Source of the DNA: a virus
DNA length: 64,000 bases
Strand: one strand, 5' to 3'
IMG/VR virus record: IMGVR_UViG_3300008120_000186
Coordinates: 1 to 64,000 of that record
Shown: in pieces, positions 1 to 64,000 of the stretch
How the letters are laid out: the number at the start of each line of letters is the position of its first letter
Position numbering within the stretch: position 1 is the first letter of the stretch
Position numbers and translations under genes: made by a program
The notes under the pieces: model-generated
The model's input: the letters and a program-made list of their open reading frames with translations, nothing else
What the model was told of the DNA's origin: nothing
Database searches by the model: none

Positions 1-1
1 C

Positions 2-1087
2 CTTTACGATCCAGTCTTAATCAGCTTGGTTCGCCGTGCCGCACCTAACTTAATCGCATATGACATTTGCGGTGTTCAACCAATGACAGGCCCAACAGGC
101 TTGATCTTTGCAATGCGTTCACGTTACACATCACAAAGTGGTACTGAAGCATTGTTCAACGAAGCTAACACAGCATTCCCATCTACAGCACAATCACAGA
201 CAGGTGCATCACCTGCTGACTTGTCTAGTGGTACAGAGTACACACGTGGTACTGGTTTCACTACAGCACAAGCTGAAGCATTGGGTGATGGTTCTGGTCA
301 AGGTTTCCAAGAGATGGCATTCTCTATTGAGAAAGTTGCTGTTACTGCACGTAGCCGTGCTTTGAAAGCAGAATACACAATGGAATTAGCACAAGACTTG
401 AAAGCAGTCCATGGTTTGGATGCTGAACAAGAATTGGCTAACATTCTTTCTACAGAAATTTTAGCTGAAATTAACCGTGAAGTTGTTCGTACAATCAACA
501 TCACAGCTACTGTTGGCGCACAAGAAAACGTTACAACTGCTGGTACATTCAACCTTGACGTTGATGCTAACGGTCGTTGGTCTGTTGAGAAGTTCAAAGG
601 CTTGATGTTCCAATTGGAGCGTGAGTCCAACGCAATCGCTAAAGCAACTCGCCGTGGTAAAGGTAACGTGCTTATCTGTTCTTCAGACGTAGCATCTGCA
701 TTGCAAATGGCTGGTGTTCTTGATTACACTCCAGCACTTGCAAACAACTTGCAAGTTGATGACTCTGGTAACACATTCGCTGGTGTATTGAATGGTCGTA
801 TCAAGGTTTACATCGATCCATATTTCGCCGCAACATCTGGTACACACTATGCAACAATCGGTTACAAAGGCACTTCAGCTTTTGACGCTGGCTTGTTCTA
901 TTGCCCATACGTTCCGTTGCAAATGGTTCGTGCAGTTGGTCAAGATTCTTTCCAACCAAAAATTGGATTCAAGACTCGTTACGGCATGGTCGCAAACCCA
1001 TTCGCAACTTCAGCCGCTGACGGTACATTAGCATTCGCTAACAAGAACATCTACTATCGTAGAATTGCAATTACTAACTTGATGTAA
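2..1087 (+). CDS. 23: Major capsid protein, gp23 family (5' end cut by the window edge)
   Basis: Hexameric shell subunit of the prolate T4-like head. The reading frame is open from base 2, and the first in-window codons read YDPVLISLVRRAAPNLIAYD, which is internal gp23 sequence, so the TTG at 26 is not the true start. The block ICGVQPMTGPTGLIFAMRSR is a hallmark of T4 gp23. In T4 gp23 is cleaved by the gp21 prohead protease, but the N-terminal cleavage region lies outside this window. The C-terminal part (NPFATSAADG, then an aromatic tail) is complete and followed at once by a strong terminator, fitting a highly expressed late gene. Family assignment is very secure. Confidence 0.97.
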   Translation, partial: LYDPVLISLVRRAAPNLIAYDICGVQPMTGPTGLIFAMRSRYTSQSGTEALFNEANTAFPSTAQSQTGASPADLSSGTEYTRGTGFTTAQAEALGDGSGQGFQEMAFSIEKVAVTARSRALKAEYTMELAQDLKAVHGLDAEQELANILSTEILAEINREVVRTINITATVGAQENVTTAGTFNLDVDANGRWSVEKFKGLMFQLERESNAIAKATRRGKGNVLICSSDVASALQMAGVLDYTPALANNLQVDDSGNTFAGVLNGRIKVYIDPYFAATSGTHYATIGYKGTSAFDAGLFYCPYVPLQMVRAVGQDSFQPKIGFKTRYGMVANPFATSAADGTLAFANKNIYYRRIAITNLM

Positions 1088-1118
1088 TTGATTAAGCCGA
1101 GAATACATCGGTATTTAA

Positions 1119-1145
1119 AAGAGGACCTTAGGGTCCTCTTTTTTT
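1119..1145 (+). terminator. Rho-independent terminator after the capsid gene
   Basis: Perfect 9-bp stem AAGAGGACC / GGTCCTCTT with loop TTAG, followed by a run of T. It lies about 30 bases after the capsid stop codon. Confidence 0.93.
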
Positions 1146-1150
1146 GTCTG

Positions 1151-1158
1151 CATAAATA
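1151..1158 (+). promoter_or_regulatory. T4-type late promoter (CATAAATA)
   Basis: CATAAATA differs by one base from the T4 late consensus TATAAATA. It sits directly after the capsid terminator and 27 bases before the next start codon. The late sigma factor gp55 that would read it is encoded in this window. Confidence 0.6.
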
Positions 1159-1177
1159 GAAGACAAGAGGAGATAAC

Positions 1178-1693
1178 ATGGCTACCCTAATAACAACACC
1201 CGTAAATAGAAGTTTTCTTTCGAACAACAAGTTTGATTTTGTTCTTAAGAGAATTCCCAATTTCACATACTTAGTGCAGAGTGTAAATTTACCTGGACTC
1301 ACATTGCAGTCTAGTTCAATTAACACGCCATTTTCTGCTGTTAGTATTCCAGGAAATCAAATTACTTTTAGTTCACTCACGCTAACATTCTTAGTTGATG
1401 AAGACATGCAATCATGGTTGGAGTTGTACAATTGGATCGCACAGCTAGGCAATCCAAAAGGATACAATAAAGTCGGAACACTCACAGGCAGACCAGGCTC
1501 TGTTACTAGCACAACATCTGATGCAACATTGTTTATAAAATCAAATGCAAACAATCCAAATTTAAGATTTGATTTTGTTGATGTGTACCCAACCGATCTC
1601 GGAGAGATGAGTTTCACAACTACCGATAATCAAGAATTTGTTACATCAACAGTAACATTCAATTATGGTTATTACGAAGCAATAAACATTTGA
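1178..1693 (+). CDS. Tail-tube-like protein (gp19 superfamily)
   Basis: 171 residues, close to the 163 of T4 gp19. The fold pattern of tail-tube monomers is visible: an N-terminal segment with FDFVLKRIPNFTYLVQSVNLPG, a mid segment FSSLTLTFLVDEDMQSWLELY, and a C-terminal strand pair with YPTDLGEMSF followed by a beta strand ending in YGYYE, which matches gp19's PTNVGEL...YW arrangement. An AGAGGAGA ribosome site precedes the ATG and a late promoter lies just upstream. It could be the tube subunit itself or a paralogue such as a tube-cap or initiator protein. I am confident of the superfamily, less so of the exact role. Confidence 0.65.
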   Translation: MATLITTPVNRSFLSNNKFDFVLKRIPNFTYLVQSVNLPGLTLQSSSINTPFSAVSIPGNQITFSSLTLTFLVDEDMQSWLELYNWIAQLGNPKGYNKVGTLTGRPGSVTSTTSDATLFIKSNANNPNLRFDFVDVYPTDLGEMSFTTTDNQEFVTSTVTFNYGYYEAINI

Positions 1694-1718
1694 CATTTGC
1701 CTAGGAATGTGTTATTAT
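1690..1718 (+). promoter_or_regulatory. Sigma70-type promoter for uvsY
   Basis: TTGACA, 17-bp spacer, TATTAT, 33 bases before the uvsY ATG. It overlaps the stop codon of the tail-tube-like gene. Confidence 0.8.
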
Positions 1719-1750
1719 GATGAGTACGAATATTGACTTGAGGAATTATT

Positions 1751-2188
1751 ATGACGTTAGATCAGATGATGGAAGAGTGGAGACTAGATGCTACAGTTGA
1801 CTCCACAGAGTTGGGTATCGCATCTTTAAAGATACCAGAATTACACAGTAAATATCTCAAAATTTATTTTGATGAAAGACGCAAACTCAAAGCACTTGAG
1901 TTTCAAAGCAAAGATTTATCTTTGAAGAAGTATGAATATTACAATGGAAAACTTTCACAAGAAGAACTTGACGAACTCAATTGGGAGCCTTTCGTTAAAC
2001 GTCTAATGAAGAATGAAGTTGATATGTACCTTGACTCTGATAAAGATATTATACACAACAATGTTCGCATAATCAATCAAAAAGAAAAGTTAGCGTTTTT
2101 GGAAGAAGTACTTAAGAACGTCAACCAACGCAATTTTCAGATTAAGAACGCTATAGAATGGAAGAAGTTTACGCAAGGTGTACAATAA
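1751..2188 (+). CDS. uvsY: UvsY recombination mediator
   Basis: In T4, UvsY loads the UvsX recombinase onto gp32-covered single-stranded DNA. This 145-residue protein (T4: 137) has the family pattern: N-terminal acidic helix with DSTEL, central helices rich in Lys and Glu including KKYEYYNGKLS, DSDKDI, and a C-terminal RNFQIKNAIEWKKF segment equivalent to T4's RGFAIKHIQDM. It has its own sigma70-type promoter and overlaps the uvsW start, so the two are translationally coupled as in other T4-like phages. The partner recombinase UvsX is encoded at about 28 kb. Confidence 0.85.
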   Translation: MTLDQMMEEWRLDATVDSTELGIASLKIPELHSKYLKIYFDERRKLKALEFQSKDLSLKKYEYYNGKLSQEELDELNWEPFVKRLMKNEVDMYLDSDKDIIHNNVRIINQKEKLAFLEEVLKNVNQRNFQIKNAIEWKKFTQGVQ

Positions 2189-3638
2189 ACTCTATATTTC
2201 AAAAGTAGATGAAGTCTACGCACACATCAAGTGTGAGAACTCCGATGCAATGGAGTTGAATGAATACTTTACGTTCTACGTTCCCGGTTATAAATTCATG
2301 CCCGCATTTAGAAACAAAGTGTGGGATGGAAAAATACGCCTATTCAATTCTCAGAACAGACAAATCTATTATGGTTTGATTCCATACTTAGAAAAGTTTG
2401 CTAAAGAACGTGACTACGTAATTGAATTTGACGAATCAGTAGAAACTTATGATGAATTCTCTGTAGCAGAAGCAACAGACTTCATCGATACTCTAGGTAT
2501 ACCATTTGAAGTTAGAGACTATCAGATTCAAGCATTCATTCATGCAGTACGCAGTAGAAGAAACTTATTAGTATCACCCACAGCATCAGGCAAGTCGCTT
2601 ATCATATATCTCATTGCGAGATATTTAAATTGCAAGACTCTTATCATTGTTCCCACTATCTCACTTGTCGCACAGTTATACAAAGACTTTGAAGACTATG
2701 GGTTTGAGAGTGATAAATACATACACCAGATTATGTCAGGTGCAAGCAAACAAACTGATTGCCCCATTGTCATATCTACATGGCAGTCAATTTACAAGAT
2801 GCCAAAAGAATGGTTCGAAGAATTTGAATTAGTTGTTGGAGATGAAGCGCATTTGTTTAAAGCAAAGTCGTTGATATCAATTCTAACAAAACTAACAAAG
2901 TGCAAGTATAGATTTGGACTCACAGGTACACTAGATGGAACACAGACACATAGATTAGTCTTAGAAGGTTTGTTCGGTAAAGTCAAACAGATAACAACAA
3001 CAAAAGAATTGATTGACTCTGGACGATTAGCTAAGTTTAGAATTAAAGCATTGGTGCTTAAGCATAACGAAGAATCATGTAAGCTAGGTAAGAATTTTAA
3101 ATATCAAGATGAGATAAATTATATTATAGGTAAGCCGTCACGTAATAGATTCATTAGAAATTTGACTATGAGTTTAGAAGGTAACACTCTTCTACTATAT
3201 CAGTTCGTTGACAAGCACGGCAGAATATTGTATAATATGCTTAAGGACGCAGTAGAAGAAAATAGACCTGTATTCTTTATTCATGGTGCGGTTGGCGTAG
3301 ATGAAAGAGAAGAAGTTCGTAGAATTACTGAAGATGAAGAGAATGCAATTATCGTAGCATCATATGGAACATTCTCTACTGGTATCAACATTCGTAATCT
3401 ACATAATGTTATTTTTGCTTCACCAAGCAAGAGTAAAATTAGAACACTACAGTCTATTGGTCGAGGATTGCGTTTGGGAGATAACAAGAAAGAAGCTATT
3501 CTGTATGACATATCGGATGACATGACTTATAAGAGTAGAAAGAATTTTACATTAGAACATTTTATCGAACGAATGAAAATTTATAACGATGAAAAGTTTG
3601 AATATAAAATTTACACGTTAAATTTAAAGGAAGAATAA
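2178..3638 (+). CDS. uvsW: UvsW RNA-DNA/DNA helicase
   Basis: Superfamily 2 helicase that in T4 unwinds R-loops and branched DNA and helps switch origin-dependent to recombination-dependent replication. 486 residues (T4 about 500). An N-terminal domain of roughly 110 residues with FYVPGYKFMPAFRNKVWDG is typical of UvsW. Walker A SPTASGKS is at 133-140, the DEAH box at 222-225, and the C-terminal helicase domain carries SIGRGLR. Translation begins at a GTG inside the end of uvsY. The stop codon overlaps the next gene's ATG. Confidence 0.95.
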   Translation: MYNKLYISKVDEVYAHIKCENSDAMELNEYFTFYVPGYKFMPAFRNKVWDGKIRLFNSQNRQIYYGLIPYLEKFAKERDYVIEFDESVETYDEFSVAEATDFIDTLGIPFEVRDYQIQAFIHAVRSRRNLLVSPTASGKSLIIYLIARYLNCKTLIIVPTISLVAQLYKDFEDYGFESDKYIHQIMSGASKQTDCPIVISTWQSIYKMPKEWFEEFELVVGDEAHLFKAKSLISILTKLTKCKYRFGLTGTLDGTQTHRLVLEGLFGKVKQITTTKELIDSGRLAKFRIKALVLKHNEESCKLGKNFKYQDEINYIIGKPSRNRFIRNLTMSLEGNTLLLYQFVDKHGRILYNMLKDAVEENRPVFFIHGAVGVDEREEVRRITEDEENAIIVASYGTFSTGINIRNLHNVIFASPSKSKIRTLQSIGRGLRLGDNKKEAILYDISDDMTYKSRKNFTLEHFIERMKIYNDEKFEYKIYTLNLKEE

Positions 3639-4030
3639 TGCTTTGCAAAGTACTAAAATTAACAAACGGTGATACTCTCATCGGAAATGTTGTTGAAGAA
3701 AGTAGAGGATACATTGAAGTGCATCGTCCTATGAAAGTTGTTCTTGTTCCTAGAATGTCTGAAGATCATATGTTTAGCTTGTCGATGATGAAATGGGATC
3801 CACTTACAAATTTTGATTTGCCTTCTAGAATATTTAAACAAAGTATTGTTTCCGTATCTGAAGCAACATCAGAAATTATAAGAATCTATGGCGAAGCATA
3901 TCAAGAATTCGATTCGAATGAAGAAGATGAAATTGAAATTCAAGCAGACGATAGAATGTCTGAAATCAAAGAAGAGATTGATAAGATGAGAGAAGCAATG
4001 GCTTCATCTAACAATCATATATTACATTAA
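3638..4030 (+). CDS. Small Sm-like-looking protein, paralogue of the gene before DNA polymerase
   Basis: 130 residues. The first 50 residues begin LKLTNGDTLIGNVVEE, the KLxxGdxlxGxVxE pattern of short Sm/SH3-like beta barrels. The C-terminal third is an acidic, probably helical tail (NEEDEIEIQ, then EIKEEIDKMREAM). A second copy of the same domain lies immediately before DNA polymerase (starting at about 23.5 kb) with LKLSTGEEIVGDIVEE. Its ATG overlaps the stop of uvsW. The fold is inferred from the pattern only, and function is unknown; RNA or DNA binding is a guess. Confidence 0.6.
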   Translation: MLCKVLKLTNGDTLIGNVVEESRGYIEVHRPMKVVLVPRMSEDHMFSLSMMKWDPLTNFDLPSRIFKQSIVSVSEATSEIIRIYGEAYQEFDSNEEDEIEIQADDRMSEIKEEIDKMREAMASSNNHILH

Positions 4031-4099
4031 GTCTTTATCAAACAGGACACTGCAATAATAACTCATTGTCAAGTGTTTGTCAACTAACTGAGGTGAAAC

Positions 4100-4729
4100 A
4101 TGACTATTACTACCGCTACCGTAAAACCAAAACAAAAACACTACGTCAACAACGAACATTTCCTAGAAGAGATGGTTGTCTTTCGTGCCGGCGTCAAAGA
4201 AGCAGAAGCAACAAACGGAGAGCGCCCAAGAGTACCTGAGTACATTGGCGAATGCTTGTTTAAGATTGCAACGCACTTGGCACGTAAACCAAACTTTGCA
4301 AACTACACATTCAAAGAAGATATGGTATCGGATGGTATTGAAAACTGTCTGTTGTACATTGATAACTTTGACCCTGAGAAGTCTAAGAATCCATTTGCAT
4401 ACTTTACCCAAATTATCTACTATGCATTCTTGCGAAGAATTCAAAAAGAGAAAAAGCATCTATACATCAAGTATAAGAGCATGGACAATTTAATCATTAC
4501 CTCTCTCATTGAAAACAATGGCGAAGAATACGTTTCTTCAAGTCTAAATGGTGTGATGCACGATTCGTATAGCGAAGAATTCATTAGTGACTTTATCAAA
4601 GCATTTGAAGTGAATAAAGAGAAGAAGATCGCAAGTGCAAAGCCTAGAAAGAAAAAGGCAGATACTGCTACCGCATTCGATGAATTTTTGGAGAAAGACA
4701 ATGCAGACACCAATACCAGCCCAACTTGA
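4100..4729 (+). CDS. 55: Late-transcription sigma factor gp55
   Basis: Phage sigma factor that directs host RNA polymerase to TATAAATA late promoters, working with gp45 and gp33 in T4. 209 residues (T4: 185). The conserved region-2-like block includes FKEDMVSDGIENCLLYIDNF, then NPFAYFTQIIYYAFLRRIQK, the best-preserved part of gp55, which binds polymerase and opens the -10. The C-terminus is basic then acidic. A GAGGTG ribosome site precedes the ATG. Several TATAAATA-like sites elsewhere in the window are its expected targets. Two TTGTCAA repeats 11 bp apart lie just upstream. Confidence 0.92.
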   Translation: MTITTATVKPKQKHYVNNEHFLEEMVVFRAGVKEAEATNGERPRVPEYIGECLFKIATHLARKPNFANYTFKEDMVSDGIENCLLYIDNFDPEKSKNPFAYFTQIIYYAFLRRIQKEKKHLYIKYKSMDNLIITSLIENNGEEYVSSSLNGVMHDSYSEEFISDFIKAFEVNKEKKIASAKPRKKKADTATAFDEFLEKDNADTNTSPT

Positions 4730-4889
4730 AAACTGGCTAAAAATTGTTAACGACAAAAGATCGCCACAAAATCTCAGAGAAACTGCCGTCTTGCATTTGA
4801 CTGAGATTCGTGCTATAATCGACAAGTCTTTAGGTACAACAATGAAGAAGCAAGGGCAACGAAAGTATGAGAATATGTTTACTAGGTGA
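4701..4889 (+). CDS. Small conserved phage protein between 55 and 47
   Basis: 62 residues from the ATG preceded by GGAGAAAGACA; longer in-frame starts lack a ribosome site and run deep into gene 55. It overlaps both neighbours. The composition is basic and helical (RETAVLHLTEIRAIIDKSL, then a KKQGQRKYENMF tail). Not recognised; the tight overlaps suggest it is a real member of the 55-47-46 operon. Confidence 0.6.
   Translation: MQTPIPAQLENWLKIVNDKRSPQNLRETAVLHLTEIRAIIDKSLGTTMKKQGQRKYENMFTR
4791..4819 (+). promoter_or_regulatory. Possible internal sigma70-type promoter for 47/46
   Basis: TTGCAT, 17 bp, TATAAT inside the small gene before 47, about 48 bases upstream of the gene 47 ATG. Confidence 0.5.
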
Positions 4890-5940
4890 TACTCACTTTG
4901 GTGTTAGAAATGACTCCAAAGCGTTTCATGCTTACTATGAAAAATTTTATGATGAGACATTCTTTCCAGAACTGAAACATCGTGGTGTAAGAACAATCAT
5001 TCAGCTTGGTGACTTGTTCGATAGACGCAAGTACATCAACTTTCATTCGCTGATGGAAAGTCGTAGATACTTCTTTGACAGATGCGTTGAAGAAGGCATT
5101 ACTCTTCACGCATTGATTGGTAATCACGATATCTTTTGGAAAGAAAGTCTTGAAGTTAATTCTCCTGACTTGTTGCTGAGAGACTATCATAACATTGTGC
5201 TATGGCAGAAACCTGGTACACTTGAAGTTGATGGGATCAAAATCGATATGATACCATGGATTTGCAAAAGCAATGAAGCGGAAGTTTTTGAGTTTGTGAA
5301 GAACACATCTTCTTCATTGTGCATGGGGCACTTTGAACTTGCTGGCTTTCCATTGTTCCGTGGTGTAGATAGCCATGAAGGACTTGACTATAAGTTTCTA
5401 AGCAACTATAATCATGTATACAGCGGACACTATCATACACCATCACAGCACGACAACATCACGTATGTTGGTGCGCCCTATGAATTGTTTTGGAATGATT
5501 ACAAAGACAAAAAACAGTTTGGTATTTTAGACACTGAAACAATGCAGACTACATTCGTAGAGAATCCTCACCGAATGTTTTATAAGGTAAATTATGATGA
5601 CAATCAATTAAAGATTGAAGACTTGAAAGACATAAACTTTTCTAAGTATGCAAATGCTTATGTGAAAGTTGTTGTTTTGAATAAACAGGATCCTTATCTA
5701 TTTGAAAAGTTGATAGATGAAATTTATAAATTTGGTCCTGTAGACGTTACGATTGTTGAAGACTTTACTATATCGAATGAAGAAACTGATAGTGATATTA
5801 TTGACCAAGCGCAAGACACCATGACAATTCTTTCTTCATTCATCGATACGCAAAGCCTAAATATTTCAGACACTAATAAACTTAAAACATTGATGCGTGA
5901 ACTTTACGTTGAGGCACTATCCAAAGAAAATATAGAATGA
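4867..5940 (+). CDS. 47: Recombination endonuclease subunit gp47 (Mre11/SbcD family)
   Basis: Nuclease subunit of the gp46/gp47 complex that resects DNA ends for recombination-dependent replication and host DNA breakdown. 357 residues (T4: 339). Metallophosphoesterase motifs are in order: GDTHFG near the N-terminus, GDLFDRR, GNHDIFW, GHFE and GHYHTP. The short C-terminal capping region is typical of phage Mre11. Its stop overlaps the ATG of gene 46, the usual arrangement for the complex. Confidence 0.95.
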   Translation: MRICLLGDTHFGVRNDSKAFHAYYEKFYDETFFPELKHRGVRTIIQLGDLFDRRKYINFHSLMESRRYFFDRCVEEGITLHALIGNHDIFWKESLEVNSPDLLLRDYHNIVLWQKPGTLEVDGIKIDMIPWICKSNEAEVFEFVKNTSSSLCMGHFELAGFPLFRGVDSHEGLDYKFLSNYNHVYSGHYHTPSQHDNITYVGAPYELFWNDYKDKKQFGILDTETMQTTFVENPHRMFYKVNYDDNQLKIEDLKDINFSKYANAYVKVVVLNKQDPYLFEKLIDEIYKFGPVDVTIVEDFTISNEETDSDIIDQAQDTMTILSSFIDTQSLNISDTNKLKTLMRELYVEALSKENIE

Positions 5941-7649
5941 TTATTTTTCGTAATTTGAGATGGAAGAACTTTCTATCAACTGGTAACTTCTTTACTGAAC
6001 TGAACTTAGATGGCAACAACACCACGTTGATTGTTGGCTCTAATGGTTCGGGTAAGTCTACTATGCTTGACGCATTGTGCTTTGTGCTGTTTGGCAAACC
6101 ATTTCGTAATATCAACAAAGGACAACTTGTCAATACGATCAATCAAAAAGATTGTACTGTTGAAATTGAATTCGACACAGGCAATAAGTCATACAAAATC
6201 GTTCGTGGTATCAAACCAAATGTGTTTGAAATTTACTGCAATGGGCATCTAGTCAATCAAGATGCCGCAGTCAAAGACTATCAAGAACACCTAGAGAAAT
6301 TCATCCTCAAACTCAACTACAAATCTTTTACTCAAATTGTTTTGTTGGGTTCAGCATCGTTTACTCCATTCATGCAATTGTCTGCAAGCGATAGACGTTC
6401 TATCATTGAAGACTTGTTAGATATTCAAATCTTCTCACGCATGAATAGTGTTCTCAAAGATAAGTTTCTTTTGTTGAAAGAAAAACATTCGCAGTCGAAG
6501 TATGCTGTTGATCTGAAGAGTGAAAAGATTCAATATCAAATTCAGTTTATCGATTCATTAAATAAGAACAATGCAACTCAGATTTTATCTAAGCAACAAG
6601 ACATTGCTAACACACAATTGTTGATTGCAGAGAGTGAAACTAGATGCATAGCACTACAAACAACTTTGTCAGAAATATGTACACAAATTTCAGACAAGTC
6701 TAAAGTCGATGCAAAGCTATCTAAATTTACAACGATTCGTCAGAATTTAATAAAGACTCATAAAAAAATTGATACTGACATTGAGTTTTATCATAACAAT
6801 GATGATTGCCCAACATGCAAACAAGCTATTGGTAATGAATATAAGACACACATTGTAGAAGAACGAAACAAAAAATTAGTTGAAGTCGATGATGCATTGT
6901 CAAAAGTTAAAACTGAACTTGATCTTGTCAATGGTAGACTTGTTGAGATTGAAACGATTGCTGAACAAATTCAAACATTGAATTCTCAGTTGACATTTGA
7001 ACAGAGTGAGGTCAGAGTAAATCAAAGACACATTGACAATATTAATAAAGAGATTGTGCGATTGAATTCCGTTAAGGATGATGTTAATGCAGAACAAGAG
7101 AAACTTGCAACGTTGACTACAGAACTAGCAGAACTAGAATCTGAAATTAAAGTTATTGCTGAAGAGCGTTTGTATTTTGAGATTGCAACGAACTTATTGA
7201 AAGACACAGGCATCAAAACGAAAATCATTCGTCAATACATACCAGTCATCAACAAGCTAGTTAACAAGTATCTTGCATCATTAGATTTCTTTGTGAACTT
7301 CAATTTGGATGAATCATTCAAAGAAACAATCAAGTCTCGCCATCGTGATGATTTCACATATGCATCATTCAGTGAAGGTGAGAAACAACGCATCGATATG
7401 GCATTGATGTTGACATGGAGAGCAGTTGCCAAACTGAAGAACAGCGCCAGCACAAACATATTAATACTTGATGAAATCTTTGATTCATCATTAGACACAA
7501 ATGGTACAGAAGATTTGATGAAGATTCTAAACATGCTTGAAGGTTCTAACCTATTTGTCATATCACACAAAGGTGATATTCTACAAGACAAGTTTGCCAA
7601 CGTGATTAGATTCGAGAAGGTAAATAATTTTTCAAGGATTGCAAAATGA
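5937..7649 (+). CDS. 46: Recombination endonuclease subunit gp46 (Rad50/SbcC family)
   Basis: ATPase partner of gp47. 570 residues (T4: 560). Walker A GSNGSGKST is at about 34-42. Long coiled coils flank a zinc hook CPTC at about 291-294. The ABC signature FSEGEKQRIDMAL and Walker B ILILDEIFDSS lie in the C-terminal lobe. The small size of the coiled coil is normal for phage versions. It overlaps gene 47 and the following oxygenase gene by 4 bases each. Confidence 0.96.
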   Translation: MIIFRNLRWKNFLSTGNFFTELNLDGNNTTLIVGSNGSGKSTMLDALCFVLFGKPFRNINKGQLVNTINQKDCTVEIEFDTGNKSYKIVRGIKPNVFEIYCNGHLVNQDAAVKDYQEHLEKFILKLNYKSFTQIVLLGSASFTPFMQLSASDRRSIIEDLLDIQIFSRMNSVLKDKFLLLKEKHSQSKYAVDLKSEKIQYQIQFIDSLNKNNATQILSKQQDIANTQLLIAESETRCIALQTTLSEICTQISDKSKVDAKLSKFTTIRQNLIKTHKKIDTDIEFYHNNDDCPTCKQAIGNEYKTHIVEERNKKLVEVDDALSKVKTELDLVNGRLVEIETIAEQIQTLNSQLTFEQSEVRVNQRHIDNINKEIVRLNSVKDDVNAEQEKLATLTTELAELESEIKVIAEERLYFEIATNLLKDTGIKTKIIRQYIPVINKLVNKYLASLDFFVNFNLDESFKETIKSRHRDDFTYASFSEGEKQRIDMALMLTWRAVAKLKNSASTNILILDEIFDSSLDTNGTEDLMKILNMLEGSNLFVISHKGDILQDKFANVIRFEKVNNFSRIAK

Positions 7650-8278
7650 ACTTATATAATGTAGAAGCAGTATTTCCTCAACCATTTTCTGTCGAAGATT
7701 TAACGCTTGATGTTAATCAAATTGCAGATTTTTGTTATGATTTAAAAAACAACACGACCGTTAAAAATGAAAAAAGTAATTGTGGAGGTTGGCAGAGTGG
7801 TAATGTTGATATAGAGTCGATTAAAAATATAGAATTCAAAAAACTTCTCAATGAAATTCGTGTTGGAATAAACAAAGTTTCTTCTAATATTGGTATTGTT
7901 CCTAAATTGGATATTGGTAATTTGTGGATTAACATAAATCAATATGGAAATTATAATAATTCACATCGTCATACTGGATCAATTTTATCGGGAACTTTTT
8001 ACGTTAAAACTCCTGAAAATTGTGGAAATATTAGATTTGAAAATCCAATGGCACCTTTGATGGACTCTTATTTGCATTTTTGGAATTTTAAAGAGAATGA
8101 AGTGAGTTACTATCCTTGGTTTAGTAGTGGTGCAATGTTTCCTTGTAAAGAAAATATGATAATTATATTTCCATCATGGATGGAACACTCAGTTGATAGA
8201 AATTCAAATATAAATGAAGACAGAATTTCAATATCATTTAATACTGGAAAGGAACATAAAAATGAAAATACTCAGTGA
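7646..8278 (+). CDS. 2OG-Fe(II) oxygenase
   Basis: 210 residues with the layout of the putative 2OG-Fe(II) oxygenase family common in T4-like cyanophages. NNSHRHTGSILSGTFYV supplies a metal histidine on the first strand, and IIFPSWMEHSV plus RISISFN supply the distal histidine and the 2-oxoglutarate arginine. Substrate unknown; these enzymes hydroxylate protein or nucleic-acid side chains. It is translationally coupled to gene 46. Its sequence is more AT-rich than its neighbours, hinting at separate acquisition. Confidence 0.8.
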   Translation: MNLYNVEAVFPQPFSVEDLTLDVNQIADFCYDLKNNTTVKNEKSNCGGWQSGNVDIESIKNIEFKKLLNEIRVGINKVSSNIGIVPKLDIGNLWININQYGNYNNSHRHTGSILSGTFYVKTPENCGNIRFENPMAPLMDSYLHFWNFKENEVSYYPWFSSGAMFPCKENMIIIFPSWMEHSVDRNSNINEDRISISFNTGKEHKNENTQ

Positions 8279-8450
8279 ACATTATGGAACAGATATCGAT
8301 AGAGAAGCGCACGTTCATTACGATGAAGGATTCTATAAAGTTAGAATGCGAAATGAATTTGGCTCATACTTTGTAGCATTCTTTAATAATATAGATGAAG
8401 CTGAAAATTTCGCAGAAAATTATGTATTAGGAGAATCCCATGAACCTTGA
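8262..8450 (+). CDS. Small protein of unknown function
   Basis: 62 residues starting at the ATG after AAAGGAA; a longer in-frame start lacks a ribosome site. It overlaps the oxygenase before it and the deformylase after it. FYKVRMRNEFGSYFVAFFNN suggests a small alpha/beta protein. No family recognised. Confidence 0.6.
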   Translation: MKILSEHYGTDIDREAHVHYDEGFYKVRMRNEFGSYFVAFFNNIDEAENFAENYVLGESHEP

Positions 8451-8943
8451 ATTTGTTTCAGAAACATCACCCATTCTTTTGCAAGAATGCAAAGAGTTTG
8501 ATTTCTCAAATCCACCATTCGACCCAAAAGAGTTTGCACAAGCACTACACGACAAGATGGTGAAGAGTGATGGGCTTGGCTTGTCAGCAAATCAAGTCGG
8601 ACACCCATATCGTGTTTTTGTTATGAGAACGGCTAATGAACCATACGCAGTGTTCAATCCAAGAGTTGTTGATGTATCAGATAAAGAACTTACAATGAAA
8701 GAAGGTTGCTTAAGTTTTCCTTTGTTGTACTTGAATGTTAAACGTCCAGATTCGATACGTATTCGTTTTCAAGATGAAAATGGTGAAACAAGAACTGAAA
8801 GGTTTATTGGCATGACTGCCAGAATTGCATTGCATGAGTTTGACCATATGCTTGGAAAAGTGTATACTCAAAAGGCTTCAGCATTTGAAGCACAACGTGC
8901 AATGCGTAAACGTATGATTCTAAAACGTAAGGTAAAAAAATGA
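8440..8943 (+). CDS. def: Peptide deformylase
   Basis: Removes the formyl group from nascent N-terminal methionine. 167 residues with all three family motifs: GLGLSANQ (45-52), EGCLS (88-92, metal Cys) and HEFDH (132-136, metal His pair and catalytic Glu). Phage-encoded deformylases are common in cyanophages, where they are thought to sustain turnover of phage-directed photosystem or other short-lived proteins. The ribosome site TTAGGAGAA is strong and the gene overlaps both neighbours, so it is part of a tight operon. No lipoylated or membrane extension is seen. Confidence 0.95.
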   Translation: MNLEFVSETSPILLQECKEFDFSNPPFDPKEFAQALHDKMVKSDGLGLSANQVGHPYRVFVMRTANEPYAVFNPRVVDVSDKELTMKEGCLSFPLLYLNVKRPDSIRIRFQDENGETRTERFIGMTARIALHEFDHMLGKVYTQKASAFEAQRAMRKRMILKRKVKK

Positions 8944-10040
8944 AACCTTGGCAACATGGGTATGACATAGATTATCTCAAGGGACTTGAAACGCAGTATG
9001 CAGACTACAATGCATATACGTTATCGCCTTTTGCAAAGTATAAGAAGAACAATATTGCAGAGTCTTTGAAAAAAGGAACTCTTGTTTTGCTTGGTGATGC
9101 AATGATTGACGTAACAGTAAACAAAGTTGCATCAGACATTACGATGCATGGCGACACAGTTATTGCAACAAAAGTAAAGGGTGATGTTTCGATTGGAAAA
9201 CTTTCGGGCAACATCAATACTATCAAACAACAAATTTCTGTATTGTCGGGTAGAGATTTTTGGCTAACTGTATGGGCAGAGAACAAAGCACATTGCGACT
9301 TAGCTGAAGAGTTAGGTTTCTGTTATGTTGGTCCTAAGATCACAACATACGGAGAAGTACATGCAATTTACTTTAAGAGCAATAGTCCTTTTCCACGTTC
9401 GTTTCCTAAAGTAGAATCAACAGAATATTTGAGTATCAAAAAGATTGGTGCAATCATGCCAGAGTTTATTCAATCTGTTTCTGCTAAGTTAGCAACATTA
9501 CCTGCATTCACAAATCATTATAGTAACTACAACAAAGATAAAGCATGGTCTGCATTGTCACTACGTGGTTATCGTCCAGAATCAGACTTCATCACAAAGC
9601 CTTCAGAGATGAGTGATGACTGGAAAGAAAAAAACAAAGATGTGAAATTTGAATTGCAAGACACACCACTCTACGATATGTTTCCTGAGGTGCGTGAGTT
9701 GTTAAGTAAATACAAAGAAGTGCATCGTGTTCGTTTCATGCAATTGAAACCTGGCGGTGGAGAACTTGAAAGACATACCGATCAAGTTGATAAAGACTCT
9801 GGTGGTTCTAAAGGCAAACTTGCAAGACTACACATACCAATCATTACTAATCCAAACATGATTTTTACTGTGTGGGACACTAAAGGTACTCCACAGAAGA
9901 TACATATGGACGTTGGAGACTTGTGGTTCTTAGATACACGTAAGCCACATCAAGCAATCAACAATGGAACAGATAATAGAATTCACTTAGTCATAGACGC
10001 AATTTCTGAAGGAGAACTGTATGAGTCGCTTGTATCCTGA
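8940..10040 (+). CDS. Two-domain protein: GNAT-like N-terminus fused to aspartyl/asparaginyl beta-hydroxylase
   Basis: 366 residues. The C-terminal half (about 240-360) matches the aspartyl/asparaginyl beta-hydroxylase cupin: VRFMQLKPGGGELERHTDQV gives the metal HxD, RLHIPIITN follows, then GDLWFLDTRKPHQAINNG with the distal His and RIHLVIDA with the 2OG-binding Arg. The N-terminal half has acetyltransferase-like features (FWLTVWAENKAHCDLAEELGF, then VHAIYFK), but the assignment to GNAT is tentative. It sits at the head of a four-gene cluster with a PLP enzyme, dCMP deaminase and DNA methyltransferase, which suggests modification of a nucleic acid or of a small amine donor. It overlaps both neighbours. 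Confidence 0.75.
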   Translation: MKPWQHGYDIDYLKGLETQYADYNAYTLSPFAKYKKNNIAESLKKGTLVLLGDAMIDVTVNKVASDITMHGDTVIATKVKGDVSIGKLSGNINTIKQQISVLSGRDFWLTVWAENKAHCDLAEELGFCYVGPKITTYGEVHAIYFKSNSPFPRSFPKVESTEYLSIKKIGAIMPEFIQSVSAKLATLPAFTNHYSNYNKDKAWSALSLRGYRPESDFITKPSEMSDDWKEKNKDVKFELQDTPLYDMFPEVRELLSKYKEVHRVRFMQLKPGGGELERHTDQVDKDSGGSKGKLARLHIPIITNPNMIFTVWDTKGTPQKIHMDVGDLWFLDTRKPHQAINNGTDNRIHLVIDAISEGELYESLVS

Positions 10041-10785
10041 AGAAGTTTCTGATATAATTAAAGATTGGAAAGACCCAAACCCTGCACCGATAGTCGAGAT
10101 GCACCATGGCTTTCATGTTGTGCGTGATGACTTATTAGAGTATGGAAGTAAGAGTCGATTCATCGACCATCTTGTGAAGACTACCGAATGTGACGAATGG
10201 GTCTTTGGTGGTGCAAACAAAGTTGGTTGGGGTCCTATATCATTAACCTATGTATGTAATCTCTATGGAAAAAAAGCAACGTTCTTTATGGCTAAACGCA
10301 AAGAGCCTACATGGCATCAGCAAAGAGTATTGGACCTTGGCGGCACTATTCATTGGGTTGACAATGGTATGCTTACTGTGACAAAAGCAAGAGCAAGACG
10401 TTATCAAGAAGAAGATACAAAGCGCAGACAATGTTTGCCTTTGGGGTTAGAACATCCATCTGTGCTTGCATCGATTGTTAAAGTTGCTAGAGATTTAAAT
10501 ATCAAGCCAACAGAGATTTGGACTGTTGCATCAAGCGGAACGTTAAATCGTGGACTGCAATTAGCATTTCCTGATGTGCCTGCATATGCAGTAGAGATTG
10601 GACACAAGATGAGTGATTATGAAAAAGGTCGTGCTATCACTATGCGTTCACCTTACAAGTATGACCAAGTAGTGGAAGAGAGTCAAGCACCTCCATATCC
10701 ATCTGAGAAATACTACGATGCTAAACTTTGGCAGTTTGTAGTGAGTAGTGGGAAACCAGGCGCACTAATCTGGAATGTAGCTTAA
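10021..10785 (+). CDS. Fold-type II PLP-dependent enzyme (ACC deaminase / D-cysteine desulfhydrase-like)
   Basis: 254 residues. VVRDDLLEYGSKSRFIDHL matches the family signature around the Schiff-base lysine (K44 here, in place of the usual GNK). VASSGTLNRGL at about 170-180 matches the Ser/Gly-rich loop that holds the PLP phosphate. It is shorter than the bacterial enzymes (about 330), so it is either a minimal catalyst or a repurposed fold. It starts after a strong GAAGGAG site inside the end of the hydroxylase gene. Natural substrates of the family are D-cysteine, ACC or diaminopropionate; which applies here is unknown. Its context argues for making or transferring an amino-acid-derived group. 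Confidence 0.7.
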   Translation: MSRLYPEEVSDIIKDWKDPNPAPIVEMHHGFHVVRDDLLEYGSKSRFIDHLVKTTECDEWVFGGANKVGWGPISLTYVCNLYGKKATFFMAKRKEPTWHQQRVLDLGGTIHWVDNGMLTVTKARARRYQEEDTKRRQCLPLGLEHPSVLASIVKVARDLNIKPTEIWTVASSGTLNRGLQLAFPDVPAYAVEIGHKMSDYEKGRAITMRSPYKYDQVVEESQAPPYPSEKYYDAKLWQFVVSSGKPGALIWNVA

Positions 10786-10807
10786 TTAATATTCAAAGGA
10801 GTCGAAC

Positions 10808-11059
10808 ATGAGTAACGAAGAAGATAAATTTAAAAAATCTAAACGAATCCTTGAAGACGAAAACGCAATACGAAAGCAATTGAAAATTGCAAAAGCGTAT
10901 AATATACCAGTTGAGTCTCCGCATCAATTAGCTAAACATCATGTCTTAGATTGTGGGAATCCAAATTGCGTGATGTGTGCAAATCCTAGAAAAGTATGGA
11001 AAGAAAAAACGATTCAAGAAAGACGTTTTGAACAGACAGAAAAATTTGATAATGATTAA
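10808..11059 (+). CDS. Small Cys/His protein, likely zinc-binding
   Basis: 83 residues, basic and charged N-terminus, then KHHVLDCGNPNCVMCANPRK, which offers His plus three Cys for a small zinc site. Similar small proteins with a C...C..C-NPRK block occur in many T4-like phages, function unknown. An AAGGAGTC ribosome site precedes it, and it overlaps the dCMP deaminase start by 8 bases. Confidence 0.7.
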   Translation: MSNEEDKFKKSKRILEDENAIRKQLKIAKAYNIPVESPHQLAKHHVLDCGNPNCVMCANPRKVWKEKTIQERRFEQTEKFDND

Positions 11060-11507
11060 AGAAAAATATCTTGGCGCATACATGAAGACTGCAAGAGTCT
11101 TTGCCGAATTGAGTACTGCTAGACGCAAACAAGTTGGTGCTGTTGTCGTTAAAGATGACAGAATCATTTCAATCGGTTACAATGGTATGCCAAGTGGATG
11201 GGATAACAATTGTGAAGAAGAAGTAGTGGTTGCAGTAGTTGACGGAGTGCCACAAAGAGAGATTAAACAATTAAAAACAAAACCCGAAGTTCTCCATGCC
11301 GAGTCTAATGCAATTGCCAAACTTGCTAAGTCTACCGAGAGTGGTGATGGTGCAAGTATGTTTATCACTTGCGCTCCATGCATGGACTGTGCTAAAATGA
11401 TATTTCAAACAGGTATTAAAGAAGTCTTCTATGCCGAAGATTATCGTGATGATGCAGGAATCAATTTCCTAAATAAATGTGGAATAACAGTAAAACAGAT
11501 AACATGA
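11052..11507 (+). CDS. cd: dCMP deaminase
   Basis: Converts dCMP to dUMP, feeding dTMP synthesis (ThyX is encoded at 46.3 kb). From this ATG the protein is 151 residues; an upstream in-frame start would run into the previous gene without a ribosome site. The zinc site is HAE (82-84) and PCxxC (109-113), with the substrate region GYNGMPSGW near 42-50. The T4 homologue is gp cd. Its ATGA overlap with the methyltransferase gene suggests co-translation, so this copy may also serve the putative modification cassette. Confidence 0.93.
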   Translation: MIKEKYLGAYMKTARVFAELSTARRKQVGAVVVKDDRIISIGYNGMPSGWDNNCEEEVVVAVVDGVPQREIKQLKTKPEVLHAESNAIAKLAKSTESGDGASMFITCAPCMDCAKMIFQTGIKEVFYAEDYRDDAGINFLNKCGITVKQIT

Positions 11508-13078
11508 CAAAACATTTTTATGAACGTAACGATTGGTTATTGAACCACGAAACAAACAAGACATTTGAAGAAGTGCAATGGATGACTGAAGACGAATTTC
11601 GTCAATGGTTTATTGATTTGCGTAAAGCAGTTGTACACTCATGGGACACTATGGGTCAACCACCAAGAGTTGGTTGGAGTGAAGATGCAATCAAAAAACA
11701 ATTCAAAGAGATGTATGGATTCTCTGTGCATGAGTTTGAACACGTTGACGAATTAACTGGTGAGAAAGATGTAATTCGAAACACTAGCGTAGTTGGCAAT
11801 GCCGCTAATCAATGGTTTCCAACCATGATGAAGACACGTATCAACTACACTAAGAATGACGATGGGCTTTCAATCTATGACCACTTTCTGAAAGATGAAT
11901 TGCTTGAGAAGACTTTGAAGTATTCTAAGCGACACTTCAAACGTGATTCGTTCTATGCATATTCAAATACTGTTAAAGTCAATGAGATTATCAACGTTGG
12001 TTCTTATAATGTGAAGTTTAAGAATGGCGATGATTTTGTTCGTTGGTTTGAAGAGAACAACATTCGTCAGTATGGTTATGACTATTGGGTAGAGAGTCGT
12101 GATGATGATGAAGAGTATAGTGGTTACAATGAACAACTCAAGGGCGTAAAGTATCTTGAAGTGACGCAAGAAATTCTAGAGACAATTCCATCTAAGTCTA
12201 CAATGAACATAAAGTCGCATGACCAGAAGAAGTATCGTCTGCGTATGTACAAGTACGGACAAAAGATTTTTCCTGTTGGCTTGAAAGCATTTCGTGTATC
12301 GTGGTGCCAATATGCTGTTAACTTCCCACCTTTGACTGCAAAACTTCTTTATGAAAAATTTACTAGACACGTTAAGAACCAAGACAGAATTGTTGTTTAC
12401 GATCCCTCTTCTGGTTGGGGTGGGCGTATTTTGGGTGCTATGGCTTCTCGCACTTCTCTTCCTTTACACTATGTGGGTACTGATCCTAATACCGATCACA
12501 GCATTGTTAGCGATAGCGGCAGTCCTAGTACTAAATATGCCGACTTGGCTGAGTTCTATAACTCCGCAAAGAACGAAGGAGTTTTGTTCGAACAGTCAAA
12601 CACTTACGAAGTTTTTCAACTTGGTTCTGAAGTTGTCCGAGATGATAGTTCGTTCCAAAAGTACAAGGGCGAATTAGATATGGTGTTCACTAGCCCTCCT
12701 TACTTTGCTAAGGAAGCGTATAGTGAAGACCCAACGCAATCATATAAAAAGTTTACTGGCTATGATGCATGGCGTGAAGGTTTCTTGCGTCCAACGCTAG
12801 AGACTGCTGTTGAGTATTTGCGTAATGACAGATACTTACTTTGGAATATTGCTGATGCTAAGTTTGGTGCTGACATGTTGCCACTTGAAAAAGATAGCAA
12901 AGACATTTTGGAATCACTCGGTATGCAATTCAAAGGTGTGGTTAAGATGGCACTAGCACAAATGCCAGGCGGCAATCGTATCGACCCTGACACTGGTTTG
13001 CCAAAAGCAAAGAATTTCTGCAAAGTAAACGGGATGTGGTTGAAGTATGAACCGATTTTTGTTTTTTACAAGCCGTAA
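11504..13078 (+). CDS. Large SAM-dependent DNA methyltransferase-like protein
   Basis: 524 residues from the ATGA-coupled start. Motif I is VVYDPSSGWGGRILGAM and motif IV is TSPPYF, the (S/D/N)PPY catalytic box of amino-methyltransferases acting on adenine N6 or cytosine N4. The SAM domain is in the C-terminal 250 residues. The first 260 residues are a separate domain with an acidic stretch (SRDDDEEYSGYNEQ), perhaps for DNA recognition or a second activity. It ends a cluster with a PLP enzyme and an Fe(II) hydroxylase, so it could make a plain methylated base or be one step of a larger modification. The DNA around motif I uses different codons from the flanks. Confidence 0.8.
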   Translation: MTKHFYERNDWLLNHETNKTFEEVQWMTEDEFRQWFIDLRKAVVHSWDTMGQPPRVGWSEDAIKKQFKEMYGFSVHEFEHVDELTGEKDVIRNTSVVGNAANQWFPTMMKTRINYTKNDDGLSIYDHFLKDELLEKTLKYSKRHFKRDSFYAYSNTVKVNEIINVGSYNVKFKNGDDFVRWFEENNIRQYGYDYWVESRDDDEEYSGYNEQLKGVKYLEVTQEILETIPSKSTMNIKSHDQKKYRLRMYKYGQKIFPVGLKAFRVSWCQYAVNFPPLTAKLLYEKFTRHVKNQDRIVVYDPSSGWGGRILGAMASRTSLPLHYVGTDPNTDHSIVSDSGSPSTKYADLAEFYNSAKNEGVLFEQSNTYEVFQLGSEVVRDDSSFQKYKGELDMVFTSPPYFAKEAYSEDPTQSYKKFTGYDAWREGFLRPTLETAVEYLRNDRYLLWNIADAKFGADMLPLEKDSKDILESLGMQFKGVVKMALAQMPGGNRIDPDTGLPKAKNFCKVNGMWLKYEPIFVFYKP

Positions 13079-13090
13079 CTTGTTGATTTT

Positions 13091-13134
13091 AAAGGGTTTT
13101 TTGCTGTGTTTTTAAGGAAAAGCCCTTTATTTTG
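13091..13134 (+). terminator. Likely terminator after the modification cluster
   Basis: AAAGGGTTTT and AAAAGCCCTTT form a stem with one bulge, followed by ATTTT. The stem is imperfect and the loop is long. Confidence 0.55.
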
Positions 13135-13176
13135 CACAAATATGTTGTTTTGATGCAACAGTACGTCAAATAATCG

Positions 13177-13204
13177 TTGACATTCATTCCTACTATGCTA
13201 TACT
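13177..13204 (+). promoter_or_regulatory. Sigma70-type promoter
   Basis: TTGACA, 16 bp, TATACT, 32 bases before the next ATG. The -10 region continues CTATATATAG, similar to the promoter before the ClpP-like gene. Confidence 0.8.
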
Positions 13205-13235
13205 CTATATATAGATTGAGATTACAGAGGAATTT

Positions 13236-13838
13236 ATGTCATACGTTGAACATCCTGCCGCATATGAAGCCGCTATCAAGCGGAACATCATAAACAATGC
13301 CACCAAAACGTTTTACAAAACGTATCCCGATGCAGGCGATATCGTTCAATTCCTCATTTCTAATTCTGAAAAGAATTCATTCTATGCAAACCTTCTTGGT
13401 TCGTTAAACAGTTACGGCAAGTTAACAGAAAAACAAGTCCTTGCTGTACGCAAATCAATTGCCACCATGGCAGAACGTAAAGCACAATGGATTGCACAAG
13501 CGGCAGAGAAAAACGCAACCCGTACATTCGTTGGCACCGAAAAGAAAAAGATTACTGTTACTCTAACAGTTAAAAAAGCAATTGTCGTTGATCGCCCTAA
13601 ATTTTACTGGGCTGATTCTGGCACTAGTCTTCTCCGTATCTGTGAAGATGCCGACGGCAATGTAATTGTATTCAGCGGCAATGCAGATTTCCCTGCCGAA
13701 GGTGAAACAGCAACCATTACCGCTACAGTAAAAATGCACCGCTACTATAAACAAAACGACATTGAAGTGCCACAGACAGTTATCATCCGTCCCAAGACTG
13801 TTGCCATGGTACAACAACCTGTTGCAGAAACCGCTTGA
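13236..13838 (+). CDS. Conserved phage protein with a possible OB-like C-terminal domain
   Basis: 200 residues. The N-terminal half is helical. The C-terminal half alternates strands and ends with GETATITATVKMHRYYKQND and VIIRPKTV, a pattern seen in OB-like single-strand-binding folds and in a family of uncharacterised phage proteins. Not recognised beyond that. It has its own early promoter and precedes the peptidase/VWA/AAA genes. A TTGACA promoter for the next gene overlaps its stop codon. Confidence 0.6.
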   Translation: MSYVEHPAAYEAAIKRNIINNATKTFYKTYPDAGDIVQFLISNSEKNSFYANLLGSLNSYGKLTEKQVLAVRKSIATMAERKAQWIAQAAEKNATRTFVGTEKKKITVTLTVKKAIVVDRPKFYWADSGTSLLRICEDADGNVIVFSGNADFPAEGETATITATVKMHRYYKQNDIEVPQTVIIRPKTVAMVQQPVAETA

Positions 13839-13863
13839 CATTTATTCGAGACTGAGTTAAGAT
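13835..13863 (+). promoter_or_regulatory. Sigma70-type promoter
   Basis: TTGACA, 17 bp, TAAGAT immediately before the peptidase gene; the -35 box contains the preceding stop codon. The distance to the ATG is very short (6 bases), so the transcript may be leaderless or start from a site further downstream. Confidence 0.5.
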
Positions 13864-13869
13864 ACATAC

Positions 13870-14739
13870 ATGCTTAATACACAAATTTCAAAATCCACTC
13901 TAGCAAAGTTACTTGCTACAGAGAATATTTCGGTAGAGTATCGCAAGGTGCAAACTGCATCATTCGATATCGTTAATCGCCGTCTTACTCTTCCCATTAT
14001 GAATGACACCACACCTGAAATGACAGACCTTTTGGTCGGGCATGAAGTGGGTCACGCATTAGACACACCACAATCATACGTTGAGTCTGCAAAGGCTGGC
14101 GGTTCTGCATTTTCTACATTCCTGAATGTGGTTGAAGATGCAAGGGTCGAACGTAGAATGAAAGACAGATATCCTGGTTTGCGTAAACCAATGGCTATTG
14201 CTTATCGTCAATTTACTGAACGTGATTTCTTTGGCATCAAAGGTCAAGATGTAAATGCAATGATGTTGATTGATAGAATCAATTTGCATTTTAAACTTGG
14301 TGCTATTGCAGGTATCAAATTCAATGCCGAAGAAATGTCATACGTCAACGAAGTTGAAAAAGCAGATTCGTTTGAACAAGTGAAAGATATCACCGAACGT
14401 TTGTATGCATTTTGCAAAGCAGAGTTAGACCAAAAACGTCAAGAGGCTAAAGAAGAATTCGAAAAGCGCAAAGAGAATGGCGAATTCGATGATGAAGATT
14501 TTGGTGATGATATTTTCGGTGGTGATGATACTGAAGACTATGAAGACAAAAATCCAAATGATTATGATTCCAATGGCTCCGATGACGGTGATGAAGATTT
14601 CGAATCTGAAGATCAATTCGACAATGGCTATTCTAATACGCCAACATTCGAACAGGCAATGCCTAACGAATTAAAGGTGTATGGTGATGAAGTTAAATCT
14701 GTAACGGATGAAAAATTTCAGCAAGCATTAAACACTTGA
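13870..14739 (+). CDS. Peptidase-like N-terminal half of a CobT-like/VWA protein
   Basis: 289 residues. LLVGHEVGHALDTP contains an HExxH zinc motif, and NVVEDARVERRMKDRYPGLR supplies the downstream Glu typical of this phage peptidase family. The last 100 residues are strongly acidic (DDEDFGDDIFGGDD and similar). In related phages I expect the peptidase, acidic linker and VWA domain to be one protein of well over 600 residues. Here the frame ends in TGA and the VWA part follows 10 bases later in the +1 frame, without a good start codon or ribosome site. This is either a deletion/frameshift or a programmed shift. Confidence 0.75.
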   Translation: MLNTQISKSTLAKLLATENISVEYRKVQTASFDIVNRRLTLPIMNDTTPEMTDLLVGHEVGHALDTPQSYVESAKAGGSAFSTFLNVVEDARVERRMKDRYPGLRKPMAIAYRQFTERDFFGIKGQDVNAMMLIDRINLHFKLGAIAGIKFNAEEMSYVNEVEKADSFEQVKDITERLYAFCKAELDQKRQEAKEEFEKRKENGEFDDEDFGDDIFGGDDTEDYEDKNPNDYDSNGSDDGDEDFESEDQFDNGYSNTPTFEQAMPNELKVYGDEVKSVTDEKFQQALNT

Positions 14740-14749
14740 CACCAACAAA

Positions 14750-15787
14750 TTGCACACTTACAAATTCAATGATGATATCTTCCGCAAGATCGGTGCAGTT
14801 GCACAAGGTAAGAATCACGGCATTGTGATGTTCATTGACTGGTCTGGTTCTATGGTAGACAATATGTCTGGCACAATCGAACAGTTGATTACAATGACAA
14901 CCTTCTGCCGCAAAGTGAATATTCCTTTTGATGTTTATGCATTCAGTACTGAGTATAGAAAGAATTTGATAGACAGACCAAATCAATCTATTGATATGGA
15001 ACCTAATCAATTAGACATTGACTATTTTTCTTTGATGAATATTTTGTCTAGCAGTATGAAAAATCAAACGTATCGCAAATTTGCAAATGATTTGTTGAAC
15101 GTTGCCGATGCATACAAGCCTTACACAAGTTATCGTAGAAATTACAAATCAAGTTATATCAAAGAAGGTATGGGTCTTGGTGGTACTCCATTGAATGCAA
15201 CAATTCAAGTCGCATCTAATGTAGTGAATGATTTTCGTAAACGTACTCGGTCTGAAATTGTGAATGTTATCTTTTTAACAGACGGAGAAGACAGCAGTAC
15301 AATGTGGACTTCATCTGGTGATAATCGTTCAACCCGTATCGGACCGTCTGACTATCGTTCAGTATCTTATATTGAAGACAAAGATTCCGCAAAGAATTAT
15401 CGTGTGAGTGACAAAGGTGTAACGCCAACGTTATTGCAAATTCTAAAGGATCGTACTGGTTGCAATTTGATTGGATTCTATATCTTGCCAAAAAGCAGAC
15501 GTTACTTCCAAAATGCAATGTCACGTTTCAATATGATAATGACTGATGATGGATACAAACAATTTCGTAATGAAAAGTTTTTCTCTGTCAATGGATATGG
15601 ATACTCTGAGTACTTCCTGATCCCTGGTGGTGAAGATTTGTCTACCGATGATGATTCGCTAAGTGACATTCTTGGTGAAGCTAAAGATGTTTCCGCACGT
15701 AAGTTGAAAGGCGCATTTATGAAAATGAACCAAAACCGTTTGACAAACCGTGTTCTTCTCTCTAAGGTAATCAAGGAAATTGCTTGA
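14750..15787 (+). CDS. VWA-domain C-terminal half (CobT-like), partner of the AAA ATPase
   Basis: 345 residues from a TTG without a ribosome site. The open frame begins at 14732 with LDTNKLHTYKFNDD, which reads like internal protein. The metal-ion-dependent adhesion motif DWSGS is at about 30-34, and VIFLTDGEDSS supplies the distal Asp. VWA proteins paired with MoxR/CobS-type ATPases act as remodelling complexes for metal insertion or complex assembly. The ATPase gene follows. Whether this half is made alone or as a fusion with the peptidase half cannot be decided from sequence. Confidence 0.75.
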   Translation: MHTYKFNDDIFRKIGAVAQGKNHGIVMFIDWSGSMVDNMSGTIEQLITMTTFCRKVNIPFDVYAFSTEYRKNLIDRPNQSIDMEPNQLDIDYFSLMNILSSSMKNQTYRKFANDLLNVADAYKPYTSYRRNYKSSYIKEGMGLGGTPLNATIQVASNVVNDFRKRTRSEIVNVIFLTDGEDSSTMWTSSGDNRSTRIGPSDYRSVSYIEDKDSAKNYRVSDKGVTPTLLQILKDRTGCNLIGFYILPKSRRYFQNAMSRFNMIMTDDGYKQFRNEKFFSVNGYGYSEYFLIPGGEDLSTDDDSLSDILGEAKDVSARKLKGAFMKMNQNRLTNRVLLSKVIKEIA

Positions 15788-15818
15788 TGTTGTATAAAAA
15801 CAACAATCAAAACATCCC

Positions 15819-15847
15819 TTGACTTACCATAAATACTCTGTTATACT
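15819..15847 (+). promoter_or_regulatory. Dual promoter: sigma70-type with an embedded late-like box
   Basis: TTGACT, 17 bp, TATACT. The spacer contains CATAAATA (15828-15835), so the AAA ATPase could be read both early and late. Confidence 0.7.
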
Positions 15848-15889
15848 ACTAGTATTGAAATTGATTTTTAACTGAAAGGCAATTATATT

Positions 15890-17077
15890 ATGATTACGCA
15901 AAGTGAAAAGGCTACATTCGTTACCGAAGCCGCTAAACGTTTCGGTGCCGTTGTGACCCGCCAGCAATTGGTGACACTTTCTGAAGAACTTGGTAGCAAG
16001 CGCCACTTCTGGCTCGAAGCCGACCAGTACCGTTGTGGTCGTGGCAAATACGAATTGCCCCTCCAAGAATTTAATGTTAACATGGCTGGTCTTGCACTAG
16101 TCAAATCCGATCCAGTTTCTGCTATGCCAATTACACAACCTATCATGGCTCCTGTTGCAAAGGCAGTAGCAAAAATGTCCTCCGTTGCACGTATGCAAGA
16201 AGGTGCAATTATTCCTAAAGTGAATTCATTGTATGTTCCTTTTGGATTCTTTGACAACATGAAACGCATTGTTGCATCAAAGAAATTTTATCCAGTATTC
16301 GTTTCTGGTCTCTCTGGTAACGGCAAGACTTTCATGGTCGAACAAGCCTGTGCCCAATTGAAAACGGAATGTCTCCGTGTGAATATTTCACCTGAGACTG
16401 ATGAAGACGATTTGATTGGTGGCTTCCGTTTGATTGACGGAGAGACAAAGTGGTTTGATGGTCCAGTTGTTCAAGCAATGAAGTCTGGTGCCGTTTTGAT
16501 TCTTGATGAAATTGATCGTGGTTCAAATAAACTAATGTGCTTGCAAGGTGTACTTGAAGGCAAAGGTTTGTTCGTTAAGAAGACTGGTGAATTTGTTGAA
16601 CCAGTTACGGGTTTCAACGTTATCGCTACTGCCAATACTAAAGGTAAAGGTGATGAGTCTGGTCGCTACATGGCCGCTACGATTCTTGATGATGCGTTCC
16701 TTGAGCGTTTTCCAATTACGGTTGAACAGGAATATCCTGACACTAAAGTTGAAACAAAGATTTTGACTAAGTTGTTTACCAGTCTCGGTATCGATGACAA
16801 AGCATTTGCAGAAAATCTTGTGAAGTGGGCTGATATCATCCGTAAGACTTTCGAAGAAGGCGCTATCGATGAATTGATTTCCACTCGCCGTTTGTCTCAC
16901 ATTGCCGAAGCATACACTATCTTCAATGATAAGATGGAAGCAATCAAGTACTGTATCAACCGCTTTGATGCAGAAACCAAAACATCATTCCTTGATTTGT
17001 ATACCAAGATTGATGCTGGCATCGACCCTACTGCGGAAGTGACTCCTGCGCCAGCAGTTGATGAAGTACCGTTCTAA
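15890..17077 (+). CDS. cobS: MoxR/CobS-like AAA+ ATPase
   Basis: 395 residues. Walker A GLSGNGKT lies at about 141-148 and Walker B LILDEID near 204-210. The FNVIATANTKGKGDESGRY segment matches CobS and phage CobS-like proteins. The N-terminal 100 residues are a winged-helix-like leader. In bacteria CobS and CobT form a cobaltochelatase with CobN; in T4-like phages the ATPase/VWA pair is widespread and its target is not established. Its neighbours here are the VWA and peptidase halves, consistent with one complex. The symbol reflects family naming only. Confidence 0.88.
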   Translation: MITQSEKATFVTEAAKRFGAVVTRQQLVTLSEELGSKRHFWLEADQYRCGRGKYELPLQEFNVNMAGLALVKSDPVSAMPITQPIMAPVAKAVAKMSSVARMQEGAIIPKVNSLYVPFGFFDNMKRIVASKKFYPVFVSGLSGNGKTFMVEQACAQLKTECLRVNISPETDEDDLIGGFRLIDGETKWFDGPVVQAMKSGAVLILDEIDRGSNKLMCLQGVLEGKGLFVKKTGEFVEPVTGFNVIATANTKGKGDESGRYMAATILDDAFLERFPITVEQEYPDTKVETKILTKLFTSLGIDDKAFAENLVKWADIIRKTFEEGAIDELISTRRLSHIAEAYTIFNDKMEAIKYCINRFDAETKTSFLDLYTKIDAGIDPTAEVTPAPAVDEVPF

Positions 17078-17099
17078 ATCTCCTGGCAGTAATGCCTTA

Positions 17100-17136
17100 G
17101 AGGCTACTTGACGTAGCCTCTTTTTTTATATATAAT
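17100..17136 (+). terminator. Terminator with a promoter -35 box in its loop
   Basis: Stem GAGGCTAC / GTAGCCTC with loop TTGAC, followed by seven T. The loop plus the first base of the right arm form TTGACG; 17 bp further is TATAAT (17131-17136). The same 37 bases can therefore end the AAA transcript and start the glycosyltransferase transcript. Confidence 0.85.
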
Positions 17137-17168
17137 AGTGAGATAATTTTTATTAACATGGAGAGATT

Positions 17169-18029
17169 ATGCAATTTGAACTTGATATCCAAAAACTAAG
17201 AACCAAGAAACTTTTTGTCGCAACACCAATGTATGGTGGACAATGCCACGGAGCATACACTAAAGCAATTACAGACCTTATGATCCTCTGTACCAAATAT
17301 GGTATCGAGGCTAAACTGTTTTTCATCTTTAACGAATCACTAGTGCAACGTGCTAGAAATTATTTGACAGATGAGTTTGTTCGTAGTGGTTATGACCATA
17401 TGATTTTTATTGATAGCGATATTCACTTTGAGCCACAAGACGTTTTAGTGATGATGCACTTTGCGTCAAGCCGTGATGACATGGATGTTGTTTGTGGTCC
17501 ATATCCAAAGAAAGCAATTTCTTGGGAGAAGATTAAAATCGCAGTTGACAAAGGATATGCAGACAAGAATCCAAATCAATTGGAAGAGTTTGTTGGTGAC
17601 TATGTTTTCAATCCAGCAGATGGCGTAACTGAGTTTCGAATCGATGAGCCAGTTGAAGTGAAAGAAAGCGGCACAGGTTTCATGTTGATTACCCGTGAAG
17701 CACTTCAAAAATATGACAAAGCATTCCCAATGCAAAGCTATAAACCAGATCATTTGCGTACTGCAAACTTTGATGGTAGCAGAGAAATCATGGCTTACTT
17801 TGATTGCGTTATTTGTCCAGATACAAAACGTTATCTCTCAGAAGATTATATGTTCTGTCAGTGGATGCGTAAAGCTGGTGGTAAGGTGTGGTTGCTTCCA
17901 TGGATGCGTTTGAAACATGCTGGCAGTTATATCTTTGGTGGTTCTTTACAAGCACTTGCGGCAATTAATGCGTCACCTACTGCTGGTAATGATGTTATGC
18001 AACGAACTGTGGCTGAAAATTTGAAATGA
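17169..18029 (+). CDS. GT-A-type glycosyltransferase
   Basis: 286 residues. LFVATPMYGGQCHGAYTKAI, then SLVQRARNYLTDEF and HMIFIDSDIHF, give the nucleotide-sugar-binding N-terminus and the DxD metal motif (DSD). The C-terminal SEDYMFCQWMRKAGG with an acidic residue resembles the catalytic/acceptor part of GT2-like enzymes. Possible acceptors are phage DNA bases, virion proteins or host surface glycans; nothing in the context fixes which. The strong promoter in the terminator loop drives it, followed by a GGAGAG ribosome site. Confidence 0.75.
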   Translation: MQFELDIQKLRTKKLFVATPMYGGQCHGAYTKAITDLMILCTKYGIEAKLFFIFNESLVQRARNYLTDEFVRSGYDHMIFIDSDIHFEPQDVLVMMHFASSRDDMDVVCGPYPKKAISWEKIKIAVDKGYADKNPNQLEEFVGDYVFNPADGVTEFRIDEPVEVKESGTGFMLITREALQKYDKAFPMQSYKPDHLRTANFDGSREIMAYFDCVICPDTKRYLSEDYMFCQWMRKAGGKVWLLPWMRLKHAGSYIFGGSLQALAAINASPTAGNDVMQRTVAENLK

Positions 18030-18313
18030 TAGACTATCGATATAATGAAGATAAGACTTTGGAAGAACTGAAGTCTTATATTGATGCAACATACGGGCAA
18101 CATTATTCCCGTGATAAATTTCAAGCAACAGAATTCATCATCGATGGTGGCCACGGTGAAGGATTCTGTATTGGGAATGTGCTGAAATATGCACAAAGGT
18201 ATGGCAAGAAGGATGGACGGAATCGTAAAGACTTGCTAAAAATTTTACACTATGCTATAATCATGTTACACGTACATGACTTGAATGAAGGAAAACAAAA
18301 TGAAATTAAGTGA
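18026..18313 (+). CDS. DUF3310-like small protein
   Basis: 95 residues. FCIGNVLKYAQRYGKKDGRNRKDLLKILHYA (quoted here only by its key residues KYxxRYGxKDGRxxxDLxKxxHY) is the pattern of the DUF3310 phage family, sometimes annotated as nucleotide kinase without proof. It overlaps the glycosyltransferase stop by 4 bases, and a promoter for the sliding clamp lies inside its 3' end. Confidence 0.7.
   Translation: MIDYRYNEDKTLEELKSYIDATYGQHYSRDKFQATEFIIDGGHGEGFCIGNVLKYAQRYGKKDGRNRKDLLKILHYAIIMLHVHDLNEGKQNEIK
18233..18261 (+). promoter_or_regulatory. Sigma70-type promoter for the sliding clamp
   Basis: TTGCTA, 17 bp, TATAAT, about 38 bases before the gene 45 ATG. Confidence 0.6.
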
Positions 18314-18971
18314 ATCAACAATCAATGTTCTAAAAAACTTTGCAACCATTAATGCTGGTATGCAATTTAAAGAAGGCTCTGTCGTGCGAACTATCTCCAA
18401 AGGACAGAACGTACTCGGCAAAGCTACAGTAACAGAAAACTTTGAGAAAGATTTTGTCATCTATGACTTGAATCGTTTCTTGTCTCTGTGTGGTTCTTTG
18501 ACAGACCCTGAGATTGTTGTCAATACAGATAACAATAATATCACAATCAAGTCTGGAACGTCCAAGACAACTTATGGACTTGCCGATGAGTCTATGATTG
18601 TCGCACCGCCTGCAAAAGAAATTAAGATCGACAATGCCGAAGTGAATTTTCGTCTGACAAAAGACGATATGAATCAAGTATTGAAATTGTCTGGCATCTT
18701 GGGTCTTCCAAACATTGCGGTTGTTGGTGATGGCAGTGAAATCTCTATCTCTGCACTTGACGTTAAGAATGCAGATTCAGATAATTTCTCAATCAAAGTC
18801 GGTGAGACTAGTGCAACCTTTAAATTAATTTTCAATACAGAAAATCTTAAGATGGTTGCTGGTACATATGATGTATCGATTTCATCTAAAGGTATTTCGC
18901 ATTTCAAACATGCGACAGACCCAATTGAATATTGGATTGCTACTGAAGCTGGCTCTAAGTACGAAGGTTAA
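18300..18971 (+). CDS. 45: DNA polymerase sliding clamp gp45
   Basis: Trimeric ring that tethers gp43 to DNA and, in T4, activates late transcription through gp55 and gp33. 223 residues from the ATG preceded by GAAGGAAAAC (T4: 228). Characteristic segments include LKNFATINAGMQFKEG, FVIYDLNRFLS and the C-terminal FKHATDPIEYWIATE. It starts the 45-44-62-regA cluster in T4 order. Confidence 0.93.
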   Translation: MKLSESTINVLKNFATINAGMQFKEGSVVRTISKGQNVLGKATVTENFEKDFVIYDLNRFLSLCGSLTDPEIVVNTDNNNITIKSGTSKTTYGLADESMIVAPPAKEIKIDNAEVNFRLTKDDMNQVLKLSGILGLPNIAVVGDGSEISISALDVKNADSDNFSIKVGETSATFKLIFNTENLKMVAGTYDVSISSKGISHFKHATDPIEYWIATEAGSKYEG

Positions 18972-18975
18972 TATT

Positions 18976-19236
18976 ATGAGTAATGTGATTGTTCCGTCCT
19001 CTCCAGAGGACCGTAAAAAGATTCTGGATGCACTTGTCGAAATTTCAAACTCACTCACTCGAATTGAAGCCGAGCGTGATTTGATTAAAGATATTCTCAC
19101 TACTGTGGAAGATAAATTTGAGTTGCCTAAAAAGTACACTCGCAAACTTGCAAAGATTTATCACAAACAAAACTTCACCGAAGTTCAACAAGAGCAAGAT
19201 GATGTTGAGACTTTATATGAGAGTGTGGCTAAGTAA
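18976..19236 (+). CDS. dsbA: DsbA-like double-stranded-DNA-binding protein
   Basis: 86 residues (T4 DsbA: 89). ISNSLTRIEAERDLIKDIL followed by a KYTRKLAKIYHKQNF helix and an acidic C-terminus (EVQQEQDDVETLYESV) parallels T4 DsbA's arrangement of LIKDI, MFNRLLALYHKDN and EVVELYDTV. T4 DsbA is an accessory dsDNA-binding protein linked to late promoters. It sits between genes 45 and 44 rather than next to 33 as in T4. This is a family call from pattern only. Confidence 0.65.
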   Translation: MSNVIVPSSPEDRKKILDALVEISNSLTRIEAERDLIKDILTTVEDKFELPKKYTRKLAKIYHKQNFTEVQQEQDDVETLYESVAK

Positions 19237-19248
19237 CACTCAGTTTGC

Positions 19249-19281
19249 ATTCTAACATGCAATGTGTTAGAATATATTTTT
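19249..19281 (+). terminator. AU-rich hairpin, likely terminator or processing site
   Basis: Perfect 9-bp stem ATTCTAACA / TGTTAGAAT with a 7-base loop, followed by ATATTTTT. It lies between the DsbA-like gene and gene 44. The stem is GC-poor, so termination is probably partial. Confidence 0.55.
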
Positions 19282-19302
19282 ATGTTATGATAAGGTGAAC
19301 AC

Positions 19303-20241
19303 ATGCTACAAGATTTCTTGTGGGTCGAAAAGTATCGACCAAAAACTGTTGAAGAGACAATTCTTCCAGCAGACTTAAAGGCTACGTTCCAACAATTCGT
19401 TGAGCAAAAGAACGTTCCCAATCTAATTCTTACGGGCGGTCCTGGCGTTGGTAAAACTACTATCGCAAAGGCTATGCTTGAAGAACTTGGATGTACTTAT
19501 ATTGTTATTAACGGATCGATGAATGGCAACATCGATACCTTGCGAAATGAAATTAAAAACTTTGCCTCAACCGTATCATTCTCTGGTGGTCGTAAATATG
19601 TTATTCTTGACGAGGCTGATTACCTTAATCCGCAATCTACTCAACCCGCATTACGAAACTTCATGGAAGAGTTTTCTGCTAATTGTGGTTTTATCCTTAC
19701 TTGCAACTTTCTTAATCGTATCATCGCCCCTCTCCACAGTAGGTGCTCCGTTGTACATTTTAAGATAAACGCATCAGACAAGCCAAAACTTGCTGGTCGT
19801 TTTATGAAACGTATGACTGGCATTCTGCAAAAAGAAAATGTAGAATTTGAAGAGAAGGTTGTTGCTGAACTTATTATGAAACACTTTCCTGATTGGAGGC
19901 GTGTTCTCAATGAACTGCAACGTTACTCTGCTACAGGTAAGATCGATACTGGAATTCTTGCAAATATCTCAAGTGACAATTTCAAGTCATTAGTCGAAAG
20001 ATTAAAAGCAAAAGACTTCACGGGTATGCGTAAGTGGGTTGCAGAGAATCTAGACAATGAACCTTATGTACTATTCAAACGAATCTTTGATAACAGCAAC
20101 GAATGCTTGAAGCCTGATTCTGTTCCACGTATGGTTCTATTGCTTGCCGACTATCAATACAAGTCTGCATTTGTCGTTGACCAAGAAATTAACTTTGTCG
20201 CTTTCTTGACAGAAGTGATGGTTGACTGCGAATTCAAATGA
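19303..20241 (+). CDS. 44: Clamp-loader large subunit gp44
   Basis: AAA+ subunit of the gp44/gp62 loader that opens gp45. 312 residues (T4: 319). FLWVEKYRPKTVEETILP, Walker A GGPGVGKTT, DEAD-type Walker B ILDEADYL, and sensor-1/arginine-finger region LTCNFLNRIIAPLHSRC are all present. It overlaps the next gene by 4 bases. Confidence 0.97.
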   Translation: MLQDFLWVEKYRPKTVEETILPADLKATFQQFVEQKNVPNLILTGGPGVGKTTIAKAMLEELGCTYIVINGSMNGNIDTLRNEIKNFASTVSFSGGRKYVILDEADYLNPQSTQPALRNFMEEFSANCGFILTCNFLNRIIAPLHSRCSVVHFKINASDKPKLAGRFMKRMTGILQKENVEFEEKVVAELIMKHFPDWRRVLNELQRYSATGKIDTGILANISSDNFKSLVERLKAKDFTGMRKWVAENLDNEPYVLFKRIFDNSNECLKPDSVPRMVLLLADYQYKSAFVVDQEINFVAFLTEVMVDCEFK

Positions 20242-20669
20242 TTAATAAAAAATTTGATCCTTCACTATACGACAAGTATGATGATGTTGGCAGAACTGTA
20301 GTAAAAAATTATTTCAAGTCCAAATTAAATATAGATGCCATAGACAATTCAGATTTATATGGGGTAGATTTAATTTTAACAAAAAACAATACTGTTGTTG
20401 GATATGCAGAAGTAGAAGTTAGAAATAATTGGGATAAAGATAATTTTCCTTTTGACACATTAAATGTTCCTAGTAGAAAAAAGAAATTACTTGAAAATGA
20501 ATTGCCAACTTTTTTCTTTTCCGTAAATAAAATTTTGACTAGAATGTTTTGCTGTAAAGCCGAAATTGTGTTACAATGTCCTCTTGTAGAAAATAAAAAC
20601 AAGTATGTAAAAGATGGAGAATATTTCTATAAAGTTCCGGTAAACACATTGAAATTGATTACATTATGA
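20238..20669 (+). CDS. Unknown protein, possible PD-(D/E)XK nuclease fold
   Basis: 143 residues. SDLYGVDLILTKNNTVVGYA followed by EVEVRNNW resembles the D...ExE/K core of small PD-(D/E)XK nucleases, but the match is short. It is inserted between gene 44 and 62, which are adjacent in T4, and it is more AT-rich than both. ATGA-type overlaps on both sides suggest it is expressed with the loader. Not recognised as a named family. Confidence 0.5.
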   Translation: MINKKFDPSLYDKYDDVGRTVVKNYFKSKLNIDAIDNSDLYGVDLILTKNNTVVGYAEVEVRNNWDKDNFPFDTLNVPSRKKKLLENELPTFFFSVNKILTRMFCCKAEIVLQCPLVENKNKYVKDGEYFYKVPVNTLKLITL

Positions 20670-21085
20670 CACCATTTGACTACCTAAACGCCATCAACCA
20701 ATCAAAAGAAAATATGATGGTTGGCACTGATAATGATGAACTTGCCGAAAAATCGTACAATGCGTACATCGTAAATAAAGGACTATCCTACTTCTCAGAC
20801 ACAATCTTATATGCAAATGAGATGAACAGCCGTCATCTCCTCGACAACAAACCTCAATTTTTGTATTTACTAAATACCATCAGGCCACGAAAACGCTTTA
20901 GCAAGTGGTTTAAGAATGAAGTAGTTGAAGACATTAATGTGATTTCTGAATATTTTGGCTATAGTTATGCTAAAGCTAAACAAGTGCAGAATCTTATAAC
21001 GTCAGATCAACTCCAGATGATGAAACAAAAAATACAAAAAGGTGGCGTGAAGTCCAAGGAGAAAAAGAATGGCGGTGAACATTGA
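20666..21085 (+). CDS. 62: Clamp-loader small subunit gp62
   Basis: 139 residues, shorter than T4 gp62 (187) but typical of cyanophage-like versions. MTPFDYLNAINQSKENMM at the start and KGLSYFSDTILYANEMNSR followed by RPRKRFSKW are diagnostic. It has no ATPase motif, as expected for this subunit. It overlaps regA by 17 bases. Confidence 0.88.
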   Translation: MTPFDYLNAINQSKENMMVGTDNDELAEKSYNAYIVNKGLSYFSDTILYANEMNSRHLLDNKPQFLYLLNTIRPRKRFSKWFKNEVVEDINVISEYFGYSYAKAKQVQNLITSDQLQMMKQKIQKGGVKSKEKKNGGEH

Positions 21086-21482
21086 AGACTTACTTGAGAT
21101 AAGATTAAAACAAGAAGACGATTTCTTAAAAGTAAAAGAAACACTAACCCGTATTGGCGTTGCGTCACGTAAAGATAAAACACTATACCAGTCATGTCAT
21201 ATTTTACACAAAAAAGGTAAATATTATATTGTACATTTTAAAGAGTTATTTGCATTAGATGGTAAACCAACCGACTTTGAAGAAAATGATTTAGCGAGAA
21301 GAAACACAATTGCAAAGCTATTAGCCGAATGGGGATTAATTGAAATTGTTCCTAGGGCAACAAACGTTGAAGAGCCTATAGCACCATTGTCTCAAATCAA
21401 AATCATATCTTATAAAGAAAAAAATGAATGGCTTTTAACTGCTAAATATAATATCGGAAATAAAAAGAGGGAAATGGAATAA
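21069..21482 (+). CDS. regA: RegA translational repressor
   Basis: 137 residues (T4: 122). T4 RegA binds ribosome-binding sites of early mRNAs, including 44, 62 and its own. EDDFLKVKETLTRIGVAS and the segment SCHILHKKGKYYIVHFKELFALDG match the family's core. It lies in the T4 position after 62 and its start overlaps 62, which allows coupling and autoregulation. Confidence 0.92.
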   Translation: MAVNIEDLLEIRLKQEDDFLKVKETLTRIGVASRKDKTLYQSCHILHKKGKYYIVHFKELFALDGKPTDFEENDLARRNTIAKLLAEWGLIEIVPRATNVEEPIAPLSQIKIISYKEKNEWLLTAKYNIGNKKREME

Positions 21483-21483
21483 A

Positions 21484-21921
21484 ATGGAAGAACTAGTACA
21501 ATCACTAAAAGTGTCTTTAGCGAACCACTACGCATTTTATCTGAAGGCGCATTACTACCATTGGAACGTAACTGGTCCTAACTTCCCTCAGTATCACGAT
21601 TTTTTAGAAAACATCTATACTGAAGTGTATGGTGTTGTGGATAAAATTGCAGAAGAGATTCGAACATTGGATTCATATGCACCAGGAAGTTTTAATCGCT
21701 TCATTCAGTTATCACAAATCCAAGGTGACGAAACTGTGCCACCAGCAGAAGTGATGATGCAAAGATTATTAGATGATATTCCAACAATGCTGACAAGCAT
21801 TCAACGTACATACGAACTTGCAGAACAAGAACGTTGCCACAACATAAGTAACTTTATGGCAGAGCGTCAAGATGCATTCAATAAACATGCATGGATGATT
21901 AGGTCAACTATCAGGGCTTGA
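21484..21921 (+). CDS. dps: Dps-family ferritin-like protein
   Basis: 145 residues. The first half has the Dps ferroxidase pattern with exact spacing: H26, H38, E42, D53 and E57, in AHYYHWNVTGPNF, QYHDFLEN and VDKIAEEIR, corresponding to E. coli H51/H63/D67/D78/E82. Dps dodecamers oxidise and store iron and protect DNA from peroxide. No basic N-terminal tail for DNA binding is present. It sits between regA and DNA-metabolism genes; together with the IscU/ErpA pair at 35 kb it suggests the phage manages iron during infection. Confidence 0.88.
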   Translation: MEELVQSLKVSLANHYAFYLKAHYYHWNVTGPNFPQYHDFLENIYTEVYGVVDKIAEEIRTLDSYAPGSFNRFIQLSQIQGDETVPPAEVMMQRLLDDIPTMLTSIQRTYELAEQERCHNISNFMAERQDAFNKHAWMIRSTIRA

Positions 21922-21946
21922 CAAACGTTGTATAATGTGAGATAAT
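21918..21946 (+). promoter_or_regulatory. Sigma70-type promoter
   Basis: TTGACA, 17 bp, GATAAT, overlapping the dps stop codon and 29 bases before the next ATG. Confidence 0.75.
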
Positions 21947-21974
21947 GTTATCTTGAAATAAATTAGGAGATTTT

Positions 21975-22226
21975 ATGAAATCCATGACAGTATTGACAGC
22001 AGTAGCATTGACTACTCTCTCCCTAGTTGCCGTTGCGGCAGACAAACCAGCAGAAAAGAAACCTGCTGACAAACCTGCAACAACAGCATCAGCACCTGCC
22101 GCTAAAGCAGACTCTAAAGAGAAACCACGTCCTAAAGTGATTACTCCAAAAGAGAAAGCCGAACGAGCAGAGGCTAAAAAAGCAGAAGCTAATAAAGCGG
22201 AAGCTAAATCAGAAGCTAAGAAATAA
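21975..22226 (+). CDS. Exported Ala/Lys/Pro/Glu-rich protein
   Basis: 83 residues. A clean signal peptide (MKSMTVLTAVALTTLSLVAVAAD) is followed by a low-complexity tail of AEKKPADKPATTA-type sequence and repeated KAEA units. Such tails are extended and may span the periplasm or coat an envelope component. A strong early promoter and GGAGA ribosome site argue for real, early expression. No family recognised. Confidence 0.65.
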   Translation: MKSMTVLTAVALTTLSLVAVAADKPAEKKPADKPATTASAPAAKADSKEKPRPKVITPKEKAERAEAKKAEANKAEAKSEAKK

Positions 22227-22268
22227 TTCTTAGTAAATTTTTTATCATTAATTGATGAGGTATATAAA

Positions 22269-22496
22269 ATGGCATTTGTAAATTCTAGCAAAACACAGAC
22301 AGAACTCTTGGTATCGTACTTGCGTGGTACAGGTCGTGGAATCTCTGCACCCCAAGCAAGGTCTTTGTTTGGCGTTAAAAACCTTCGTGCCCGTATGAGT
22401 GACTTGCGCCAGTGCGGTTACAAAGTTCGTACAGCAATGAACACAGAAGGTAATACAACATATTTTGTTTCACGTAGAATGGTTGGACAGGCTTAA
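22269..22496 (+). CDS. Winged-helix/HTH small DNA-binding protein
   Basis: 75 residues. QTELLVSYLRGTGRGISAPQ followed by ARSLFGVKNLRARMSDLRQCGYKV (key pattern: isapqAxxlFgvxxlxxRxsdLrxxGyxV) is a helix-turn-helix of the HTH_39-like phage family. The C-terminus is the wing. It could regulate phage early genes. A late-type promoter motif follows its stop codon. Confidence 0.75.
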   Translation: MAFVNSSKTQTELLVSYLRGTGRGISAPQARSLFGVKNLRARMSDLRQCGYKVRTAMNTEGNTTYFVSRRMVGQA

Positions 22497-22501
22497 TCTG
22501 T

Positions 22502-22509
22502 TATAAATA
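22502..22509 (+). promoter_or_regulatory. T4-type late promoter (TATAAATA)
   Basis: Exact TATAAATA just after the HTH gene, upstream of a structured non-coding stretch and the phasin-like/hsp20 genes. Confidence 0.7.
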
Positions 22510-22519
22510 AACGTATCTC

Positions 22520-22645
22520 AGGGATGGGAACGTAAATGGCTCTTCTACCTTAGGAGCGTCTAAAGCTGGCACAACGATATGGTGCCCCTGTAGCCAGTAA
22601 GCAGGACTTTAATGATACGCCTTCGGGGTATCAATTTTATTTTTT
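22520..22645 (+). ncRNA. Possible structured small RNA or leader, ending in a UUCG terminator
   Basis: About 170 bases between genes without a coding frame. It begins at an exact late promoter and contains pairable segments GGCAC/GTGCC nested in CTGGC/GCCAG, and GCTC/GAGC, before a terminator hairpin. This could be a discrete late small RNA or an attenuated leader. Evidence is base pairing only; no known RNA family recognised, and it lacks a T-arm so it is not a tRNA. Confidence 0.35.
22613..22645 (+). terminator. Terminator with C(UUCG)G tetraloop
   Basis: Stem TGATAC/GTATCA with inner CC/GG closing a TTCG tetraloop and one G bulge, followed by ATTTTATTTTTT. Confidence 0.8.
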
Positions 22646-22667
22646 AACTCGCTTAATAGGAGAAACT

Positions 22668-22895
22668 ATGTTACAAAACATCAATAGTGCTATCGATACT
22701 TTTCAAGGCACAAAAACGCAATTCGTCAAAACATTCGTCAAGAATGAAGAACTTGCAAAACCCCTCAACACTTTCATTGAAGCGCAAACACTTTACGCAA
22801 AAGCTGTTGCAGTAGAAGTCAATAAGTTTTTTACAACTCTTGGCATGTCTGCATACACTTTTGACGCTAAAAAAGCGTTTTCAAAAAATAAGTAA
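22668..22895 (+). CDS. Small helical protein, phasin-like
   Basis: 75 residues, one long amphipathic helical region (KTQFVKTFVKNEELAKPLNT, then FIEAQTLYAKAVAVEVNKFF) reminiscent of phasins that coat polyhydroxyalkanoate granules. The similarity is only in pattern and composition. A strong AGGAGAAA ribosome site precedes it, and hsp20 follows 13 bases after its stop. Confidence 0.5.
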   Translation: MLQNINSAIDTFQGTKTQFVKTFVKNEELAKPLNTFIEAQTLYAKAVAVEVNKFFTTLGMSAYTFDAKKAFSKNK

Positions 22896-22908
22896 GAGGA
22901 GATACAAA

Positions 22909-23418
22909 ATGGGACACACACCAATTCCCGCACTTTTTGGCGGACAAGGTTTCAAAGATTTTGATAAATTCTTTGTTGGCTTCGATGAGCAATTCAATCG
23001 ACTAGCAAAAATACATGATGATGTGACTAAGAACATTCCTAACTACCCACCTTACAACATTCGCAAGACTGGTGACAATACATACGTCATTGAAATTGCG
23101 GTTGCTGGTTTTGGTAAACAGGAAATCGATATCACTTTAGAAGACAACAAACTAATTGTTGCCGGTAACACAAAAGATGATGGAGATAATTTCTTGTTCA
23201 AGGGTATTGCTAATCGTGCGTTCACTCGCACATTCGCACTTGATGACCAAATCGAAATTCAAGATGCCGCTTTGATTAATGGTATGTTGAAGATTGCTTT
23301 GGAACGAATCATTCCAGAACATAAGAAGCCAAAGAAGATTGAAGTTAAAGACACAGTTGATACTGCGCCTAAAACTAAAAAATCATCTCAGCAATATTTA
23401 ACTGAGGATGAATTATGA
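22909..23418 (+). CDS. hsp20: Small heat-shock protein Hsp20 (IbpA-like)
   Basis: 169 residues from the ATG after GAGGAGATAC. The alpha-crystallin domain spans about 45-140: YNIRKTGDNTYVIEIAVAGF, then LIVAGNTKD and the IEIQDAALINGMLKIAL strand with the conserved A-x-x-x-n-G-x-L motif. Holdase chaperones of this type are standard in T4-like cyanophages, where they are thought to aid head or scaffold assembly. The C-terminal IxI anchor is not obvious. Confidence 0.92.
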   Translation: MGHTPIPALFGGQGFKDFDKFFVGFDEQFNRLAKIHDDVTKNIPNYPPYNIRKTGDNTYVIEIAVAGFGKQEIDITLEDNKLIVAGNTKDDGDNFLFKGIANRAFTRTFALDDQIEIQDAALINGMLKIALERIIPEHKKPKKIEVKDTVDTAPKTKKSSQQYLTEDEL

Positions 23419-23498
23419 AATCAATAAAAAACTTCTTTATTGCTTTACTTGAAGCAATTCAAGACGCAAAGAGACATAAAGCAGAGCGTTTTAAATAA
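23415..23498 (+). CDS. 27-residue micro-protein after hsp20
   Basis: ATGA overlap with the hsp20 stop. The product, MKSIKNFFIALLEAIQDAKR plus seven residues, is an amphipathic helix with a hydrophobic face and basic C-terminus. It is followed at once by a terminator. Short but well placed; function unknown. Confidence 0.5.
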   Translation: MKSIKNFFIALLEAIQDAKRHKAERFK

Positions 23499-23502
23499 AC
23501 AC

Positions 23503-23528
23503 ATGGGGGCGCAATGCCCCCATTTTAT
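23503..23528 (+). terminator. Strong terminator after hsp20
   Basis: Perfect 8-bp stem ATGGGGGC / GCCCCCAT, loop GCAAT, then TTTA. Confidence 0.92.
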
Positions 23529-23541
23529 TATAGGATATAAA

Positions 23542-23844
23542 ATGGCAAACTTAAGAATTTTGAAATTATCAACAGGTGAAGAAATTGTTGGTGATATTGT
23601 AGAAGAGACTGCGGATAAGTATCGTGTAGAGAACCCATGTGTTCTTGCTATTGGTATGAATCAAGCTGGCAAAGCCGCTTTGCAAATGCAACCTCTTTTA
23701 ATCTTCTCCGAACAAAAAGTGGTAGAGTTTAATCCTAACCATGTAATTTACAACGTATCAGTTGCACAAGAGATAAAAAACAAGTATAATGAGATATACG
23801 GATCAGGAATTGTCCTGCCACCGACTCAAGGCATTATTACTTAA
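23542..23844 (+). CDS. Small Sm-like-looking protein before DNA polymerase
   Basis: 100 residues from the ATG after the AGGATATAAA ribosome site. LRILKLSTGEEIVGDIVEET aligns with LCKVLKLTNGDTLIGNVVEE of the gene after uvsW, and both end with a segment containing EIxNKYNEIYG or IIRIYGEAY. The two are clear paralogues. This copy lacks the acidic C-terminal tail. It overlaps the DNA polymerase start by one base. Function unknown. Confidence 0.7.
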   Translation: MANLRILKLSTGEEIVGDIVEETADKYRVENPCVLAIGMNQAGKAALQMQPLLIFSEQKVVEFNPNHVIYNVSVAQEIKNKYNEIYGSGIVLPPTQGIIT

Positions 23845-26336
23845 TGAAATTTTATACGCATTTTTCTAAACTCGGCAACAACATTCTTGTTCGTGGATAC
23901 AACAACGGCAAACGATTTACCGATAAGGTCGAATACAATCCAACGTTATATCTACAATCTAAAGATGGTGATTATCGAACATTAGATGGCCAATCGCTTG
24001 CGGCAGTATCGCAAGGCACAATGCGTGACGCAACAGAGTTTATGAAACGTTATGAAGATGTTGACAACTTCAAAGTGTATGGCTCAACAAACTTTCCATA
24101 CGTTTATATCAATGAAGCGTATCCAGGCAAATTAGATTATGATCCAGACCAAATTAAGATTGCGAACATCGACATTGAGGTTGGTTCTGAAAATGGTTTT
24201 CCCGAACCTGCATCTGCGAGTGAGCCAATCACTGCAATCACATTTAAGATAGCAGGACACTTCTATGTGTTTGGCTGTGGTGACTATGATAACTATCGTG
24301 ATGATGTAACATACATGAAGTGTCGTGATGAAAATAATCTCATCATGCGCTTTCTTGACATGTGGGAAGAAACATCACCAGACATTGTGACTGGTTGGAA
24401 CATTCAATTCTTTGATATTCCATATCTGAACAATCGTATCACAAGACTCATGGGCGACAATACTGCAAAGCGTCTATCACCATTCCGTAGAATCGGTGAA
24501 CGTACAACTACGATTCACAACAAACAACAAGTAGCATTCGATTTGGTGGGTATTGCTATTCTTGATTACATTGAATTGTACAAGAAGTTTACATACTCAC
24601 AGCAAGAAAGTTTTAGTCTCAATCACATTGCGTATCTAGAACTTGGTGAGAAGAAACTTGACTACTCTGAAGTTGAAAGTCTACATCAGTTATATCGAAC
24701 AAACTTTCAAAAGTTTATTGAGTACAACATCCATGACGTTGAACTTGTGGATCGTATTGATGCTAAGATGCAATTGATTGACATGGCGCTTGCCCTCGCA
24801 TACGATGCTAAAGTTAATTACACCGATGTGTTCACACAAGTACGCATGTGGGATACTTTGATTCATAACGAATTGATTGAACAAAATATTGTTGTGCCAC
24901 AGAATGTTCATACCGCAAAAGATGAACAGTATGCTGGCGCTTATGTGAAAGACCCAATCGTTGGTATGCACGAATGGGTTGTGTCATTTGACTTGAACTC
25001 ATTGTATCCACACTTGATTATGCAGTACAATGTTTCACCGGAAACAATTGTTGAAGGTCGCCACACAAGTATCTCTATTGATAATTTGCTAGATGGTGAG
25101 TATCAAGCACAAGGTGAATATTGCATGGCAGCCAATGGCCATTACTTCAAGCGTGACAAGCAAGGCTTCTTGCCTGCTATGATGCAACGCATGTATGATG
25201 ATCGTTCATTGTACAAAAAGAAAATGATCGAGGCACAAAAGGCTTACGAAAAAGAAACTGATAAAGAACGTAAACGTGAAATAACAAATCAGATTTCAAA
25301 GTACAAGAACTTGCAACTCGCAAAGAAAGTACAATTGAACTCCGCTTATGGCGCACTTGGTAATCAATACTTTAGGTTCTTTGACATTCGCCAAGCAGAG
25401 GCAATTACTCTGTCTGGTCAACTAGCTATTCGATGGATTGAAATGAAGTTGAATAGTTATCTAAACAAACTATTGAAGACTAAGGATATTGATTATGTTA
25501 TCGCATCGGACACGGACTCTGTATACGTCAATCTTGGTCCGCTGGTACATATGGTCTACGGATCGAAGAGTGAAACGAAAGTTGAAACGATTGTTGATTT
25601 CGTCAACAAAGCGTGTATCGAAAAATTCGAACCATTCATCGACAAGTCATACCAAGAACTAGCAGACTACATGAATGCATTCGACCAGAAGATGCAGATG
25701 AAGCGTGAAGTTATCGCAAACAAAGGCATCTGGACTGCAAAAAAACGTTACATTCTAAACGTGTACGATTCTGAAGGTGTTCGATTCGCAGAACCAAAGT
25801 TGAAGATGATGGGCATTGAAGCCGTTAAGTCTTCCACACCAATGTCATGCCGTGAGAAGATTAAAGAGTCTTTGAAGATTGTGATGAATGGCAATGAACA
25901 AGAGTTTCAATCTTTCGTTGAATTATTCAAACAAGAATTCAAAACTCTTCCATTCGAAGACATTGCATTTCCACGTGGTGTTAGTGACCTGTCTAAATAT
26001 GTGAGCAGTTCGGAACTATATTCAAAAGGCACACCTATGCATGTGCGTGGTGCGATAATGTTTAATGCGTTTCTGAAAAAGTATAAACTGACTAAGAAGT
26101 ATCAACTTATTCAGGATGGTGACAAGACTAAATTCTGTTACATGAAAGTTCCAAATCCCGTTCAAGAAAATGTATTTTCTATTCTCACAGTCTTACCAAA
26201 AGAGTTTGGCGTAGAAAAATATATCGACTACGATACGCAGTTTGATAAAGCATATCTTGAACCATTAAAAACAATCGTAAACACAATTGGTTGGAAGACT
26301 GAACGTGTTTCTTCATTGGAGAGTTTTTTCGCATGA
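23844..26336 (+). CDS. 43: Family B DNA polymerase gp43
   Basis: Replicative polymerase with proofreading exonuclease. 830 residues (T4: 898). Exo I NIDIEVGSENGFPEP, Exo II TGWNIQFFDIPYL, and Exo III Y-x3-D (YNIHDVELV) lie in the N-terminal half. Polymerase motif A is SFDLNSLYPHLIMQYNVSPE, motif B KVQLNSAYGALGNQY, and motif C ASDTDSVYVNLG. The C-terminal PIP-like FF residues (LESFFA) fit binding to gp45. No intein or frameshift is seen; the gene is intact. Confidence 0.98.
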   Translation: MKFYTHFSKLGNNILVRGYNNGKRFTDKVEYNPTLYLQSKDGDYRTLDGQSLAAVSQGTMRDATEFMKRYEDVDNFKVYGSTNFPYVYINEAYPGKLDYDPDQIKIANIDIEVGSENGFPEPASASEPITAITFKIAGHFYVFGCGDYDNYRDDVTYMKCRDENNLIMRFLDMWEETSPDIVTGWNIQFFDIPYLNNRITRLMGDNTAKRLSPFRRIGERTTTIHNKQQVAFDLVGIAILDYIELYKKFTYSQQESFSLNHIAYLELGEKKLDYSEVESLHQLYRTNFQKFIEYNIHDVELVDRIDAKMQLIDMALALAYDAKVNYTDVFTQVRMWDTLIHNELIEQNIVVPQNVHTAKDEQYAGAYVKDPIVGMHEWVVSFDLNSLYPHLIMQYNVSPETIVEGRHTSISIDNLLDGEYQAQGEYCMAANGHYFKRDKQGFLPAMMQRMYDDRSLYKKKMIEAQKAYEKETDKERKREITNQISKYKNLQLAKKVQLNSAYGALGNQYFRFFDIRQAEAITLSGQLAIRWIEMKLNSYLNKLLKTKDIDYVIASDTDSVYVNLGPLVHMVYGSKSETKVETIVDFVNKACIEKFEPFIDKSYQELADYMNAFDQKMQMKREVIANKGIWTAKKRYILNVYDSEGVRFAEPKLKMMGIEAVKSSTPMSCREKIKESLKIVMNGNEQEFQSFVELFKQEFKTLPFEDIAFPRGVSDLSKYVSSSELYSKGTPMHVRGAIMFNAFLKKYKLTKKYQLIQDGDKTKFCYMKVPNPVQENVFSILTVLPKEFGVEKYIDYDTQFDKAYLEPLKTIVNTIGWKTERVSSLESFFA

Positions 26337-26743
26337 CAACAAGAACAATACCCGCAGAATACCTAGCGTTTAGAAAAGAAGATGATTTTGGATTTAGTGC
26401 AGTTGACGAATCAACGTTAACTAGACTCACTGATCCAAATACATTAGAAGATACTATTCTCGTTAGAGAAACTGTTGAACAATCTTCAGAATCACTACAC
26501 CGAGTAGAAGAGAAGTTAGACGCAATGTTGGCACTATACAATCAAGGTAAACTAGGACTTGATGCAGAACGCCAAAACATGAAATCAGAAGTGCAAGCAA
26601 ATCTAAAAGAGTTAGAACAACTCATCATGCCTTTGCTAGTTAACTTGATGAAGAATCCAGAAAAAGAATATATCTATTGGCCTAATCGAACTTCAAAGAT
26701 CCAAGATCAAATTGATAGGGTGTTGGCGTTGACTAGAGGATAA
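26333..26743 (+). CDS. Conserved T4-like phage protein of unknown function
   Basis: 136 residues, largely helical, ending in EKEYIYWPNRTSKIQDQIDRVL, a block conserved among marine T4-like phages. It overlaps the polymerase stop by 4 bases and is separated from the next gene by 2, so it belongs to the 43 operon. No domain recognised. Confidence 0.7.
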   Translation: MTTRTIPAEYLAFRKEDDFGFSAVDESTLTRLTDPNTLEDTILVRETVEQSSESLHRVEEKLDAMLALYNQGKLGLDAERQNMKSEVQANLKELEQLIMPLLVNLMKNPEKEYIYWPNRTSKIQDQIDRVLALTRG

Positions 26744-26745
26744 TT

Positions 26746-27732
26746 ATGCTATTCGCTTTGATTACATTATTGAGTGCGATATCTCTTTCTGCTATTGCCG
26801 CATACTATTCAGTCATTGGCTTGATGGCTATCTTTGCGGCTAGCCCAATACCAATTGCAATCATGGGTGGTGCGCTAGAGTTTTCTAAACTCATTGCCGC
26901 ATCATGGGCATATAAGAATTGGAAAGTTGCTCCGAAATTTTTGAAATACTATTTCACAGTAGCAGTTATGATTCTGATGTTCATTACATCATTGGGAATT
27001 TTTGGATATCTTTCTAAAGCACATAACGATCAAAGTTTAGTGAGTGGTGATGTATCTGCAAAAATTGAAATGATCGATGAGAAGATTAAAGTTGAGAAGG
27101 ATAATATTGATGTTAATCGCAAAACGCTCAAACAGATGGATGAAGCTGTGGACCAAGTTATGGTTCGTTCAACAAACGAAAAGGGTGCAGAAAAAGCGGC
27201 AAGTCTACGCAAAGCCCAACAGGTTGAACGTGGTCGCTTACTTAAAGAAATCGAAACATATAACAAGCGGGTGGCGACTCTTAATGAAGAACGGGCTCCT
27301 ATCGCCGCCGAAATTCGTAAAGTGGAAGCAGAGGTTGGTCCGATCAAATATATTGCGGCGTTAATCTACGGAGATAGCATCGATTCTAGTTTACTAGATA
27401 AGTCTGTACGATTCGTTATTATTCTTTTAGTTCTTGTGTTTGACCCAATGGCAGTCTTGCTTGTTATTGCAGGAAACTTTTCTTTGAGACAAATAGCAAA
27501 AGAGAAAGAAGAGAAGTCTGGTGGATATCAAGTTGATATTCCAACCAATGAAGTTGAACCAAAACAAAAAAGAAGACAAAGAAAACGAACGCCAGATCAA
27601 TCTATTGGCGATGAAAATTTGAATGCGACACTCATTGAACCTATACCAATGACGAAAGAAGAACTGGAAGATTTTAAACGTAAATACACTAGGGATGGCA
27701 GATCAAAATTTGCAGAGTTTGCAGAAAGATAA
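26746..27732 (+). CDS. Membrane protein with periplasmic/cytoplasmic coiled coil
   Basis: 328 residues. Three hydrophobic segments at about 1-50 and 65-90, then a coiled coil of about 100 residues (IEMIDEKIKVEKDNIDVNRK onward), then one more hydrophobic segment near 225-245 (FVIILLVLVFDPMAVLLVIA) and a basic tail with KQKRRQRKRT. Similar proteins follow DNA polymerase in other T4-like phages. It might anchor replication at the membrane, but this is only inference. Confidence 0.7.
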   Translation: MLFALITLLSAISLSAIAAYYSVIGLMAIFAASPIPIAIMGGALEFSKLIAASWAYKNWKVAPKFLKYYFTVAVMILMFITSLGIFGYLSKAHNDQSLVSGDVSAKIEMIDEKIKVEKDNIDVNRKTLKQMDEAVDQVMVRSTNEKGAEKAASLRKAQQVERGRLLKEIETYNKRVATLNEERAPIAAEIRKVEAEVGPIKYIAALIYGDSIDSSLLDKSVRFVIILLVLVFDPMAVLLVIAGNFSLRQIAKEKEEKSGGYQVDIPTNEVEPKQKRRQRKRTPDQSIGDENLNATLIEPIPMTKEELEDFKRKYTRDGRSKFAEFAER

Positions 27733-27735
27733 TTT

Positions 27736-28236
27736 ATGAAAATTGGTTTTAATTGTTCGTCATTTGATTTATTTCATGCTGGTCATGTGACGATGTTGAA
27801 GATGGAAAAAAAGTTGTGTGACTATTTGATTGTTGCGTTACAAGTTGATCCTACTGTAGATAGACCTAGTACAAAAAATAAACCTGTACAATCGGTATAT
27901 GAAAGATATGTTCAATTGCAAGCGTGTAAGTATGTGGATGAAATTCTTGTCTACCATACCGAAGAAGACTTAGCTAATCTGATTATGACGCAAACAATGC
28001 ACATAAGATTTCTTGGCGAAGAATACAAAAATAAAGACTTTACCGGTAAACAGTATTGCATTGAGAACGGAATTGAGTTATACTATCATGTGAGAAATCA
28101 TAGTTACAGTACATCAGAACTCCGTCAGCGTACCCATGATTTAGAAGTGCAAAAGAAAAGCGAACCTGATGTTAGTGAATATGAACAGCATTCGCCAAAG
28201 TTATTAAACAAATATTATGAAGGAAAAACACAATGA
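27736..28236 (+). CDS. Cytidylyltransferase-like nucleotidyltransferase (TagD-like)
   Basis: 166 residues. HAGH near residue 16-19 within [13 protein letters not shown] and the C-terminal STSELRQR are the two signatures of glycerol-3-phosphate or related cytidylyltransferases. It would activate a sugar- or polyol-phosphate as a CDP derivative, perhaps for surface glycan or lipid changes; two glycosyltransferases are encoded elsewhere in the window. The stop overlaps the uvsX ATG. Confidence 0.85.
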
Positions 28237-29303
28237 GCAATTTTTTTACAGATTTAGTTGACCAATTGAAAGATGAAGACACAAAGATTTTATCTGAAGG
28301 TGGTGCATCTGCTGAGTATAGTGGATGTATTGATACGGGTTCATATGCATTGAATGCTGTTCTATCAGGTAGCATCTATGGCGGTGTGCCTAACAACAAA
28401 GTGACTGCATTCGCTGGTGAATCGTCAACTGGTAAAACATTCTTTGTGCTTGGGATTGTTAAACAATTTCTCGATGCAAATCCCGAAGGCGGTGTTATCT
28501 ACTTTGATACAGAAGCCGCAGTTACAAAACAAATGATGGAATCTCGTGGCGTTGATACTAAACGGGTTGTTATCTCTGAGCCAGATACAATTCAAAAGTT
28601 TCGTCACACCGCATTGCAAATCATTGAGAAGTATCAAGCACAACCAGAAGCGAAACGCAAGCCAATGATTATGGTTCTTGATTCTCTTGGTCAGTTATCA
28701 TCTACTAAAGAAATGGAAGATACTGCTGAAGGCAAAGAGACTAAAGACATGACCAAGTCTGCTATTCTCAAAGCAACATTCCGTGTATTGAATTTGAAAC
28801 TTGCTAAGATTGGTGTGCCTTTGCTTGTAACGAATCACGTTTATGATGTTGTTGGTGCATACATCCCAACTAAAGAAATGTCTGGTGGCTCTGGCTTAAA
28901 GTACACCGCATCTACAATCATTTACTTGTCTAAGCGTAAAGATAAAGATGGTACTGCTGTTGTTGGTAACATCGTTCGTTGCAAGTTGCAGAAGTCACGT
29001 TTGACAAAAGAAAACTCTCAAGTCGAAGTGAAGATTACATACAGCACAGGGCTTGACAGATACTTTGGCTTGCTTGAAATTGCAGAGAAGTATGGTATCA
29101 TCAAAAAAGTATCTACACGATATGAACTTGCTAATGGCACTAAAGTATTCGGCAAGAACATCAACGAAGAGCCAGAGAAGTATTTCACACCTGATATCTT
29201 AGCATTGATTGACGAAGCATGTAAGAAAGAATTCTTGTATGGGCAAGATGGTGTTGAGGGTGTTACTGATGAAGAAGAGTTGGAGTTAGTCAATGAAGAT
29301 TGA
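28233..29303 (+). CDS. uvsX: UvsX RecA-like recombinase
   Basis: 356 residues (T4: 391). Walker A GESSTGKT, the motif [18 protein letters not shown] and Walker [12 protein letters not shown] are in order. L2-type [18 protein letters not shown] follows. An acidic C-terminus ([11 protein letters not shown]) is typical for UvsX. It catalyses strand exchange with UvsY, encoded at 1.75 kb. Confidence 0.96.
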
Positions 29304-29562
29304 AGAAACTTATGAGATTGCCGAAAGCGATATCAAATACAAAGATAAAGATGTTGTCGCAACAATCAAAATTACTGCTGGCGACTTTAAAGACACAGTA
29401 TTCCATTTTGGTGAAATTAATTTTGCCGAAGAAGAAAATCCTGACGGAACCTATTCAATTGGCTTCAACTATGATATAATAAGTGAAGAATTGAACGAAG
29501 CAGAGAAAAGGTATAAGAATGAACTTGGAACAAAAAATACTGAAACACCTGATATTGGATGA
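29293..29562 (+). CDS. Small acidic protein between uvsX and 41
   Basis: 89 residues. A beta-rich middle ([20 protein letters not shown]) and acidic helices. It overlaps uvsX at the start and the helicase gene by 44 bases at the end. Unrecognised, but the tight overlaps on both sides support it being real. Confidence 0.6.
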
Positions 29563-30934
29563 AGAGTATACACGAAAGACTTTACCATTCATTAAAGGCG
29601 AGTATTTTCAGGAATCTTCAGAAAAACTATTGTTCTCTGAAATTGAAAGTTATGTAAATAAGTATAACACAATGCCAACGCAAGAGGCATTGGCTATTGA
29701 GATTGACAAGAGAGTTAATCTAACAGATGACCAGCACAAGAAAACGATTGCGCTTGTTAAAGAAATTACAATCGATCCCGAAGTGTCCGACACCAAATGG
29801 TTGATTGATGCAACAGAAAATTTCTGTCAAGAAAAAGCAATCTACAATGGTATCATGCAGAGCATTCAAATTCTTGATGACAAGAATAAGAACAGCACAG
29901 AAAAACTTGATAAAGGTTCGATCCCTAAAATTCTAGCAGATGCGCTTTCAGTTTCTTTTGATAATCACATTGGTCACGATTTTATTGATGACGCAGAAAC
30001 ACGATATGACTTCTATCATAAAGTTGAAAGACGAATCCCATTCGACCTTGACTATCTAAACAGAATCACTAAAGGTGGGCTTGCAGAAAAATCTTTGAAC
30101 ATTGTTCTTGCTGGTACTGGTGTTGGTAAATCTTTGTTCATGTGTCATTGTGCCGCAGCCAATCTGACGATGGGTAAAAACGTTTTGTACATCACAATGG
30201 AAATGGCTGAAGAACGTATTGCAGAACGTATCGATGCTAACTTGATGAACGTTGAACTTGATAGATTGATTGGTATGCCTAAAGATGTATACTTGAAGAA
30301 AGTCGAAACTCTACGTGAGAAGACTAAAGGTAAGCTAATCATCAAAGAATATCCAACCGCTAGTGCAAACGTAAATCACTTCAATCATTTGTTGAATGAG
30401 TTGAAATTGAAACGACAATTCATTCCTGATATCATTTACATTGACTATCTGAACATTTGTTCCTCTGCACGTATGAAGATGGGTTCTTCTATTAACTCAT
30501 ACACATACATCAAAGCAATTGCAGAAGAGTTGCGTGGGCTTGCAGTTGAACATAAATTACCAATTGTATCAGCTACACAAACAACGAGAAGTGGTTATAC
30601 AAACTCAGACGTTGGACTTGAAGATACTTCAGAATCGTTTGGTCTGCCTGCAACAGCAGACTTGATGTTTGCTTTGATTTCAACCGAAGAACTTGCAGAG
30701 TTGAATCAGATTATGGTTAAGCAGTTGAAGAATCGTTACAGCGACCCAACAACAAACAAACGTTTTGTGATTGGTGTTGATAGAGCGAAAATGAAACTGT
30801 ATGATGCAGAAGAGTCAGCGCAGACTAACATTTCCGATAGTGGGCAGATTGAAGACGATAAACCCGTATTTGATAAGTCTGGTTTCGGCAAACGAATGCA
30901 GAAAAACCGAGATTTCGGCAATCTAAAGGTTTAA
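29519..30934 (+). CDS. 41: Replicative DNA helicase gp41 (DnaB family)
   Basis: Hexameric 5'-3' helicase of the primosome. 471 residues (T4: 475). The N-terminal helical domain is followed by Walker A AGTGVGKS, the Glu-containing YITMEMAEERIAERI, and Walker B PDIIYIDYLNIC. The C-terminal domain has TQTTRSG and EDTSESFGLPATADL, typical of DnaB/gp41. Its partner primase gp61 is at 45.3 kb. Confidence 0.95.
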   Translation: MNLEQKILKHLILDEEYTRKTLPFIKGEYFQESSEKLLFSEIESYVNKYNTMPTQEALAIEIDKRVNLTDDQHKKTIALVKEITIDPEVSDTKWLIDATENFCQEKAIYNGIMQSIQILDDKNKNSTEKLDKGSIPKILADALSVSFDNHIGHDFIDDAETRYDFYHKVERRIPFDLDYLNRITKGGLAEKSLNIVLAGTGVGKSLFMCHCAAANLTMGKNVLYITMEMAEERIAERIDANLMNVELDRLIGMPKDVYLKKVETLREKTKGKLIIKEYPTASANVNHFNHLLNELKLKRQFIPDIIYIDYLNICSSARMKMGSSINSYTYIKAIAEELRGLAVEHKLPIVSATQTTRSGYTNSDVGLEDTSESFGLPATADLMFALISTEELAELNQIMVKQLKNRYSDPTTNKRFVIGVDRAKMKLYDAEESAQTNISDSGQIEDDKPVFDKSGFGKRMQKNRDFGNLKV

Positions 30935-30950
30935 TTTCATAATGTGAAAT

Positions 30951-31025
30951 GTATCCCTTTCCCTAAATATCCCTTGACAAGATACCATAACTGTACTATA
31001 ATAGATATTGTTAAGAAAGGGATAC
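30951..31025 (+). repeat. 10-bp inverted repeat flanking a promoter; the right arm covers a ribosome-binding site
   Basis: Left arm GTATCCCTTT (30951-30960), right arm AAAGGGATAC (31016-31025), perfect complements. The right arm is the ribosome site of the zincin gene. Promoters lie between the arms, so only read-through mRNA contains both arms. Confidence 0.75.
30974..31002 (+). promoter_or_regulatory. Consensus sigma70-type promoter, with a late-like CTAAATA just upstream
   Basis: TTGACA, 17 bp, TATAAT. A CCTAAATA motif at 30962-30969 might serve as a late promoter. Both lie between the arms of the inverted repeat. Confidence 0.85.
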
Positions 31026-31028
31026 GAC

Positions 31029-31511
31029 ATGAAACTCATTCTCAGGGCAAAAGGGGCAACCTTGACACCAAAGGAGAGAAAGATTTTAAAGATGGCTACG
31101 CATTTTTATGCTAGTCGTTTGATGAGTGACAGGTTGTCGAATACATTAGAAATTAGCATAAACGTCATAAAAGATTTTTATGTGAAAAACAAAATACTTG
31201 GTGAAGCGTTTCCTAAAGATGATGTTCTAGGAATACCAAGCAATAAACAGTTTGTAATAAATTTGGAATGGAATAATAAACTTGGCAAGCGTGTTTTACA
31301 ATGTCTTGCACATGAAATGGTTCACGTTAAGCAGTATGCTAAAGGTGAATTAAAATTCCATGAAAGAGGGAACTTGGTAACGTTTCAACGAGAACAATAC
31401 CAAGGTGATGAATATTGGGAATCATTATGGGAGATTGAAGCATATGGACGTGAAGTCGGACTCTATCAAAAATTTAGACCAACTCTTAAACTTCTTAGGA
31501 AAGAAATTTGA
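31029..31511 (+). CDS. Zincin metallopeptidase-like protein
   Basis: 160 residues from the ATG after AAAGGGATACGAC. LAHEMVHVKQY contains the HExxH zinc-binding motif, and downstream WEIEAYGREVGLY offers the third ligand Glu, as in SprT- or M48-like small zincins. SprT-like proteins cleave DNA-bound or misfolded proteins, but the substrate here is unknown. Translation may be blocked in read-through mRNA by the inverted repeat described separately. Confidence 0.75.
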   Translation: MKLILRAKGATLTPKERKILKMATHFYASRLMSDRLSNTLEISINVIKDFYVKNKILGEAFPKDDVLGIPSNKQFVINLEWNNKLGKRVLQCLAHEMVHVKQYAKGELKFHERGNLVTFQREQYQGDEYWESLWEIEAYGREVGLYQKFRPTLKLLRKEI

Positions 31512-31512
31512 A

Positions 31513-31800
31513 ATGATTAAAGTTACAGAATGGTATAACTGGATTGTACGTCAGTTTGGTGAGATTTGTGGTTGGATTGGATTAGTTCTAATTCATGGGT
31601 CTACAGTACCAGTAACGTACTTAGCAATTCAAGGTGAGCCTACAGTATTGCCCCCATTAAGCATGGTGTTACTAATTTGGACTGGTTTGCTATTATTCTT
31701 TATTCGTTCTGCAATTGTAAAAGATAAACTTTACATGATCTCAAACGGCATTGGATTCTTCATGCAAAGTATCATGTTGGCATTCTTGGTGTTAAAATGA
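31513..31800 (+). CDS. Small polytopic membrane protein
   Basis: 95 residues from the ATG preceded by AGGAAAGAA. Three hydrophobic segments (IVRQFGEICGWIGLVLI, LSMVLLIWTGLLLFFI, ISNGIGFFMQSIMLAFLV). No family recognised; the size and topology would also fit a holin-like protein but nothing specific supports that. Confidence 0.6.
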   Translation: MIKVTEWYNWIVRQFGEICGWIGLVLIHGSTVPVTYLAIQGEPTVLPPLSMVLLIWTGLLLFFIRSAIVKDKLYMISNGIGFFMQSIMLAFLVLK

Positions 31801-31994
31801 GTGTAGATAGTATTAGAGCATACAACAATAAGATGTATGAACAACTTATTCTCAACAAAACGGAGAGAAGAATTGATGAATTGCGTTTAGAAGAACGTAG
31901 AATTAAACATCTGCGTGAAGTTAGTGAAGAAGCACGTATCGAAATGAATCGTAGAATGAATCGTCCTGGACAGAATGTAGATAGAATGGCATAG
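31797..31994 (+). CDS. Small Arg/Glu-rich helical protein
   Basis: 65 residues, nearly all one charged helix (RRIDELRLEERRIKHLREVS). ATGA overlap with the membrane protein before it and one base from the GTG of the next gene. Unknown function. Confidence 0.55.
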   Translation: MSVDSIRAYNNKMYEQLILNKTERRIDELRLEERRIKHLREVSEEARIEMNRRMNRPGQNVDRMA

Positions 31995-31995
31995 A

Positions 31996-32634
31996 GTGAA
32001 ATCGATAGCATTGTTTGTTAATCATCCCGAATGTTCAACAGATTGTTGTGATGGGATGATTAAAGCACTATCGCCAAACTATGAAATTAATTTATTCAAT
32101 GTTGATAGTGATTTAGTGACAGTATTAAACAATGCAGATATTGTTGCATTTCCTGGAGGTATCGGAGATGCAGATTCTTATGATAAATTCTTTAGACGCA
32201 AACGTGCTAATATGATAGCAGACTTTGTTGAGTCTAAAGGATATTATCTTGGAATATGTATGGGTGCATATTGGGCTGGCAGTCACTATTTCGATATACT
32301 AGATGACATTGAACCTGTTCAGTATATTAAACAAAATACCGCAGACATTCGTAGGTCTTATTCTACCATTGCAAACGTTACTTGGAACGGCAAACCTGAG
32401 ACAATGTTCTTCTATGATGGGTGTGCATTGACAGGCAATCTAGAACGTGCTAAAATAGTCTCTACTTATGCGAATGGTGACGCCATGGCAATCATTCAAA
32501 ATCGTGTAGGTGTGATTGGTTGTCATCCTGAGAGTCAAAAGTATTGGTATAAAAATTATATATCAGAACATTGGCACGAAGAACAAAACCATAAATTGTT
32601 GTTAAACTTTGTTGACGAACTTACATTATGTTAA
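31996..32634 (+). CDS. Class I glutamine amidotransferase-like protein (biotin-protein-ligase N-terminal type)
   Basis: 212 residues starting at GTG. VAFPGGIGDADSY followed by GYYLGICMGAYWAG presents a nucleophile elbow (GICMG, Cys near 92), and VGVIGCHPES gives a His near the C-terminus, the Cys-His arrangement of DJ-1/PfpI and class I amidotransferases, closest to the N-terminal domain of eukaryote-type biotin-protein ligases. Substrate unknown. If it releases ammonia, a partner synthetase would be expected but is not obvious nearby. Confidence 0.7.
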   Translation: MKSIALFVNHPECSTDCCDGMIKALSPNYEINLFNVDSDLVTVLNNADIVAFPGGIGDADSYDKFFRRKRANMIADFVESKGYYLGICMGAYWAGSHYFDILDDIEPVQYIKQNTADIRRSYSTIANVTWNGKPETMFFYDGCALTGNLERAKIVSTYANGDAMAIIQNRVGVIGCHPESQKYWYKNYISEHWHEEQNHKLLLNFVDELTLC

Positions 32635-32966
32635 TTTACACAAATCAAAAATCGAAGAAGAAAAAAACTCCTGCAAAGAAAGTTGCAGAGTATCAACAAT
32701 GGCTAGACAATCTGCCAACTACTTCATTCTCTAAAGGTTTCAAGAAGTCTAAAGAAATCGAAGCATACAAACCTCCAAAAGCATATATTCGTGAAACTGT
32801 ACGTCATCCCAGTTTAGCGACAGTTGGCGACAGTTGCACTAAGCCAATTCACGGCAAAGTTTACACTGGCGACAAGATGATTGGCATTGGCACATTACAC
32901 AAAAGCAATGCAGTACCTATTTTCTCTAGTGATGATGCAAAGGATCAAGCATCAATGCGAAGGTAA
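32628..32966 (+). CDS. Basic conserved phage protein of unknown function
   Basis: 112 residues. Lys-rich start (KSKKKKTPAKK), then EYQQWLDNLPTTSFSKGFKK and a C-terminal HGKVYTGDKMIGIGTLHKSNAVP, which is a recognisable conserved block of T4-like marine phages. Probably nucleic-acid-binding by charge. It overlaps the amidotransferase-like gene by 7 bases. Confidence 0.65.
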   Translation: MLIYTNQKSKKKKTPAKKVAEYQQWLDNLPTTSFSKGFKKSKEIEAYKPPKAYIRETVRHPSLATVGDSCTKPIHGKVYTGDKMIGIGTLHKSNAVPIFSSDDAKDQASMRR

Positions 32967-32967
32967 T

Positions 32968-32975
32968 TATAAATA
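32968..32975 (+). promoter_or_regulatory. T4-type late promoter (TATAAATA)
   Basis: Exact TATAAATA two bases after the preceding stop, 26 bases before the ATG of the ligase-like head protein. Confidence 0.8.
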
Positions 32976-33000
32976 GGTCTATTGCAACGACAGACCTATC

Positions 33001-34227
33001 ATGTTTAAATTTAAAGAATACCTTATTGAAAAGAAAAACACTCACATGGAACATGCGGAAGACGATGTTCTTAATGGGGGTGTTGAAGGAACTAGAGATA
33101 GCATAAACGCACTCAGAGCGGTGCGTGATATGCTTGCTGGACATTCCAAAAGCAAAGTTGACATTTCAGTCAAATGGGATGGTGCGCCAGCAGTCTTTGC
33201 AGGACAAGATCCAACAGACGGCAAATTCTTTGTTGCGAAGAAGGGCGTCTTCAATAAAAATCCCAAAGTATACAAAACTCCAGCAGAAATTGATGCAGAC
33301 ACTTCTGGCGACTTAGCAACCAAACTCAAAGCATGTTTGATGTATTTGCCTAAGATCAACATCAAAGGCGTCATTCAAGGCGACTTACTATTCACACAGT
33401 CAGACTTGAAGACAGAAACAATTGAAGGCGAATCATACGTCACGTTTCATCCAAATACGCTAGTGTATGCAGTACCGTCAGAAAGTGAACTTGCTAAAGA
33501 TATCAAAAGAGCAAAGATTGGCATTGTCTGGCATACAATTTACGAAGGCGATACATTCGAAACAATGTCCGCAGTCTTTGGTAAAGATATTCTAAGCACA
33601 CTCACAAAGACACCAAACGTTTGGATGACAAGTGCAGTCTATCAAGACGTATCAGGTAAAGCTACACTCACACAATCAGAAAATGATGAAGTGACTGCAA
33701 TTCTATCTGAAGCTGGAAAGATATTCCAAAAGCTAGATGCACCAACACTAAACTACATCAATACAGACGAAGACTTGATTGAACGCATTAAGACATTCAA
33801 CAATTCAAAAGTACGTCAACAGTTGAAAATCACAAACGTCAAAGCGCACGTTAAAGAATTGATTACCTACATAGAAGATTACTACGAGAAACAAGCCGAG
33901 GGCAAAGGTGAACGTGGTCGTGCTACTCAGATGCTAAAGAAAAGCAAAGTGCTTAAATTCTTCTCGCCAAAAAACAAATCACATCTAGAAGACATTTTCA
34001 CAATGATGAATCTCTTAGCAGAAGCGAAGTTGATTTTGATTAAGAAGATGGATGAAGTTAAAACGTTGAACACTTTCTTGTTGACTAAGAAAGGCTACGA
34101 AGTGACTGGTGTTGAGGGTTATGTTGCAATCGACAAGATCAAAGGCAATGCAGTCAAGTTAGTTGACAGAATGCAATTCAGTTACGCAAACTTCTCGCCT
34201 GATATCATTAAAGGTTGGCAGAGGTAA
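33001..34227 (+). CDS. Nucleotidyltransferase/ligase-like protein with capsid-targeting N-terminus
   Basis: 408 residues. SVKWDGAPAVF contains KxDG, the lysine motif of DNA/RNA ligases and capping enzymes, followed by FFVAKKGVF (motif Ia/III-like) and IQGDLLF. The later motifs are less clear, so activity is uncertain. The first ten residues, MFKFKEYLIE, match the T4 capsid-targeting sequence style (MKTYQEFIAE) and end in LxE, the cleavage consensus of prohead protease gp21. A late promoter precedes it. I infer a protein packaged in the head and perhaps injected with DNA. Confidence 0.75.
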   Translation: MFKFKEYLIEKKNTHMEHAEDDVLNGGVEGTRDSINALRAVRDMLAGHSKSKVDISVKWDGAPAVFAGQDPTDGKFFVAKKGVFNKNPKVYKTPAEIDADTSGDLATKLKACLMYLPKINIKGVIQGDLLFTQSDLKTETIEGESYVTFHPNTLVYAVPSESELAKDIKRAKIGIVWHTIYEGDTFETMSAVFGKDILSTLTKTPNVWMTSAVYQDVSGKATLTQSENDEVTAILSEAGKIFQKLDAPTLNYINTDEDLIERIKTFNNSKVRQQLKITNVKAHVKELITYIEDYYEKQAEGKGERGRATQMLKKSKVLKFFSPKNKSHLEDIFTMMNLLAEAKLILIKKMDEVKTLNTFLLTKKGYEVTGVEGYVAIDKIKGNAVKLVDRMQFSYANFSPDIIKGWQR

Positions 34228-34235
34228 GTTGAGAC

Positions 34236-34594
34236 ATGCCAGATGAATTTGGGTTCTTGGCTGGTGCCAAGGGTATAAGCGAAGGCTTTAAAACTGGAAG
34301 AGAAGCCGGAAGAGAAATTGGCAAGAATATCGAAGATGTTCAAAAGCCCTTGAAGAGTACCGACACCGCAAGCAAATATCGGAAGAAGAGTACAAATTAA
34401 GGGTAGAGTTTGTAAAGAAGTACGGAACTAAAGAGTGGGATAAAGTTATTCAGATTAAGAATGAAATTGAAAAGATAGAACAAGCAGACAAAGCGTATTT
34501 TGATGCTGAGTTGTCAAAAGTTAGATGGGTTCAATTTTGGTGTTTCTTTGTAGCCGCTTGGATTTCATGGTACATTGTATGGGGATCTAAATAA
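34236..34594 (+). CDS. Conserved small membrane-anchored protein split by an apparent -1 frameshift
   Basis: The first frame (34236-34400) encodes MPDEFGFLAGAKGISEGFKT and on to IGKNIEDVQKP, then runs off into unlikely sequence. From about 34345 the -1 frame carries KALEEYRHRKQISEEEYKLR, a charged helix, and ends with a hydrophobic WCFFVAAWISWYIVWGSK at 34594. The second part has no start codon or ribosome site. Related phages have these two parts in one protein of about 120 residues, as I recall the layout. The shift could be an indel or programmed; no classic slippery heptamer was found in the overlap. Confidence 0.6.
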
Positions 34595-34655
34595 GGTTTA
34601 ATTTGAAACCGGACACCTTTATGTATACATCGGGTAACTATTTTTAACGGTAAAT

Positions 34656-35039
34656 ATGTCATATTCTGAAAAAGTTTTAGATCATTACGAAAATCCACGA
34701 AATGTGGGATCATTCGACAAAGATGCCGATAACATAGGTACGGGTATGGTGGGTGCGCCAGCGTGTGGCGATGTTATGAAACTTCAAATTAAAGTAGAAG
34801 ATGGAGTAATTACAGATGCGAAATTCAAAACATACGGATGTGGAAGTGCAATTGCAAGTTCCAGTCTTGTTACAGAGTGGGTCAAGGGCAGAACACTTGA
34901 CGAAGCAGGAAAGATATCTAATTCACAAATTGCTGAAGAACTTGCCTTACCACCGGTTAAAATTCATTGTTCAATACTTGCAGAAGATGCTATAAAGGCG
35001 GCTATAAATGATTACAATAACAGATGTTGCAAAGTCTAA
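34656..35039 (+). CDS. iscU: Iron-sulfur cluster scaffold IscU
   Basis: 127 residues, full length. All functional residues are present: C37 and D39 (GAPACGD), C62 (TYGCGSA), H104 and C105 (KIHCSIL), and the LPPVK motif (98-102) that the HscA chaperone binds. The sequence is very close to proteobacterial IscU over its length, suggesting recent acquisition from a host. It would assemble 2Fe-2S or 4Fe-4S clusters using the host's IscS cysteine desulfurase, as no iscS is present. The next gene, an ErpA-type carrier, overlaps its end, mimicking the host iscU-iscA order. The final residues NNRCCKV add two cysteines. Confidence 0.95.
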
Positions 35040-35331
35040 AATCATAGACTTGTTGATGGAAGAAAATAATCCAAATCTATCTTTGAGAGCATTCATTCAA
35101 GGTGGCGGATGTTCGGGATTCAACTACGGATTTACATTCGATGAAATAATGAACGAAGATGATTTTGAAGTTTCTCTTGGAGAATTTAAAGTACTTGTAG
35201 ATGCTACGAGTATGCAATATCTTCAAGGTGCAACAATAGACTATCAAGAAAAGTTGATGAGTAAAGAGTTTGTGTTTATCAATCCTAACGCAAAACAAAC
35301 GTGTGGGTGTGGTAGTAGTTTCACAGTATAA
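35008..35331 (+). CDS. erpA: A-type Fe-S carrier, ErpA/IscA family
   Basis: 107 residues. [15 protein letters not shown] (C35) and [14 protein letters not shown] (C99, C101) are the three cysteine ligands and the flanking ErpA-type consensus. ErpA hands Fe-S clusters to apoproteins such as those in respiration and isoprenoid synthesis. The start lies inside the end of iscU, so the two are co-translated. The receiving protein in the phage is unknown; host enzymes are the likely targets. Confidence 0.94.
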
Positions 35332-35350
35332 TAATTAAATGGAATAAAAA

Positions 35351-36145
35351 ATGGCACAAGAAGGCTTTTTATACGAAGAGAATGCATATAAGGCGTTGAA
35401 CAAATATAAGATTTCAACGGGTGGAACTGCCGGCGCATCACACGACAAACCAGATTTGACTATTCAAGCAAAAGGTAAAAAGCCTACTGGTTGCGAACTT
35501 AAAAATTCACCGACTGCCGCTGGTTCTTTAGTTATGAAATACTACGATGGTAAGTGGCAATTCGGTGACATTGGAACTGATCCTGAGAAAGAATTCTTAG
35601 TTGAATTAGCAAAGAAGTTCAATTTGCTAAAAGAGATGAACACTAGTGGAACTCACGGTAAAGATTGGCGTGGTAAGGTGCCTTCTTTGCAAAATGATGA
35701 AAGAGGTAAAAAAGTCATAGTTGGTGCTAAAGATAAGGCGGCCGCATACAAATCAGATTTAGAAAAGTTTGGGGCGCAAAATGAAGTGCATGTGCCTATT
35801 CCAGCAAAAGCAATATGTGACTATTACATTGCAAAAAAATGTTCGTATATCAATGTGGGAACTCACGGATTCTTTACATTAGCAGGCAAAGACTTATTGG
35901 GTCTACAGCCAAAACTCAAAGCAAACAAGAATTCTCCGATTCCCGATTTTGCTAAGAATGCATCTGCGGTTATTCGTGTTCGCTGTCAATATAAGGGTGG
36001 TGGAGACTATCAGTTTGTTATGACGTTACAATTCGGTAAAGTATCAAAATCCCCATATAACATTGCACCCCTTAAAAAAGGCGCTAGTGCGGCAATTGAT
36101 GAAGTAGCATTAAAGGCAGACCCCATACTTCTAGCATTCATGTAA
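35351..36145 (+). CDS. PD-(D/E)XK nuclease-like protein
   Basis: 264 residues. Near the N-terminus GASHDKPDLTIQAKGKKPTG and CELK give the D...(E)xK catalytic core expected of this fold. A repeated basic/turn pattern follows. Such proteins occur in T4-like marine phages without defined function. A TATAAATA late promoter follows its stop. It may act in packaging or DNA repair; this is inference. Confidence 0.6.
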   Translation: MAQEGFLYEENAYKALNKYKISTGGTAGASHDKPDLTIQAKGKKPTGCELKNSPTAAGSLVMKYYDGKWQFGDIGTDPEKEFLVELAKKFNLLKEMNTSGTHGKDWRGKVPSLQNDERGKKVIVGAKDKAAAYKSDLEKFGAQNEVHVPIPAKAICDYYIAKKCSYINVGTHGFFTLAGKDLLGLQPKLKANKNSPIPDFAKNASAVIRVRCQYKGGGDYQFVMTLQFGKVSKSPYNIAPLKKGASAAIDEVALKADPILLAFM

Positions 36146-36147
36146 AT

Positions 36148-36155
36148 TATAAATA
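36148..36155 (+). promoter_or_regulatory. T4-type late promoter (TATAAATA)
   Basis: Exact TATAAATA three bases after the nuclease-like gene's stop codon and 65 bases before the head-polyprotein ATG. Confidence 0.75.
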
Positions 36156-36219
36156 AACTATAACACAGTTAGGCTACGGCAAACCTGAACAGATAAGTCT
36201 ACGGAAAACTCTATTACAT

Positions 36220-38994
36220 ATGAAATCGTTTAAAGAATCAATATTGCTTGATGAAGCAAAAGCCAAAGGCAAAGTAATTGTCGTATATGGCGGTGGCTTT
36301 CAGCCATTTCACGCCGGTCATTTGAGTAGTTACACTCAAGCCAAATCCAAATTTCGCACTCCAGACTTTTATGTTGCATCTAGCAACGACACAAAGGTTC
36401 GCCCAATCCCATTCAAAGACAAAGAATTCCTAGCACAGCAAGCAGGAGTTACAGACGATTTCGTTCAGGTCGTTCAGCCGATTAATCCAGAAGAGATTAT
36501 GAAGAAGTATGACGAAAAGAAAGATGTTCTCATTCTTGTTCGTTCTGAACGTGACCCAATGAAGTACACAAAGAAAGATGGTTCGCCAGCGTACTATCAG
36601 CCATTTGTCAGCATTGATAAATGTGAATCATTCGAAACACACGCATATATTTTTGTGACTAAGAAACACGACTTTAAAGTTAATGGCAAAGAAGCATTCT
36701 CTGGTAGTCAAGTTAGAAAAATGTATTCGGACGCAGACTCAGAAGGCAGAGATAAAATCATCAGTGATTTATATCCAAAAGCAAGAAGTAAAGCTAAGGT
36801 GAAAAAACTTTTAGACAAATACATAGGTGGTGGCATGAACGAAGAAATAGAACAACAAGACGAAGCAGTTCTTGGCTACAAACAACGTAGACAAAGAGCG
36901 CAACAATTTAAACGAATTCAAAAGCGTTTAGTCAGAGCAAGAGCATTACAAGCAAAACGTTTTGCCGACCCTAAGAGATTAAAAAGAAGAGCCGCTAAAA
37001 TGGCATATCAATTCTTCAGAGGACGCCTTGCTGGTGGTAAGAACTATGCAGACTTGGGTACTGGAGAGAAAATTGCAATCGACACTAGATTGCAAAAGAT
37101 GTTGCCTGCAATTAAAAAGTTTGCAGTACGTTTAGTGCCAGCCGCTAGAAGTAAAGAAGTTGCACGTAAAAACATGATGATGAAAAGAGAAGATTTGAAT
37201 CATATGTTCGAGCAATTCATTGTTGAGAAACCAACTATACCGCAAGACAAAGATATTGCAAAGAGAGATGGAACACAACCGAAAAAGTATTATGTTGGTT
37301 TAGACAAAGATACAAAAGACGCTAGAGCATCACACTTTGAGAAAACTGGACCAAAATCAGATTCAGACAAGAGTGCATATAAAGATGCGCCTGGTGACAA
37401 AGAGGCAAGAGAAAAAGGTATGCAACAATCAAAGCATACACTCAAATTCAAACAGATGTATGGTGAAGCAGTAAAGACACCAGAAGAAAGAAAAGAAGTT
37501 TCTAGATTAGATCAATTGGTTCGTTTGGGATTGGCAGACACTAAATCTCTTACAGTCATTAAGCGTTCCGTTGAGAAATTAAAATCTGGCGACATGTTGA
37601 ATCCGTCAGAACGAAATGTCACAAATGATTTGTTGACAACGCTACTTGATATGGTAACTTCAAGCGATGCATTGTTTAGAATGACAAAGACGCAGTTGCA
37701 AAAAGAATCTATTGATGAAGCCGCATACAAAGGCAACATTGGTGCAATGGAGATGATGAAGTTCTTCCAAGTTGCAACACCACAAGAAAAAGAAAAACTC
37801 AAGAAACTTATTGCCGATAAGAATCAATCAGCCGCTTGGAAAATGATTCAAGACGTTACTGGTATGAAACTCATGGGCGAAGACGATGAGTACGATGACA
37901 ATGACTATGATGAGACTGATGGACTGTCAATGGCGCAGATTGAAGTTTCTAACATGATTCAAGACGCAGAAGAATTGCTTGAAATGATGGATGAAATGGA
38001 TGAAGAGCCAGATGCTTGGGTTCTATCTAAGATCACTAAGGCTGCCGATTACGTTTCAACAGTACGTGATTACTTAGAATTCGAAGGCGACTTTGATTAT
38101 CAAGATGATGACGAAGATAGTGGCGAGGAAGAAGACGATGGTGAGTTTTCTGGCGCAGAGTTAGATATGTACGCAAGTCAAATGGAACCAGATGAGTTTG
38201 GTGATGCTTACGAAGAATTCAAGCCAATCTTAGAAGAAATCGAAGGCTTGAAAAAGAAATCAGAAAAGTCTGGTATTGCTTATAGCATTCTCAAAGCAGT
38301 TTACGACAGAGGTATGGCCGCATGGCAAGGTGGCCATCGTCCTGGAACAACACCACAGCAATGGGCATTTGCTAGAGTGAATTCATTCATTACAAAAGGT
38401 CCTGGCACTTGGGGTAAAGCAGATAAAGACTTAGCTTCCAAAGTTAGAAGTAACGAAGAGTTTTCTAGATTTGCTGAAGCATTAGAGTGGGGTACAGATG
38501 CAATGCGTAAGAAGTATGCAAAAGATACGCCAGGACAATCTGAAGAAACATGTTGTGATGATTGTGATGAAAATGCTGTCGTTGACGAAGCATGTTGGGA
38601 CACACACAAACAAGTTGGTATGAAGAAAAAAGGCAACAGAATGGTTCCCGACTGTCGCCCTAAAAACGAAGAAGTAGAAGAAGTACTAGAAGAAGTTGAT
38701 TGGGAACAAGTTGTTAACGAAGCAGAGTATCAAGGTAAGTCTGTTAAGTTGAACGATCCATTCAGAACATCTGATGGTCCGAAGAAGTTTGGTGTCTACA
38801 CTATGGGACCAAATGGTAAAGTTGTTGTCGTTCGTTTTGGTGATCCCAATATGGAAATCAAACGTGACGATCCTGAGAGATTAAAGAGTTATCGTGCTAG
38901 ACACGGTTGCGACAATCCCGGACCAAAGTGGAAAGCAAACTATTGGTCTTGCCAAATGTGGCGTTCAGACAAAAGCGTAAGCGATTTAGATTAA
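36220..38994 (+). CDS. Multi-module head polyprotein starting with a nucleotidyltransferase domain
   Basis: 924 residues. The start MKSFKESILLDEA fits a capsid-targeting peptide with a gp21-type LxE site. Module 1 (about 15-200) is a nucleotidyltransferase: HAGH at 31-34 and SGSQVRKM near 161. Module 2 (about 216-330) is very basic (KRRAAKMAYQFFRGRLAGGK) and ends in MFEQFIVE, again a targeting-like LxE/IxE site at 333-336. Module 3 has KYYVGLDKDTKDARASHF. Then a helical module, an acidic stretch (DDEDSGEEEDDGE), a WQGGHRPGTTPQQWAFARVN module, a CWDTHKQVGMKKKGNRMVPD module, and a C-terminal KFGVYTMGPNGKVVVVRFGD module. Each is found in other phage late proteins. I infer cleavage into several internal head proteins. 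Confidence 0.75.
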   Translation: MKSFKESILLDEAKAKGKVIVVYGGGFQPFHAGHLSSYTQAKSKFRTPDFYVASSNDTKVRPIPFKDKEFLAQQAGVTDDFVQVVQPINPEEIMKKYDEKKDVLILVRSERDPMKYTKKDGSPAYYQPFVSIDKCESFETHAYIFVTKKHDFKVNGKEAFSGSQVRKMYSDADSEGRDKIISDLYPKARSKAKVKKLLDKYIGGGMNEEIEQQDEAVLGYKQRRQRAQQFKRIQKRLVRARALQAKRFADPKRLKRRAAKMAYQFFRGRLAGGKNYADLGTGEKIAIDTRLQKMLPAIKKFAVRLVPAARSKEVARKNMMMKREDLNHMFEQFIVEKPTIPQDKDIAKRDGTQPKKYYVGLDKDTKDARASHFEKTGPKSDSDKSAYKDAPGDKEAREKGMQQSKHTLKFKQMYGEAVKTPEERKEVSRLDQLVRLGLADTKSLTVIKRSVEKLKSGDMLNPSERNVTNDLLTTLLDMVTSSDALFRMTKTQLQKESIDEAAYKGNIGAMEMMKFFQVATPQEKEKLKKLIADKNQSAAWKMIQDVTGMKLMGEDDEYDDNDYDETDGLSMAQIEVSNMIQDAEELLEMMDEMDEEPDAWVLSKITKAADYVSTVRDYLEFEGDFDYQDDDEDSGEEEDDGEFSGAELDMYASQMEPDEFGDAYEEFKPILEEIEGLKKKSEKSGIAYSILKAVYDRGMAAWQGGHRPGTTPQQWAFARVNSFITKGPGTWGKADKDLASKVRSNEEFSRFAEALEWGTDAMRKKYAKDTPGQSEETCCDDCDENAVVDEACWDTHKQVGMKKKGNRMVPDCRPKNEEVEEVLEEVDWEQVVNEAEYQGKSVKLNDPFRTSDGPKKFGVYTMGPNGKVVVVRFGDPNMEIKRDDPERLKSYRARHGCDNPGPKWKANYWSCQMWRSDKSVSDLD

Positions 38995-39008
38995 GGTGGA
39001 GATAAAAA

Positions 39009-40616
39009 ATGACAGATAAAAATATTCAAGAAGCAGAAGTTGGCTCTGGAACAAAAGTTGCAGATACAAAGCAATCTGAGAAACGTGCCCAATTGACATT
39101 GAAGTCAATTCAGTTACGTTTGAAGCAAGAGAAAGAACGTGCCGCACTTCAACAGCAAAAGAAATCTTTGCAAGTCAAAGAAGGCATTGAAGAATCTTTT
39201 AGCCCATCTCAGATCGCCGCTTTGAAAGCAGAGTACTCTAAGATTAATACAATCGATCCATCAAGTGACACATACAAGAAATTGATTGCTATGCTTGATA
39301 GATTAGATTTGAAATCTTTACAATCTCTTGCTGGCGCTGAAGTTAAGTTCGTATCTAAACTTGCACAGAATCGTGTTGCTAGAAAAAACATGAAAGAAGA
39401 AATTCAACTTGCCGAATTGTCAACAGATAAACTAGCAGACTACAAAAAGAAAGCTGGCGCTGATGCAACGGCTGCCGATAAAGCAGGCGATATAAAAAAA
39501 GGTAACAAGCGTTTCTCTGGCATTATGAAAGCAACTAGAAAACAATTTGACAATGATGCAAAGCAGAAAACCGAAGAGTTATCACCGAAGCAAAAAGAAA
39601 TTGATAAAAACAAAAACGGCAAGATTGACGGATTTGATTTAGCACACTTACGTAAGAAGACTGAGGAGTTGTCACCAAAACAAAAAGCATTAGACAAGAA
39701 CAAGAATGGTAAAATTGATGGCAGTGACTTAGCGCATTTGCGTAGTAAAAAGAAACAGCCACAAGGTGCAGACTTTGCCGCACAAAGACGCAAAGAAAGA
39801 CTTGCATCTAATGGGCGTATGGATGAAGCGAAGTCTGACTACGAAGTTTATCACAAAGATTATTCTGGTGCAGTACAGACAGCTATCAAGCAAGCAGAGA
39901 AGCGTGGCTTTGAAGTAGACATGGATGACTGGCACGACAAAGTTGCGACCGGTCCTAAGAAGCCATCGTCAGGCAAAACAAATTCATTTTCTGTTAAGTT
40001 AAAGAAAGACGGCAAAGAATCTAAGAAAGCATTGCATCTTCAAGTGTACAACATGGACAATCAGAAGTATGAGTTGAACATGTACATTGAAGAAGTTCAA
40101 TTGGATGAAGCTGGTAGCCCTGCACAACAAGCCGCCATTGCTATTGCAATGAAGAAGGCTGGTAAGAAGCCAAAAGATATGGAAGAGAGTGACGCATACG
40201 ACAAGAACGTTAAGCCAAGCGACAAGCCACATGATAAAGAGGCTGCCGACAAACGTGCAAAGCTAGCCGCATTAGCCGCTAGAAAGAAAATGTCTGAAGG
40301 TTTAATGAATAAGATTAAAGCTATCAAGCGTGGTATTGAAGCAAAGGCAAAATCAGACGATCATTTTGACAAAGCAGGTGATCCAAAGAATCCAGACGCA
40401 AGAAAAGACTTGAAAAAAGCAGTTCGCTATCACAATCTTTTAAACAAAGAAGAAGTTGTACTTGAAGCTAAAAAACCTAAATCTTTCAAAAACATTAAGA
40501 AAAAAATAAAAGAAGAAGAAGTACCTAACAAGTCTACAGTTCAAAAGGGTGATGCATTGACTGGTAAAAAAGAACCAATCGAAATCAATCCCGAATTGAA
40601 AGATGCGGCAAAATAA
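39009..40616 (+). CDS. Second modular head polyprotein with EF-hand-like repeats
   Basis: 535 residues, highly charged. After a coiled N-terminus, STDKLADYKKKAGADATAAD starts a module seen in other phage polyproteins. Two tandem 30-residue repeats follow (from about residue 188), each with DKNKNGKIDGxDL, an EF-hand/dockerin-like calcium loop. Next comes SDYEVYHKDYSGAVQTAIKQ and a domain ending YNMDNQKYELNMYIEEVQLDEA, where LDE-A again matches the prohead protease rule. The rest is a Lys-rich tail. It probably is processed and packaged; the role of calcium is speculative. Confidence 0.7.
   Translation: MTDKNIQEAEVGSGTKVADTKQSEKRAQLTLKSIQLRLKQEKERAALQQQKKSLQVKEGIEESFSPSQIAALKAEYSKINTIDPSSDTYKKLIAMLDRLDLKSLQSLAGAEVKFVSKLAQNRVARKNMKEEIQLAELSTDKLADYKKKAGADATAADKAGDIKKGNKRFSGIMKATRKQFDNDAKQKTEELSPKQKEIDKNKNGKIDGFDLAHLRKKTEELSPKQKALDKNKNGKIDGSDLAHLRSKKKQPQGADFAAQRRKERLASNGRMDEAKSDYEVYHKDYSGAVQTAIKQAEKRGFEVDMDDWHDKVATGPKKPSSGKTNSFSVKLKKDGKESKKALHLQVYNMDNQKYELNMYIEEVQLDEAGSPAQQAAIAIAMKKAGKKPKDMEESDAYDKNVKPSDKPHDKEAADKRAKLAALAARKKMSEGLMNKIKAIKRGIEAKAKSDDHFDKAGDPKNPDARKDLKKAVRYHNLLNKEEVVLEAKKPKSFKNIKKKIKEEEVPNKSTVQKGDALTGKKEPIEINPELKDAAK
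39570..39749 (+). repeat. Two tandem 90-bp repeats encoding EF-hand-like loops
   Basis: Unit 1 39570-39659, unit 2 39660-39749, both encoding TEELSPKQK..DKNKNGKIDG followed by xDLAHLR. The DNA copies differ at many third positions, so the duplication is not recent or has been recoded. Confidence 0.85.
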
Positions 40617-40617
40617 A

Positions 40618-41112
40618 ATGAATAACGAATTGCCACAAATATATTGTGACATGGACCAAGTGTTAGTCAACTTTATGGGCGGTGCAAATAAAGTATTGAC
40701 TGCACAAGGACTACAGCCTTTTCAGCAAGAAGAAAAGAATGTCAAATGGGAAGCACTAAGTAAAGTTCCAAAGTTTTGGGCTAACTTAGAGCCTATGTCT
40801 GACGCTATGACGCTATGGAGATATATCAGACCGCACAATCCATTTGTGTTATCTACACCATCCAAACGTATGGCGACATGTAAGCCTGAAAAGATTGAAT
40901 GGGTTCGCAAACATTTGGGTAATGTAGAACACATTTATCTTGTCCCGAGAGAGGATAAACAGAAATTTGCAGTAAATAAGGACGGAACCCGCAATCTATT
41001 AATTGATGATTATGAAAAAAACATCAAAGAATGGGTTTCTGCTGGAGGAATTGGAATACGACATATAAATAGTATGAACACTATTTCACAATTACGAAAA
41101 CTAGGATATTAA
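40618..41112 (+). CDS. HAD-family 5'(3')-deoxyribonucleotidase-like phosphatase
   Basis: 164 residues from the ATG two bases after the preceding TAA. CDMDQVLVNF is the DxD nucleophile motif of the NT5C-like HAD family, and VLSTPSKR and LLIDDYEKNIKEW give motifs II and IV. It would dephosphorylate deoxynucleotides. A TATAAATA motif lies inside its 3' end, serving the next gene. Confidence 0.8.
   Translation: MNNELPQIYCDMDQVLVNFMGGANKVLTAQGLQPFQQEEKNVKWEALSKVPKFWANLEPMSDAMTLWRYIRPHNPFVLSTPSKRMATCKPEKIEWVRKHLGNVEHIYLVPREDKQKFAVNKDGTRNLLIDDYEKNIKEWVSAGGIGIRHINSMNTISQLRKLGY
41064..41071 (+). promoter_or_regulatory. T4-type late promoter (TATAAATA) inside the phosphatase gene
   Basis: Exact TATAAATA, 57 bases upstream of the ATG of a structural gene. 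Confidence 0.6.
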
Positions 41113-41127
41113 TAAAAGGAGAACACC

Positions 41128-41901
41128 ATGGCACTATGGGGAAACAAAGAAGCACTTGCATTGACGGGTACAGTAGCAACAACAAACGGTTCGGCTACAG
41201 TCACTGGCACTAGCACAGTTTTTACAACAGAAGCACAAGTTGGTGATGTTATTACCGTTAACAGCACTTTCGCAAAAATTATCGGAATCACTAGCAATAC
41301 TGCATTGACGATTAGTCCAGCTTGGGCAATCGCTAATACTACAGGTGTTAGTGCTACGCTAGAACAATCACCGAAATGGCTTGCCGCTGGTTCTGGTGCA
41401 ACAGTACAGAGCATCGGAAACGTTTATGGCGTTGATGCAGGCGAAGCAACAGCTAATAATGAAATTCCTGGATGGGTTTACACAAACGTGTATACAGACA
41501 TGCACGGAAACATTCGCAGAAAATCAGAAGTTCTTTGCACACTTGCTACAATTACTACTGATGCAGAAGACACAGTTTATCCAGATTACAGACTTGTTAT
41601 TGGTACACAACCAACAAGCAAAACTGTTACTGCTGGTAGCGCAAACACATTCACTATTGCTACAACATCTGTACCAACTGGTGCTACGATTAACTATCGT
41701 TGGCAACGTGCGGCTAATGCTAACGTAGCATTCGCAGATTTGACAAACACAGGTACATTCACAAACACAACGACAACAACTCTAAACTTTGCAAACTCTT
41801 CAGTTGCAGTAAGCGGTTCTATCTATCGTGTTCAAATGTCTGTTACAGGCGGTACTGGTGCAAACACAGTATCTGCAAACGCAGTATTGACGATTGCTTA
41901 A
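41128..41901 (+). CDS. Virion structural protein with C-terminal Ig-like domain
   Basis: 257 residues, rich in Thr, Ala, Asn and Gly. The N-terminal domain has GTVATTNGSATVTGTSTVFT and VGDVITVN, a beta repeat seen in many phage structural proteins, then YGVDAGEATANNEIPGWVYT. The C-terminal 95 residues (TSKTVTAGSANTFTI, then WQRAANANVAFADL and VSANAVLTIA) form an Ig-like fold of the Big/I-set kind used in decoration or fibre proteins. A strong AAAAGGAG ribosome site and late promoter support high late expression. Confidence 0.75.
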   Translation: MALWGNKEALALTGTVATTNGSATVTGTSTVFTTEAQVGDVITVNSTFAKIIGITSNTALTISPAWAIANTTGVSATLEQSPKWLAAGSGATVQSIGNVYGVDAGEATANNEIPGWVYTNVYTDMHGNIRRKSEVLCTLATITTDAEDTVYPDYRLVIGTQPTSKTVTAGSANTFTIATTSVPTGATINYRWQRAANANVAFADLTNTGTFTNTTTTTLNFANSSVAVSGSIYRVQMSVTGGTGANTVSANAVLTIA

Positions 41902-41907
41902 TAATAC

Positions 41908-41930
41908 ATGGGGACTTAGGTCCCCATTTT
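41908..41930 (+). terminator. Terminator after the Ig-domain structural gene
   Basis: Perfect 8-bp stem ATGGGGAC / GTCCCCAT with loop TTAG, then TTT. Confidence 0.88.
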
Positions 41931-41987
41931 GGTCCGAGTCCCGGAAGTAGCATTCCCATTCAATTGGGTTTACATTAAGGAAAAGAA

Positions 41988-42524
41988 ATGGCAGATAAAA
42001 AAGTAACACAGCTAACAGCATCGACTGTAGCAACAAAAGATGATTTGTTATTAATCATCGATGATCCATTAGGTTCACCAGTAAGTAAGAAAATTACTGT
42101 AGATAACTTCTTTGGTGCAACATCAGCATTAAATGTCAATGCAATTAGCATCATTGCTAGTGGCACTACATCATTGGGTGCAAACAACTTTACGTTAACA
42201 TCAAACACACAATCCATTTTGACTAGGGGTGTTTCGATTAATAGTACGCTTGCAGATTCCGATACTAAAATTGCATCTGACAATCAAACAAACATGTTTT
42301 ATGTTGATGCTTCAGCAGATAAGATCGGCATTATGACTGATGCTCCAACTGAAGCACTTGATATTAACTCTGACGCTATTCGTATTCGTACAACACAAAC
42401 TCCAGCAAGTTCAAACAATACTGCTGTTGGTTGGGGTGTGGGTACAATTTCTTGGGACGCAAGCTATTTGTATATTGCTGTTAATGCATCGACAATCAAG
42501 CGAGTGGCACTAAGTTCATTCTAA
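41988..42524 (+). CDS. Tail-fibre-like / virion surface protein
   Basis: 178 residues. The start DKKVTQLTASTVATKDDLLL and IIDDPLGSPVSKKITVDNFF is a common N-terminal block of phage fibre or collar proteins. The rest is beta-structured and ends WDASYLYIAVNASTIKRVAL, a typical terminal strand of fibre head domains. Its exact position on the virion is unclear. Confidence 0.65.
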   Translation: MADKKVTQLTASTVATKDDLLLIIDDPLGSPVSKKITVDNFFGATSALNVNAISIIASGTTSLGANNFTLTSNTQSILTRGVSINSTLADSDTKIASDNQTNMFYVDASADKIGIMTDAPTEALDINSDAIRIRTTQTPASSNNTAVGWGVGTISWDASYLYIAVNASTIKRVALSSF

Positions 42525-42880
42525 TGTCTATATTAAATAATGATAACTTTGATGAGTACGCAGTAAGCAACTACATAAATCCAAATTGTGTATCTGTTTT
42601 AGAATTTCTTGATGACTTGAAAATAATTAAGTACATTAAAAGACTCATAAACAAATATGTAGATAAAGATGAGTTGAAAGAGAGATTGATTTTGAATCAC
42701 ATAATTTCTCTTTCAAATGTGTTTGGTGTCGAAGCGGCTGTCAATATGTTAAGGTTCAAGATAGATGTAAATCATCACGATGTGTTGAATGCATTTTTAA
42801 TCTATCTTGAGTATATTAAATTAGAAGATGTGGAAGTTTTGGACTTGGCATTGTATAACATTTTAAAGAGAAGAATATAA
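42524..42880 (+). CDS. Conserved helical phage protein of unknown function
   Basis: 118 residues, all-helical (KIIKYIKRLINKYVDKDELK and following). One-base overlap with the gene before and abutting the next. It occurs in the same place in related phages, beside structural genes. No domain recognised. Confidence 0.6.
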   Translation: MSILNNDNFDEYAVSNYINPNCVSVLEFLDDLKIIKYIKRLINKYVDKDELKERLILNHIISLSNVFGVEAAVNMLRFKIDVNHHDVLNAFLIYLEYIKLEDVEVLDLALYNILKRRI

Positions 42881-43921
42881 GTGGCAAATTTAGTAGACTT
42901 ATACTTAGTGTATAGAATTTTAAGATTGTTTACTACACCGTTCGCAGAGTGGGAAGCAAACAAAACTGGCGTCATCGATGACGAAGGAAACATTGTTGTG
43001 CCTTCAGAAAAGAGAACACCAGTACAAGACGATTCATTCACTAAGTTTGACTTATTGATTCTAAAACTTAAACGAGTTTTGGAAAAATTGCCATTCGGTA
43101 AAAATAAACTTGCGTCTTATGCGGCCGCATTGTTCCTTCTCAAAGAAGAAAAGAACATTAAAGAAGAAACACTAGAAGAACAATTCTTAGACTACTACAA
43201 TGGCAAGACATATTTGTCAGAAGGCATAGAAGAAGATATTGCAAACGTGACAGGTGGTATTGCGGGACTAGATGGTAACCCTCCAGCAAGCAGAGCATTC
43301 ATACGTAGATTCGCAAAGAATGATGTGTTTGTTGTTGACACAGAACGTTTCAATAAAGCACGTACTGGTAAAAAGAAATATCTTAAATATGAAAAGTATG
43401 TTGGTAGTGATGAAGTTGGAAATGCAATTCGTGAGTATGGTAGAAAGTATCCTAAGAAGCCAATCATTCTACAGGATGATAAAACTGGCTCGATGATTTT
43501 TTTGCGATATGGGCGAAGTGGTATGTTCACAGAACAATTCGAAACAAGGCACTTGGTTGAAGAAGTATCCCAATCTCAATTAAAAGAGTTAGAGAAATAT
43601 TTAGACCAATTGTTCAAAATATTGAATGTTGATGTATCTTTCACTAAGCACTTTCTGGATAGAGTAAATGATTCACGTAATGGTAAACCAATTACAGTTG
43701 ATGAGTTGCAGTTGTTGTTCAAGAAAACTATTCAAAAATATGGCAAAAGGATTCCTGCATTGGGACCTGATGCAGAAGCAGTATTGAATGACATGCAAAC
43801 TCAGATAAATTTACCATTCGTTTTGAAGTGGGACAGAGACTCTGAAGAGTTAGATTTGGTAGCAAAGACAGTTATGCGTAAGAAAAACTTTATGACGCAT
43901 AATCAAAAATTCACAGTATAA
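42881..43921 (+). CDS. Structural/head-associated protein of two modules
   Basis: 346 residues from GTG. The N-terminal helix DLYLVYRILRLFTTPFAEWE and FDLLILKLKRVLEKLPFGKN, then KLASYAAALFLLKEE, is conserved among T4-like cyanophage virion proteins. YLSEG near residue 107-112 could be a prohead-protease site. The C-terminal module has VSFTKHFLDRVNDSRNGKPI, then INLPFVLKWDRDSEELDLVA and KTVMRKKNF, also found in other phages. It lacks a classical capsid-targeting start. Confidence 0.65.
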   Translation: MANLVDLYLVYRILRLFTTPFAEWEANKTGVIDDEGNIVVPSEKRTPVQDDSFTKFDLLILKLKRVLEKLPFGKNKLASYAAALFLLKEEKNIKEETLEEQFLDYYNGKTYLSEGIEEDIANVTGGIAGLDGNPPASRAFIRRFAKNDVFVVDTERFNKARTGKKKYLKYEKYVGSDEVGNAIREYGRKYPKKPIILQDDKTGSMIFLRYGRSGMFTEQFETRHLVEEVSQSQLKELEKYLDQLFKILNVDVSFTKHFLDRVNDSRNGKPITVDELQLLFKKTIQKYGKRIPALGPDAEAVLNDMQTQINLPFVLKWDRDSEELDLVAKTVMRKKNFMTHNQKFTV

Positions 43922-43930
43922 GGAAACGAT

Positions 43931-44050
43931 ATGTTAGAAACAATTTTTTGGATTTTAGTTGGTGCATTTGTAGGTTGGCACTTTCCTCAACCAGAATGGG
44001 CTAAAGCAATAGAAACTAAAGTCCGTTCATTATTCGCATCTAAAGAGTAA
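43931..44050 (+). CDS. 39-residue single-span membrane protein
   Basis: Starts at an ATG after AGGAAACGAT. MLETIFWILVGAFVGWHFPQ is the membrane segment; the remainder is a short amphipathic tail ending SLFASKE. It sits just before the spanin-like pair, so a role in lysis is possible. Confidence 0.6.
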   Translation: MLETIFWILVGAFVGWHFPQPEWAKAIETKVRSLFASKE

Positions 44051-44055
44051 TTGTC

Positions 44056-44502
44056 ATGTGGATTTTAGAATGGTTGCCTAATTGGGTTTTCTATGCAGTC
44101 TTCTTTGCAGGATTGCTTGGACTTGTTGCAACGTATTTTCTAAAGTTCATTCCATTCTTATCGCTGTATCAAATTCCGATACAAGTAATATCTATCATAG
44201 CATTGTGCTTTGGTACATACATGGCAGGTGCTATATCAGACAATGAATCTTGGCTTGCTAAAGTAAAAGATGTTGAAGCAAAAGTTGCAGAAGTTCAAGT
44301 GCAGTCTGCTAAAGAAAATGTAAAGATTGTCGAAAAGATAGTTAAGAAACTTGAAATTGTTAGAGTGCAAGGCAACGAAGTTATCAAGTATGTTGACAGA
44401 GAAGTTGTAAAGTATGACACTAAATTTGCGCCAGGTGGTATTTGTGAACTGCCTAAAGAATTTTTTATAGCGCATAACAATGCGGCAAAGGATTCAAGAT
44501 GA
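44056..44502 (+). CDS. Inner-membrane spanin-like (Rz-like) protein
   Basis: 148 residues. Two membrane segments in the first 60 residues, then a long helical region (LAKVKDVEAKVAEVQVQSAK, VKIVEKIVKK) and a C-terminal CELPKEFFIAHNNAA. The helical ectodomain and the overlapping downstream lipoprotein gene match the i-spanin/o-spanin organisation, though classical Rz has one membrane span. The ATG overlap of the lipoprotein gene is at its stop codon. Confidence 0.6.
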   Translation: MWILEWLPNWVFYAVFFAGLLGLVATYFLKFIPFLSLYQIPIQVISIIALCFGTYMAGAISDNESWLAKVKDVEAKVAEVQVQSAKENVKIVEKIVKKLEIVRVQGNEVIKYVDREVVKYDTKFAPGGICELPKEFFIAHNNAAKDSR

Positions 44503-44768
44503 CTAAATACCTTGCATCATTATTGCTTATATTAATATCGGGGTGTTCTACTGTCGTTCCAGTGACAGTAAAGTTTCCTGATGCGCCAGATAGAATAAAA
44601 ATTAAGTGCCCTCAGTTAAAAACCCTAAACGAAGATGCTAAGTTATCCGACATAGCTAAAACAGTAACCGAAAACTACACAACGTATTACGAATGTGCGG
44701 TTAGAAATGACAGTTGGATAGAATGGTACGAGACACAAAAAATAATTTTCGAGAAGTTAAACAAATGA
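44499..44768 (+). CDS. Outer-membrane lipoprotein, o-spanin-like (Rz1-like)
   Basis: 89 residues. The signal peptide ends LLLILISGCSTVVP with a lipobox ISGC. The mature part is short and contains KIKCPQLKTL and SWIEWYETQKIIFEK. Following an Rz-like gene with a 4-base overlap, it is most simply the o-spanin that bridges to the outer membrane at lysis. It is not Pro-rich as classic Rz1. Confidence 0.65.
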   Translation: MTKYLASLLLILISGCSTVVPVTVKFPDAPDRIKIKCPQLKTLNEDAKLSDIAKTVTENYTTYYECAVRNDSWIEWYETQKIIFEKLNK

Positions 44769-45199
44769 GTGATGCTACAGTAGAATTAAAAGTTGATGTG
44801 GAAGTCTTGAAGAATCAAGTATTGACAATAACACAGCTTTGTAGTAAAATGGACTCAGTTATCGAAAAACTGGTGGTTAATCACGACCGTATGGTCAATC
44901 AAATATATGACGATATGGAAAAAAGAAAAGCAGATACCAACACGGATATCAAAGAATTGCATTCTAGAATTACTACAATTAGTCGTGAAGTTTCCGACAA
45001 GGTAGAATTGACGGAACGTAGAATCATGGATGAAATTAAAGCACTCCGTGAAGAAATCCAAGAGCATAATAAAAAAGAAGATAATGAATTGCGTAAGATC
45101 ATGGAATGGAAATGGATGGCCGCTGGCGCAATTGTAGTTCTCGCATGGATAATGTCCAATATCAAAATAGATGCGGTATCAAAACTATTCGGTAATTAA
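44765..45199 (+). CDS. Coiled-coil protein with C-terminal membrane anchor
   Basis: 144 residues from the ATG overlapping the lipoprotein stop; earlier in-frame starts lie inside that gene. A long coiled coil (VDVEVLKNQVLTITQL and onward through the REVSDKVELTERRIMDEIKA region) ends in one membrane segment WMAAGAIVVLAWIMSNI. Position after the spanin pair suggests a lysis or membrane role. Unrecognised. Confidence 0.6.
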   Translation: MSDATVELKVDVEVLKNQVLTITQLCSKMDSVIEKLVVNHDRMVNQIYDDMEKRKADTNTDIKELHSRITTISREVSDKVELTERRIMDEIKALREEIQEHNKKEDNELRKIMEWKWMAAGAIVVLAWIMSNIKIDAVSKLFGN

Positions 45200-45228
45200 T
45201 TGACTTCCAGTCGAATGTACGCTATAAT
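45200..45228 (+). promoter_or_regulatory. Sigma70-type promoter for primase
   Basis: TTGACT, 17 bp, TATAAT, 37 bases before the gene 61 ATG. The -10 sits in the centre of the inverted repeat described next. Confidence 0.85.
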
Positions 45229-45238
45229 GTACATTCGA
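45211..45238 (+). repeat. Perfect 10-bp dyad centred on a -10 box (operator-like)
   Basis: TCGAATGTAC / GTACATTCGA separated by GCTATAAT. It could be an operator for a dimeric repressor at the primase promoter, or a terminator for upstream read-through (a T run follows at 45244). Confidence 0.75.
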
Positions 45239-45265
45239 TAGACTTTTTGTATATAATGAGAAAAT

Positions 45266-46288
45266 ATGAGTATTTGGATTGACCAAAAGTACATTGGTAC
45301 ACTCTCGGTTCGCTTGGACAAATTTGTTCGCAAAGGCGACTACACCTATAACTTCAGATGCCCTATCTGCGGTGACTCCCAAACAAATCGAAACAAGGCA
45401 CGTGGATACATCTTTGCACAAAAAGGTGGACTCTTCTACAAGTGCCACAATTGTGCAGTCAGCATTTCGCTAGGCAGTCTAATCAAAGCAGTTGATGCTA
45501 ACCTTTACAAAGAGTATTGCTTAGAGCGATACAAAGAAGGTGAAACTGGTCGCAAAGCGCACAAAGAACACGGATTCATTTTTAAGCCTGTCGTATTCGG
45601 CAGTAACAAAACAGACAATCTAAAAGGTGTTCTAACTCCTCTATCTAAACTCAACGATACGCATGAAGCGATTGTATATGCACGTTCACGAAAGATTCCT
45701 GAAGACAAATTAAAGACGCTATACTACGTTGATAATGTTCAGAAGTTGAAAGTCTTTTCTCCAGAGTATGAAGAGAAGATTGTGACTGAAGAACCTAGAA
45801 TCGTATTGCCGTTCTATGATAGAGATGATGAATTAGTTGGCTTGACTGCCAGAGGTATTCGTGGTGAGAAACAACGTTATCTTGTGATGAAAATAAAAGA
45901 TGATTCGCCCATGATTTACAACATGAACGGAATAGATATAACACAGACTATTTTTGTTACTGAGGGACCAATCGATAGTCTATTCTTACCCAATGCAGTC
46001 GCAGTTGGCAACTCCAATCTGAAGTATGTACTCAATCACTTACCGAAAGATAAGTTAGTATTGATTTACGACAACGAACCTCGCAATAAAGAAATCGTGA
46101 GAGAGATTGGTGATGCAATTAGTACAGATGCAAATGTAGTGATATGGCCCAAAACGTATGAAGAAAAAGATATAAATGATATGATACTCGCCGGAAAAGC
46201 GCAGGATGAAATCTTGAATACTATAAATAAATTTACTTTTCGTGGTCCTAAAGCACTACTTGAATACAACATATGGAAGATGAGATGA
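45266..46288 (+). CDS. 61: DNA primase gp61
   Basis: Makes RNA primers with helicase gp41. 340 residues (T4: 342). The zinc-binding domain has FRCPICGD and FYKCHNCAVS. The TOPRIM core is FVTEGPIDSLFLPNAVAVGN with VLIYDNEPRN. It has its own promoter and operator-like dyad, well away from gene 41. Confidence 0.94.
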   Translation: MSIWIDQKYIGTLSVRLDKFVRKGDYTYNFRCPICGDSQTNRNKARGYIFAQKGGLFYKCHNCAVSISLGSLIKAVDANLYKEYCLERYKEGETGRKAHKEHGFIFKPVVFGSNKTDNLKGVLTPLSKLNDTHEAIVYARSRKIPEDKLKTLYYVDNVQKLKVFSPEYEEKIVTEEPRIVLPFYDRDDELVGLTARGIRGEKQRYLVMKIKDDSPMIYNMNGIDITQTIFVTEGPIDSLFLPNAVAVGNSNLKYVLNHLPKDKLVLIYDNEPRNKEIVREIGDAISTDANVVIWPKTYEEKDINDMILAGKAQDEILNTINKFTFRGPKALLEYNIWKMR

Positions 46289-46992
46289 ACATAAAATTAA
46301 TAAGTTATTCACAACAAGCGATTGAGGCAAACAAACAAGATGAATTTGAATTCGATTTACCAAATCTACAAGACCTTGTAGCATACTGTGCAAGAGTATC
46401 AAACCCATCAAATCAAGCCAACAGCGAAACGTCTGAGAAACTTATCAAGTATCTCATTAAGCATAAGCATTGGTCGCCGCTTGAAATGGTGTCAGCATGT
46501 ATTGAAGTAGAAACAACAAGAGACATTGCAAGACAGTTATTGAGACATAGAAGTTTTTCGTTTCAAGAATTCAGTCAACGTTATGCTGATCCTACAGCCG
46601 AACTTGATGACGCATTTGTTTTACGTGAAGCGAGAATGCAAGACACAAAGAATCGTCAGAATTCTGTAGAACTTGATATGTCCGATGAAAAGCAAAAACT
46701 ATTAGCATATGAATGGGAACGTGCCCAGAAGCGAGTATTGTACGCAGTAAAAAAAGAATATGAATGGGCTATTAAGAATGGTATTGCAAAAGAGCAAGCG
46801 AGAGCAGTTTTGCCAGAGGGTCTTACAGTATCGAGGCTCTATGCTAATGGCACACTTAGATCATGGATCCACTACATCGATTTGAGAGATGGTAACGGAA
46901 CACAAAAAGAACACGCAGAAATTGCAAGGGCGTGTGCTGAAGTAATTGCAAAGGTATTTCCAATAATTAAAAGTATACGAGAAGGAACTTGA
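46285..46992 (+). CDS. thyX: Flavin-dependent thymidylate synthase ThyX
   Basis: Makes dTMP from dUMP using FAD, NADPH and methylene-THF. 235 residues. The ThyX motif RHRSFSFQEFSQRY is near 85-98, and the C-terminal EARAVLP-type segment is KEQARAVLPEGLTVSRLYAN. I chose the ATG after GGAAGATGAG, which overlaps the stop of gene 61. It replaces T4's ThyA-type enzyme, as in many aquatic phages. Confidence 0.93.
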   Translation: MNIKLISYSQQAIEANKQDEFEFDLPNLQDLVAYCARVSNPSNQANSETSEKLIKYLIKHKHWSPLEMVSACIEVETTRDIARQLLRHRSFSFQEFSQRYADPTAELDDAFVLREARMQDTKNRQNSVELDMSDEKQKLLAYEWERAQKRVLYAVKKEYEWAIKNGIAKEQARAVLPEGLTVSRLYANGTLRSWIHYIDLRDGNGTQKEHAEIARACAEVIAKVFPIIKSIREGT

Positions 46993-48774
46993 ATGACAAC
47001 TGATATTGTAATCGACTATAGTAGAGATTCGCTATTCGATGAGTTAGGTATTAAAAGATTGAAAGAAAGTTATATGAAGGAGGATGAAAATTCTCCACAA
47101 GAAAGGTTTGCTCATGTTTCAGAAGCGTTTGGTAGCAATCCAGAACATGCACAGCGATTATATGAATACAGCAGTAGGCATTGGTTGTCTTATTCTACTC
47201 CCATTCTTTCTTTTGGTCGCAGTAGTCGTGGGCTCCCTATTTCATGTTTTCTTCCATATCTACACGATAGTGCAGAAGGTCTTGTTAACTGTCTCGCTGA
47301 AGTCAATTGGCTTTCGATGTTGGGTGGTGGTGTCGGCATCGGTGTCGGCATTCGCAGTTCGGATGATAAATCGGTTGGAGTCATGCCCCACCTTCGCACG
47401 TATGACGCATCATCTCTCGCTTACAGACAAGGTAGGACTCGCCGTGGTTCCTACGCTACTTATCTTGATATTTCTCATCCTGATATTCTCTTATTTCTTG
47501 AGATGAGAAAGCCGACAGGTGATCCCAATCTACGCACATTGAACTTGCATCACGGCATCAACATTCCAGATTCATTCATGCAAATCGTTGAACGATGTAT
47601 GCAAGACAAAGATGCAGATGACTCTTGGGAATTAAGAGACCCACACAACAATGAAGTGCGTGAAGTAGTTTCTGCTAAAGACTTGTGGCAACGTGTGCTT
47701 GATATTCGTATGCAGACTGGTGAACCATATCTACATTTCATTGACGCAAGCAATCGTGCTATGCCAGAATTTCAGAAGAAGTTGGGACTCAGCATCAAGC
47801 AATCGAACTTGTGTTCTGAAATTATTTTACCTACAGACAAAGATAGAACAGCAGTATGTTGTTTGTCTTCAGTTAATTTGGAGTACTTTGATGAATGGAA
47901 GAATGATCCTTTATTCCTTGCTGATATTGCTGAAATGCTCGACAATGTTCTTCAGTATTTTATTGATAATGCTCCTGCCGCCGTTGAACGTGCAAGGTAT
48001 TCTGCCATACGTGAGCGCAGTATTGGTGTCGGTGCTTTGGGCTTTCACGCTTATCTACAACGAAATAACGTACCGTTCGAGTCAGCACTCGCAGTCGGAA
48101 GAAACAAACAAATCTTTAAACACATCAGGGATGGATTAAATGTTGCGAATCTTAAATTGGGTAAAGAGCGAGGTGAGGCTCTTGATGCTGTTGGCACTGG
48201 TCAACGTTTTAGCCATCTTATGGCTGTTGCTCCAAATGCTTCTTCGTCTATCATCATGGGAAATACTAGCCCTAGTATCGAACCTTATCGTGCTAACGCT
48301 TATCGTCAGGACACTTTATCGGGCTCATCATTAGCCAAAAACAAGTGGCTTGACAGGATCATCAAAAGTGTAGTAAAATCAGATGATGAATATCAGACAG
48401 TCTGGTCTAGCATTATTGCAAATGATGGTAGTGTACAGCACTTAGATATTCTAGATGATTGGACTAAAGACGTATTCAAGACTTCTATGGAGATTGACCA
48501 ACGTTGGTTAGTTAATCATGCCGCAGATAGACAAGAGTATATCGATCAAGCACAGTCATTGAATCTATTCTTCCGACCTGATGTGAACATCATGTATCTA
48601 CATGCAGTACACTTTCAAGCATGGAAGCAAGGCCTCAAAACATTGTACTACTGTCGTTCAGAGAAGATTGGTAAAGCAGACAAGGTATCAAAACGCATTG
48701 AGCGTGAAGTAATTAAAGAACTCGACATGAAAGCACTCATCGATGGTGATGCATGTCTCGCATGTGAAGGATAA
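46993..48774 (+). CDS. nrdA: Ribonucleotide reductase class I alpha subunit
   Basis: 593 residues, shorter than E. coli NrdA (761) and lacking the N-terminal ATP-cone, so allosteric activity control is probably lost. Key residues: PISCFLP (first redox Cys), QSNLCSEI (thiyl Cys region), and PNASSSIIMGNTSPSIEP. The tail ends CLACEG, the CxxC reduced by thioredoxin, whose gene follows. Several stretches of 100-300 bases inside the gene use T/C-ending codons unlike the flanking DNA. Confidence 0.96.
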   Translation: MTTDIVIDYSRDSLFDELGIKRLKESYMKEDENSPQERFAHVSEAFGSNPEHAQRLYEYSSRHWLSYSTPILSFGRSSRGLPISCFLPYLHDSAEGLVNCLAEVNWLSMLGGGVGIGVGIRSSDDKSVGVMPHLRTYDASSLAYRQGRTRRGSYATYLDISHPDILLFLEMRKPTGDPNLRTLNLHHGINIPDSFMQIVERCMQDKDADDSWELRDPHNNEVREVVSAKDLWQRVLDIRMQTGEPYLHFIDASNRAMPEFQKKLGLSIKQSNLCSEIILPTDKDRTAVCCLSSVNLEYFDEWKNDPLFLADIAEMLDNVLQYFIDNAPAAVERARYSAIRERSIGVGALGFHAYLQRNNVPFESALAVGRNKQIFKHIRDGLNVANLKLGKERGEALDAVGTGQRFSHLMAVAPNASSSIIMGNTSPSIEPYRANAYRQDTLSGSSLAKNKWLDRIIKSVVKSDDEYQTVWSSIIANDGSVQHLDILDDWTKDVFKTSMEIDQRWLVNHAADRQEYIDQAQSLNLFFRPDVNIMYLHAVHFQAWKQGLKTLYYCRSEKIGKADKVSKRIEREVIKELDMKALIDGDACLACEG

Positions 48775-48776
48775 AA

Positions 48777-49019
48777 ATGAAAGTACTTAGATTTACAGCA
48801 TCATGGTGTCAGCCATGTAAGATGTTAGCAAAGACATTAGAAGACGTTGATACTCAAATTCCAATTGAAGTTATTGACATTGATGAGAATCAACAAATCG
48901 CAATGGACTATGGCATTCGTGGTGTCCCAACTTTAGTGATGATAGATGGTGACATTGAAGTTAAACGATTCTCTGGCATGAAAATGAAAAATGAAATAGA
49001 AACTTGGTTAGGAGCTTAA
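48777..49019 (+). CDS. Thioredoxin-like protein (NrdC role)
   Basis: 80 residues. RFTASWCQPCKMLAKTL carries WCxPC as in thioredoxin, and GVPTLVMIDG carries the cis-Pro. It is likely the reductant for the adjacent NrdA. It lies 2 bases after nrdA and abuts the next gene. Confidence 0.92.
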   Translation: MKVLRFTASWCQPCKMLAKTLEDVDTQIPIEVIDIDENQQIAMDYGIRGVPTLVMIDGDIEVKRFSGMKMKNEIETWLGA

Positions 49020-49328
49020 ATGGAATTCTCAACCTCAGACGTAATATTTTTAGTTGTATTGTCAATTTATTTCTTATTCAGAGATTTGAAAAAACGATTT
49101 CAAGTAAGAGAAAATGAAATTGATAAAGTTCTTGCTGAAGCGGAACAAGTTAAATATAAAAATATGGTAAGAGAAGTTATGTTTTGCAAGAGTGAAATCG
49201 TTGAAGGACAAATTTTTGTCTACGAAAAAGACACGAATGCATTCATCACACAACAGCCTAACGTTGAAAGTATGTTTAAATATTTTATAAACAATTACCC
49301 AAACAGAAGAATACAATTCGGAGAATAA
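49020..49328 (+). CDS. Small protein with N-terminal membrane anchor
   Basis: 102 residues. DVIFLVVLSIYFLFRDLKK is a membrane segment; a helical region and a short beta-rich domain (IFVYEKDTNAFITQQPNVES) follow. The position between the two RNR subunit genes is intriguing, but no family is recognised. Confidence 0.6.
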   Translation: MEFSTSDVIFLVVLSIYFLFRDLKKRFQVRENEIDKVLAEAEQVKYKNMVREVMFCKSEIVEGQIFVYEKDTNAFITQQPNVESMFKYFINNYPNRRIQFGE

Positions 49329-49335
49329 TAAAAAA

Positions 49336-50331
49336 ATGAGTGCAACAAAAGTAAAAAGTAATTTAATGGATGGCAGAGATGCGTTCAAGCCATTTAATTA
49401 TCCGTGGGCGTATGATGCTTGGCTGAAGCACGAACAGAGTCATTGGCTACACACAGAAGTACCAATGGCTGAAGATGTGAAAGATTGGAAGAAAAAATTA
49501 ACAGCAGAAGAGAAACATTTTCTCACAAACATTTTTCGTTTCTTCACACAAGGTGACATTGACGTTGCTGGTGGCTACGTAAAAAACTATCTACCATACT
49601 TCAAGCAACCAGAAGTAAGAATGATGTTGCTTGGCTTTGCCGCTAGAGAAGCATTGCACGTTGCCGCATACTCACACTTGATTGAGACATTAGGTCTGCC
49701 AGATACAACATATAACGAATTCTTAGCATATCAAGAAATGAAAGACAAGCACGATTATGTGCTAGACATTTCAAATGCAAATGGGGATTTACAATCAACT
49801 GCAACCCACATCGCCGTGTTCAGTGCTTTCACTGAAGGGATGCAGTTGTTCTCTTCATTCATTATGCTATTGAACTTTCCACGTATGGGTAAGATGAGAG
49901 GCATGGGTCAGATTATTACTTGGTCGATTGTTGATGAAACACAACATGCCGAATCTATGATTAAATTATTCAGAACATTCATTCAAGAAAATAATGAGAT
50001 TTGGAATGACGAATTAAAATCTAAGATATATACTATTGCAGAACGAATGGTTGAACTCGAAGACAAGTTTATCGATTTAGCATTCGGCATCAATGAAATG
50101 GAAGGACTCACTTCAGAAGAAGTTAAGAAGTACATTCGTTACATTGCAGACAGGCGCCTTATCAGTCTTGGACTAAAAGGCATTTTTAAAGTTAAGAAGA
50201 ATCCATTACCTTGGGTTGAAGAAATGATTAATGCACCAACGCATACAAATTTCTTTGAGAACAGAGCAACCGATTATGCAAAGGGTGCTACAAAAGGTGA
50301 TTGGGCAGACGTATGGGGTAAAGCGGCATGA
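49336..50331 (+). CDS. nrdB: Ribonucleotide reductase class I beta subunit
   Basis: 331 residues. Metal-site and radical residues appear: EALHVAAYSHL (Glu, His and the radical Tyr in ExxHxxxY spacing), AFTEGMQ, and IVDETQHAESM (Glu and His). So it has a conventional di-metal/tyrosyl layout rather than a metal-free type. The C-terminus (WADVWGKAA) would dock on NrdA. It overlaps the following nuclease gene. Confidence 0.95.
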   Translation: MSATKVKSNLMDGRDAFKPFNYPWAYDAWLKHEQSHWLHTEVPMAEDVKDWKKKLTAEEKHFLTNIFRFFTQGDIDVAGGYVKNYLPYFKQPEVRMMLLGFAAREALHVAAYSHLIETLGLPDTTYNEFLAYQEMKDKHDYVLDISNANGDLQSTATHIAVFSAFTEGMQLFSSFIMLLNFPRMGKMRGMGQIITWSIVDETQHAESMIKLFRTFIQENNEIWNDELKSKIYTIAERMVELEDKFIDLAFGINEMEGLTSEEVKKYIRYIADRRLISLGLKGIFKVKKNPLPWVEEMINAPTHTNFFENRATDYAKGATKGDWADVWGKAA

Positions 50332-50798
50332 AACAATTAACATATGTATTTTTTGCTCTTGCATTGATTGTTGCAGGATTTACATTTTCTGCATTGAATG
50401 CACACGCACAAACAGGAAAACAAAAGGCTGGAGTTACCTATGACGCTAATATTACTAGGGTTATTGATGGGGATACTGTTGCGTTTGAAGCGACATTCCT
50501 TCCTGATCCACTCAAAAAAGAATTAAGCATTCGTGTCTTTGGTGTTGACACACCAGAAAAAGGACACAGAGCGCAATGCCCAAAAGAAGATGTGATGGGT
50601 AAAAGGGCTACTGAATTCACAAAGCAAGCAGTTATCTCCGCACAGAAACGTCAAATCGTTTTAATGGACTGGGACAAGTATGGTGGTCGTGTTCTTGGTG
50701 ATGTTATTTTAGATGGAAAGAGTCTACGTCAAGCATTGATTGCAAATGGTCTAGCCCGTGAATACTACGGCGAGGCTAAAACTTCTTGGTGTAATTAA
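50328..50798 (+). CDS. Secreted staphylococcal-nuclease-like enzyme
   Basis: 156 residues. A signal peptide (MKQLTYVFFALALIVAGFTF then ALNAHAQ) precedes an SNase domain: RVIDGDTVAF, LSIRVFGVDTPE (Arg and Glu) and YGGRVLGDV (catalytic Arg). It should be exported to the periplasm, where it could degrade incoming or host DNA. A cytoplasmic phage nuclease would not need the signal, so superinfection defence is an attractive inference. Confidence 0.88.
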   Translation: MKQLTYVFFALALIVAGFTFSALNAHAQTGKQKAGVTYDANITRVIDGDTVAFEATFLPDPLKKELSIRVFGVDTPEKGHRAQCPKEDVMGKRATEFTKQAVISAQKRQIVLMDWDKYGGRVLGDVILDGKSLRQALIANGLAREYYGEAKTSWCN

Positions 50799-50809
50799 TT
50801 GAGGTGTTC

Positions 50810-50959
50810 ATGTGGAGATTGTGGGCAAAATCATTGGGCGATAAGGCTAGTGCATGTGACAGAGAGTCCGACAAAGTTGCAATCATTAGAACATGTATTG
50901 TGCTTTGCTATATAATAACGAACCTGTTTATTGTAGCAGGCGTTATAAGGCATTGGTAA
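50810..50959 (+). CDS. 49-residue conserved membrane protein
   Basis: Starts at an ATG with GAGGTG upstream. MWRLWAKSLGDKASACDRES followed by DKVAIIRTCIVLCYIITNLF and a further hydrophobic stretch. This small protein (MWRLWAK...D-RE-D-VAIIRT) recurs in T4-like cyanophages next to nrd genes. Function unknown. Confidence 0.75.
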   Translation: MWRLWAKSLGDKASACDRESDKVAIIRTCIVLCYIITNLFIVAGVIRHW

Positions 50960-50976
50960 ATTGGAGAAGATATTAA

Positions 50977-51609
50977 ATGAGTTTTTTAGTCGCAAACACA
51001 CCAAGAGTTAGATGTTACGTAAGAAAAGAATTTCTTTATAATTTTGAAAAAGGCTTTGGTGAATACGTACCTTGTATTTGGGTATCAATTAAATCGATGA
51101 GCCGTAGGGCATTTTTTATTGAATCGTATTTGCCTGAGTATGGCGCATTGTACGATAAACTTCCTTTAGAAGCATATGTAAGTAGAAATCACAATTTAGA
51201 TAGAGATAAATTTTTGCCTCTAGACCATTTACAGATATGGGACTGTTTGTCGTATGACCTTACTGTAATACAAAAATCATTTCTAATGAATCTAAGTGGT
51301 AAGTTTTACGCTAAAGATAAACAATGGTATTCTGGTAACTACATGTTTACTGTTGACAATTGTGCATCAGATGAATATCTAGATATGGGCGATAGCGAAA
51401 ATCCAGAAGACCATAAATCATATAATTTCTTAGAACTAGACAACGGACAATATGCGGCACAACCAAACAACCGTTGCATATGGCTTGACGCCGCAAGCAA
51501 TCCAAAAGAGATGCTATTCCCAGACTTTAAAGTCTGTACTAAAAAATACATTGTAGAGCAAAATCCAAAATGGGCGATTGGTGATGCTGATACAGTAATG
51601 TACGAATAA
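50977..51609 (+). CDS. Conserved T4-like phage protein of unknown function
   Basis: 210 residues. RVRCYVRKEFLYNFEKGFGE then CIWVSIKSM and FFIESYLPEYGALYDKLPLE are near-invariant blocks in marine T4-like phages, found close to nrdB. Beta-rich with a few Cys. No activity known. Confidence 0.75.
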   Translation: MSFLVANTPRVRCYVRKEFLYNFEKGFGEYVPCIWVSIKSMSRRAFFIESYLPEYGALYDKLPLEAYVSRNHNLDRDKFLPLDHLQIWDCLSYDLTVIQKSFLMNLSGKFYAKDKQWYSGNYMFTVDNCASDEYLDMGDSENPEDHKSYNFLELDNGQYAAQPNNRCIWLDAASNPKEMLFPDFKVCTKKYIVEQNPKWAIGDADTVMYE

Positions 51610-51619
51610 GGAGAAAAAA

Positions 51620-51829
51620 ATGACAACATATAACGTATTCTGCGATTCATGTGCGGCTGAGTATTCAGTAACACCATTAGTAGGAACAGACACACCCCCA
51701 ACAAATTGCGCCTATTGCGGTTCAACAATAACCGATGATGCAATTTCGGAAAAAGACGAAGAGTGGACAGATGAAGAGTGGGACAAACTAATAGAAGATG
51801 ATGAATGGTCCTCGGAAGACGATAGATGA
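51620..51829 (+). CDS. Small zinc-ribbon protein
   Basis: 69 residues. CDSCAAEY and NCAYCGSTI form a CxxC...CxxC zinc ribbon, followed by an acidic tail (EEWTDEEWDKLIEDDEW). It overlaps the RuvC-like gene by 4 bases and may assist it or act in transcription. Confidence 0.75.
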   Translation: MTTYNVFCDSCAAEYSVTPLVGTDTPPTNCAYCGSTITDDAISEKDEEWTDEEWDKLIEDDEWSSEDDR

Positions 51830-52410
51830 TCGTAGCAGGAGTAGATTATTCGCTAACGTGCCCTGCAATGTGTGTATTTGATACAGGAGACGATAATGAT
51901 AGGATTGGACACTTTAATTTTTCTGATTGTAATTTTTATTTTCTAACTCAATCTAGAAAATATGATGTACAATTTAAAAATATAAGAGGTAAGTTTTTCG
52001 ACCACGAAGGAATGACTGACGTATTAAGATATGATGGTATATCAAATTTCTTCATCGATAGACTGTTAGAGACAGACAAACAATGTCACGTATTCCTAGA
52101 AGGATATTCTATGGGATCAAAAGGCAGAGTATTCAACATTGCAGAGAACGCTGGCATTCTAAAATATAGATTGTGGTTGTTTGGTGTTGAATGCACAGAG
52201 ATACCACCAACAGTACTTAAGAAATATGCCACTGGTAAGGGCAATGCAAATAAAGAACGGATGCAAGAAGTTTTTGAAGAATTCAATGACATTCGTTTAA
52301 AAGAAGAACTACATATGACTGAGAAGCAATGGAATCCTTCTTCCGACTTGATTGATGCATATTGGTTGTGCAAATATGGAGTTGACAGTTTGACATCCGA
52401 AACAAAATAG
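51826..52410 (+). CDS. RuvC-like Holliday-junction resolvase
   Basis: 194 residues. An RNase H-like fold: VAGVDYSLTCPA (first Asp), VFLEGYSMGSKGRVFNIAEN (Glu), and NPSSDLIDAYWLCKYG (two Asp) at the end. It would cut junctions before packaging, in place of T4 gp49. Its C-terminus overlaps the promoter for the ClpP-like gene. Confidence 0.82.
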   Translation: MIVAGVDYSLTCPAMCVFDTGDDNDRIGHFNFSDCNFYFLTQSRKYDVQFKNIRGKFFDHEGMTDVLRYDGISNFFIDRLLETDKQCHVFLEGYSMGSKGRVFNIAENAGILKYRLWLFGVECTEIPPTVLKKYATGKGNANKERMQEVFEEFNDIRLKEELHMTEKQWNPSSDLIDAYWLCKYGVDSLTSETK

Positions 52411-52420
52411 AGTATACTCT
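52390..52420 (+). promoter_or_regulatory. Sigma70-type promoter with palindromic -10 region
   Basis: TTGACA, 17 bp, TATACT. The -10 is inside the 12-bp perfect palindrome AGAGTATACTCT (52409-52420), a possible operator. Confidence 0.8.
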
Positions 52421-52444
52421 ATATTACTATAGAAAGTGATAATC

Positions 52445-53098
52445 ATGGAAGAAGAAAAAATTAGTTCTTTGTTTGGCTTAGATGACGCTAAGAAACCTAG
52501 ACAACCAAAAGTACTAGGACAACTATACACATTGTATTTGGTCGGAGAAATAACATCTCCAGACGATTACGTTGAGTGGTTCGAAATCATTAGAAATGCA
52601 ACAGAGAATGATGTTATCAAAATTCACATCAATTCTTCTGGTGGTAATCTATTTACTGCTGTACAGTTGATGCGTGTCATGTCCGAATCTCAAGCAAACA
52701 TTTTAACATCAGTAGAAGGCGCATGTATGTCTGCGGCTACGATGGTGTTCTTGTCTGGCGATGGATTTGAAATCTCAGAACATTCTATGTTTATGTTCCA
52801 CAACTATTCGGGTGGAACAATTGGTAAGGGTGGTGAGATGTATGACAACATCATGTATGAACGCAAATGGTCAGATAAATTCATGCGTAGCATTTATGAC
52901 GGGTTCTTAACTGATCTTGAAATCAAATCAATGCTAGAGAACAAAGATATCTGGATGGAACCAGAAGAAGTGTTCAAACGCCTGAACAAACGTGGAGAAG
53001 ATATAATGAAAGAGGCAGAGGCTAAAGTTAAAAAACCTAGAGCCAAACCAGCCCCCAAAAAGGTGCCTGCTAAAAAAGTGAGGAAGACAAATGAGTGA
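52445..53098 (+). CDS. ClpP-like serine protease
   Basis: 217 residues from ATG. INSSGGNLFTAVQLMRVM, then GACMSAATMVFLSGD with the nucleophile Ser and SMFMFHNYSGG with the catalytic His, match the S14 family. A basic Lys/Pro/Ala tail (KKPRAKPAPKKVPAKKVRK) is added at the C-terminus, possibly to bind nucleic acid or a partner. Phage ClpP-like proteases can mature heads or modify the host Clp system; neither is established here. Confidence 0.85.
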   Translation: MEEEKISSLFGLDDAKKPRQPKVLGQLYTLYLVGEITSPDDYVEWFEIIRNATENDVIKIHINSSGGNLFTAVQLMRVMSESQANILTSVEGACMSAATMVFLSGDGFEISEHSMFMFHNYSGGTIGKGGEMYDNIMYERKWSDKFMRSIYDGFLTDLEIKSMLENKDIWMEPEEVFKRLNKRGEDIMKEAEAKVKKPRAKPAPKKVPAKKVRKTNE

Positions 53099-53849
53099 TG
53101 GTGTATTCTTAGTATCGTCTGCGATTCATGCAAAGCATGGTGTGTATGATACTCAAACAAGACTTGAACAAACTATTGAAACTTGCAAGTCTATCAGAAA
53201 CAAGTGTGATGCAGAAATCATTATACTAGATGGTGGATATCAAGATATCACAGAAAAAGAACGTGATATCTTATCACCACACATTAAAAGATTTTATAGT
53301 TTTGCTGACGCAGAGAATGTTCAACAACTTCAGCAAGTGCCAAATCACGATATCGTAAAGAATATGATTGAGATTATCGTATTCGGTTCGTTCTTTGATA
53401 AAGCAGTTGAAGATGGTTGGCGTGAAAAGTATAAGCGTATCTTTAAGATGAGTGGACGTTATACGTTGAATGATGACTTCAACTATGACAAACACATGCA
53501 AGCTAAAGACATGGTTGTCATTCGTGGTCCTTTCACAAGCCAATTCAATTCAAATATTACAGGCGGTGTTTCATTGCAATACATGAGTCGCTTGTGGAGT
53601 TTCGATGCATTCTTACTTCCATACGTTCGAGACATTTATACTGACATGTTTAATCACATGACAGATAGATTGAACGCAAAGGGATACATTGACATTGAAC
53701 ATTTATTGTTTCATCACCTTGATCCTGCGTTAATTGAGAATATTGGTAAAGTTGGTGTAGAAGGAAATATCGCACCAAATGGAGTGAGGGTATCAGATTC
53801 AACTATAAGATTTTTCAGATTTGTTTCGAAAACAGACAGATTCCTTTAG
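53091..53849 (+). CDS. Conserved phage protein, glycosyltransferase-like
   Basis: 252 residues. FLVSSAIHAKHGVYDTQTRL and EIIILDGGYQDI resemble the nucleotide-binding half of WavE/GT-like families, and KRIFKMSGRYTLNDDF follows. Conserved in T4-like marine phages with the next gene. Assignment as a transferase is weak. It overlaps the ClpP-like gene at the start and the next gene at the end. Confidence 0.55.
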   Translation: MSDGVFLVSSAIHAKHGVYDTQTRLEQTIETCKSIRNKCDAEIIILDGGYQDITEKERDILSPHIKRFYSFADAENVQQLQQVPNHDIVKNMIEIIVFGSFFDKAVEDGWREKYKRIFKMSGRYTLNDDFNYDKHMQAKDMVVIRGPFTSQFNSNITGGVSLQYMSRLWSFDAFLLPYVRDIYTDMFNHMTDRLNAKGYIDIEHLLFHHLDPALIENIGKVGVEGNIAPNGVRVSDSTIRFFRFVSKTDRFL

Positions 53850-54616
53850 TCGATCCTCTACTGACACCATTTGATAATACGTCAAATGAGAAGCCCGAGT
53901 TGCGTGAGTTTCATTCATTCAATCGTATCATTGATGAAGGCTTTGCAGATGACTTAGATGCTTGGGGTGTCTTTGGTCCTCGCTGGCAAAGCAAGATGCG
54001 TTATGAAGCTAACGTAATTAAAAATGCTATTGATGAGAGTGAAGGATTTGATGTTTACATTTTCAATCATGCTAGAGTACAGAATGCATTAACTGCGAAC
54101 GTGTGGGAACAAGGAGATTATTTCCATCCAGGAATTAAACAAGTTGTTCGTTCCGCATTTACTGCTGGCGGATATGATACGAATGTGCTTGATAGTGTAA
54201 TGACAGATTCAGCTTGCTATTGTAGTTACTTTGTTGCGACAAAAGCATTTTGGTTAGAGTACATTGCATTCGTAAAAGATATCAAAGAAAAACTCGAATC
54301 ATTGACTGGAGAAGATGCAGAAATTTATCACGGTAGTGCAAACTATAGCAGAGACCCAAATCTGAATATGTTTCCATTTATCGTTGAACGATTGTTCTCT
54401 ACGTTTCTTCAGATGAAAGAATATAAAGTCTATAGTCAGCCATATGACTATGACGTTTATCAAAATCAAATTAATGATTTTAGCAAAGTGCTAAACGCAC
54501 TGTATGGTATTAAACGTATGGTTGTCGAAAGACAATCACATGAGTTATTCGAACACTGGAACTTATTGAGGTTGTATTTCGCAAAGACACACCCCGATTT
54601 ATTTAACTTAGATTGA
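53810..54616 (+). CDS. Conserved phage protein, likely using a non-standard start codon
   Basis: The first standard start in frame is a TTG at 53900, but clear coding sequence lies upstream: CFENRQIPLVDPLLTPFDNT then SNEKPELREFHSFNRI. No ATG, GTG or TTG exists between there and the upstream stop codon (53747). An ATT at 53810 is the best candidate (268 residues). Conserved blocks include DAWGVFGPRWQSKMRYEANV, VWEQGDYFHPG and SANYSRDPNLNMFPFIVERL. Together with the previous gene it may form a transferase-like pair. Function unknown. Confidence 0.65.
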   Translation: MFQICFENRQIPLVDPLLTPFDNTSNEKPELREFHSFNRIIDEGFADDLDAWGVFGPRWQSKMRYEANVIKNAIDESEGFDVYIFNHARVQNALTANVWEQGDYFHPGIKQVVRSAFTAGGYDTNVLDSVMTDSACYCSYFVATKAFWLEYIAFVKDIKEKLESLTGEDAEIYHGSANYSRDPNLNMFPFIVERLFSTFLQMKEYKVYSQPYDYDVYQNQINDFSKVLNALYGIKRMVVERQSHELFEHWNLLRLYFAKTHPDLFNLD

Positions 54617-54620
54617 GATT

Positions 54621-54914
54621 ATGATTATTGATTTGTTTCGCCCCACTATAGAATGGATTAAAGATGATTTTAAGTCTAACAGAATTCGCTTTGTTGTTGA
54701 GTTGCTTGCTTGGGCTATTAGCATTGGCTGTAGTATTACTATGGCACTCACAGTCCCCACTCCTCCGCTTCTTACTCTTTACCCTATCTGGATCCTTGGC
54801 TGTGCTATGTATGCTTGGGCTAGTTGGACTAGGAAATCTTTTGGCATGTTGGCTAACTATATTCTGCTAACAACTATTGATTCCATAGGTTTGATAAGAA
54901 TGCTTGCCGCTTGA
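54621..54914 (+). CDS. Small polytopic membrane protein
   Basis: 97 residues, three hydrophobic segments after a cytoplasmic start DLFRPTIEWIKDDFKSNRIR. Related proteins occur in other T4-like phages at this locus. Its central codons are unusually T/C-rich compared with neighbours. Confidence 0.65.
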   Translation: MIIDLFRPTIEWIKDDFKSNRIRFVVELLAWAISIGCSITMALTVPTPPLLTLYPIWILGCAMYAWASWTRKSFGMLANYILLTTIDSIGLIRMLAA

Positions 54915-54939
54915 CTTTTCATGACACTTGAGTTATAAT
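54911..54939 (+). promoter_or_regulatory. Sigma70-type promoter
   Basis: TTGACT, 17 bp, TATAAT. The -35 overlaps the stop codon of the membrane-protein gene, and the ATG lies 24 bases beyond the -10. Confidence 0.85.
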
Positions 54940-54963
54940 AAATGTATCGCTTAAGGAGTACGT

Positions 54964-55458
54964 ATGGCAAACAAATCTTGGACTATAAACTTGGAAGAAG
55001 ACCCTGAGACTGGTGACTTGATTCTTCCACTGAATGATGATATACTAGAGCAAACTGGTTGGAAGACTGGTGACACTATTGATTGGATTGACAATAAGGA
55101 TGGTAGTTGGACTATGAAGAAGACTGAAACACAATGGGTTCTTGTTGAAGCCGTGTCTATGTTTCGTGAACGATACATGGTAGAAGTGCCTGTTGGCGTT
55201 GACAGATACGGCAAAGACAAAGCTGATTGGGCACTTGATACAGTTACTTTGTGTGAGGCTAAAGAATTCTCACAAGAACACTTGGGTGAAACTATCACCT
55301 CACATCGTGTCATTACAAAAGAAGAAGCACTTGCGTTATGTGATAAGGACAATGCCTACTGCAAAGCGTGGACTGAAGAAATGAAAGTTAAAAATTTCTT
55401 CACGACAATGGCAGAGCATATTCAAAAAGATGACTACTCTGACGATTCTTCGAGGTAA
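54964..55458 (+). CDS. Protein with AbrB-like N-terminal domain
   Basis: 164 residues. WTINLEEDPETGDLILPLND, ILEQTGWKTGDTIDWID and WTMKK form the swapped-hairpin AbrB-like pattern of antitoxin/transition-state regulators, used in some phage proteins. The C-terminal 100 residues are acidic and unrelated. It might be a transcriptional regulator. A TAAGGAG ribosome site precedes it. Confidence 0.65.
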   Translation: MANKSWTINLEEDPETGDLILPLNDDILEQTGWKTGDTIDWIDNKDGSWTMKKTETQWVLVEAVSMFRERYMVEVPVGVDRYGKDKADWALDTVTLCEAKEFSQEHLGETITSHRVITKEEALALCDKDNAYCKAWTEEMKVKNFFTTMAEHIQKDDYSDDSSR

Positions 55459-55463
55459 CTATA

Positions 55464-55697
55464 ATGACGCTACCTGACGAAAGATATCGTGCGTTGCGTT
55501 GCGGGCATCAAATGCTTTTGGATTTGTTGAATCCAAAAGTAACACCTAAGGTGCCTAAGTATATTCGTCAACGTGCATTGGGTGTTCTACGACACTATCC
55601 AGACCCATATCACTTCACAAAGATTGTGGAGAGATTGCCTGAAGATTTTGCCGTCAATAGTCCATTTGTGAAGGTGACGAATGAAAACGCAAACTGA
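55464..55697 (+). CDS. BPSL0761-family small protein
   Basis: 77 residues. LPDERYRALRCGHQMLLDLL, then KVPKYIRQRALGVLRHYPDP matches the BPSL0761 family of Burkholderiales and other proteobacteria (pattern PdExxRaL...vPxxvRxxAxxlLRHYP). Function unknown. It hints at gene exchange with a betaproteobacterial host. Confidence 0.75.
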   Translation: MTLPDERYRALRCGHQMLLDLLNPKVTPKVPKYIRQRALGVLRHYPDPYHFTKIVERLPEDFAVNSPFVKVTNENAN

Positions 55698-55860
55698 AAA
55701 TGAAGTTGTGCATTTTTTGCAAGAGTTACTGCATCCTGAGGGTTTTGGTTGGTCAGTAACTGCTGAGGTTCGTAAAGAATCAAAGCGTCTTTTAATTATG
55801 ATAGAAAGTGAAAGTAATGAGCAAGATTCAGCAATTCGGCAGAGTGTTCGAAACGTTTGA
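55681..55860 (+). CDS. 59-residue protein overlapping both neighbours
   Basis: ATG at 55681 inside the end of the BPSL0761-family gene; stop inside the next gene. MKTQTENEVVHFLQELLHPE, then WSVTAEVRKESKRLLIMIES. It fills an otherwise empty 110-base gap in a tightly packed array, so it is probably real. Unrecognised. Confidence 0.55.
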   Translation: MKTQTENEVVHFLQELLHPEGFGWSVTAEVRKESKRLLIMIESESNEQDSAIRQSVRNV

Positions 55861-56116
55861 CCCTAGTAATAAAAACCATAGAAAAATTTTCCACGATGTT
55901 TTAAGATATCGTACATGGGGTAGGTCTCCGATCTGTTTTTGGGCAGAAGATGATTCTTCTGGTTCTAATAGTTTGATGGATCAATGTATCAAGGCGATGG
56001 GTAAATACTATATAGAAAAAGAGTTTGGTGTGTTAATAGATGATGATCCCTTTTTGAATGCAGAAATTCGCACTAGACCTAATCCATGTCCACACATTAG
56101 GAAGAAATTGAAATGA
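55817..56116 (+). CDS. Small protein of unknown function
   Basis: 99 residues from ATG, preceded by GTGAAAGTA. RVFETFDPSNKNHRKIFHDV, CFWAEDDSSGSNSLMDQCIK and a C-terminus with NPCPHIRKK. No family recognised. It overlaps the next gene by 4 bases. Confidence 0.6.
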   Translation: MSKIQQFGRVFETFDPSNKNHRKIFHDVLRYRTWGRSPICFWAEDDSSGSNSLMDQCIKAMGKYYIEKEFGVLIDDDPFLNAEIRTRPNPCPHIRKKLK

Positions 56117-56838
56117 AAGTTTATATCGGACCTTATAAGAATTGGGTTGGACCATATCAGATTGCCGAAGCACTTTGCTTTTGGGCAAAGCCTGTCGAGG
56201 ATGAATATGGATTCAAACGTAAGCCTGATTGGGTGCATAACTTTGGTACTTGGCTTTCTCACGGAACTACAAAAGAAGAAATTGTAGAATCAAAGAATGC
56301 TCCAGAAACTTGGCTGTTGAAACTATGCCAATGGATAGAGTCTAAGCGCAATCGTAAGTCATATATCAAGATTGACAAATACGATACATGGTCAATGGAT
56401 CACACACTCGCAATGATTGTCTTGCCTATGCTGAAACAATTGCAAGCAACAAAGCATGGTGGACCCCATGTTGATGATGAAGATGTGCCAGAAGAATTGA
56501 AGTCAACTTCAGCGCCAGCAAAAGAGAATGAATATGATACTGACGAAAATCATTTTAAGCGTTGGGATTGGGTATTAGATGAAATGATTTTTGCGTTTAC
56601 TTGCAAGAATGATGATTCGTGGGAAGAAGCGTTTCGTTCTGGTGAACACGAATTGATTTGGACTCCAATCGACAAAGACGGCAATGAAGTTCCCAAGAAA
56701 GACGCTAAGTTGTTTCGAATGGGTCATGGTCCTAACGACACATACAAATGTGACTATGAAGGCATGAAAGTGGTTGAGACACGAATTCAAAACGGATTTC
56801 GTTTGTTTGGCAAATACTATCAAGCACTTTGGGATTAA
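56113..56838 (+). CDS. Widely conserved phage protein of unknown function
   Basis: 241 residues. VYIGPYKNWVGPYQIAEALC opens the protein, and TWLLKLCQWIESKRNRKSYI with KIDKYDTWSMDHTLAMIVLP then DDEDVPEELKSTSAPAKENE and DENHFKRWDWVLDEMIFAF are near-invariant in many large phages. No catalytic motif recognised. The conservation suggests a basic infection or virion role. Confidence 0.75.
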   Translation: MKVYIGPYKNWVGPYQIAEALCFWAKPVEDEYGFKRKPDWVHNFGTWLSHGTTKEEIVESKNAPETWLLKLCQWIESKRNRKSYIKIDKYDTWSMDHTLAMIVLPMLKQLQATKHGGPHVDDEDVPEELKSTSAPAKENEYDTDENHFKRWDWVLDEMIFAFTCKNDDSWEEAFRSGEHELIWTPIDKDGNEVPKKDAKLFRMGHGPNDTYKCDYEGMKVVETRIQNGFRLFGKYYQALWD

Positions 56839-56839
56839 T

Positions 56840-56875
56840 TCTATGCTAAATACTTCTATATAATCATAGAGGAGA
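56840..56875 (+). promoter_or_regulatory. Late-like promoter and small inverted repeat before endolysin
   Basis: CTAAATA (56846-56852) lies between TCTATG (56840-56845) and CATAGA (56865-56870), the latter adjoining the GGAGA ribosome site. Read-through RNA could pair the arms and partly mask the site; RNA started at the late promoter would not contain the left arm. Confidence 0.45.
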
Positions 56876-56880
56876 CAGCA

Positions 56881-57501
56881 ATGGACTTTTTTACAGAAGA
56901 GGCAGTACATCATTTAATTCCAAAAGTTAAAAACTTTGACGAATGGTATACTAATCTAAGTGATATTTTACCTGAGTATGACATAGACACACCAAAGCGA
57001 GTTGCGGCTTTCATGGCACAATGTGGACATGAGTCTGGTGGATTTACTTTGATGCAAGAGAATTTGAATTATTCTGCAAAAGGTTTAGTCGGTACTTTTA
57101 AGAAATACTTTCCTACTGAAGCCCACGCAAAACCATACGAACGCAAACCAGAAATGATTGCGAATCGTGTATATGCTAATCGTATGGGTAATGGAGATGA
57201 AGCATCTGGAGAAGGCTGGTACTTTCGTGGAAGAGGCATTATACAAATTACAGGAAAGAATAACTACACTAAGTGTTCACAATCATTGTTTGAAAGCAAT
57301 GTACTAGTTGAGAATCCTGATTTGTTGCTTGAAGCAGAGTATGCTATTCATTCTGCTTGTTGGTTCTGGTCTGCGGCTAGACTGAATGAACTATCAGATA
57401 GTGGAGATATAAAGACAATGACGAAACGAATCAATGGTGGATTCATTGGCTTAGAAGACAGAATCAATCATTACAATCATGCGATTGAAATTTTAACTTA
57501 A
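56881..57501 (+). CDS. Endolysin, GH19 chitinase/lysozyme-like
   Basis: 206 residues. AAFMAQCGHESGGFTLMQEN contains the GH19 catalytic Glu in HES/GG; GWYFRGRGIIQITGKNNYTK holds the second motif (GRGxxQ.TG.NY). It should cut peptidoglycan at lysis. A late-like promoter precedes it. The N-terminus has no signal peptide, so a holin is needed; candidates are the small membrane proteins near 44 kb. Confidence 0.9.
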   Translation: MDFFTEEAVHHLIPKVKNFDEWYTNLSDILPEYDIDTPKRVAAFMAQCGHESGGFTLMQENLNYSAKGLVGTFKKYFPTEAHAKPYERKPEMIANRVYANRMGNGDEASGEGWYFRGRGIIQITGKNNYTKCSQSLFESNVLVENPDLLLEAEYAIHSACWFWSAARLNELSDSGDIKTMTKRINGGFIGLEDRINHYNHAIEILT

Positions 57502-57513
57502 AAGGCGATAATC

Positions 57514-57795
57514 ATGTTCAATAAAATTAAAGAGTTTTTCACAGGTAGCAAACCAGCGGTAGAGGCAACTCAAGAAGTTCCATTGACTGCGGCTGATGCG
57601 GCAATCAAAAACATCAAAGAAACTACTGCGGCAGTAGATGCTAAGGTTGAAGTTGCACCAGTAGCAGAAGCGATACCACAACAAGCATGGACTAAAAATT
57701 CTCCTGCGCCTATCGCAACGACTACTAGAAAAAAACCACAAACTACTAAAGCGACTACTACTGCGCCTAGGAAAAGAAAGCCAGCACCAAAATAA
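57514..57795 (+). CDS. Low-complexity Ala/Thr/Lys/Pro protein
   Basis: 93 residues. An amphipathic start MFNKIKEFFTGSK, then an AAVDAKVEVAPVAEA stretch and a basic tail TTRKKPQTTKATTTAPRKRK. It resembles histone-H1-like tails. Unknown function. It ends 5 bases from the convergent minus-strand gene without a terminator. Confidence 0.55.
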   Translation: MFNKIKEFFTGSKPAVEATQEVPLTAADAAIKNIKETTAAVDAKVEVAPVAEAIPQQAWTKNSPAPIATTTRKKPQTTKATTTAPRKRKPAPK

Positions 57796-57800
57796 TGTGC

Positions 57801-58514
57801 TTAATTCCAGTATCTATTATGGTATAAACTTTCCCAATACTTTTTGTTATTGCGATTAACAAAATTTTTAATAAGATATTTGCCCATACCTAAGTAGCCC
57901 ATCTTTTTAAATCTACGGCTATCTTGTCCGAAGTGGTGTCGAATAATCTTAAACTTTCTAGGACTATATTTTTTAGACAAGAAGTAGTCTTCAGATGTTA
58001 ATAGGTTTTCAGGAAACCCACCATACTCTTCAAACTTATCTTTACGTGTCAGCATGAATGCGCCAACTGCAAATGGTGAAAAGAATTTTAGTGTATGATT
58101 AATTAGGTTGAATGCAGTAAAGCCAATCTTTGCACGTATATCTTTATCGTAACATTTAATGTTTAGTCCAACAAGATGTAGTTTCTTTAATTCCATCTTG
58201 TTAACAGAATCTTGAATAACTGTATCTTTAAAGAATCGAACATCGGCATCGATGAACAGAATGTAAGGAGTAGTGACTAGTCTTGCTCCGTTGTTCTTAG
58301 CAATAGACACTGGACCACCATCAATGATTTCAACATTCAGTCCAATACTGTTATCTTTAATAACTTGTCTAGTGGCATCGGTGGAACAGTCAGCAATGAT
58401 TACTCTAGTGTCACCTATGTTTTGTGAACGTAGTGAATCTAGTAGATGATGAATATAATTTTCTTCATTCTTACACGGCACAACAATAGTAATTTTATCA
58501 CAGAGTTTCATCAT
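57801..58514 (-). CDS. GT2-family glycosyltransferase
   Basis: 237 residues. ITIVVPCKNEENYIHHLLDS, VIIADCSTD and ILFIDADVRF (DxD) are the GT-A motifs; AFMLTRKDKFEEYGGFPENL and SEDYFLSKK are acceptor-side motifs. A final hydrophobic helix may associate with membranes. The start is one of two adjacent Met codons. It overlaps the LpxH-like gene by 17 bases; together they look like a lipid A or surface-glycan unit. Confidence 0.85.
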   Translation of the reverse strand: MMKLCDKITIVVPCKNEENYIHHLLDSLRSQNIGDTRVIIADCSTDATRQVIKDNSIGLNVEIIDGGPVSIAKNNGARLVTTPYILFIDADVRFFKDTVIQDSVNKMELKKLHLVGLNIKCYDKDIRAKIGFTAFNLINHTLKFFSPFAVGAFMLTRKDKFEEYGGFPENLLTSEDYFLSKKYSPRKFKIIRHHFGQDSRRFKKMGYLGMGKYLIKNFVNRNNKKYWESLYHNRYWN

Positions 58515-59271
58515 TGTCTTTTTCCTTAGTCCAAGTTATAATTTCCCAGCGGCCGTCATGGTGTTCTACAAGTGCTGTACAACTTTCAACCCAATCGCCA
58601 TCATTCATATACATAACGCCATTAATTTCTTTAATCTCTGCGTGGTGTATATGTCCGCATATAACTCCATCAAAACCTCGCTTCTTACAGTAATTGGCCA
58701 AGTTTTCTTCAAACTTGAACATAAAGTCTACTGCCTTTTTAACTCTGTGTTTAAGAAACTTGCTAATGCTAAAGTACCCAAAACCCATGCGATGACGTAG
58801 CCAATTATACCTACTATTGACAGAAAGGATGAAGTCATATGCTTTATCTCCTAAGAATGCTAACCATGGTGCCAGTTTAGTAATGCCGTCAAACAAGTCT
58901 CCATGTGTGACTAGATAATGCTTACCATCTGCACCTATATGTTCTATTTGATTGTGAATTTCAACAAGACCAAAACTAAAACCATATGGTATCATGGGTC
59001 TAAGAAACTCATCGTGATTCCCGGCTATATAAACAACTCTAGTGCCACGTTTTGCGTGACCTAATACTCTACGTACTACATTGGTATGGCTTTGTTTCCA
59101 TCGCCACTTGTTTTGTTGTATGCGCCATGCATCAATAATATCACCCACTAGATATAGTGTGTCACAACTGTTATGCTTTAAAAAGTTATTTAACTTATCT
59201 GCTTGACTATCTTTCGTGCCTAAATGCACATCACTCACAAAAATAGAACGATATGTTTTCGTATGAACCAT
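58498..59271 (-). CDS. UDP-2,3-diacylglucosamine diphosphatase-like phosphoesterase (LpxH type)
   Basis: 257 residues. The calcineurin-like motifs are FVSDVHLGTKD, LVGDIIDAW, IAGNHDEFLR, VTHGDLFD and ICGHIHHAE. The spacing and the length fit LpxH-type enzymes that release lipid X in lipid A synthesis, more than general phosphatases. It is unusual in phage. It is co-oriented and overlapping with the GT2 gene, on the minus strand. Confidence 0.82.
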   Translation of the reverse strand: MVHTKTYRSIFVSDVHLGTKDSQADKLNNFLKHNSCDTLYLVGDIIDAWRIQQNKWRWKQSHTNVVRRVLGHAKRGTRVVYIAGNHDEFLRPMIPYGFSFGLVEIHNQIEHIGADGKHYLVTHGDLFDGITKLAPWLAFLGDKAYDFILSVNSRYNWLRHRMGFGYFSISKFLKHRVKKAVDFMFKFEENLANYCKKRGFDGVICGHIHHAEIKEINGVMYMNDGDWVESCTALVEHHDGRWEIITWTKEKDNDETL

Positions 59272-60045
59272 TTATCTACCCACATAAATTTGTGGTTGGG
59301 ATTCCTGTCTGCGTTGTTCTTCTGTTTTTGGAATAAATTCGTTGCCGTACTGAGGGTACATTTCTTGTCGCATTTGTGCAACCCACATCATGCTGAATCC
59401 AAAAACAAAAATTACAAATAAGATAGCAATGCCAATCATTGCCTGATGCATCATTTGTTTTTTCCTAACGGTGCGTCTACGGTTTTCAATTTCTTCTCTT
59501 TGTATTTGTTTTGTGATAAGAATCTTTTGTTCTTTTCCCATCTGAACCATCATCTCTTCAACTTCAGTATACAATGCACCCAACTCAGGCGGACTTTGAT
59601 ATACCATCAATTCACGCAACTCAACAGCCATTTGTTCTAATTGTTTACGCATTAACACACGCTGTAACGCACGTTTACCTAAACTATCATCACCCTCATA
59701 AATTTTAGTCCTTGCTTTTCGTTCTTCTTCTTCAAACACAGCAATACATTTATTTAAGTTATCGTAGTATGTGCCAAGATGATTACCAATCTCTGTATAG
59801 ATGCTAGTTGTATCACCATCACGCTTGTTTAATTCTATTACACGATTTTTCTCTTCTATGTACGCATTACGTTGTGTAGTTGTTGCTGGTTTATTCTTAT
59901 GGTTATTTGCAAACTGTTCATCTAAATCTTTGAGTACGCCTCTGATATCTCCAGCGGCACCTTTAATATCTTTATAAAGTTTGCATCCAGCCTTGACTGC
60001 GGAGACTGCTCCGTTCGCTAATGCAAAGAGGGTGATTGGATCCAT
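59272..60045 (-). CDS. Coiled-coil protein with C-terminal-half membrane anchor (paralogue A)
   Basis: 257 residues. MDPITLFALANGAVSAVKAG opens the protein, then a long charged helical region, and a membrane segment MIGIAILFVIFVFGFSMMWV at about 205-225 with a short hydrophilic tail. The start (DPITA-type, Ala/Gly-rich, KKA/KAG) resembles that of the gene at 60.2-60.7 kb. Recurrent in T4-like aquatic phages; function unknown. It may be a tape- or portal-vicinity membrane-acting protein. Confidence 0.65.
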   Translation of the reverse strand: MDPITLFALANGAVSAVKAGCKLYKDIKGAAGDIRGVLKDLDEQFANNHKNKPATTTQRNAYIEEKNRVIELNKRDGDTTSIYTEIGNHLGTYYDNLNKCIAVFEEEERKARTKIYEGDDSLGKRALQRVLMRKQLEQMAVELRELMVYQSPPELGALYTEVEEMMVQMGKEQKILITKQIQREEIENRRRTVRKKQMMHQAMIGIAILFVIFVFGFSMMWVAQMRQEMYPQYGNEFIPKTEEQRRQESQPQIYVGR

Positions 60046-60055
60046 TTTTCATGTG

Positions 60056-60208
60056 CTAAAAAGGTAGGTACTTATTAATCAATCCATTGACAATTCTGTC
60101 TGATAGGTCATCAGGCAAGAATTTAAGGAAGCCTAATAAGTATAATGCTACTGAGCCATAACAAAATATCTTTAAGCAAAGATCAAATGTTTTTTGGTAT
60201 TCGTTCAT
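60056..60208 (-). CDS. 50-residue membrane protein
   Basis: ATGA overlap with the end of the preceding minus-strand gene. MNEYQKTFDLCLKIFCYGSV, then ALYLLGFLKFLP is one membrane span followed by an amphipathic tail. Fits between the two coiled-coil paralogues. Confidence 0.6.
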   Translation of the reverse strand: MNEYQKTFDLCLKIFCYGSVALYLLGFLKFLPDDLSDRIVNGLINKYLPF

Positions 60209-60702
60209 CTTCCACACCTAGCACTTGTTTGGCACCATTGTATCAGTTCATAACTACCGATAGCAAATATGAATATGACAAATGCAACTGCGCCGATAAT
60301 CATCGCCCATTCATTTAACTCTTCTTCTTTTTGTTTACGCTTACGTTCTTGTGCGTTATGAAGTCTTAAATCATTAGCATCGTCTGCATCCATTTCTGCT
60401 TGACGAGCCTTGATTTTATTCCATACGTCAATCTTGCCTGTCTGCATAAACAGCAATTTTAACTCTTCTTCGAATGCCCTAGCTTGTTCTAATGCCATTT
60501 CAATCTGAAGTGCGGTTCCCATGTTGGAACCCTTCTTTGTCTTTTTAGCTTCAATCAATGCTTTAGTAGCGGTACTCTTGGCATCGAACATCTTGCCGAT
60601 CATTGGCGCAAGAGAACCTAGGTCATTTGCGACCTTAGCCGCTTTTTTAACCATCGAAATAGCAGACGTAATGCCTGCTAGTGCCGTGATAGGATCGATC
60701 AT
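60205..60702 (-). CDS. Coiled-coil protein with C-terminal membrane anchor (paralogue B)
   Basis: 165 residues. MIDPITALAGITSAISMVKK start, helical middle (LEQARAFEEELKLLFMQTGK), and membrane segment WAMIIGAVAFVIFIFAIGSY followed by a Cys-containing tail. Same architecture as paralogue A and probably a duplication. Unknown function. Confidence 0.65.
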   Translation of the reverse strand: MIDPITALAGITSAISMVKKAAKVANDLGSLAPMIGKMFDAKSTATKALIEAKKTKKGSNMGTALQIEMALEQARAFEEELKLLFMQTGKIDVWNKIKARQAEMDADDANDLRLHNAQERKRKQKEEELNEWAMIIGAVAFVIFIFAIGSYELIQWCQTSARCGR

Positions 60703-60707
60703 TTGTT

Positions 60708-60926
60708 TTACTCCCGTTTACAAATTTCTTTGTGTAATCTATTCGAACAGTCTTTTTTAACCCACTCTATGCAATATACTTTTCGTTCAAACACATCACC
60801 AGTCCATCCCCAACGGACACACTTCATCGTTTCGTTTTTGTTTGTCCTTTCAGCACTCGCATTTAGAATTATTAAACATATTATAAAGACAATAATTTTT
60901 ATAAAACTATTGGAAGCCAAAGCCAT
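60708..60926 (-). CDS. Small exported Cys-rich protein
   Basis: 72 residues. Signal peptide (FIKIIVFIICLIILNASAE) followed by a 45-residue mature part with four cysteines: MKCVRWGWTGDVFERKVYCI, EWVKKDCSNRLHKEICKRE. Probably disulfide-bonded in the periplasm. The CVRW...DV..RKV.C pattern recurs in aquatic T4-like phages. Overlaps the DUF4337 gene. Confidence 0.65.
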   Translation of the reverse strand: MALASNSFIKIIVFIICLIILNASAERTNKNETMKCVRWGWTGDVFERKVYCIEWVKKDCSNRLHKEICKRE

Positions 60927-61459
60927 AGACCTTGACTCATTAGTAAGGCGGCAAAAATTCCAACGCCAATACTAGCAAAATATAACGACATGCTAACTGC
61001 TAAAATGCTTGCCGTCAATAAAACAATTGCAATTTGAAATGCAGAACCAGCAAATGTCATCCAAGGACCAGACTTACGAATTTGGTCACGTTCCGCTTCA
61101 AGTGCCTTTGCTTTAGCAAATAGTTCTTTCTTACCTTCACCTGTTGCAGGCTCAGATTCGTATCTATCAATCTTTGCAGTTAACTTGTCTGCTTTATCAA
61201 ATTGTTTTCTATCGATAGCATCATCTCTAGCCATCTCAGCAAGAGTTTGTTTAACTGATTTTGCTTGATAGAATGCCCAAGTATTATTTGCACTAATTGT
61301 ATTGTTCAATACTTTACTGCTGTTACCACTTGAAACATATGTATTGATTGCAAGCAAAGCGGCTAGAACAGTAATCAACCATCCCGCTTTGTCTTTGATA
61401 TTTGCTTCACGCTCACTACGTGACAATGGTTTCTTTTCTGAAAATACTACTTCTGCCAT
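60899..61459 (-). CDS. DUF4337-family membrane protein
   Basis: 186 residues. One membrane segment near the N-terminus (WLITVLAALLAINTYVSSG), the family block NNTISANNTWAFYQAKSVKQ, a coiled region, and two C-terminal membrane segments. DUF4337 is found in cyanobacteria and proteobacteria; function unknown. It is the first gene of the minus-strand unit. Confidence 0.8.
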   Translation of the reverse strand: MAEVVFSEKKPLSRSEREANIKDKAGWLITVLAALLAINTYVSSGNSSKVLNNTISANNTWAFYQAKSVKQTLAEMARDDAIDRKQFDKADKLTAKIDRYESEPATGEGKKELFAKAKALEAERDQIRKSGPWMTFAGSAFQIAIVLLTASILAVSMSLYFASIGVGIFAALLMSQGLWLWLPIVL

Positions 61460-61485
61460 GACAACCTCCCTTTAAATGTCGATAT

Positions 61486-61493
61486 ATTTATGG
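61486..61493 (-). promoter_or_regulatory. Late-like promoter (CATAAATA) for the minus-strand unit
   Basis: On the minus strand CATAAATA lies 27 bases before the DUF4337 ATG, which is preceded by AAAGGGAGG. This would make the minus-strand unit a late transcript. Confidence 0.55.
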
Positions 61494-61562
61494 TAAACCA
61501 AGTTTTCAGCAATTATCAGAGGGGGATTTTGTTGTTTTCCTGCAACAAAGCCGAAATAACCC

Positions 61563-61590
61563 TTGACTTGTTGTCCCACTATGGTATACT
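61563..61590 (+). promoter_or_regulatory. Sigma70-type promoter
   Basis: TTGACT, 16 bp, TATACT. The following ATG is only 7 bases beyond the -10, so the mRNA may be leaderless or nearly so. Confidence 0.7.
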
Positions 61591-61596
61591 AGTCAT

Positions 61597-61914
61597 ATGA
61601 CATTGAGAAAGAAACGTTCCGACCGAAACCATGTGCTGTACAAAGTTACGTGCGTGGATACTGGCGATTCATATGTTGGCTTGACTGTTGCACAGGGTCA
61701 AGCCTATGTCCGTTCTGTTAAAGTTCGCTGGCAAAAACATGTGAGTCGTGCAAAGTGCGAAAACAAAAATTGGGCAATGTGTACTGCATTGCGTGAGTTG
61801 GCTGGTGCCGCATGGCAATATGAAGTCCTTGAAGTGATTCGTGGACGTAAACCCGCACACCAGCGTGAACGAGAATTGATTGCCGAATTCGAACCATCGT
61901 TGAATACATTTTGA
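61597..61914 (+). CDS. GIY-YIG-like nuclease domain protein
   Basis: 105 residues. VLYKVTCVDTGDSYVGLTVA replaces the GIY...YIG strands, and VRWQKHVSRAKCENKNW provides the R...H pair; YEVLEVIRGRKPAHQRERELI gives the Glu helix. This pattern fits a small stand-alone GIY-YIG nuclease or its inactive relative. No homing-associated DNA-binding extension is present. The next promoter overlaps its stop codon. Confidence 0.65.
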   Translation: MTLRKKRSDRNHVLYKVTCVDTGDSYVGLTVAQGQAYVRSVKVRWQKHVSRAKCENKNWAMCTALRELAGAAWQYEVLEVIRGRKPAHQRERELIAEFEPSLNTF

Positions 61915-61939
61915 CATGCCATGATTGTTATGTTATACT
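61911..61939 (+). promoter_or_regulatory. Sigma70-type promoter
   Basis: TTGACA (overlapping a stop codon), 17 bp, TATACT, 25 bases before the next ATG. Confidence 0.85.
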
Positions 61940-61964
61940 GTATAAACATTGAATAGGAGTTTTT

Positions 61965-62186
61965 ATGAAAATTGGTCCGTTTACATTTGCGCCTGAAAAA
62001 GCAACGGCCGGCGTCATTCTTGGTGCGTTGATTGCTTGGGTGTCACTGTACATTCTAGGTTCATACATTACATTGTCTGCTGTCAATACTTTGTTTGCCG
62101 TTAACATTCCTGTGACATGGGAAACTGTAATGTCGGTGTTTTGGTTGACTGCAATAATTAATGCTATCATTGGGAGTTCAAAATGA
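61965..62186 (+). CDS. Small two-span membrane protein
   Basis: 73 residues. Two hydrophobic segments (TAGVILGALIAWVSLYILGS and WETVMSVFWLTAIINAIIGS). A TAGGAG ribosome site and strong promoter precede it. It overlaps the following exported-protein gene. Unknown function; topology would allow an envelope or superinfection role. Confidence 0.65.
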   Translation: MKIGPFTFAPEKATAGVILGALIAWVSLYILGSYITLSAVNTLFAVNIPVTWETVMSVFWLTAIINAIIGSSK

Positions 62187-62617
62187 AATTCTTGACCACT
62201 GCACTAGTTGGAATTATGATTTCAACATCCGCAGTTTCTGGTATGCTTCAAGGTAATTCTAGCAATTATCGAAGTAGCCTTGAGGGTGACAGTTTAGTTA
62301 AGTTCGAATTGGCAAGAGTTGTTCGCATTCAACCGATTCAAGAATCCAGAACGTATAACGTGACTAGAACATCATGCACAATGGTAGAAGACTTGTCTGG
62401 CGCATCGGCACAAACTGCTGGCACACCTACGGGCAAACCTCCAAGCAACATGATTCAAAGATGCATTCCCTATGCTGATAGAGAATACAAACAATTCATT
62501 ATTGGATATGATGTAACGTTTGAATACTACGGACAAATCAGAACCGTTCGTATGAATCACGATCCAGGTACCGCAGTACGTGTAAAATCAGTAACTAGCA
62601 TATATGTGATGGAATGA
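62183..62617 (+). CDS. Exported protein with 17-kDa-antigen-like C-terminal domain (copy 1)
   Basis: 144 residues. Signal peptide MKFLTTALVGIMISTSAVSG, then VRIQPIQESRTYN and two Cys. The final 40 residues IIGYDVTFEYYGQIRTVRMN plus DPGTAVRV match the end domain of 17-kDa surface-antigen/glycine-zipper proteins of proteobacteria (gYdVtYeYnGrxyt...DPGxxvrV). The glycine-zipper part is absent. It would fold in the periplasm. Confidence 0.7.
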   Translation: MKFLTTALVGIMISTSAVSGMLQGNSSNYRSSLEGDSLVKFELARVVRIQPIQESRTYNVTRTSCTMVEDLSGASAQTAGTPTGKPPSNMIQRCIPYADREYKQFIIGYDVTFEYYGQIRTVRMNHDPGTAVRVKSVTSIYVME

Positions 62618-63021
62618 AAAACTTGTCTACGCTACATAGTATTGTAGCACTTTTAATTATGTGTAATTTTGCACATGCCGAGGTTACCCTTGTTGAAGAT
62701 AATTCTTCAACGAATAAAGTATACATGGCAAAAGTAATAAGCAAGAAACCTATCATAGAAAAGGTACCGTACATGGCAACAAAAAATTATTGTGAAAAAC
62801 ATTATGGAACAGTTCACTATTCAGGTGCGTCTGTCGGAACACCTGTTATATTAGCAACAACACCATTAAACCAAAAACCAATATGCAATTTAGTAACCCA
62901 CGAAGAATTCTATAATGTCGTAAAGGGTTATCAAGTTACGTATGATTTCAAGGGTACACTCAAAACTGCAATATTAAATAATGAACCCAGTGACTATGTG
63001 CAGGTGTACAATGTGCCTTAA
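62614..63021 (+). CDS. Exported protein, divergent tandem paralogue (copy 2)
   Basis: 135 residues. Signal peptide through IVALLIMCNFAHAE. VYMAKVISKKPIIEKV and the C-terminal VVKGYQVTYDFKGTLKTAIL followed by NEPSDYVQV parallel copy 1. Two cysteines are conserved in position (NYCEKHYG, PICNLV). It overlaps copy 1 by 4 bases. Tandem arrangement suggests duplication and a shared partner. Confidence 0.7.
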   Translation: MKNLSTLHSIVALLIMCNFAHAEVTLVEDNSSTNKVYMAKVISKKPIIEKVPYMATKNYCEKHYGTVHYSGASVGTPVILATTPLNQKPICNLVTHEEFYNVVKGYQVTYDFKGTLKTAILNNEPSDYVQVYNVP

Positions 63022-63263
63022 TGTATTATGTCTATGGTGCGATTGGAAGCAAAGCAACCGAAAAAACAGAATTGCTCCTTAACATATGCAAAAGAAGATA
63101 CAAACTTTTCATACTTGGCGAAGATTATACAGTAGCCCAATTACAGAAATTGATTCCTAACACAAACTTTGTTCCACACATATACCATGAATTCAAATAC
63201 GTTGGTGGTATCAATGAATTGCATGATTATCTTTATGATGAATTAAGAACACAGAATGATTGA
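63021..63263 (+). CDS. Glutaredoxin-fold protein without the CxxC active site
   Basis: 80 residues. TELLLNICKRRYKLFILGED then FVPHIYHEFKYVGGINELHD has the cis-Pro (VPH) and GG of glutaredoxins, but the CPYC position is replaced by ATEKT. It cannot act as a dithiol glutaredoxin and may be a binding or regulatory version. It overlaps the preceding stop by one base. Confidence 0.65.
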   Translation: MYYVYGAIGSKATEKTELLLNICKRRYKLFILGEDYTVAQLQKLIPNTNFVPHIYHEFKYVGGINELHDYLYDELRTQND

Positions 63264-63264
63264 C

Positions 63265-63293
63265 TTGACAACCGAACGGATTGTAGGTATACT
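63265..63293 (+). promoter_or_regulatory. Sigma70-type promoter
   Basis: TTGACA, 17 bp, TATACT, 40 bases before the ATG at 63333. Confidence 0.85.
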
Positions 63294-63332
63294 AGAGACA
63301 TGAAAGATATTTTTAACATGGAGAACTTTGAT

Positions 63333-63632
63333 ATGACAACTTTTAACTATGCAACAAGTGACGCAAAAGAGCAAAAAGTATTTCGTGATTGGCTTGTTAG
63401 CCACCTCAAATATGGTCCTGTGACTGTTGACTTTCTTAAGAAAGACGGCACAATGCGTACCATGAAATGCACATTGCAAGAGAGCGCAATCCCAACATAC
63501 GAAAAGAAAACCGAACGTGTTCGTACAACGGCAACTGATGAGGCAATCTCTGTAGTCGACTTAGAGAAAAACGAATGGCGTTCTTTCCGTTACGATTCTG
63601 TTAAGTCTGTATCATTTACATTAGGTGAATAA
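63333..63632 (+). CDS. DUF2693-like SH3-barrel-type phage protein
   Basis: 99 residues from the ATG preceded by GGAGA at a good distance; an upstream in-frame ATG at 63300 coincides with the expected transcription start. FRDWLVSHLKYGPVTVDFLK then KKDGTMRTMKCTLQESAIP and VVDLEKNEWRSFRYDSVKSV match a family of small beta-barrel phage proteins annotated DUF2693. Function unknown. Confidence 0.75.
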   Translation: MTTFNYATSDAKEQKVFRDWLVSHLKYGPVTVDFLKKDGTMRTMKCTLQESAIPTYEKKTERVRTTATDEAISVVDLEKNEWRSFRYDSVKSVSFTLGE

Positions 63633-63635
63633 ACT

Positions 63636-64000
63636 ATGAAATTTTCCAAGATCAATCCTGGCGCTGACGCACAAGCCTTTGGCACAGAACCTTCTTGGAC
63701 CAATCAAGAGGAAATCAACAATCTTAAGATTGCTGAGATTCGTGCATTGAATTGGTATAACTATTTTTGTGACAGCAAGCAAGCAAAAACGTTTGTTGTC
63801 GAATACATGGCTAGCATTGGTCGACCGAAGGAAGAAATTTCTTTAGTGTCATCAAGTGACGCATCTATTCCAGTACAACTTGGTTGGGTAGCACGTATGA
63901 TGTGTATGGGCTACGAACCATCTGACACATTCAAAAACTTTTTTGTCAAAGAGTTTAAGACTGTCATTGAGACTGCAAAGAAAACTAAAAAAACAAAAGC
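63636..64000 (+). CDS. Conserved phage protein, 3' end outside the window
   Basis: At least 121 codons, no stop before the window edge. MKFSKINPGADAQAFGTEPS, then IAEIRALNWYNYFCDSKQAK is a block seen in T4-like phages. The C-terminal part in view becomes Lys-rich. Unknown function. It follows the DUF2693-like gene by 3 bases. Confidence 0.7.
   Translation, partial: MKFSKINPGADAQAFGTEPSWTNQEEINNLKIAEIRALNWYNYFCDSKQAKTFVVEYMASIGRPKEEISLVSSSDASIPVQLGWVARMMCMGYEPSDTFKNFFVKEFKTVIETAKKTKKTK

Follow-up and report, generated by a model that had tools for sequence, protein, structure and literature searches.

A candidate DNA-modification module combining a GNAT-like/hydroxylase fusion, a PLP enzyme and an SPPY methyltransferase in phages

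Do the genes chained upstream of an SPPY methyltransferase in a freshwater phage act together on DNA, and which of them belong to the set? DNA hypermodification in phages is already known, and a preliminary description of this locus proposed an undescribed cassette that could build an amino-acid-derived base. We analysed the locus in a 64,000-nt stretch of IMGVR_UViG_3300008120_000186, called the window here. This record is a genome fragment, and the absence of a family from it applies to the fragment only.

An ORF check confirmed that the reading frames lie where they had been placed, on the + strand and chained, mostly with overlaps. A peptide deformylase (PDF; 8440-8943, Pfam 2.7e-36) overlaps by 4 nt with GA (8940-10040), which encodes a GNAT-like/2OG-Fe(II) hydroxylase fusion (Pfam Asp_Arg_Hydrox 4e-12). 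GA overlaps by 20 nt with PALP (10021-10785), encoding a fold-type II PLP enzyme (Pfam PALP 0.003; phrog_7093 8e-29). A small Cys/His protein (10808-11059; phrog_4499 5.5e-8) and a dCMP deaminase (ATG at ~11052, end at 11507; Pfam dCMP_cyt_deam_1 8.7e-22) follow, and the last gene is MT (11504-13078), encoding the SPPY DNA methyltransferase (Pfam N6_N4_Mtase 0.0013; phrog_12517 and phrog_498). The MT ORF is open from 11477, and its likely start is the ATG at 11504 that overlaps the stop codon of the deaminase. The preliminary description announced four genes in its title and listed five in its text; the core of the cassette is three genes, GA, PALP and MT.

This delimitation follows the conservation of the locus in the phage group of the window. 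Of 37 non-redundant loci, 36 have at least one of GNAT, hydroxylase and PALP in the interval from SbcC to MT. The Cys/His protein occupies this interval in 9 of the 37 and the dCMP deaminase in 10; in other relatives the deaminase lies several kb downstream of MT. With each present in only about a quarter of the loci, neither can be kept as a cassette member: the deaminase belongs to ordinary nucleotide metabolism, and both are optional neighbours.

We found the three core genes together outside this lineage as well, which is the co-conservation in other phages on which the proposal had been made to depend. A search with the MT-linked GA of an unrelated phage contig yielded 16 loci. MT adjoins GA in 15 of them, the 16th being interrupted by the contig end, and PALP is present in 14, in two gene orders that both differ from that of the window. 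Of 80 viral loci retrieved with PALP alone, 77 have PALP immediately after the MT of a ParB-MT pair. When MT alone was used for retrieval, 68 of 80 loci had PALP after MT and 12 had no PALP right after it. In Erythrobacter phage R6L, PALP is nested inside MT, between motif I and motif IV. The window is related to these ParB-MT-PALP loci through both proteins, since the MTs (phmmer 1.2e-6) and the PALPs (5e-40) are homologous. PALP and MT are separated in the window by the Cys/His and deaminase genes and are directly adjacent in relatives such as L029. The occurrence of GA, PALP and MT together in unrelated phages points to an amino-acid-like decoration of DNA bases.

The association is not strict. 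Two relatives (143 and 163 kb) keep GA-MT and lack PALP, so PALP is dispensable, and in Pseudomonas phage PfAn1 the hydroxylase adjoins an acetyltransferase with no MT beside it. ParB (PF02195) had no match in the window record or in three long relatives, with the L374 record matching as a control; the T4-like group is without ParB, unlike the ParB-type loci. We considered whether ParB might be a free serine kinase of the SbnI/SerK kind that provides PALP with O-phosphoserine, and dropped the idea because ParB matches Noc/Spo0J rather than SerK and because the window has no ParB. When the genes around ParB-MT-PALP were clustered in search of another conserved tailoring gene, the clusters held genes of terminase-like or structural type and antisense ORFs that were uninformative. 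Viral contigs with the PALP-MT part number in the hundreds, and many MT-PALP loci lie in alphaproteobacterial prophages. Microcystis phage Mae-JY30 and two Erythrobacter phages, R6L and ZS04, are cultured carriers of PALP-MT, and Mycobacterium phage LilMcDreamy is one for the hydroxylase, which makes direct testing possible.

MT carries motif I (DPSSGWGGR) followed by motif IV (SPPY, residue 406 counted from 11477), and its long N-terminal part has no assigned function. It aligns with the ParB-linked phage MTs, whose PDB matches are CcrM and a putative modification methylase. Among known-defence models (PADLOC), the matches were to methyltransferase profiles only, one of them ParB-bearing. MT thus looks like a normal member of the N6/N4 class, and it might simply make 6mA or 4mC against restriction, with PALP and GA as metabolic or host-takeover cargo sharing the operon. 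The MT loci and relatives lacking PALP are compatible with such an arrangement. Palindromes are strongly avoided in the window, as expected for DNA still exposed to restriction, and this too suggests restriction pressure. As a test for modification, however, we dropped palindrome statistics as not decisive, because phage M6 also avoids palindromes despite its modified thymine and T4 hardly does. An ordinary methyltransferase with passengers nevertheless seems to us rather unlikely, about one chance in four: across phage groups, and in more than one gene order, related MTs have these same two partners beside them, and the R6L MT contains PALP as an insertion, neither of which is expected of unrelated cargo.

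PALP retains active-site residues expected of a PLP enzyme. Thirteen of 14 divergent copies have the Schiff-base Lys44, the remaining copy (L164) being unaligned at that site, and all 14 have Ser172-Gly173 of the phosphate loop. The protein also carries a Tyr-Asp-Ala-Lys motif at 232-235. The predicted structure is confident (pLDDT 92.9) and would place PALP among the ACC deaminase, D-cysteine desulfhydrase and threonine deaminase folds: Foldseek matched 1j0a, an ACC deaminase homologue (TM 0.77), and 4d8t, and ranked the threonine deaminase 1ve5 first by E-value. At the level of predicted fold, which leaves the branch undecided, the earlier label 'desulfhydrase-type' holds, as does the claim of an intact Schiff-base lysine and phosphate loop. 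The proximity to D-cysteine desulfhydrase suggested that PALP might release sulfide for DNA thiolation with a PP-loop/PAPS-reductase-like partner. PAPS-reductase genes do lie near PALP in R6L and between PALP and MT in L159, but they were seen in those two loci only, the window cassette has none, and no relative of the R6L protein turned up when the other PALP-MT loci were scanned. Given this lack of conservation, we dropped the sulfur route, which we regard as very improbable.

GA consists of an N-terminal GNAT-like domain (about residues 1-150) and a C-terminal 2OG-Fe(II) hydroxylase of the Asp_Arg_Hydrox/proline-hydroxylase type (about 165-366). The hydroxylase has a Pfam score above the cut-off and contains both the iron site, HxD...H, and the 2OG-binding Arg; His279, Asp281, His337 and Arg347 are invariant across 12 proteins from different phage groups. 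The N-terminal domain had no Pfam match at E<=1. Profile comparison related it to a stand-alone phage GNAT (E 1.5e-6), and the stand-alone GNATs used in such comparisons match Pfam Acetyltransf_1. The GA model (pLDDT 92) shows a GNAT-like order of strands and helices in this domain. Profile and predicted structure together support a GNAT fold, and the GNAT-like call made beforehand gains from both; with PALP, the two structure predictions that had been called for gave confident models. The acyl-CoA pyrophosphate loop (Q/RxxGxG/A) is not recognisable in the domain, where the loop region is shortened, and this counts against the modification module proposed below.

Foldseek matches of GA include 4p7w, 7v4f and AspH. 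The hydroxylase part most resembles amino-acid hydroxylases, some of them from a nucleoside-antibiotic pathway, and the best folds by E-value are hydroxylases of free or carrier-bound amino acids. AspH and prolyl hydroxylases, on the other hand, act on proteins, RimI is the NCBIfam model nearest to the stand-alone GNAT of the relatives, and PDF is the usual upstream neighbour in the phage group of the window (31 of 37 non-redundant loci). The genes could therefore modify protein or the translation apparatus, with MT as a bystander. We consider this improbable. Such a pathway offers no obvious task for a fold-type II PLP enzyme, the closest hydroxylase folds point to free or carrier-bound substrates, and a homologous hydroxylase in mycobacteriophage LilMcDreamy sits among DNA-modifying genes. 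Moreover, the ParB-type loci show MT and PALP with no PDF identified, the genes there having been read with GA, PALP, MT and ParB profiles only.

We therefore lean, by a modest degree, towards GA, PALP and MT being a post-replicative DNA-modification module that makes or processes an amino-acid-derived group on the base targeted by MT. Gene association, folds and conserved active-site residues back this module; that DNA is its substrate, and the base, order of steps and product, we infer. MT would bind DNA, flip a base and, judging by its family, present the exocyclic amine of adenine or cytosine; it would be the targeting enzyme and possibly transfer the group. PALP would supply or rework the amino-acid-derived group at the position of the flipped base. 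It could form aminoacrylate from a Ser/Cys-like donor, to be captured by the base amine, or it could act by PLP chemistry on a 3-amino-3-carboxypropyl group taken from SAM by the MT-like enzyme. GA would act last, the hydroxylase hydroxylating the amino-acid moiety and the GNAT-like domain binding or acylating it.

A more specific and more tentative idea, to which we give somewhat less than even odds, is a new class of phage base in which adenine or cytosine carries, on its exocyclic amine, a group of alanyl or aminobutyryl type, installed by a PLP enzyme inside or beside an N-type MT, then hydroxylated by GA and perhaps acylated. To our knowledge, the amino-acid routes described so far all start from hydroxymethyl-pyrimidines or carboxymethylcytosine. 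If this is correct, the pairing of a PLP enzyme with an N6/N4-type methyltransferase would open a distinct way into hypermodification and a new coupling of amino-acid chemistry to a flipped DNA base, and hundreds of unannotated MT-PALP loci would gain a function. In the searchable literature we met neither the PALP-MT(-GA) module nor GA, and a description may exist elsewhere. The proposal of an undescribed amino-acid modification cassette thus survives in reduced form, strengthened by the co-occurrence, the R6L insertion and the LilMcDreamy context and stripped of the deaminase and the Cys/His protein.

How does this module compare with known systems? Phage Mu Mom uses a GNAT-like fold on DNA adenine without ordinary acetyl transfer, giving N6-carbamoylmethyladenine; it involves no PLP enzyme and no hydroxylase, and we liken it to the GA cassette by description only. 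Thymidine hypermodification through 5hmdU (M6/SN1, ViI and PhiW-14) is likewise phage-encoded and post-replicative, with a PLP enzyme whose substrate is an amino-acid or amine group attached to the base. That route, whose gene set in M6-like phages has been described (PMC9476957), starts at hydroxymethyluracil and uses a hydroxymethylase, a DNA kinase and aGPT-PPlases, whereas the partner in the window is an N-type methyltransferase. The thymidylate-synthase-like dUMP hydroxymethylase (PF00303) had no match in the window record or in three relatives of 143-172 kb, and matched 9 of 14 control genomes. The ADDT and aGPT-Pplase3 profiles (PF18724 and PF18746) had no match either; PF18724 matched the LilMcDreamy control and PF18746 was without a positive control.

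The Tet/JBP-ADDT actinophage operons (LilMcDreamy, Wooper and Phelemich) have a ParB partner and are terminase-adjacent, as are the ParB-MT-PALP loci. The LilMcDreamy hydroxylase is homologous to that of GA (E 5.7e-32), and its gene comes after those for ParB, a weak Tet_JBP match and ADDT (amino acid:DNA transferase). Unlike in GA, a GNAT-like character could not be demonstrated for the N-terminal half, and a search with the LilMcDreamy protein retrieved only itself. These operons use a Tet-like oxygenase and ADDT, and none of MT, PALP, Tet_JBP and ADDT was found to be common to them and the window; Tet_JBP (PF12851) gave no match, a result without a matching positive control, as LilMcDreamy gp2 itself scored only E 0.0022. 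CmoA-CmoX-CmoY offers a precedent for the proposed scheme: there a methyltransferase homologue moves a non-methyl group to DNA and glycine is then ligated (PMC12783734). A handle placed on DNA by a methyltransferase homologue, an attached amino acid and nearby ParBc genes are shared themes, but that system relies on a C5-cytosine SPPC enzyme, carboxy-SAM and an ATP-dependent ligase, whereas MT in the window is SPPY. The main text of the paper on it mentions no PLP enzyme (PMC12783734), and the CmoB family (PF08003) had no match in the window record. Finally, fusions of ParB with N6_N4 methyltransferases are enriched in phages and prophages (PMC12704722). PLP and pyridoxal are absent from the main text of that study, and its fusions correspond to the ParB-MT part of a wider module, to which the links with PALP and GA are added here.

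The ORF positions proposed in the preliminary description were borne out, and the ORFs are chained on the + strand. Pfam and PHROGs assign a peptide deformylase (PDF, 8440–8943, +), a GNAT-like/2OG-Fe(II) hydroxylase fusion with the Asp/Asn-hydroxylase domain in its C-terminal part (GA, 8940–10040, +), a fold-type II PLP enzyme that matches Pfam PALP weakly and phrog_7093 strongly (PALP, 10021–10785, +), a small Cys/His protein (phrog_4499), a dCMP deaminase and an SPPY-type N6_N4 DNA methyltransferase (MT, ending at 13078, +). MT probably starts at 11504, where an ATG overlaps the dCMP deaminase stop. Upstream of PDF lies a second 2OG-Fe(II) oxygenase (7646–8278; 2OG-FeII_Oxy_5, phrog_81), which occupies the same place in only some close relatives. 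A possible glycosyltransferase (17169–18029; Glyco_transf_21, E 0.00042, just below the cut-off), which might act on DNA, follows MT as the next recognised gene in relatives lacking PALP, and its synteny is kept in the others. The window covers 64 kb of its virus record, which is 66 kb long; relatives were found on contigs of up to 143–172 kb, with the gp46-like (SbcC) gene upstream common to them.

We take GA, PALP and MT as one putative DNA-modification module. Among 37 non-redundant loci of this T4-like group with both SbcC and MT (MT below 95% identity), the interval between the two holds a GNAT-like domain, hydroxylase and PALP in 22, GNAT-like domain and hydroxylase in 6, hydroxylase with a separate GNAT in 3, GNAT only in 3, PALP only in 1, the GA fusion plus a GNAT in 1, and none of these in 1. 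The dCMP deaminase lies in this interval in 10/37 and the Cys/His protein in 9/37. In one locus (L159), GA and PALP are separated by a sugar-nucleotide epimerase-like gene (11112–12020), and PALP and MT by a PAPS-reductase gene. Because these phages share ancestry, the SbcC-to-MT association taken alone could be inherited synteny. Several points also speak against the proposed DNA-modification module: PALP is absent from some relatives, including two contigs (143 and 163 kb) that retain GA–MT; ParB was not found in this phage group; and the hydroxylase–acetyltransferase pair of Pseudomonas phage PfAn1 has no MT beside it. Palindromes are avoided in the window as well, strongly so for 6-base palindromes, and no CGCG occurs in the first 49 kb of its sequence (log observed/expected about −4.5). 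The avoidance is alike in PALP-bearing relatives and weaker in two relatives without PALP. However, it is weak evidence, since M6, a phage with modified thymine, also avoids palindromes.

The association recurs outside the group. A PALP profile search returned at least 539 viral relatives, 80 of which were kept. Among named phages, a PALP relative occurs in Erythrobacter R6L and ZS04 and in Microcystis Mae-JY30. In Mae-JY30, ParB, MT and PALP are adjacent genes. In R6L they form a single protein with PALP nested inside the methyltransferase: ParB (8–214), MT motif I (315–381), PALP (395–622) and the remaining part of MT, motif IV included (635–795). The MT gene end adjoins the PALP start in 77/80 kept loci (within 60 nt in 61). 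Alphaproteobacterial genomes show this layout in 25 of their 34 prophage-like loci, and several of the nine others are truncated. The reciprocal search from MT found PALP next in 68/80 loci and ParB in 76/80. One of the 12 others (L374) reads ParB–MT–GA–PALP, and its GA aligns with the window family over the whole length (N-terminal half alone, E 2.7e-15). Used as query, this GA led to 16 loci (39–63% identity apart from itself). MT adjoins GA in 15 and would lie beyond the contig end in the other; PALP is present in 14, mostly as MT–GA–PALP, with MT–PALP–GA in L398, whereas the window has GA–PALP–MT. This varying order with constant content is the strongest evidence here for joint function. 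All these counts are numbers of loci and do not stand for separate evolutionary events.

Some loci hold further genes. Just downstream of PALP, L118 (3492–4511, no Pfam match) and L164 (12314–12748) share a similar-looking gene that appears glycosyltransferase-like by eye. L392 (5366–5986) and L393 (6308–6907) each have an extra ~200-aa gene inserted in the MT–GA–PALP set; neither has any Pfam match, and the two look related by eye.

The PALP model (pLDDT 92.9) matches threonine deaminase, D-cysteine desulfhydrase and an ACC deaminase homologue, the last with the highest TM-score among the matches listed (0.77). Across phage groups PALP keeps Lys44, the Ser172-Gly173 loop and a Tyr-Asp-x-Lys motif, apart from one very divergent copy without alignment at Lys44 and Tyr232. 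This copy (L164, 11121–11942; Pfam 0.00021) adjoins GA and a second GNAT, and its Schiff-base lysine region does not align with the others.

GA was modelled confidently with AlphaFold2 from an alignment of 25 GA proteins (pLDDT 92.3). The C-terminal half resembles L-proline cis-4-hydroxylase, AspH and hydroxylases of a nucleoside-antibiotic pathway; by sequence it matches 4p7w (E 5e-9), and the HxD...H...R set is invariant. In the modelled N-terminal half the strand and helix order is GNAT-like; this half aligns (E 1.5e-6) with stand-alone GNATs found at the equivalent position in relatives, but its acyl-CoA loop is missing. Inteins tend to occupy conserved sites of important enzymes. An intein-like insert splits the GA of L397 (1109–2983) where the hydroxylase carries its conserved HYSxYNK motif; the insert's match to Pfam Intein_splicing (E 0.00044) falls short of the curated cut-off.

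In the mechanism we propose, MT would select and flip the target base, PALP would produce or rework an amino-acid group there, and GA would hydroxylate that group and bind or acylate it. PALP might either donate aminoacrylate to the base amine or act on a SAM-derived aminocarboxypropyl group. DNA is the putative substrate in view of the family to which MT belongs, the link to ParB and the operon of mycobacteriophage LilMcDreamy.

Phage ParB–N6_N4 methyltransferase fusions are already known from a ParB survey, whose main text does not mention PLP (PMC12704722); our literature search, which covered the key papers of the field incompletely, found no description of PALP–MT or GA. A known methyltransferase homologue transfers a non-methyl group, to which glycine is joined later (PMC12783734). 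Thymidine hypermodification in M6-like phages involves PLP enzymes (PMC9476957); the hydroxymethylase family required for the 5hmdU route was not found in the window record or three long relatives. LilMcDreamy encodes, in order, ParB, a protein with a weak Tet_JBP match, an amino acid:DNA transferase and a homologue of the hydroxylase (E 5.7e-32 over 289 columns). One of the two records labels its gene 2 (L004, 855–1787; NC_051582) a queuine tRNA-ribosyltransferase, which looks wrong given that the sole Pfam match is Tet_JBP (E 0.0022). At the same place, related actinophages carry genes annotated as ParB, Tet-like protein, aGPT-PPlase2 and DNA kinase, and others an oxidoreductase and a kinase-like gene.
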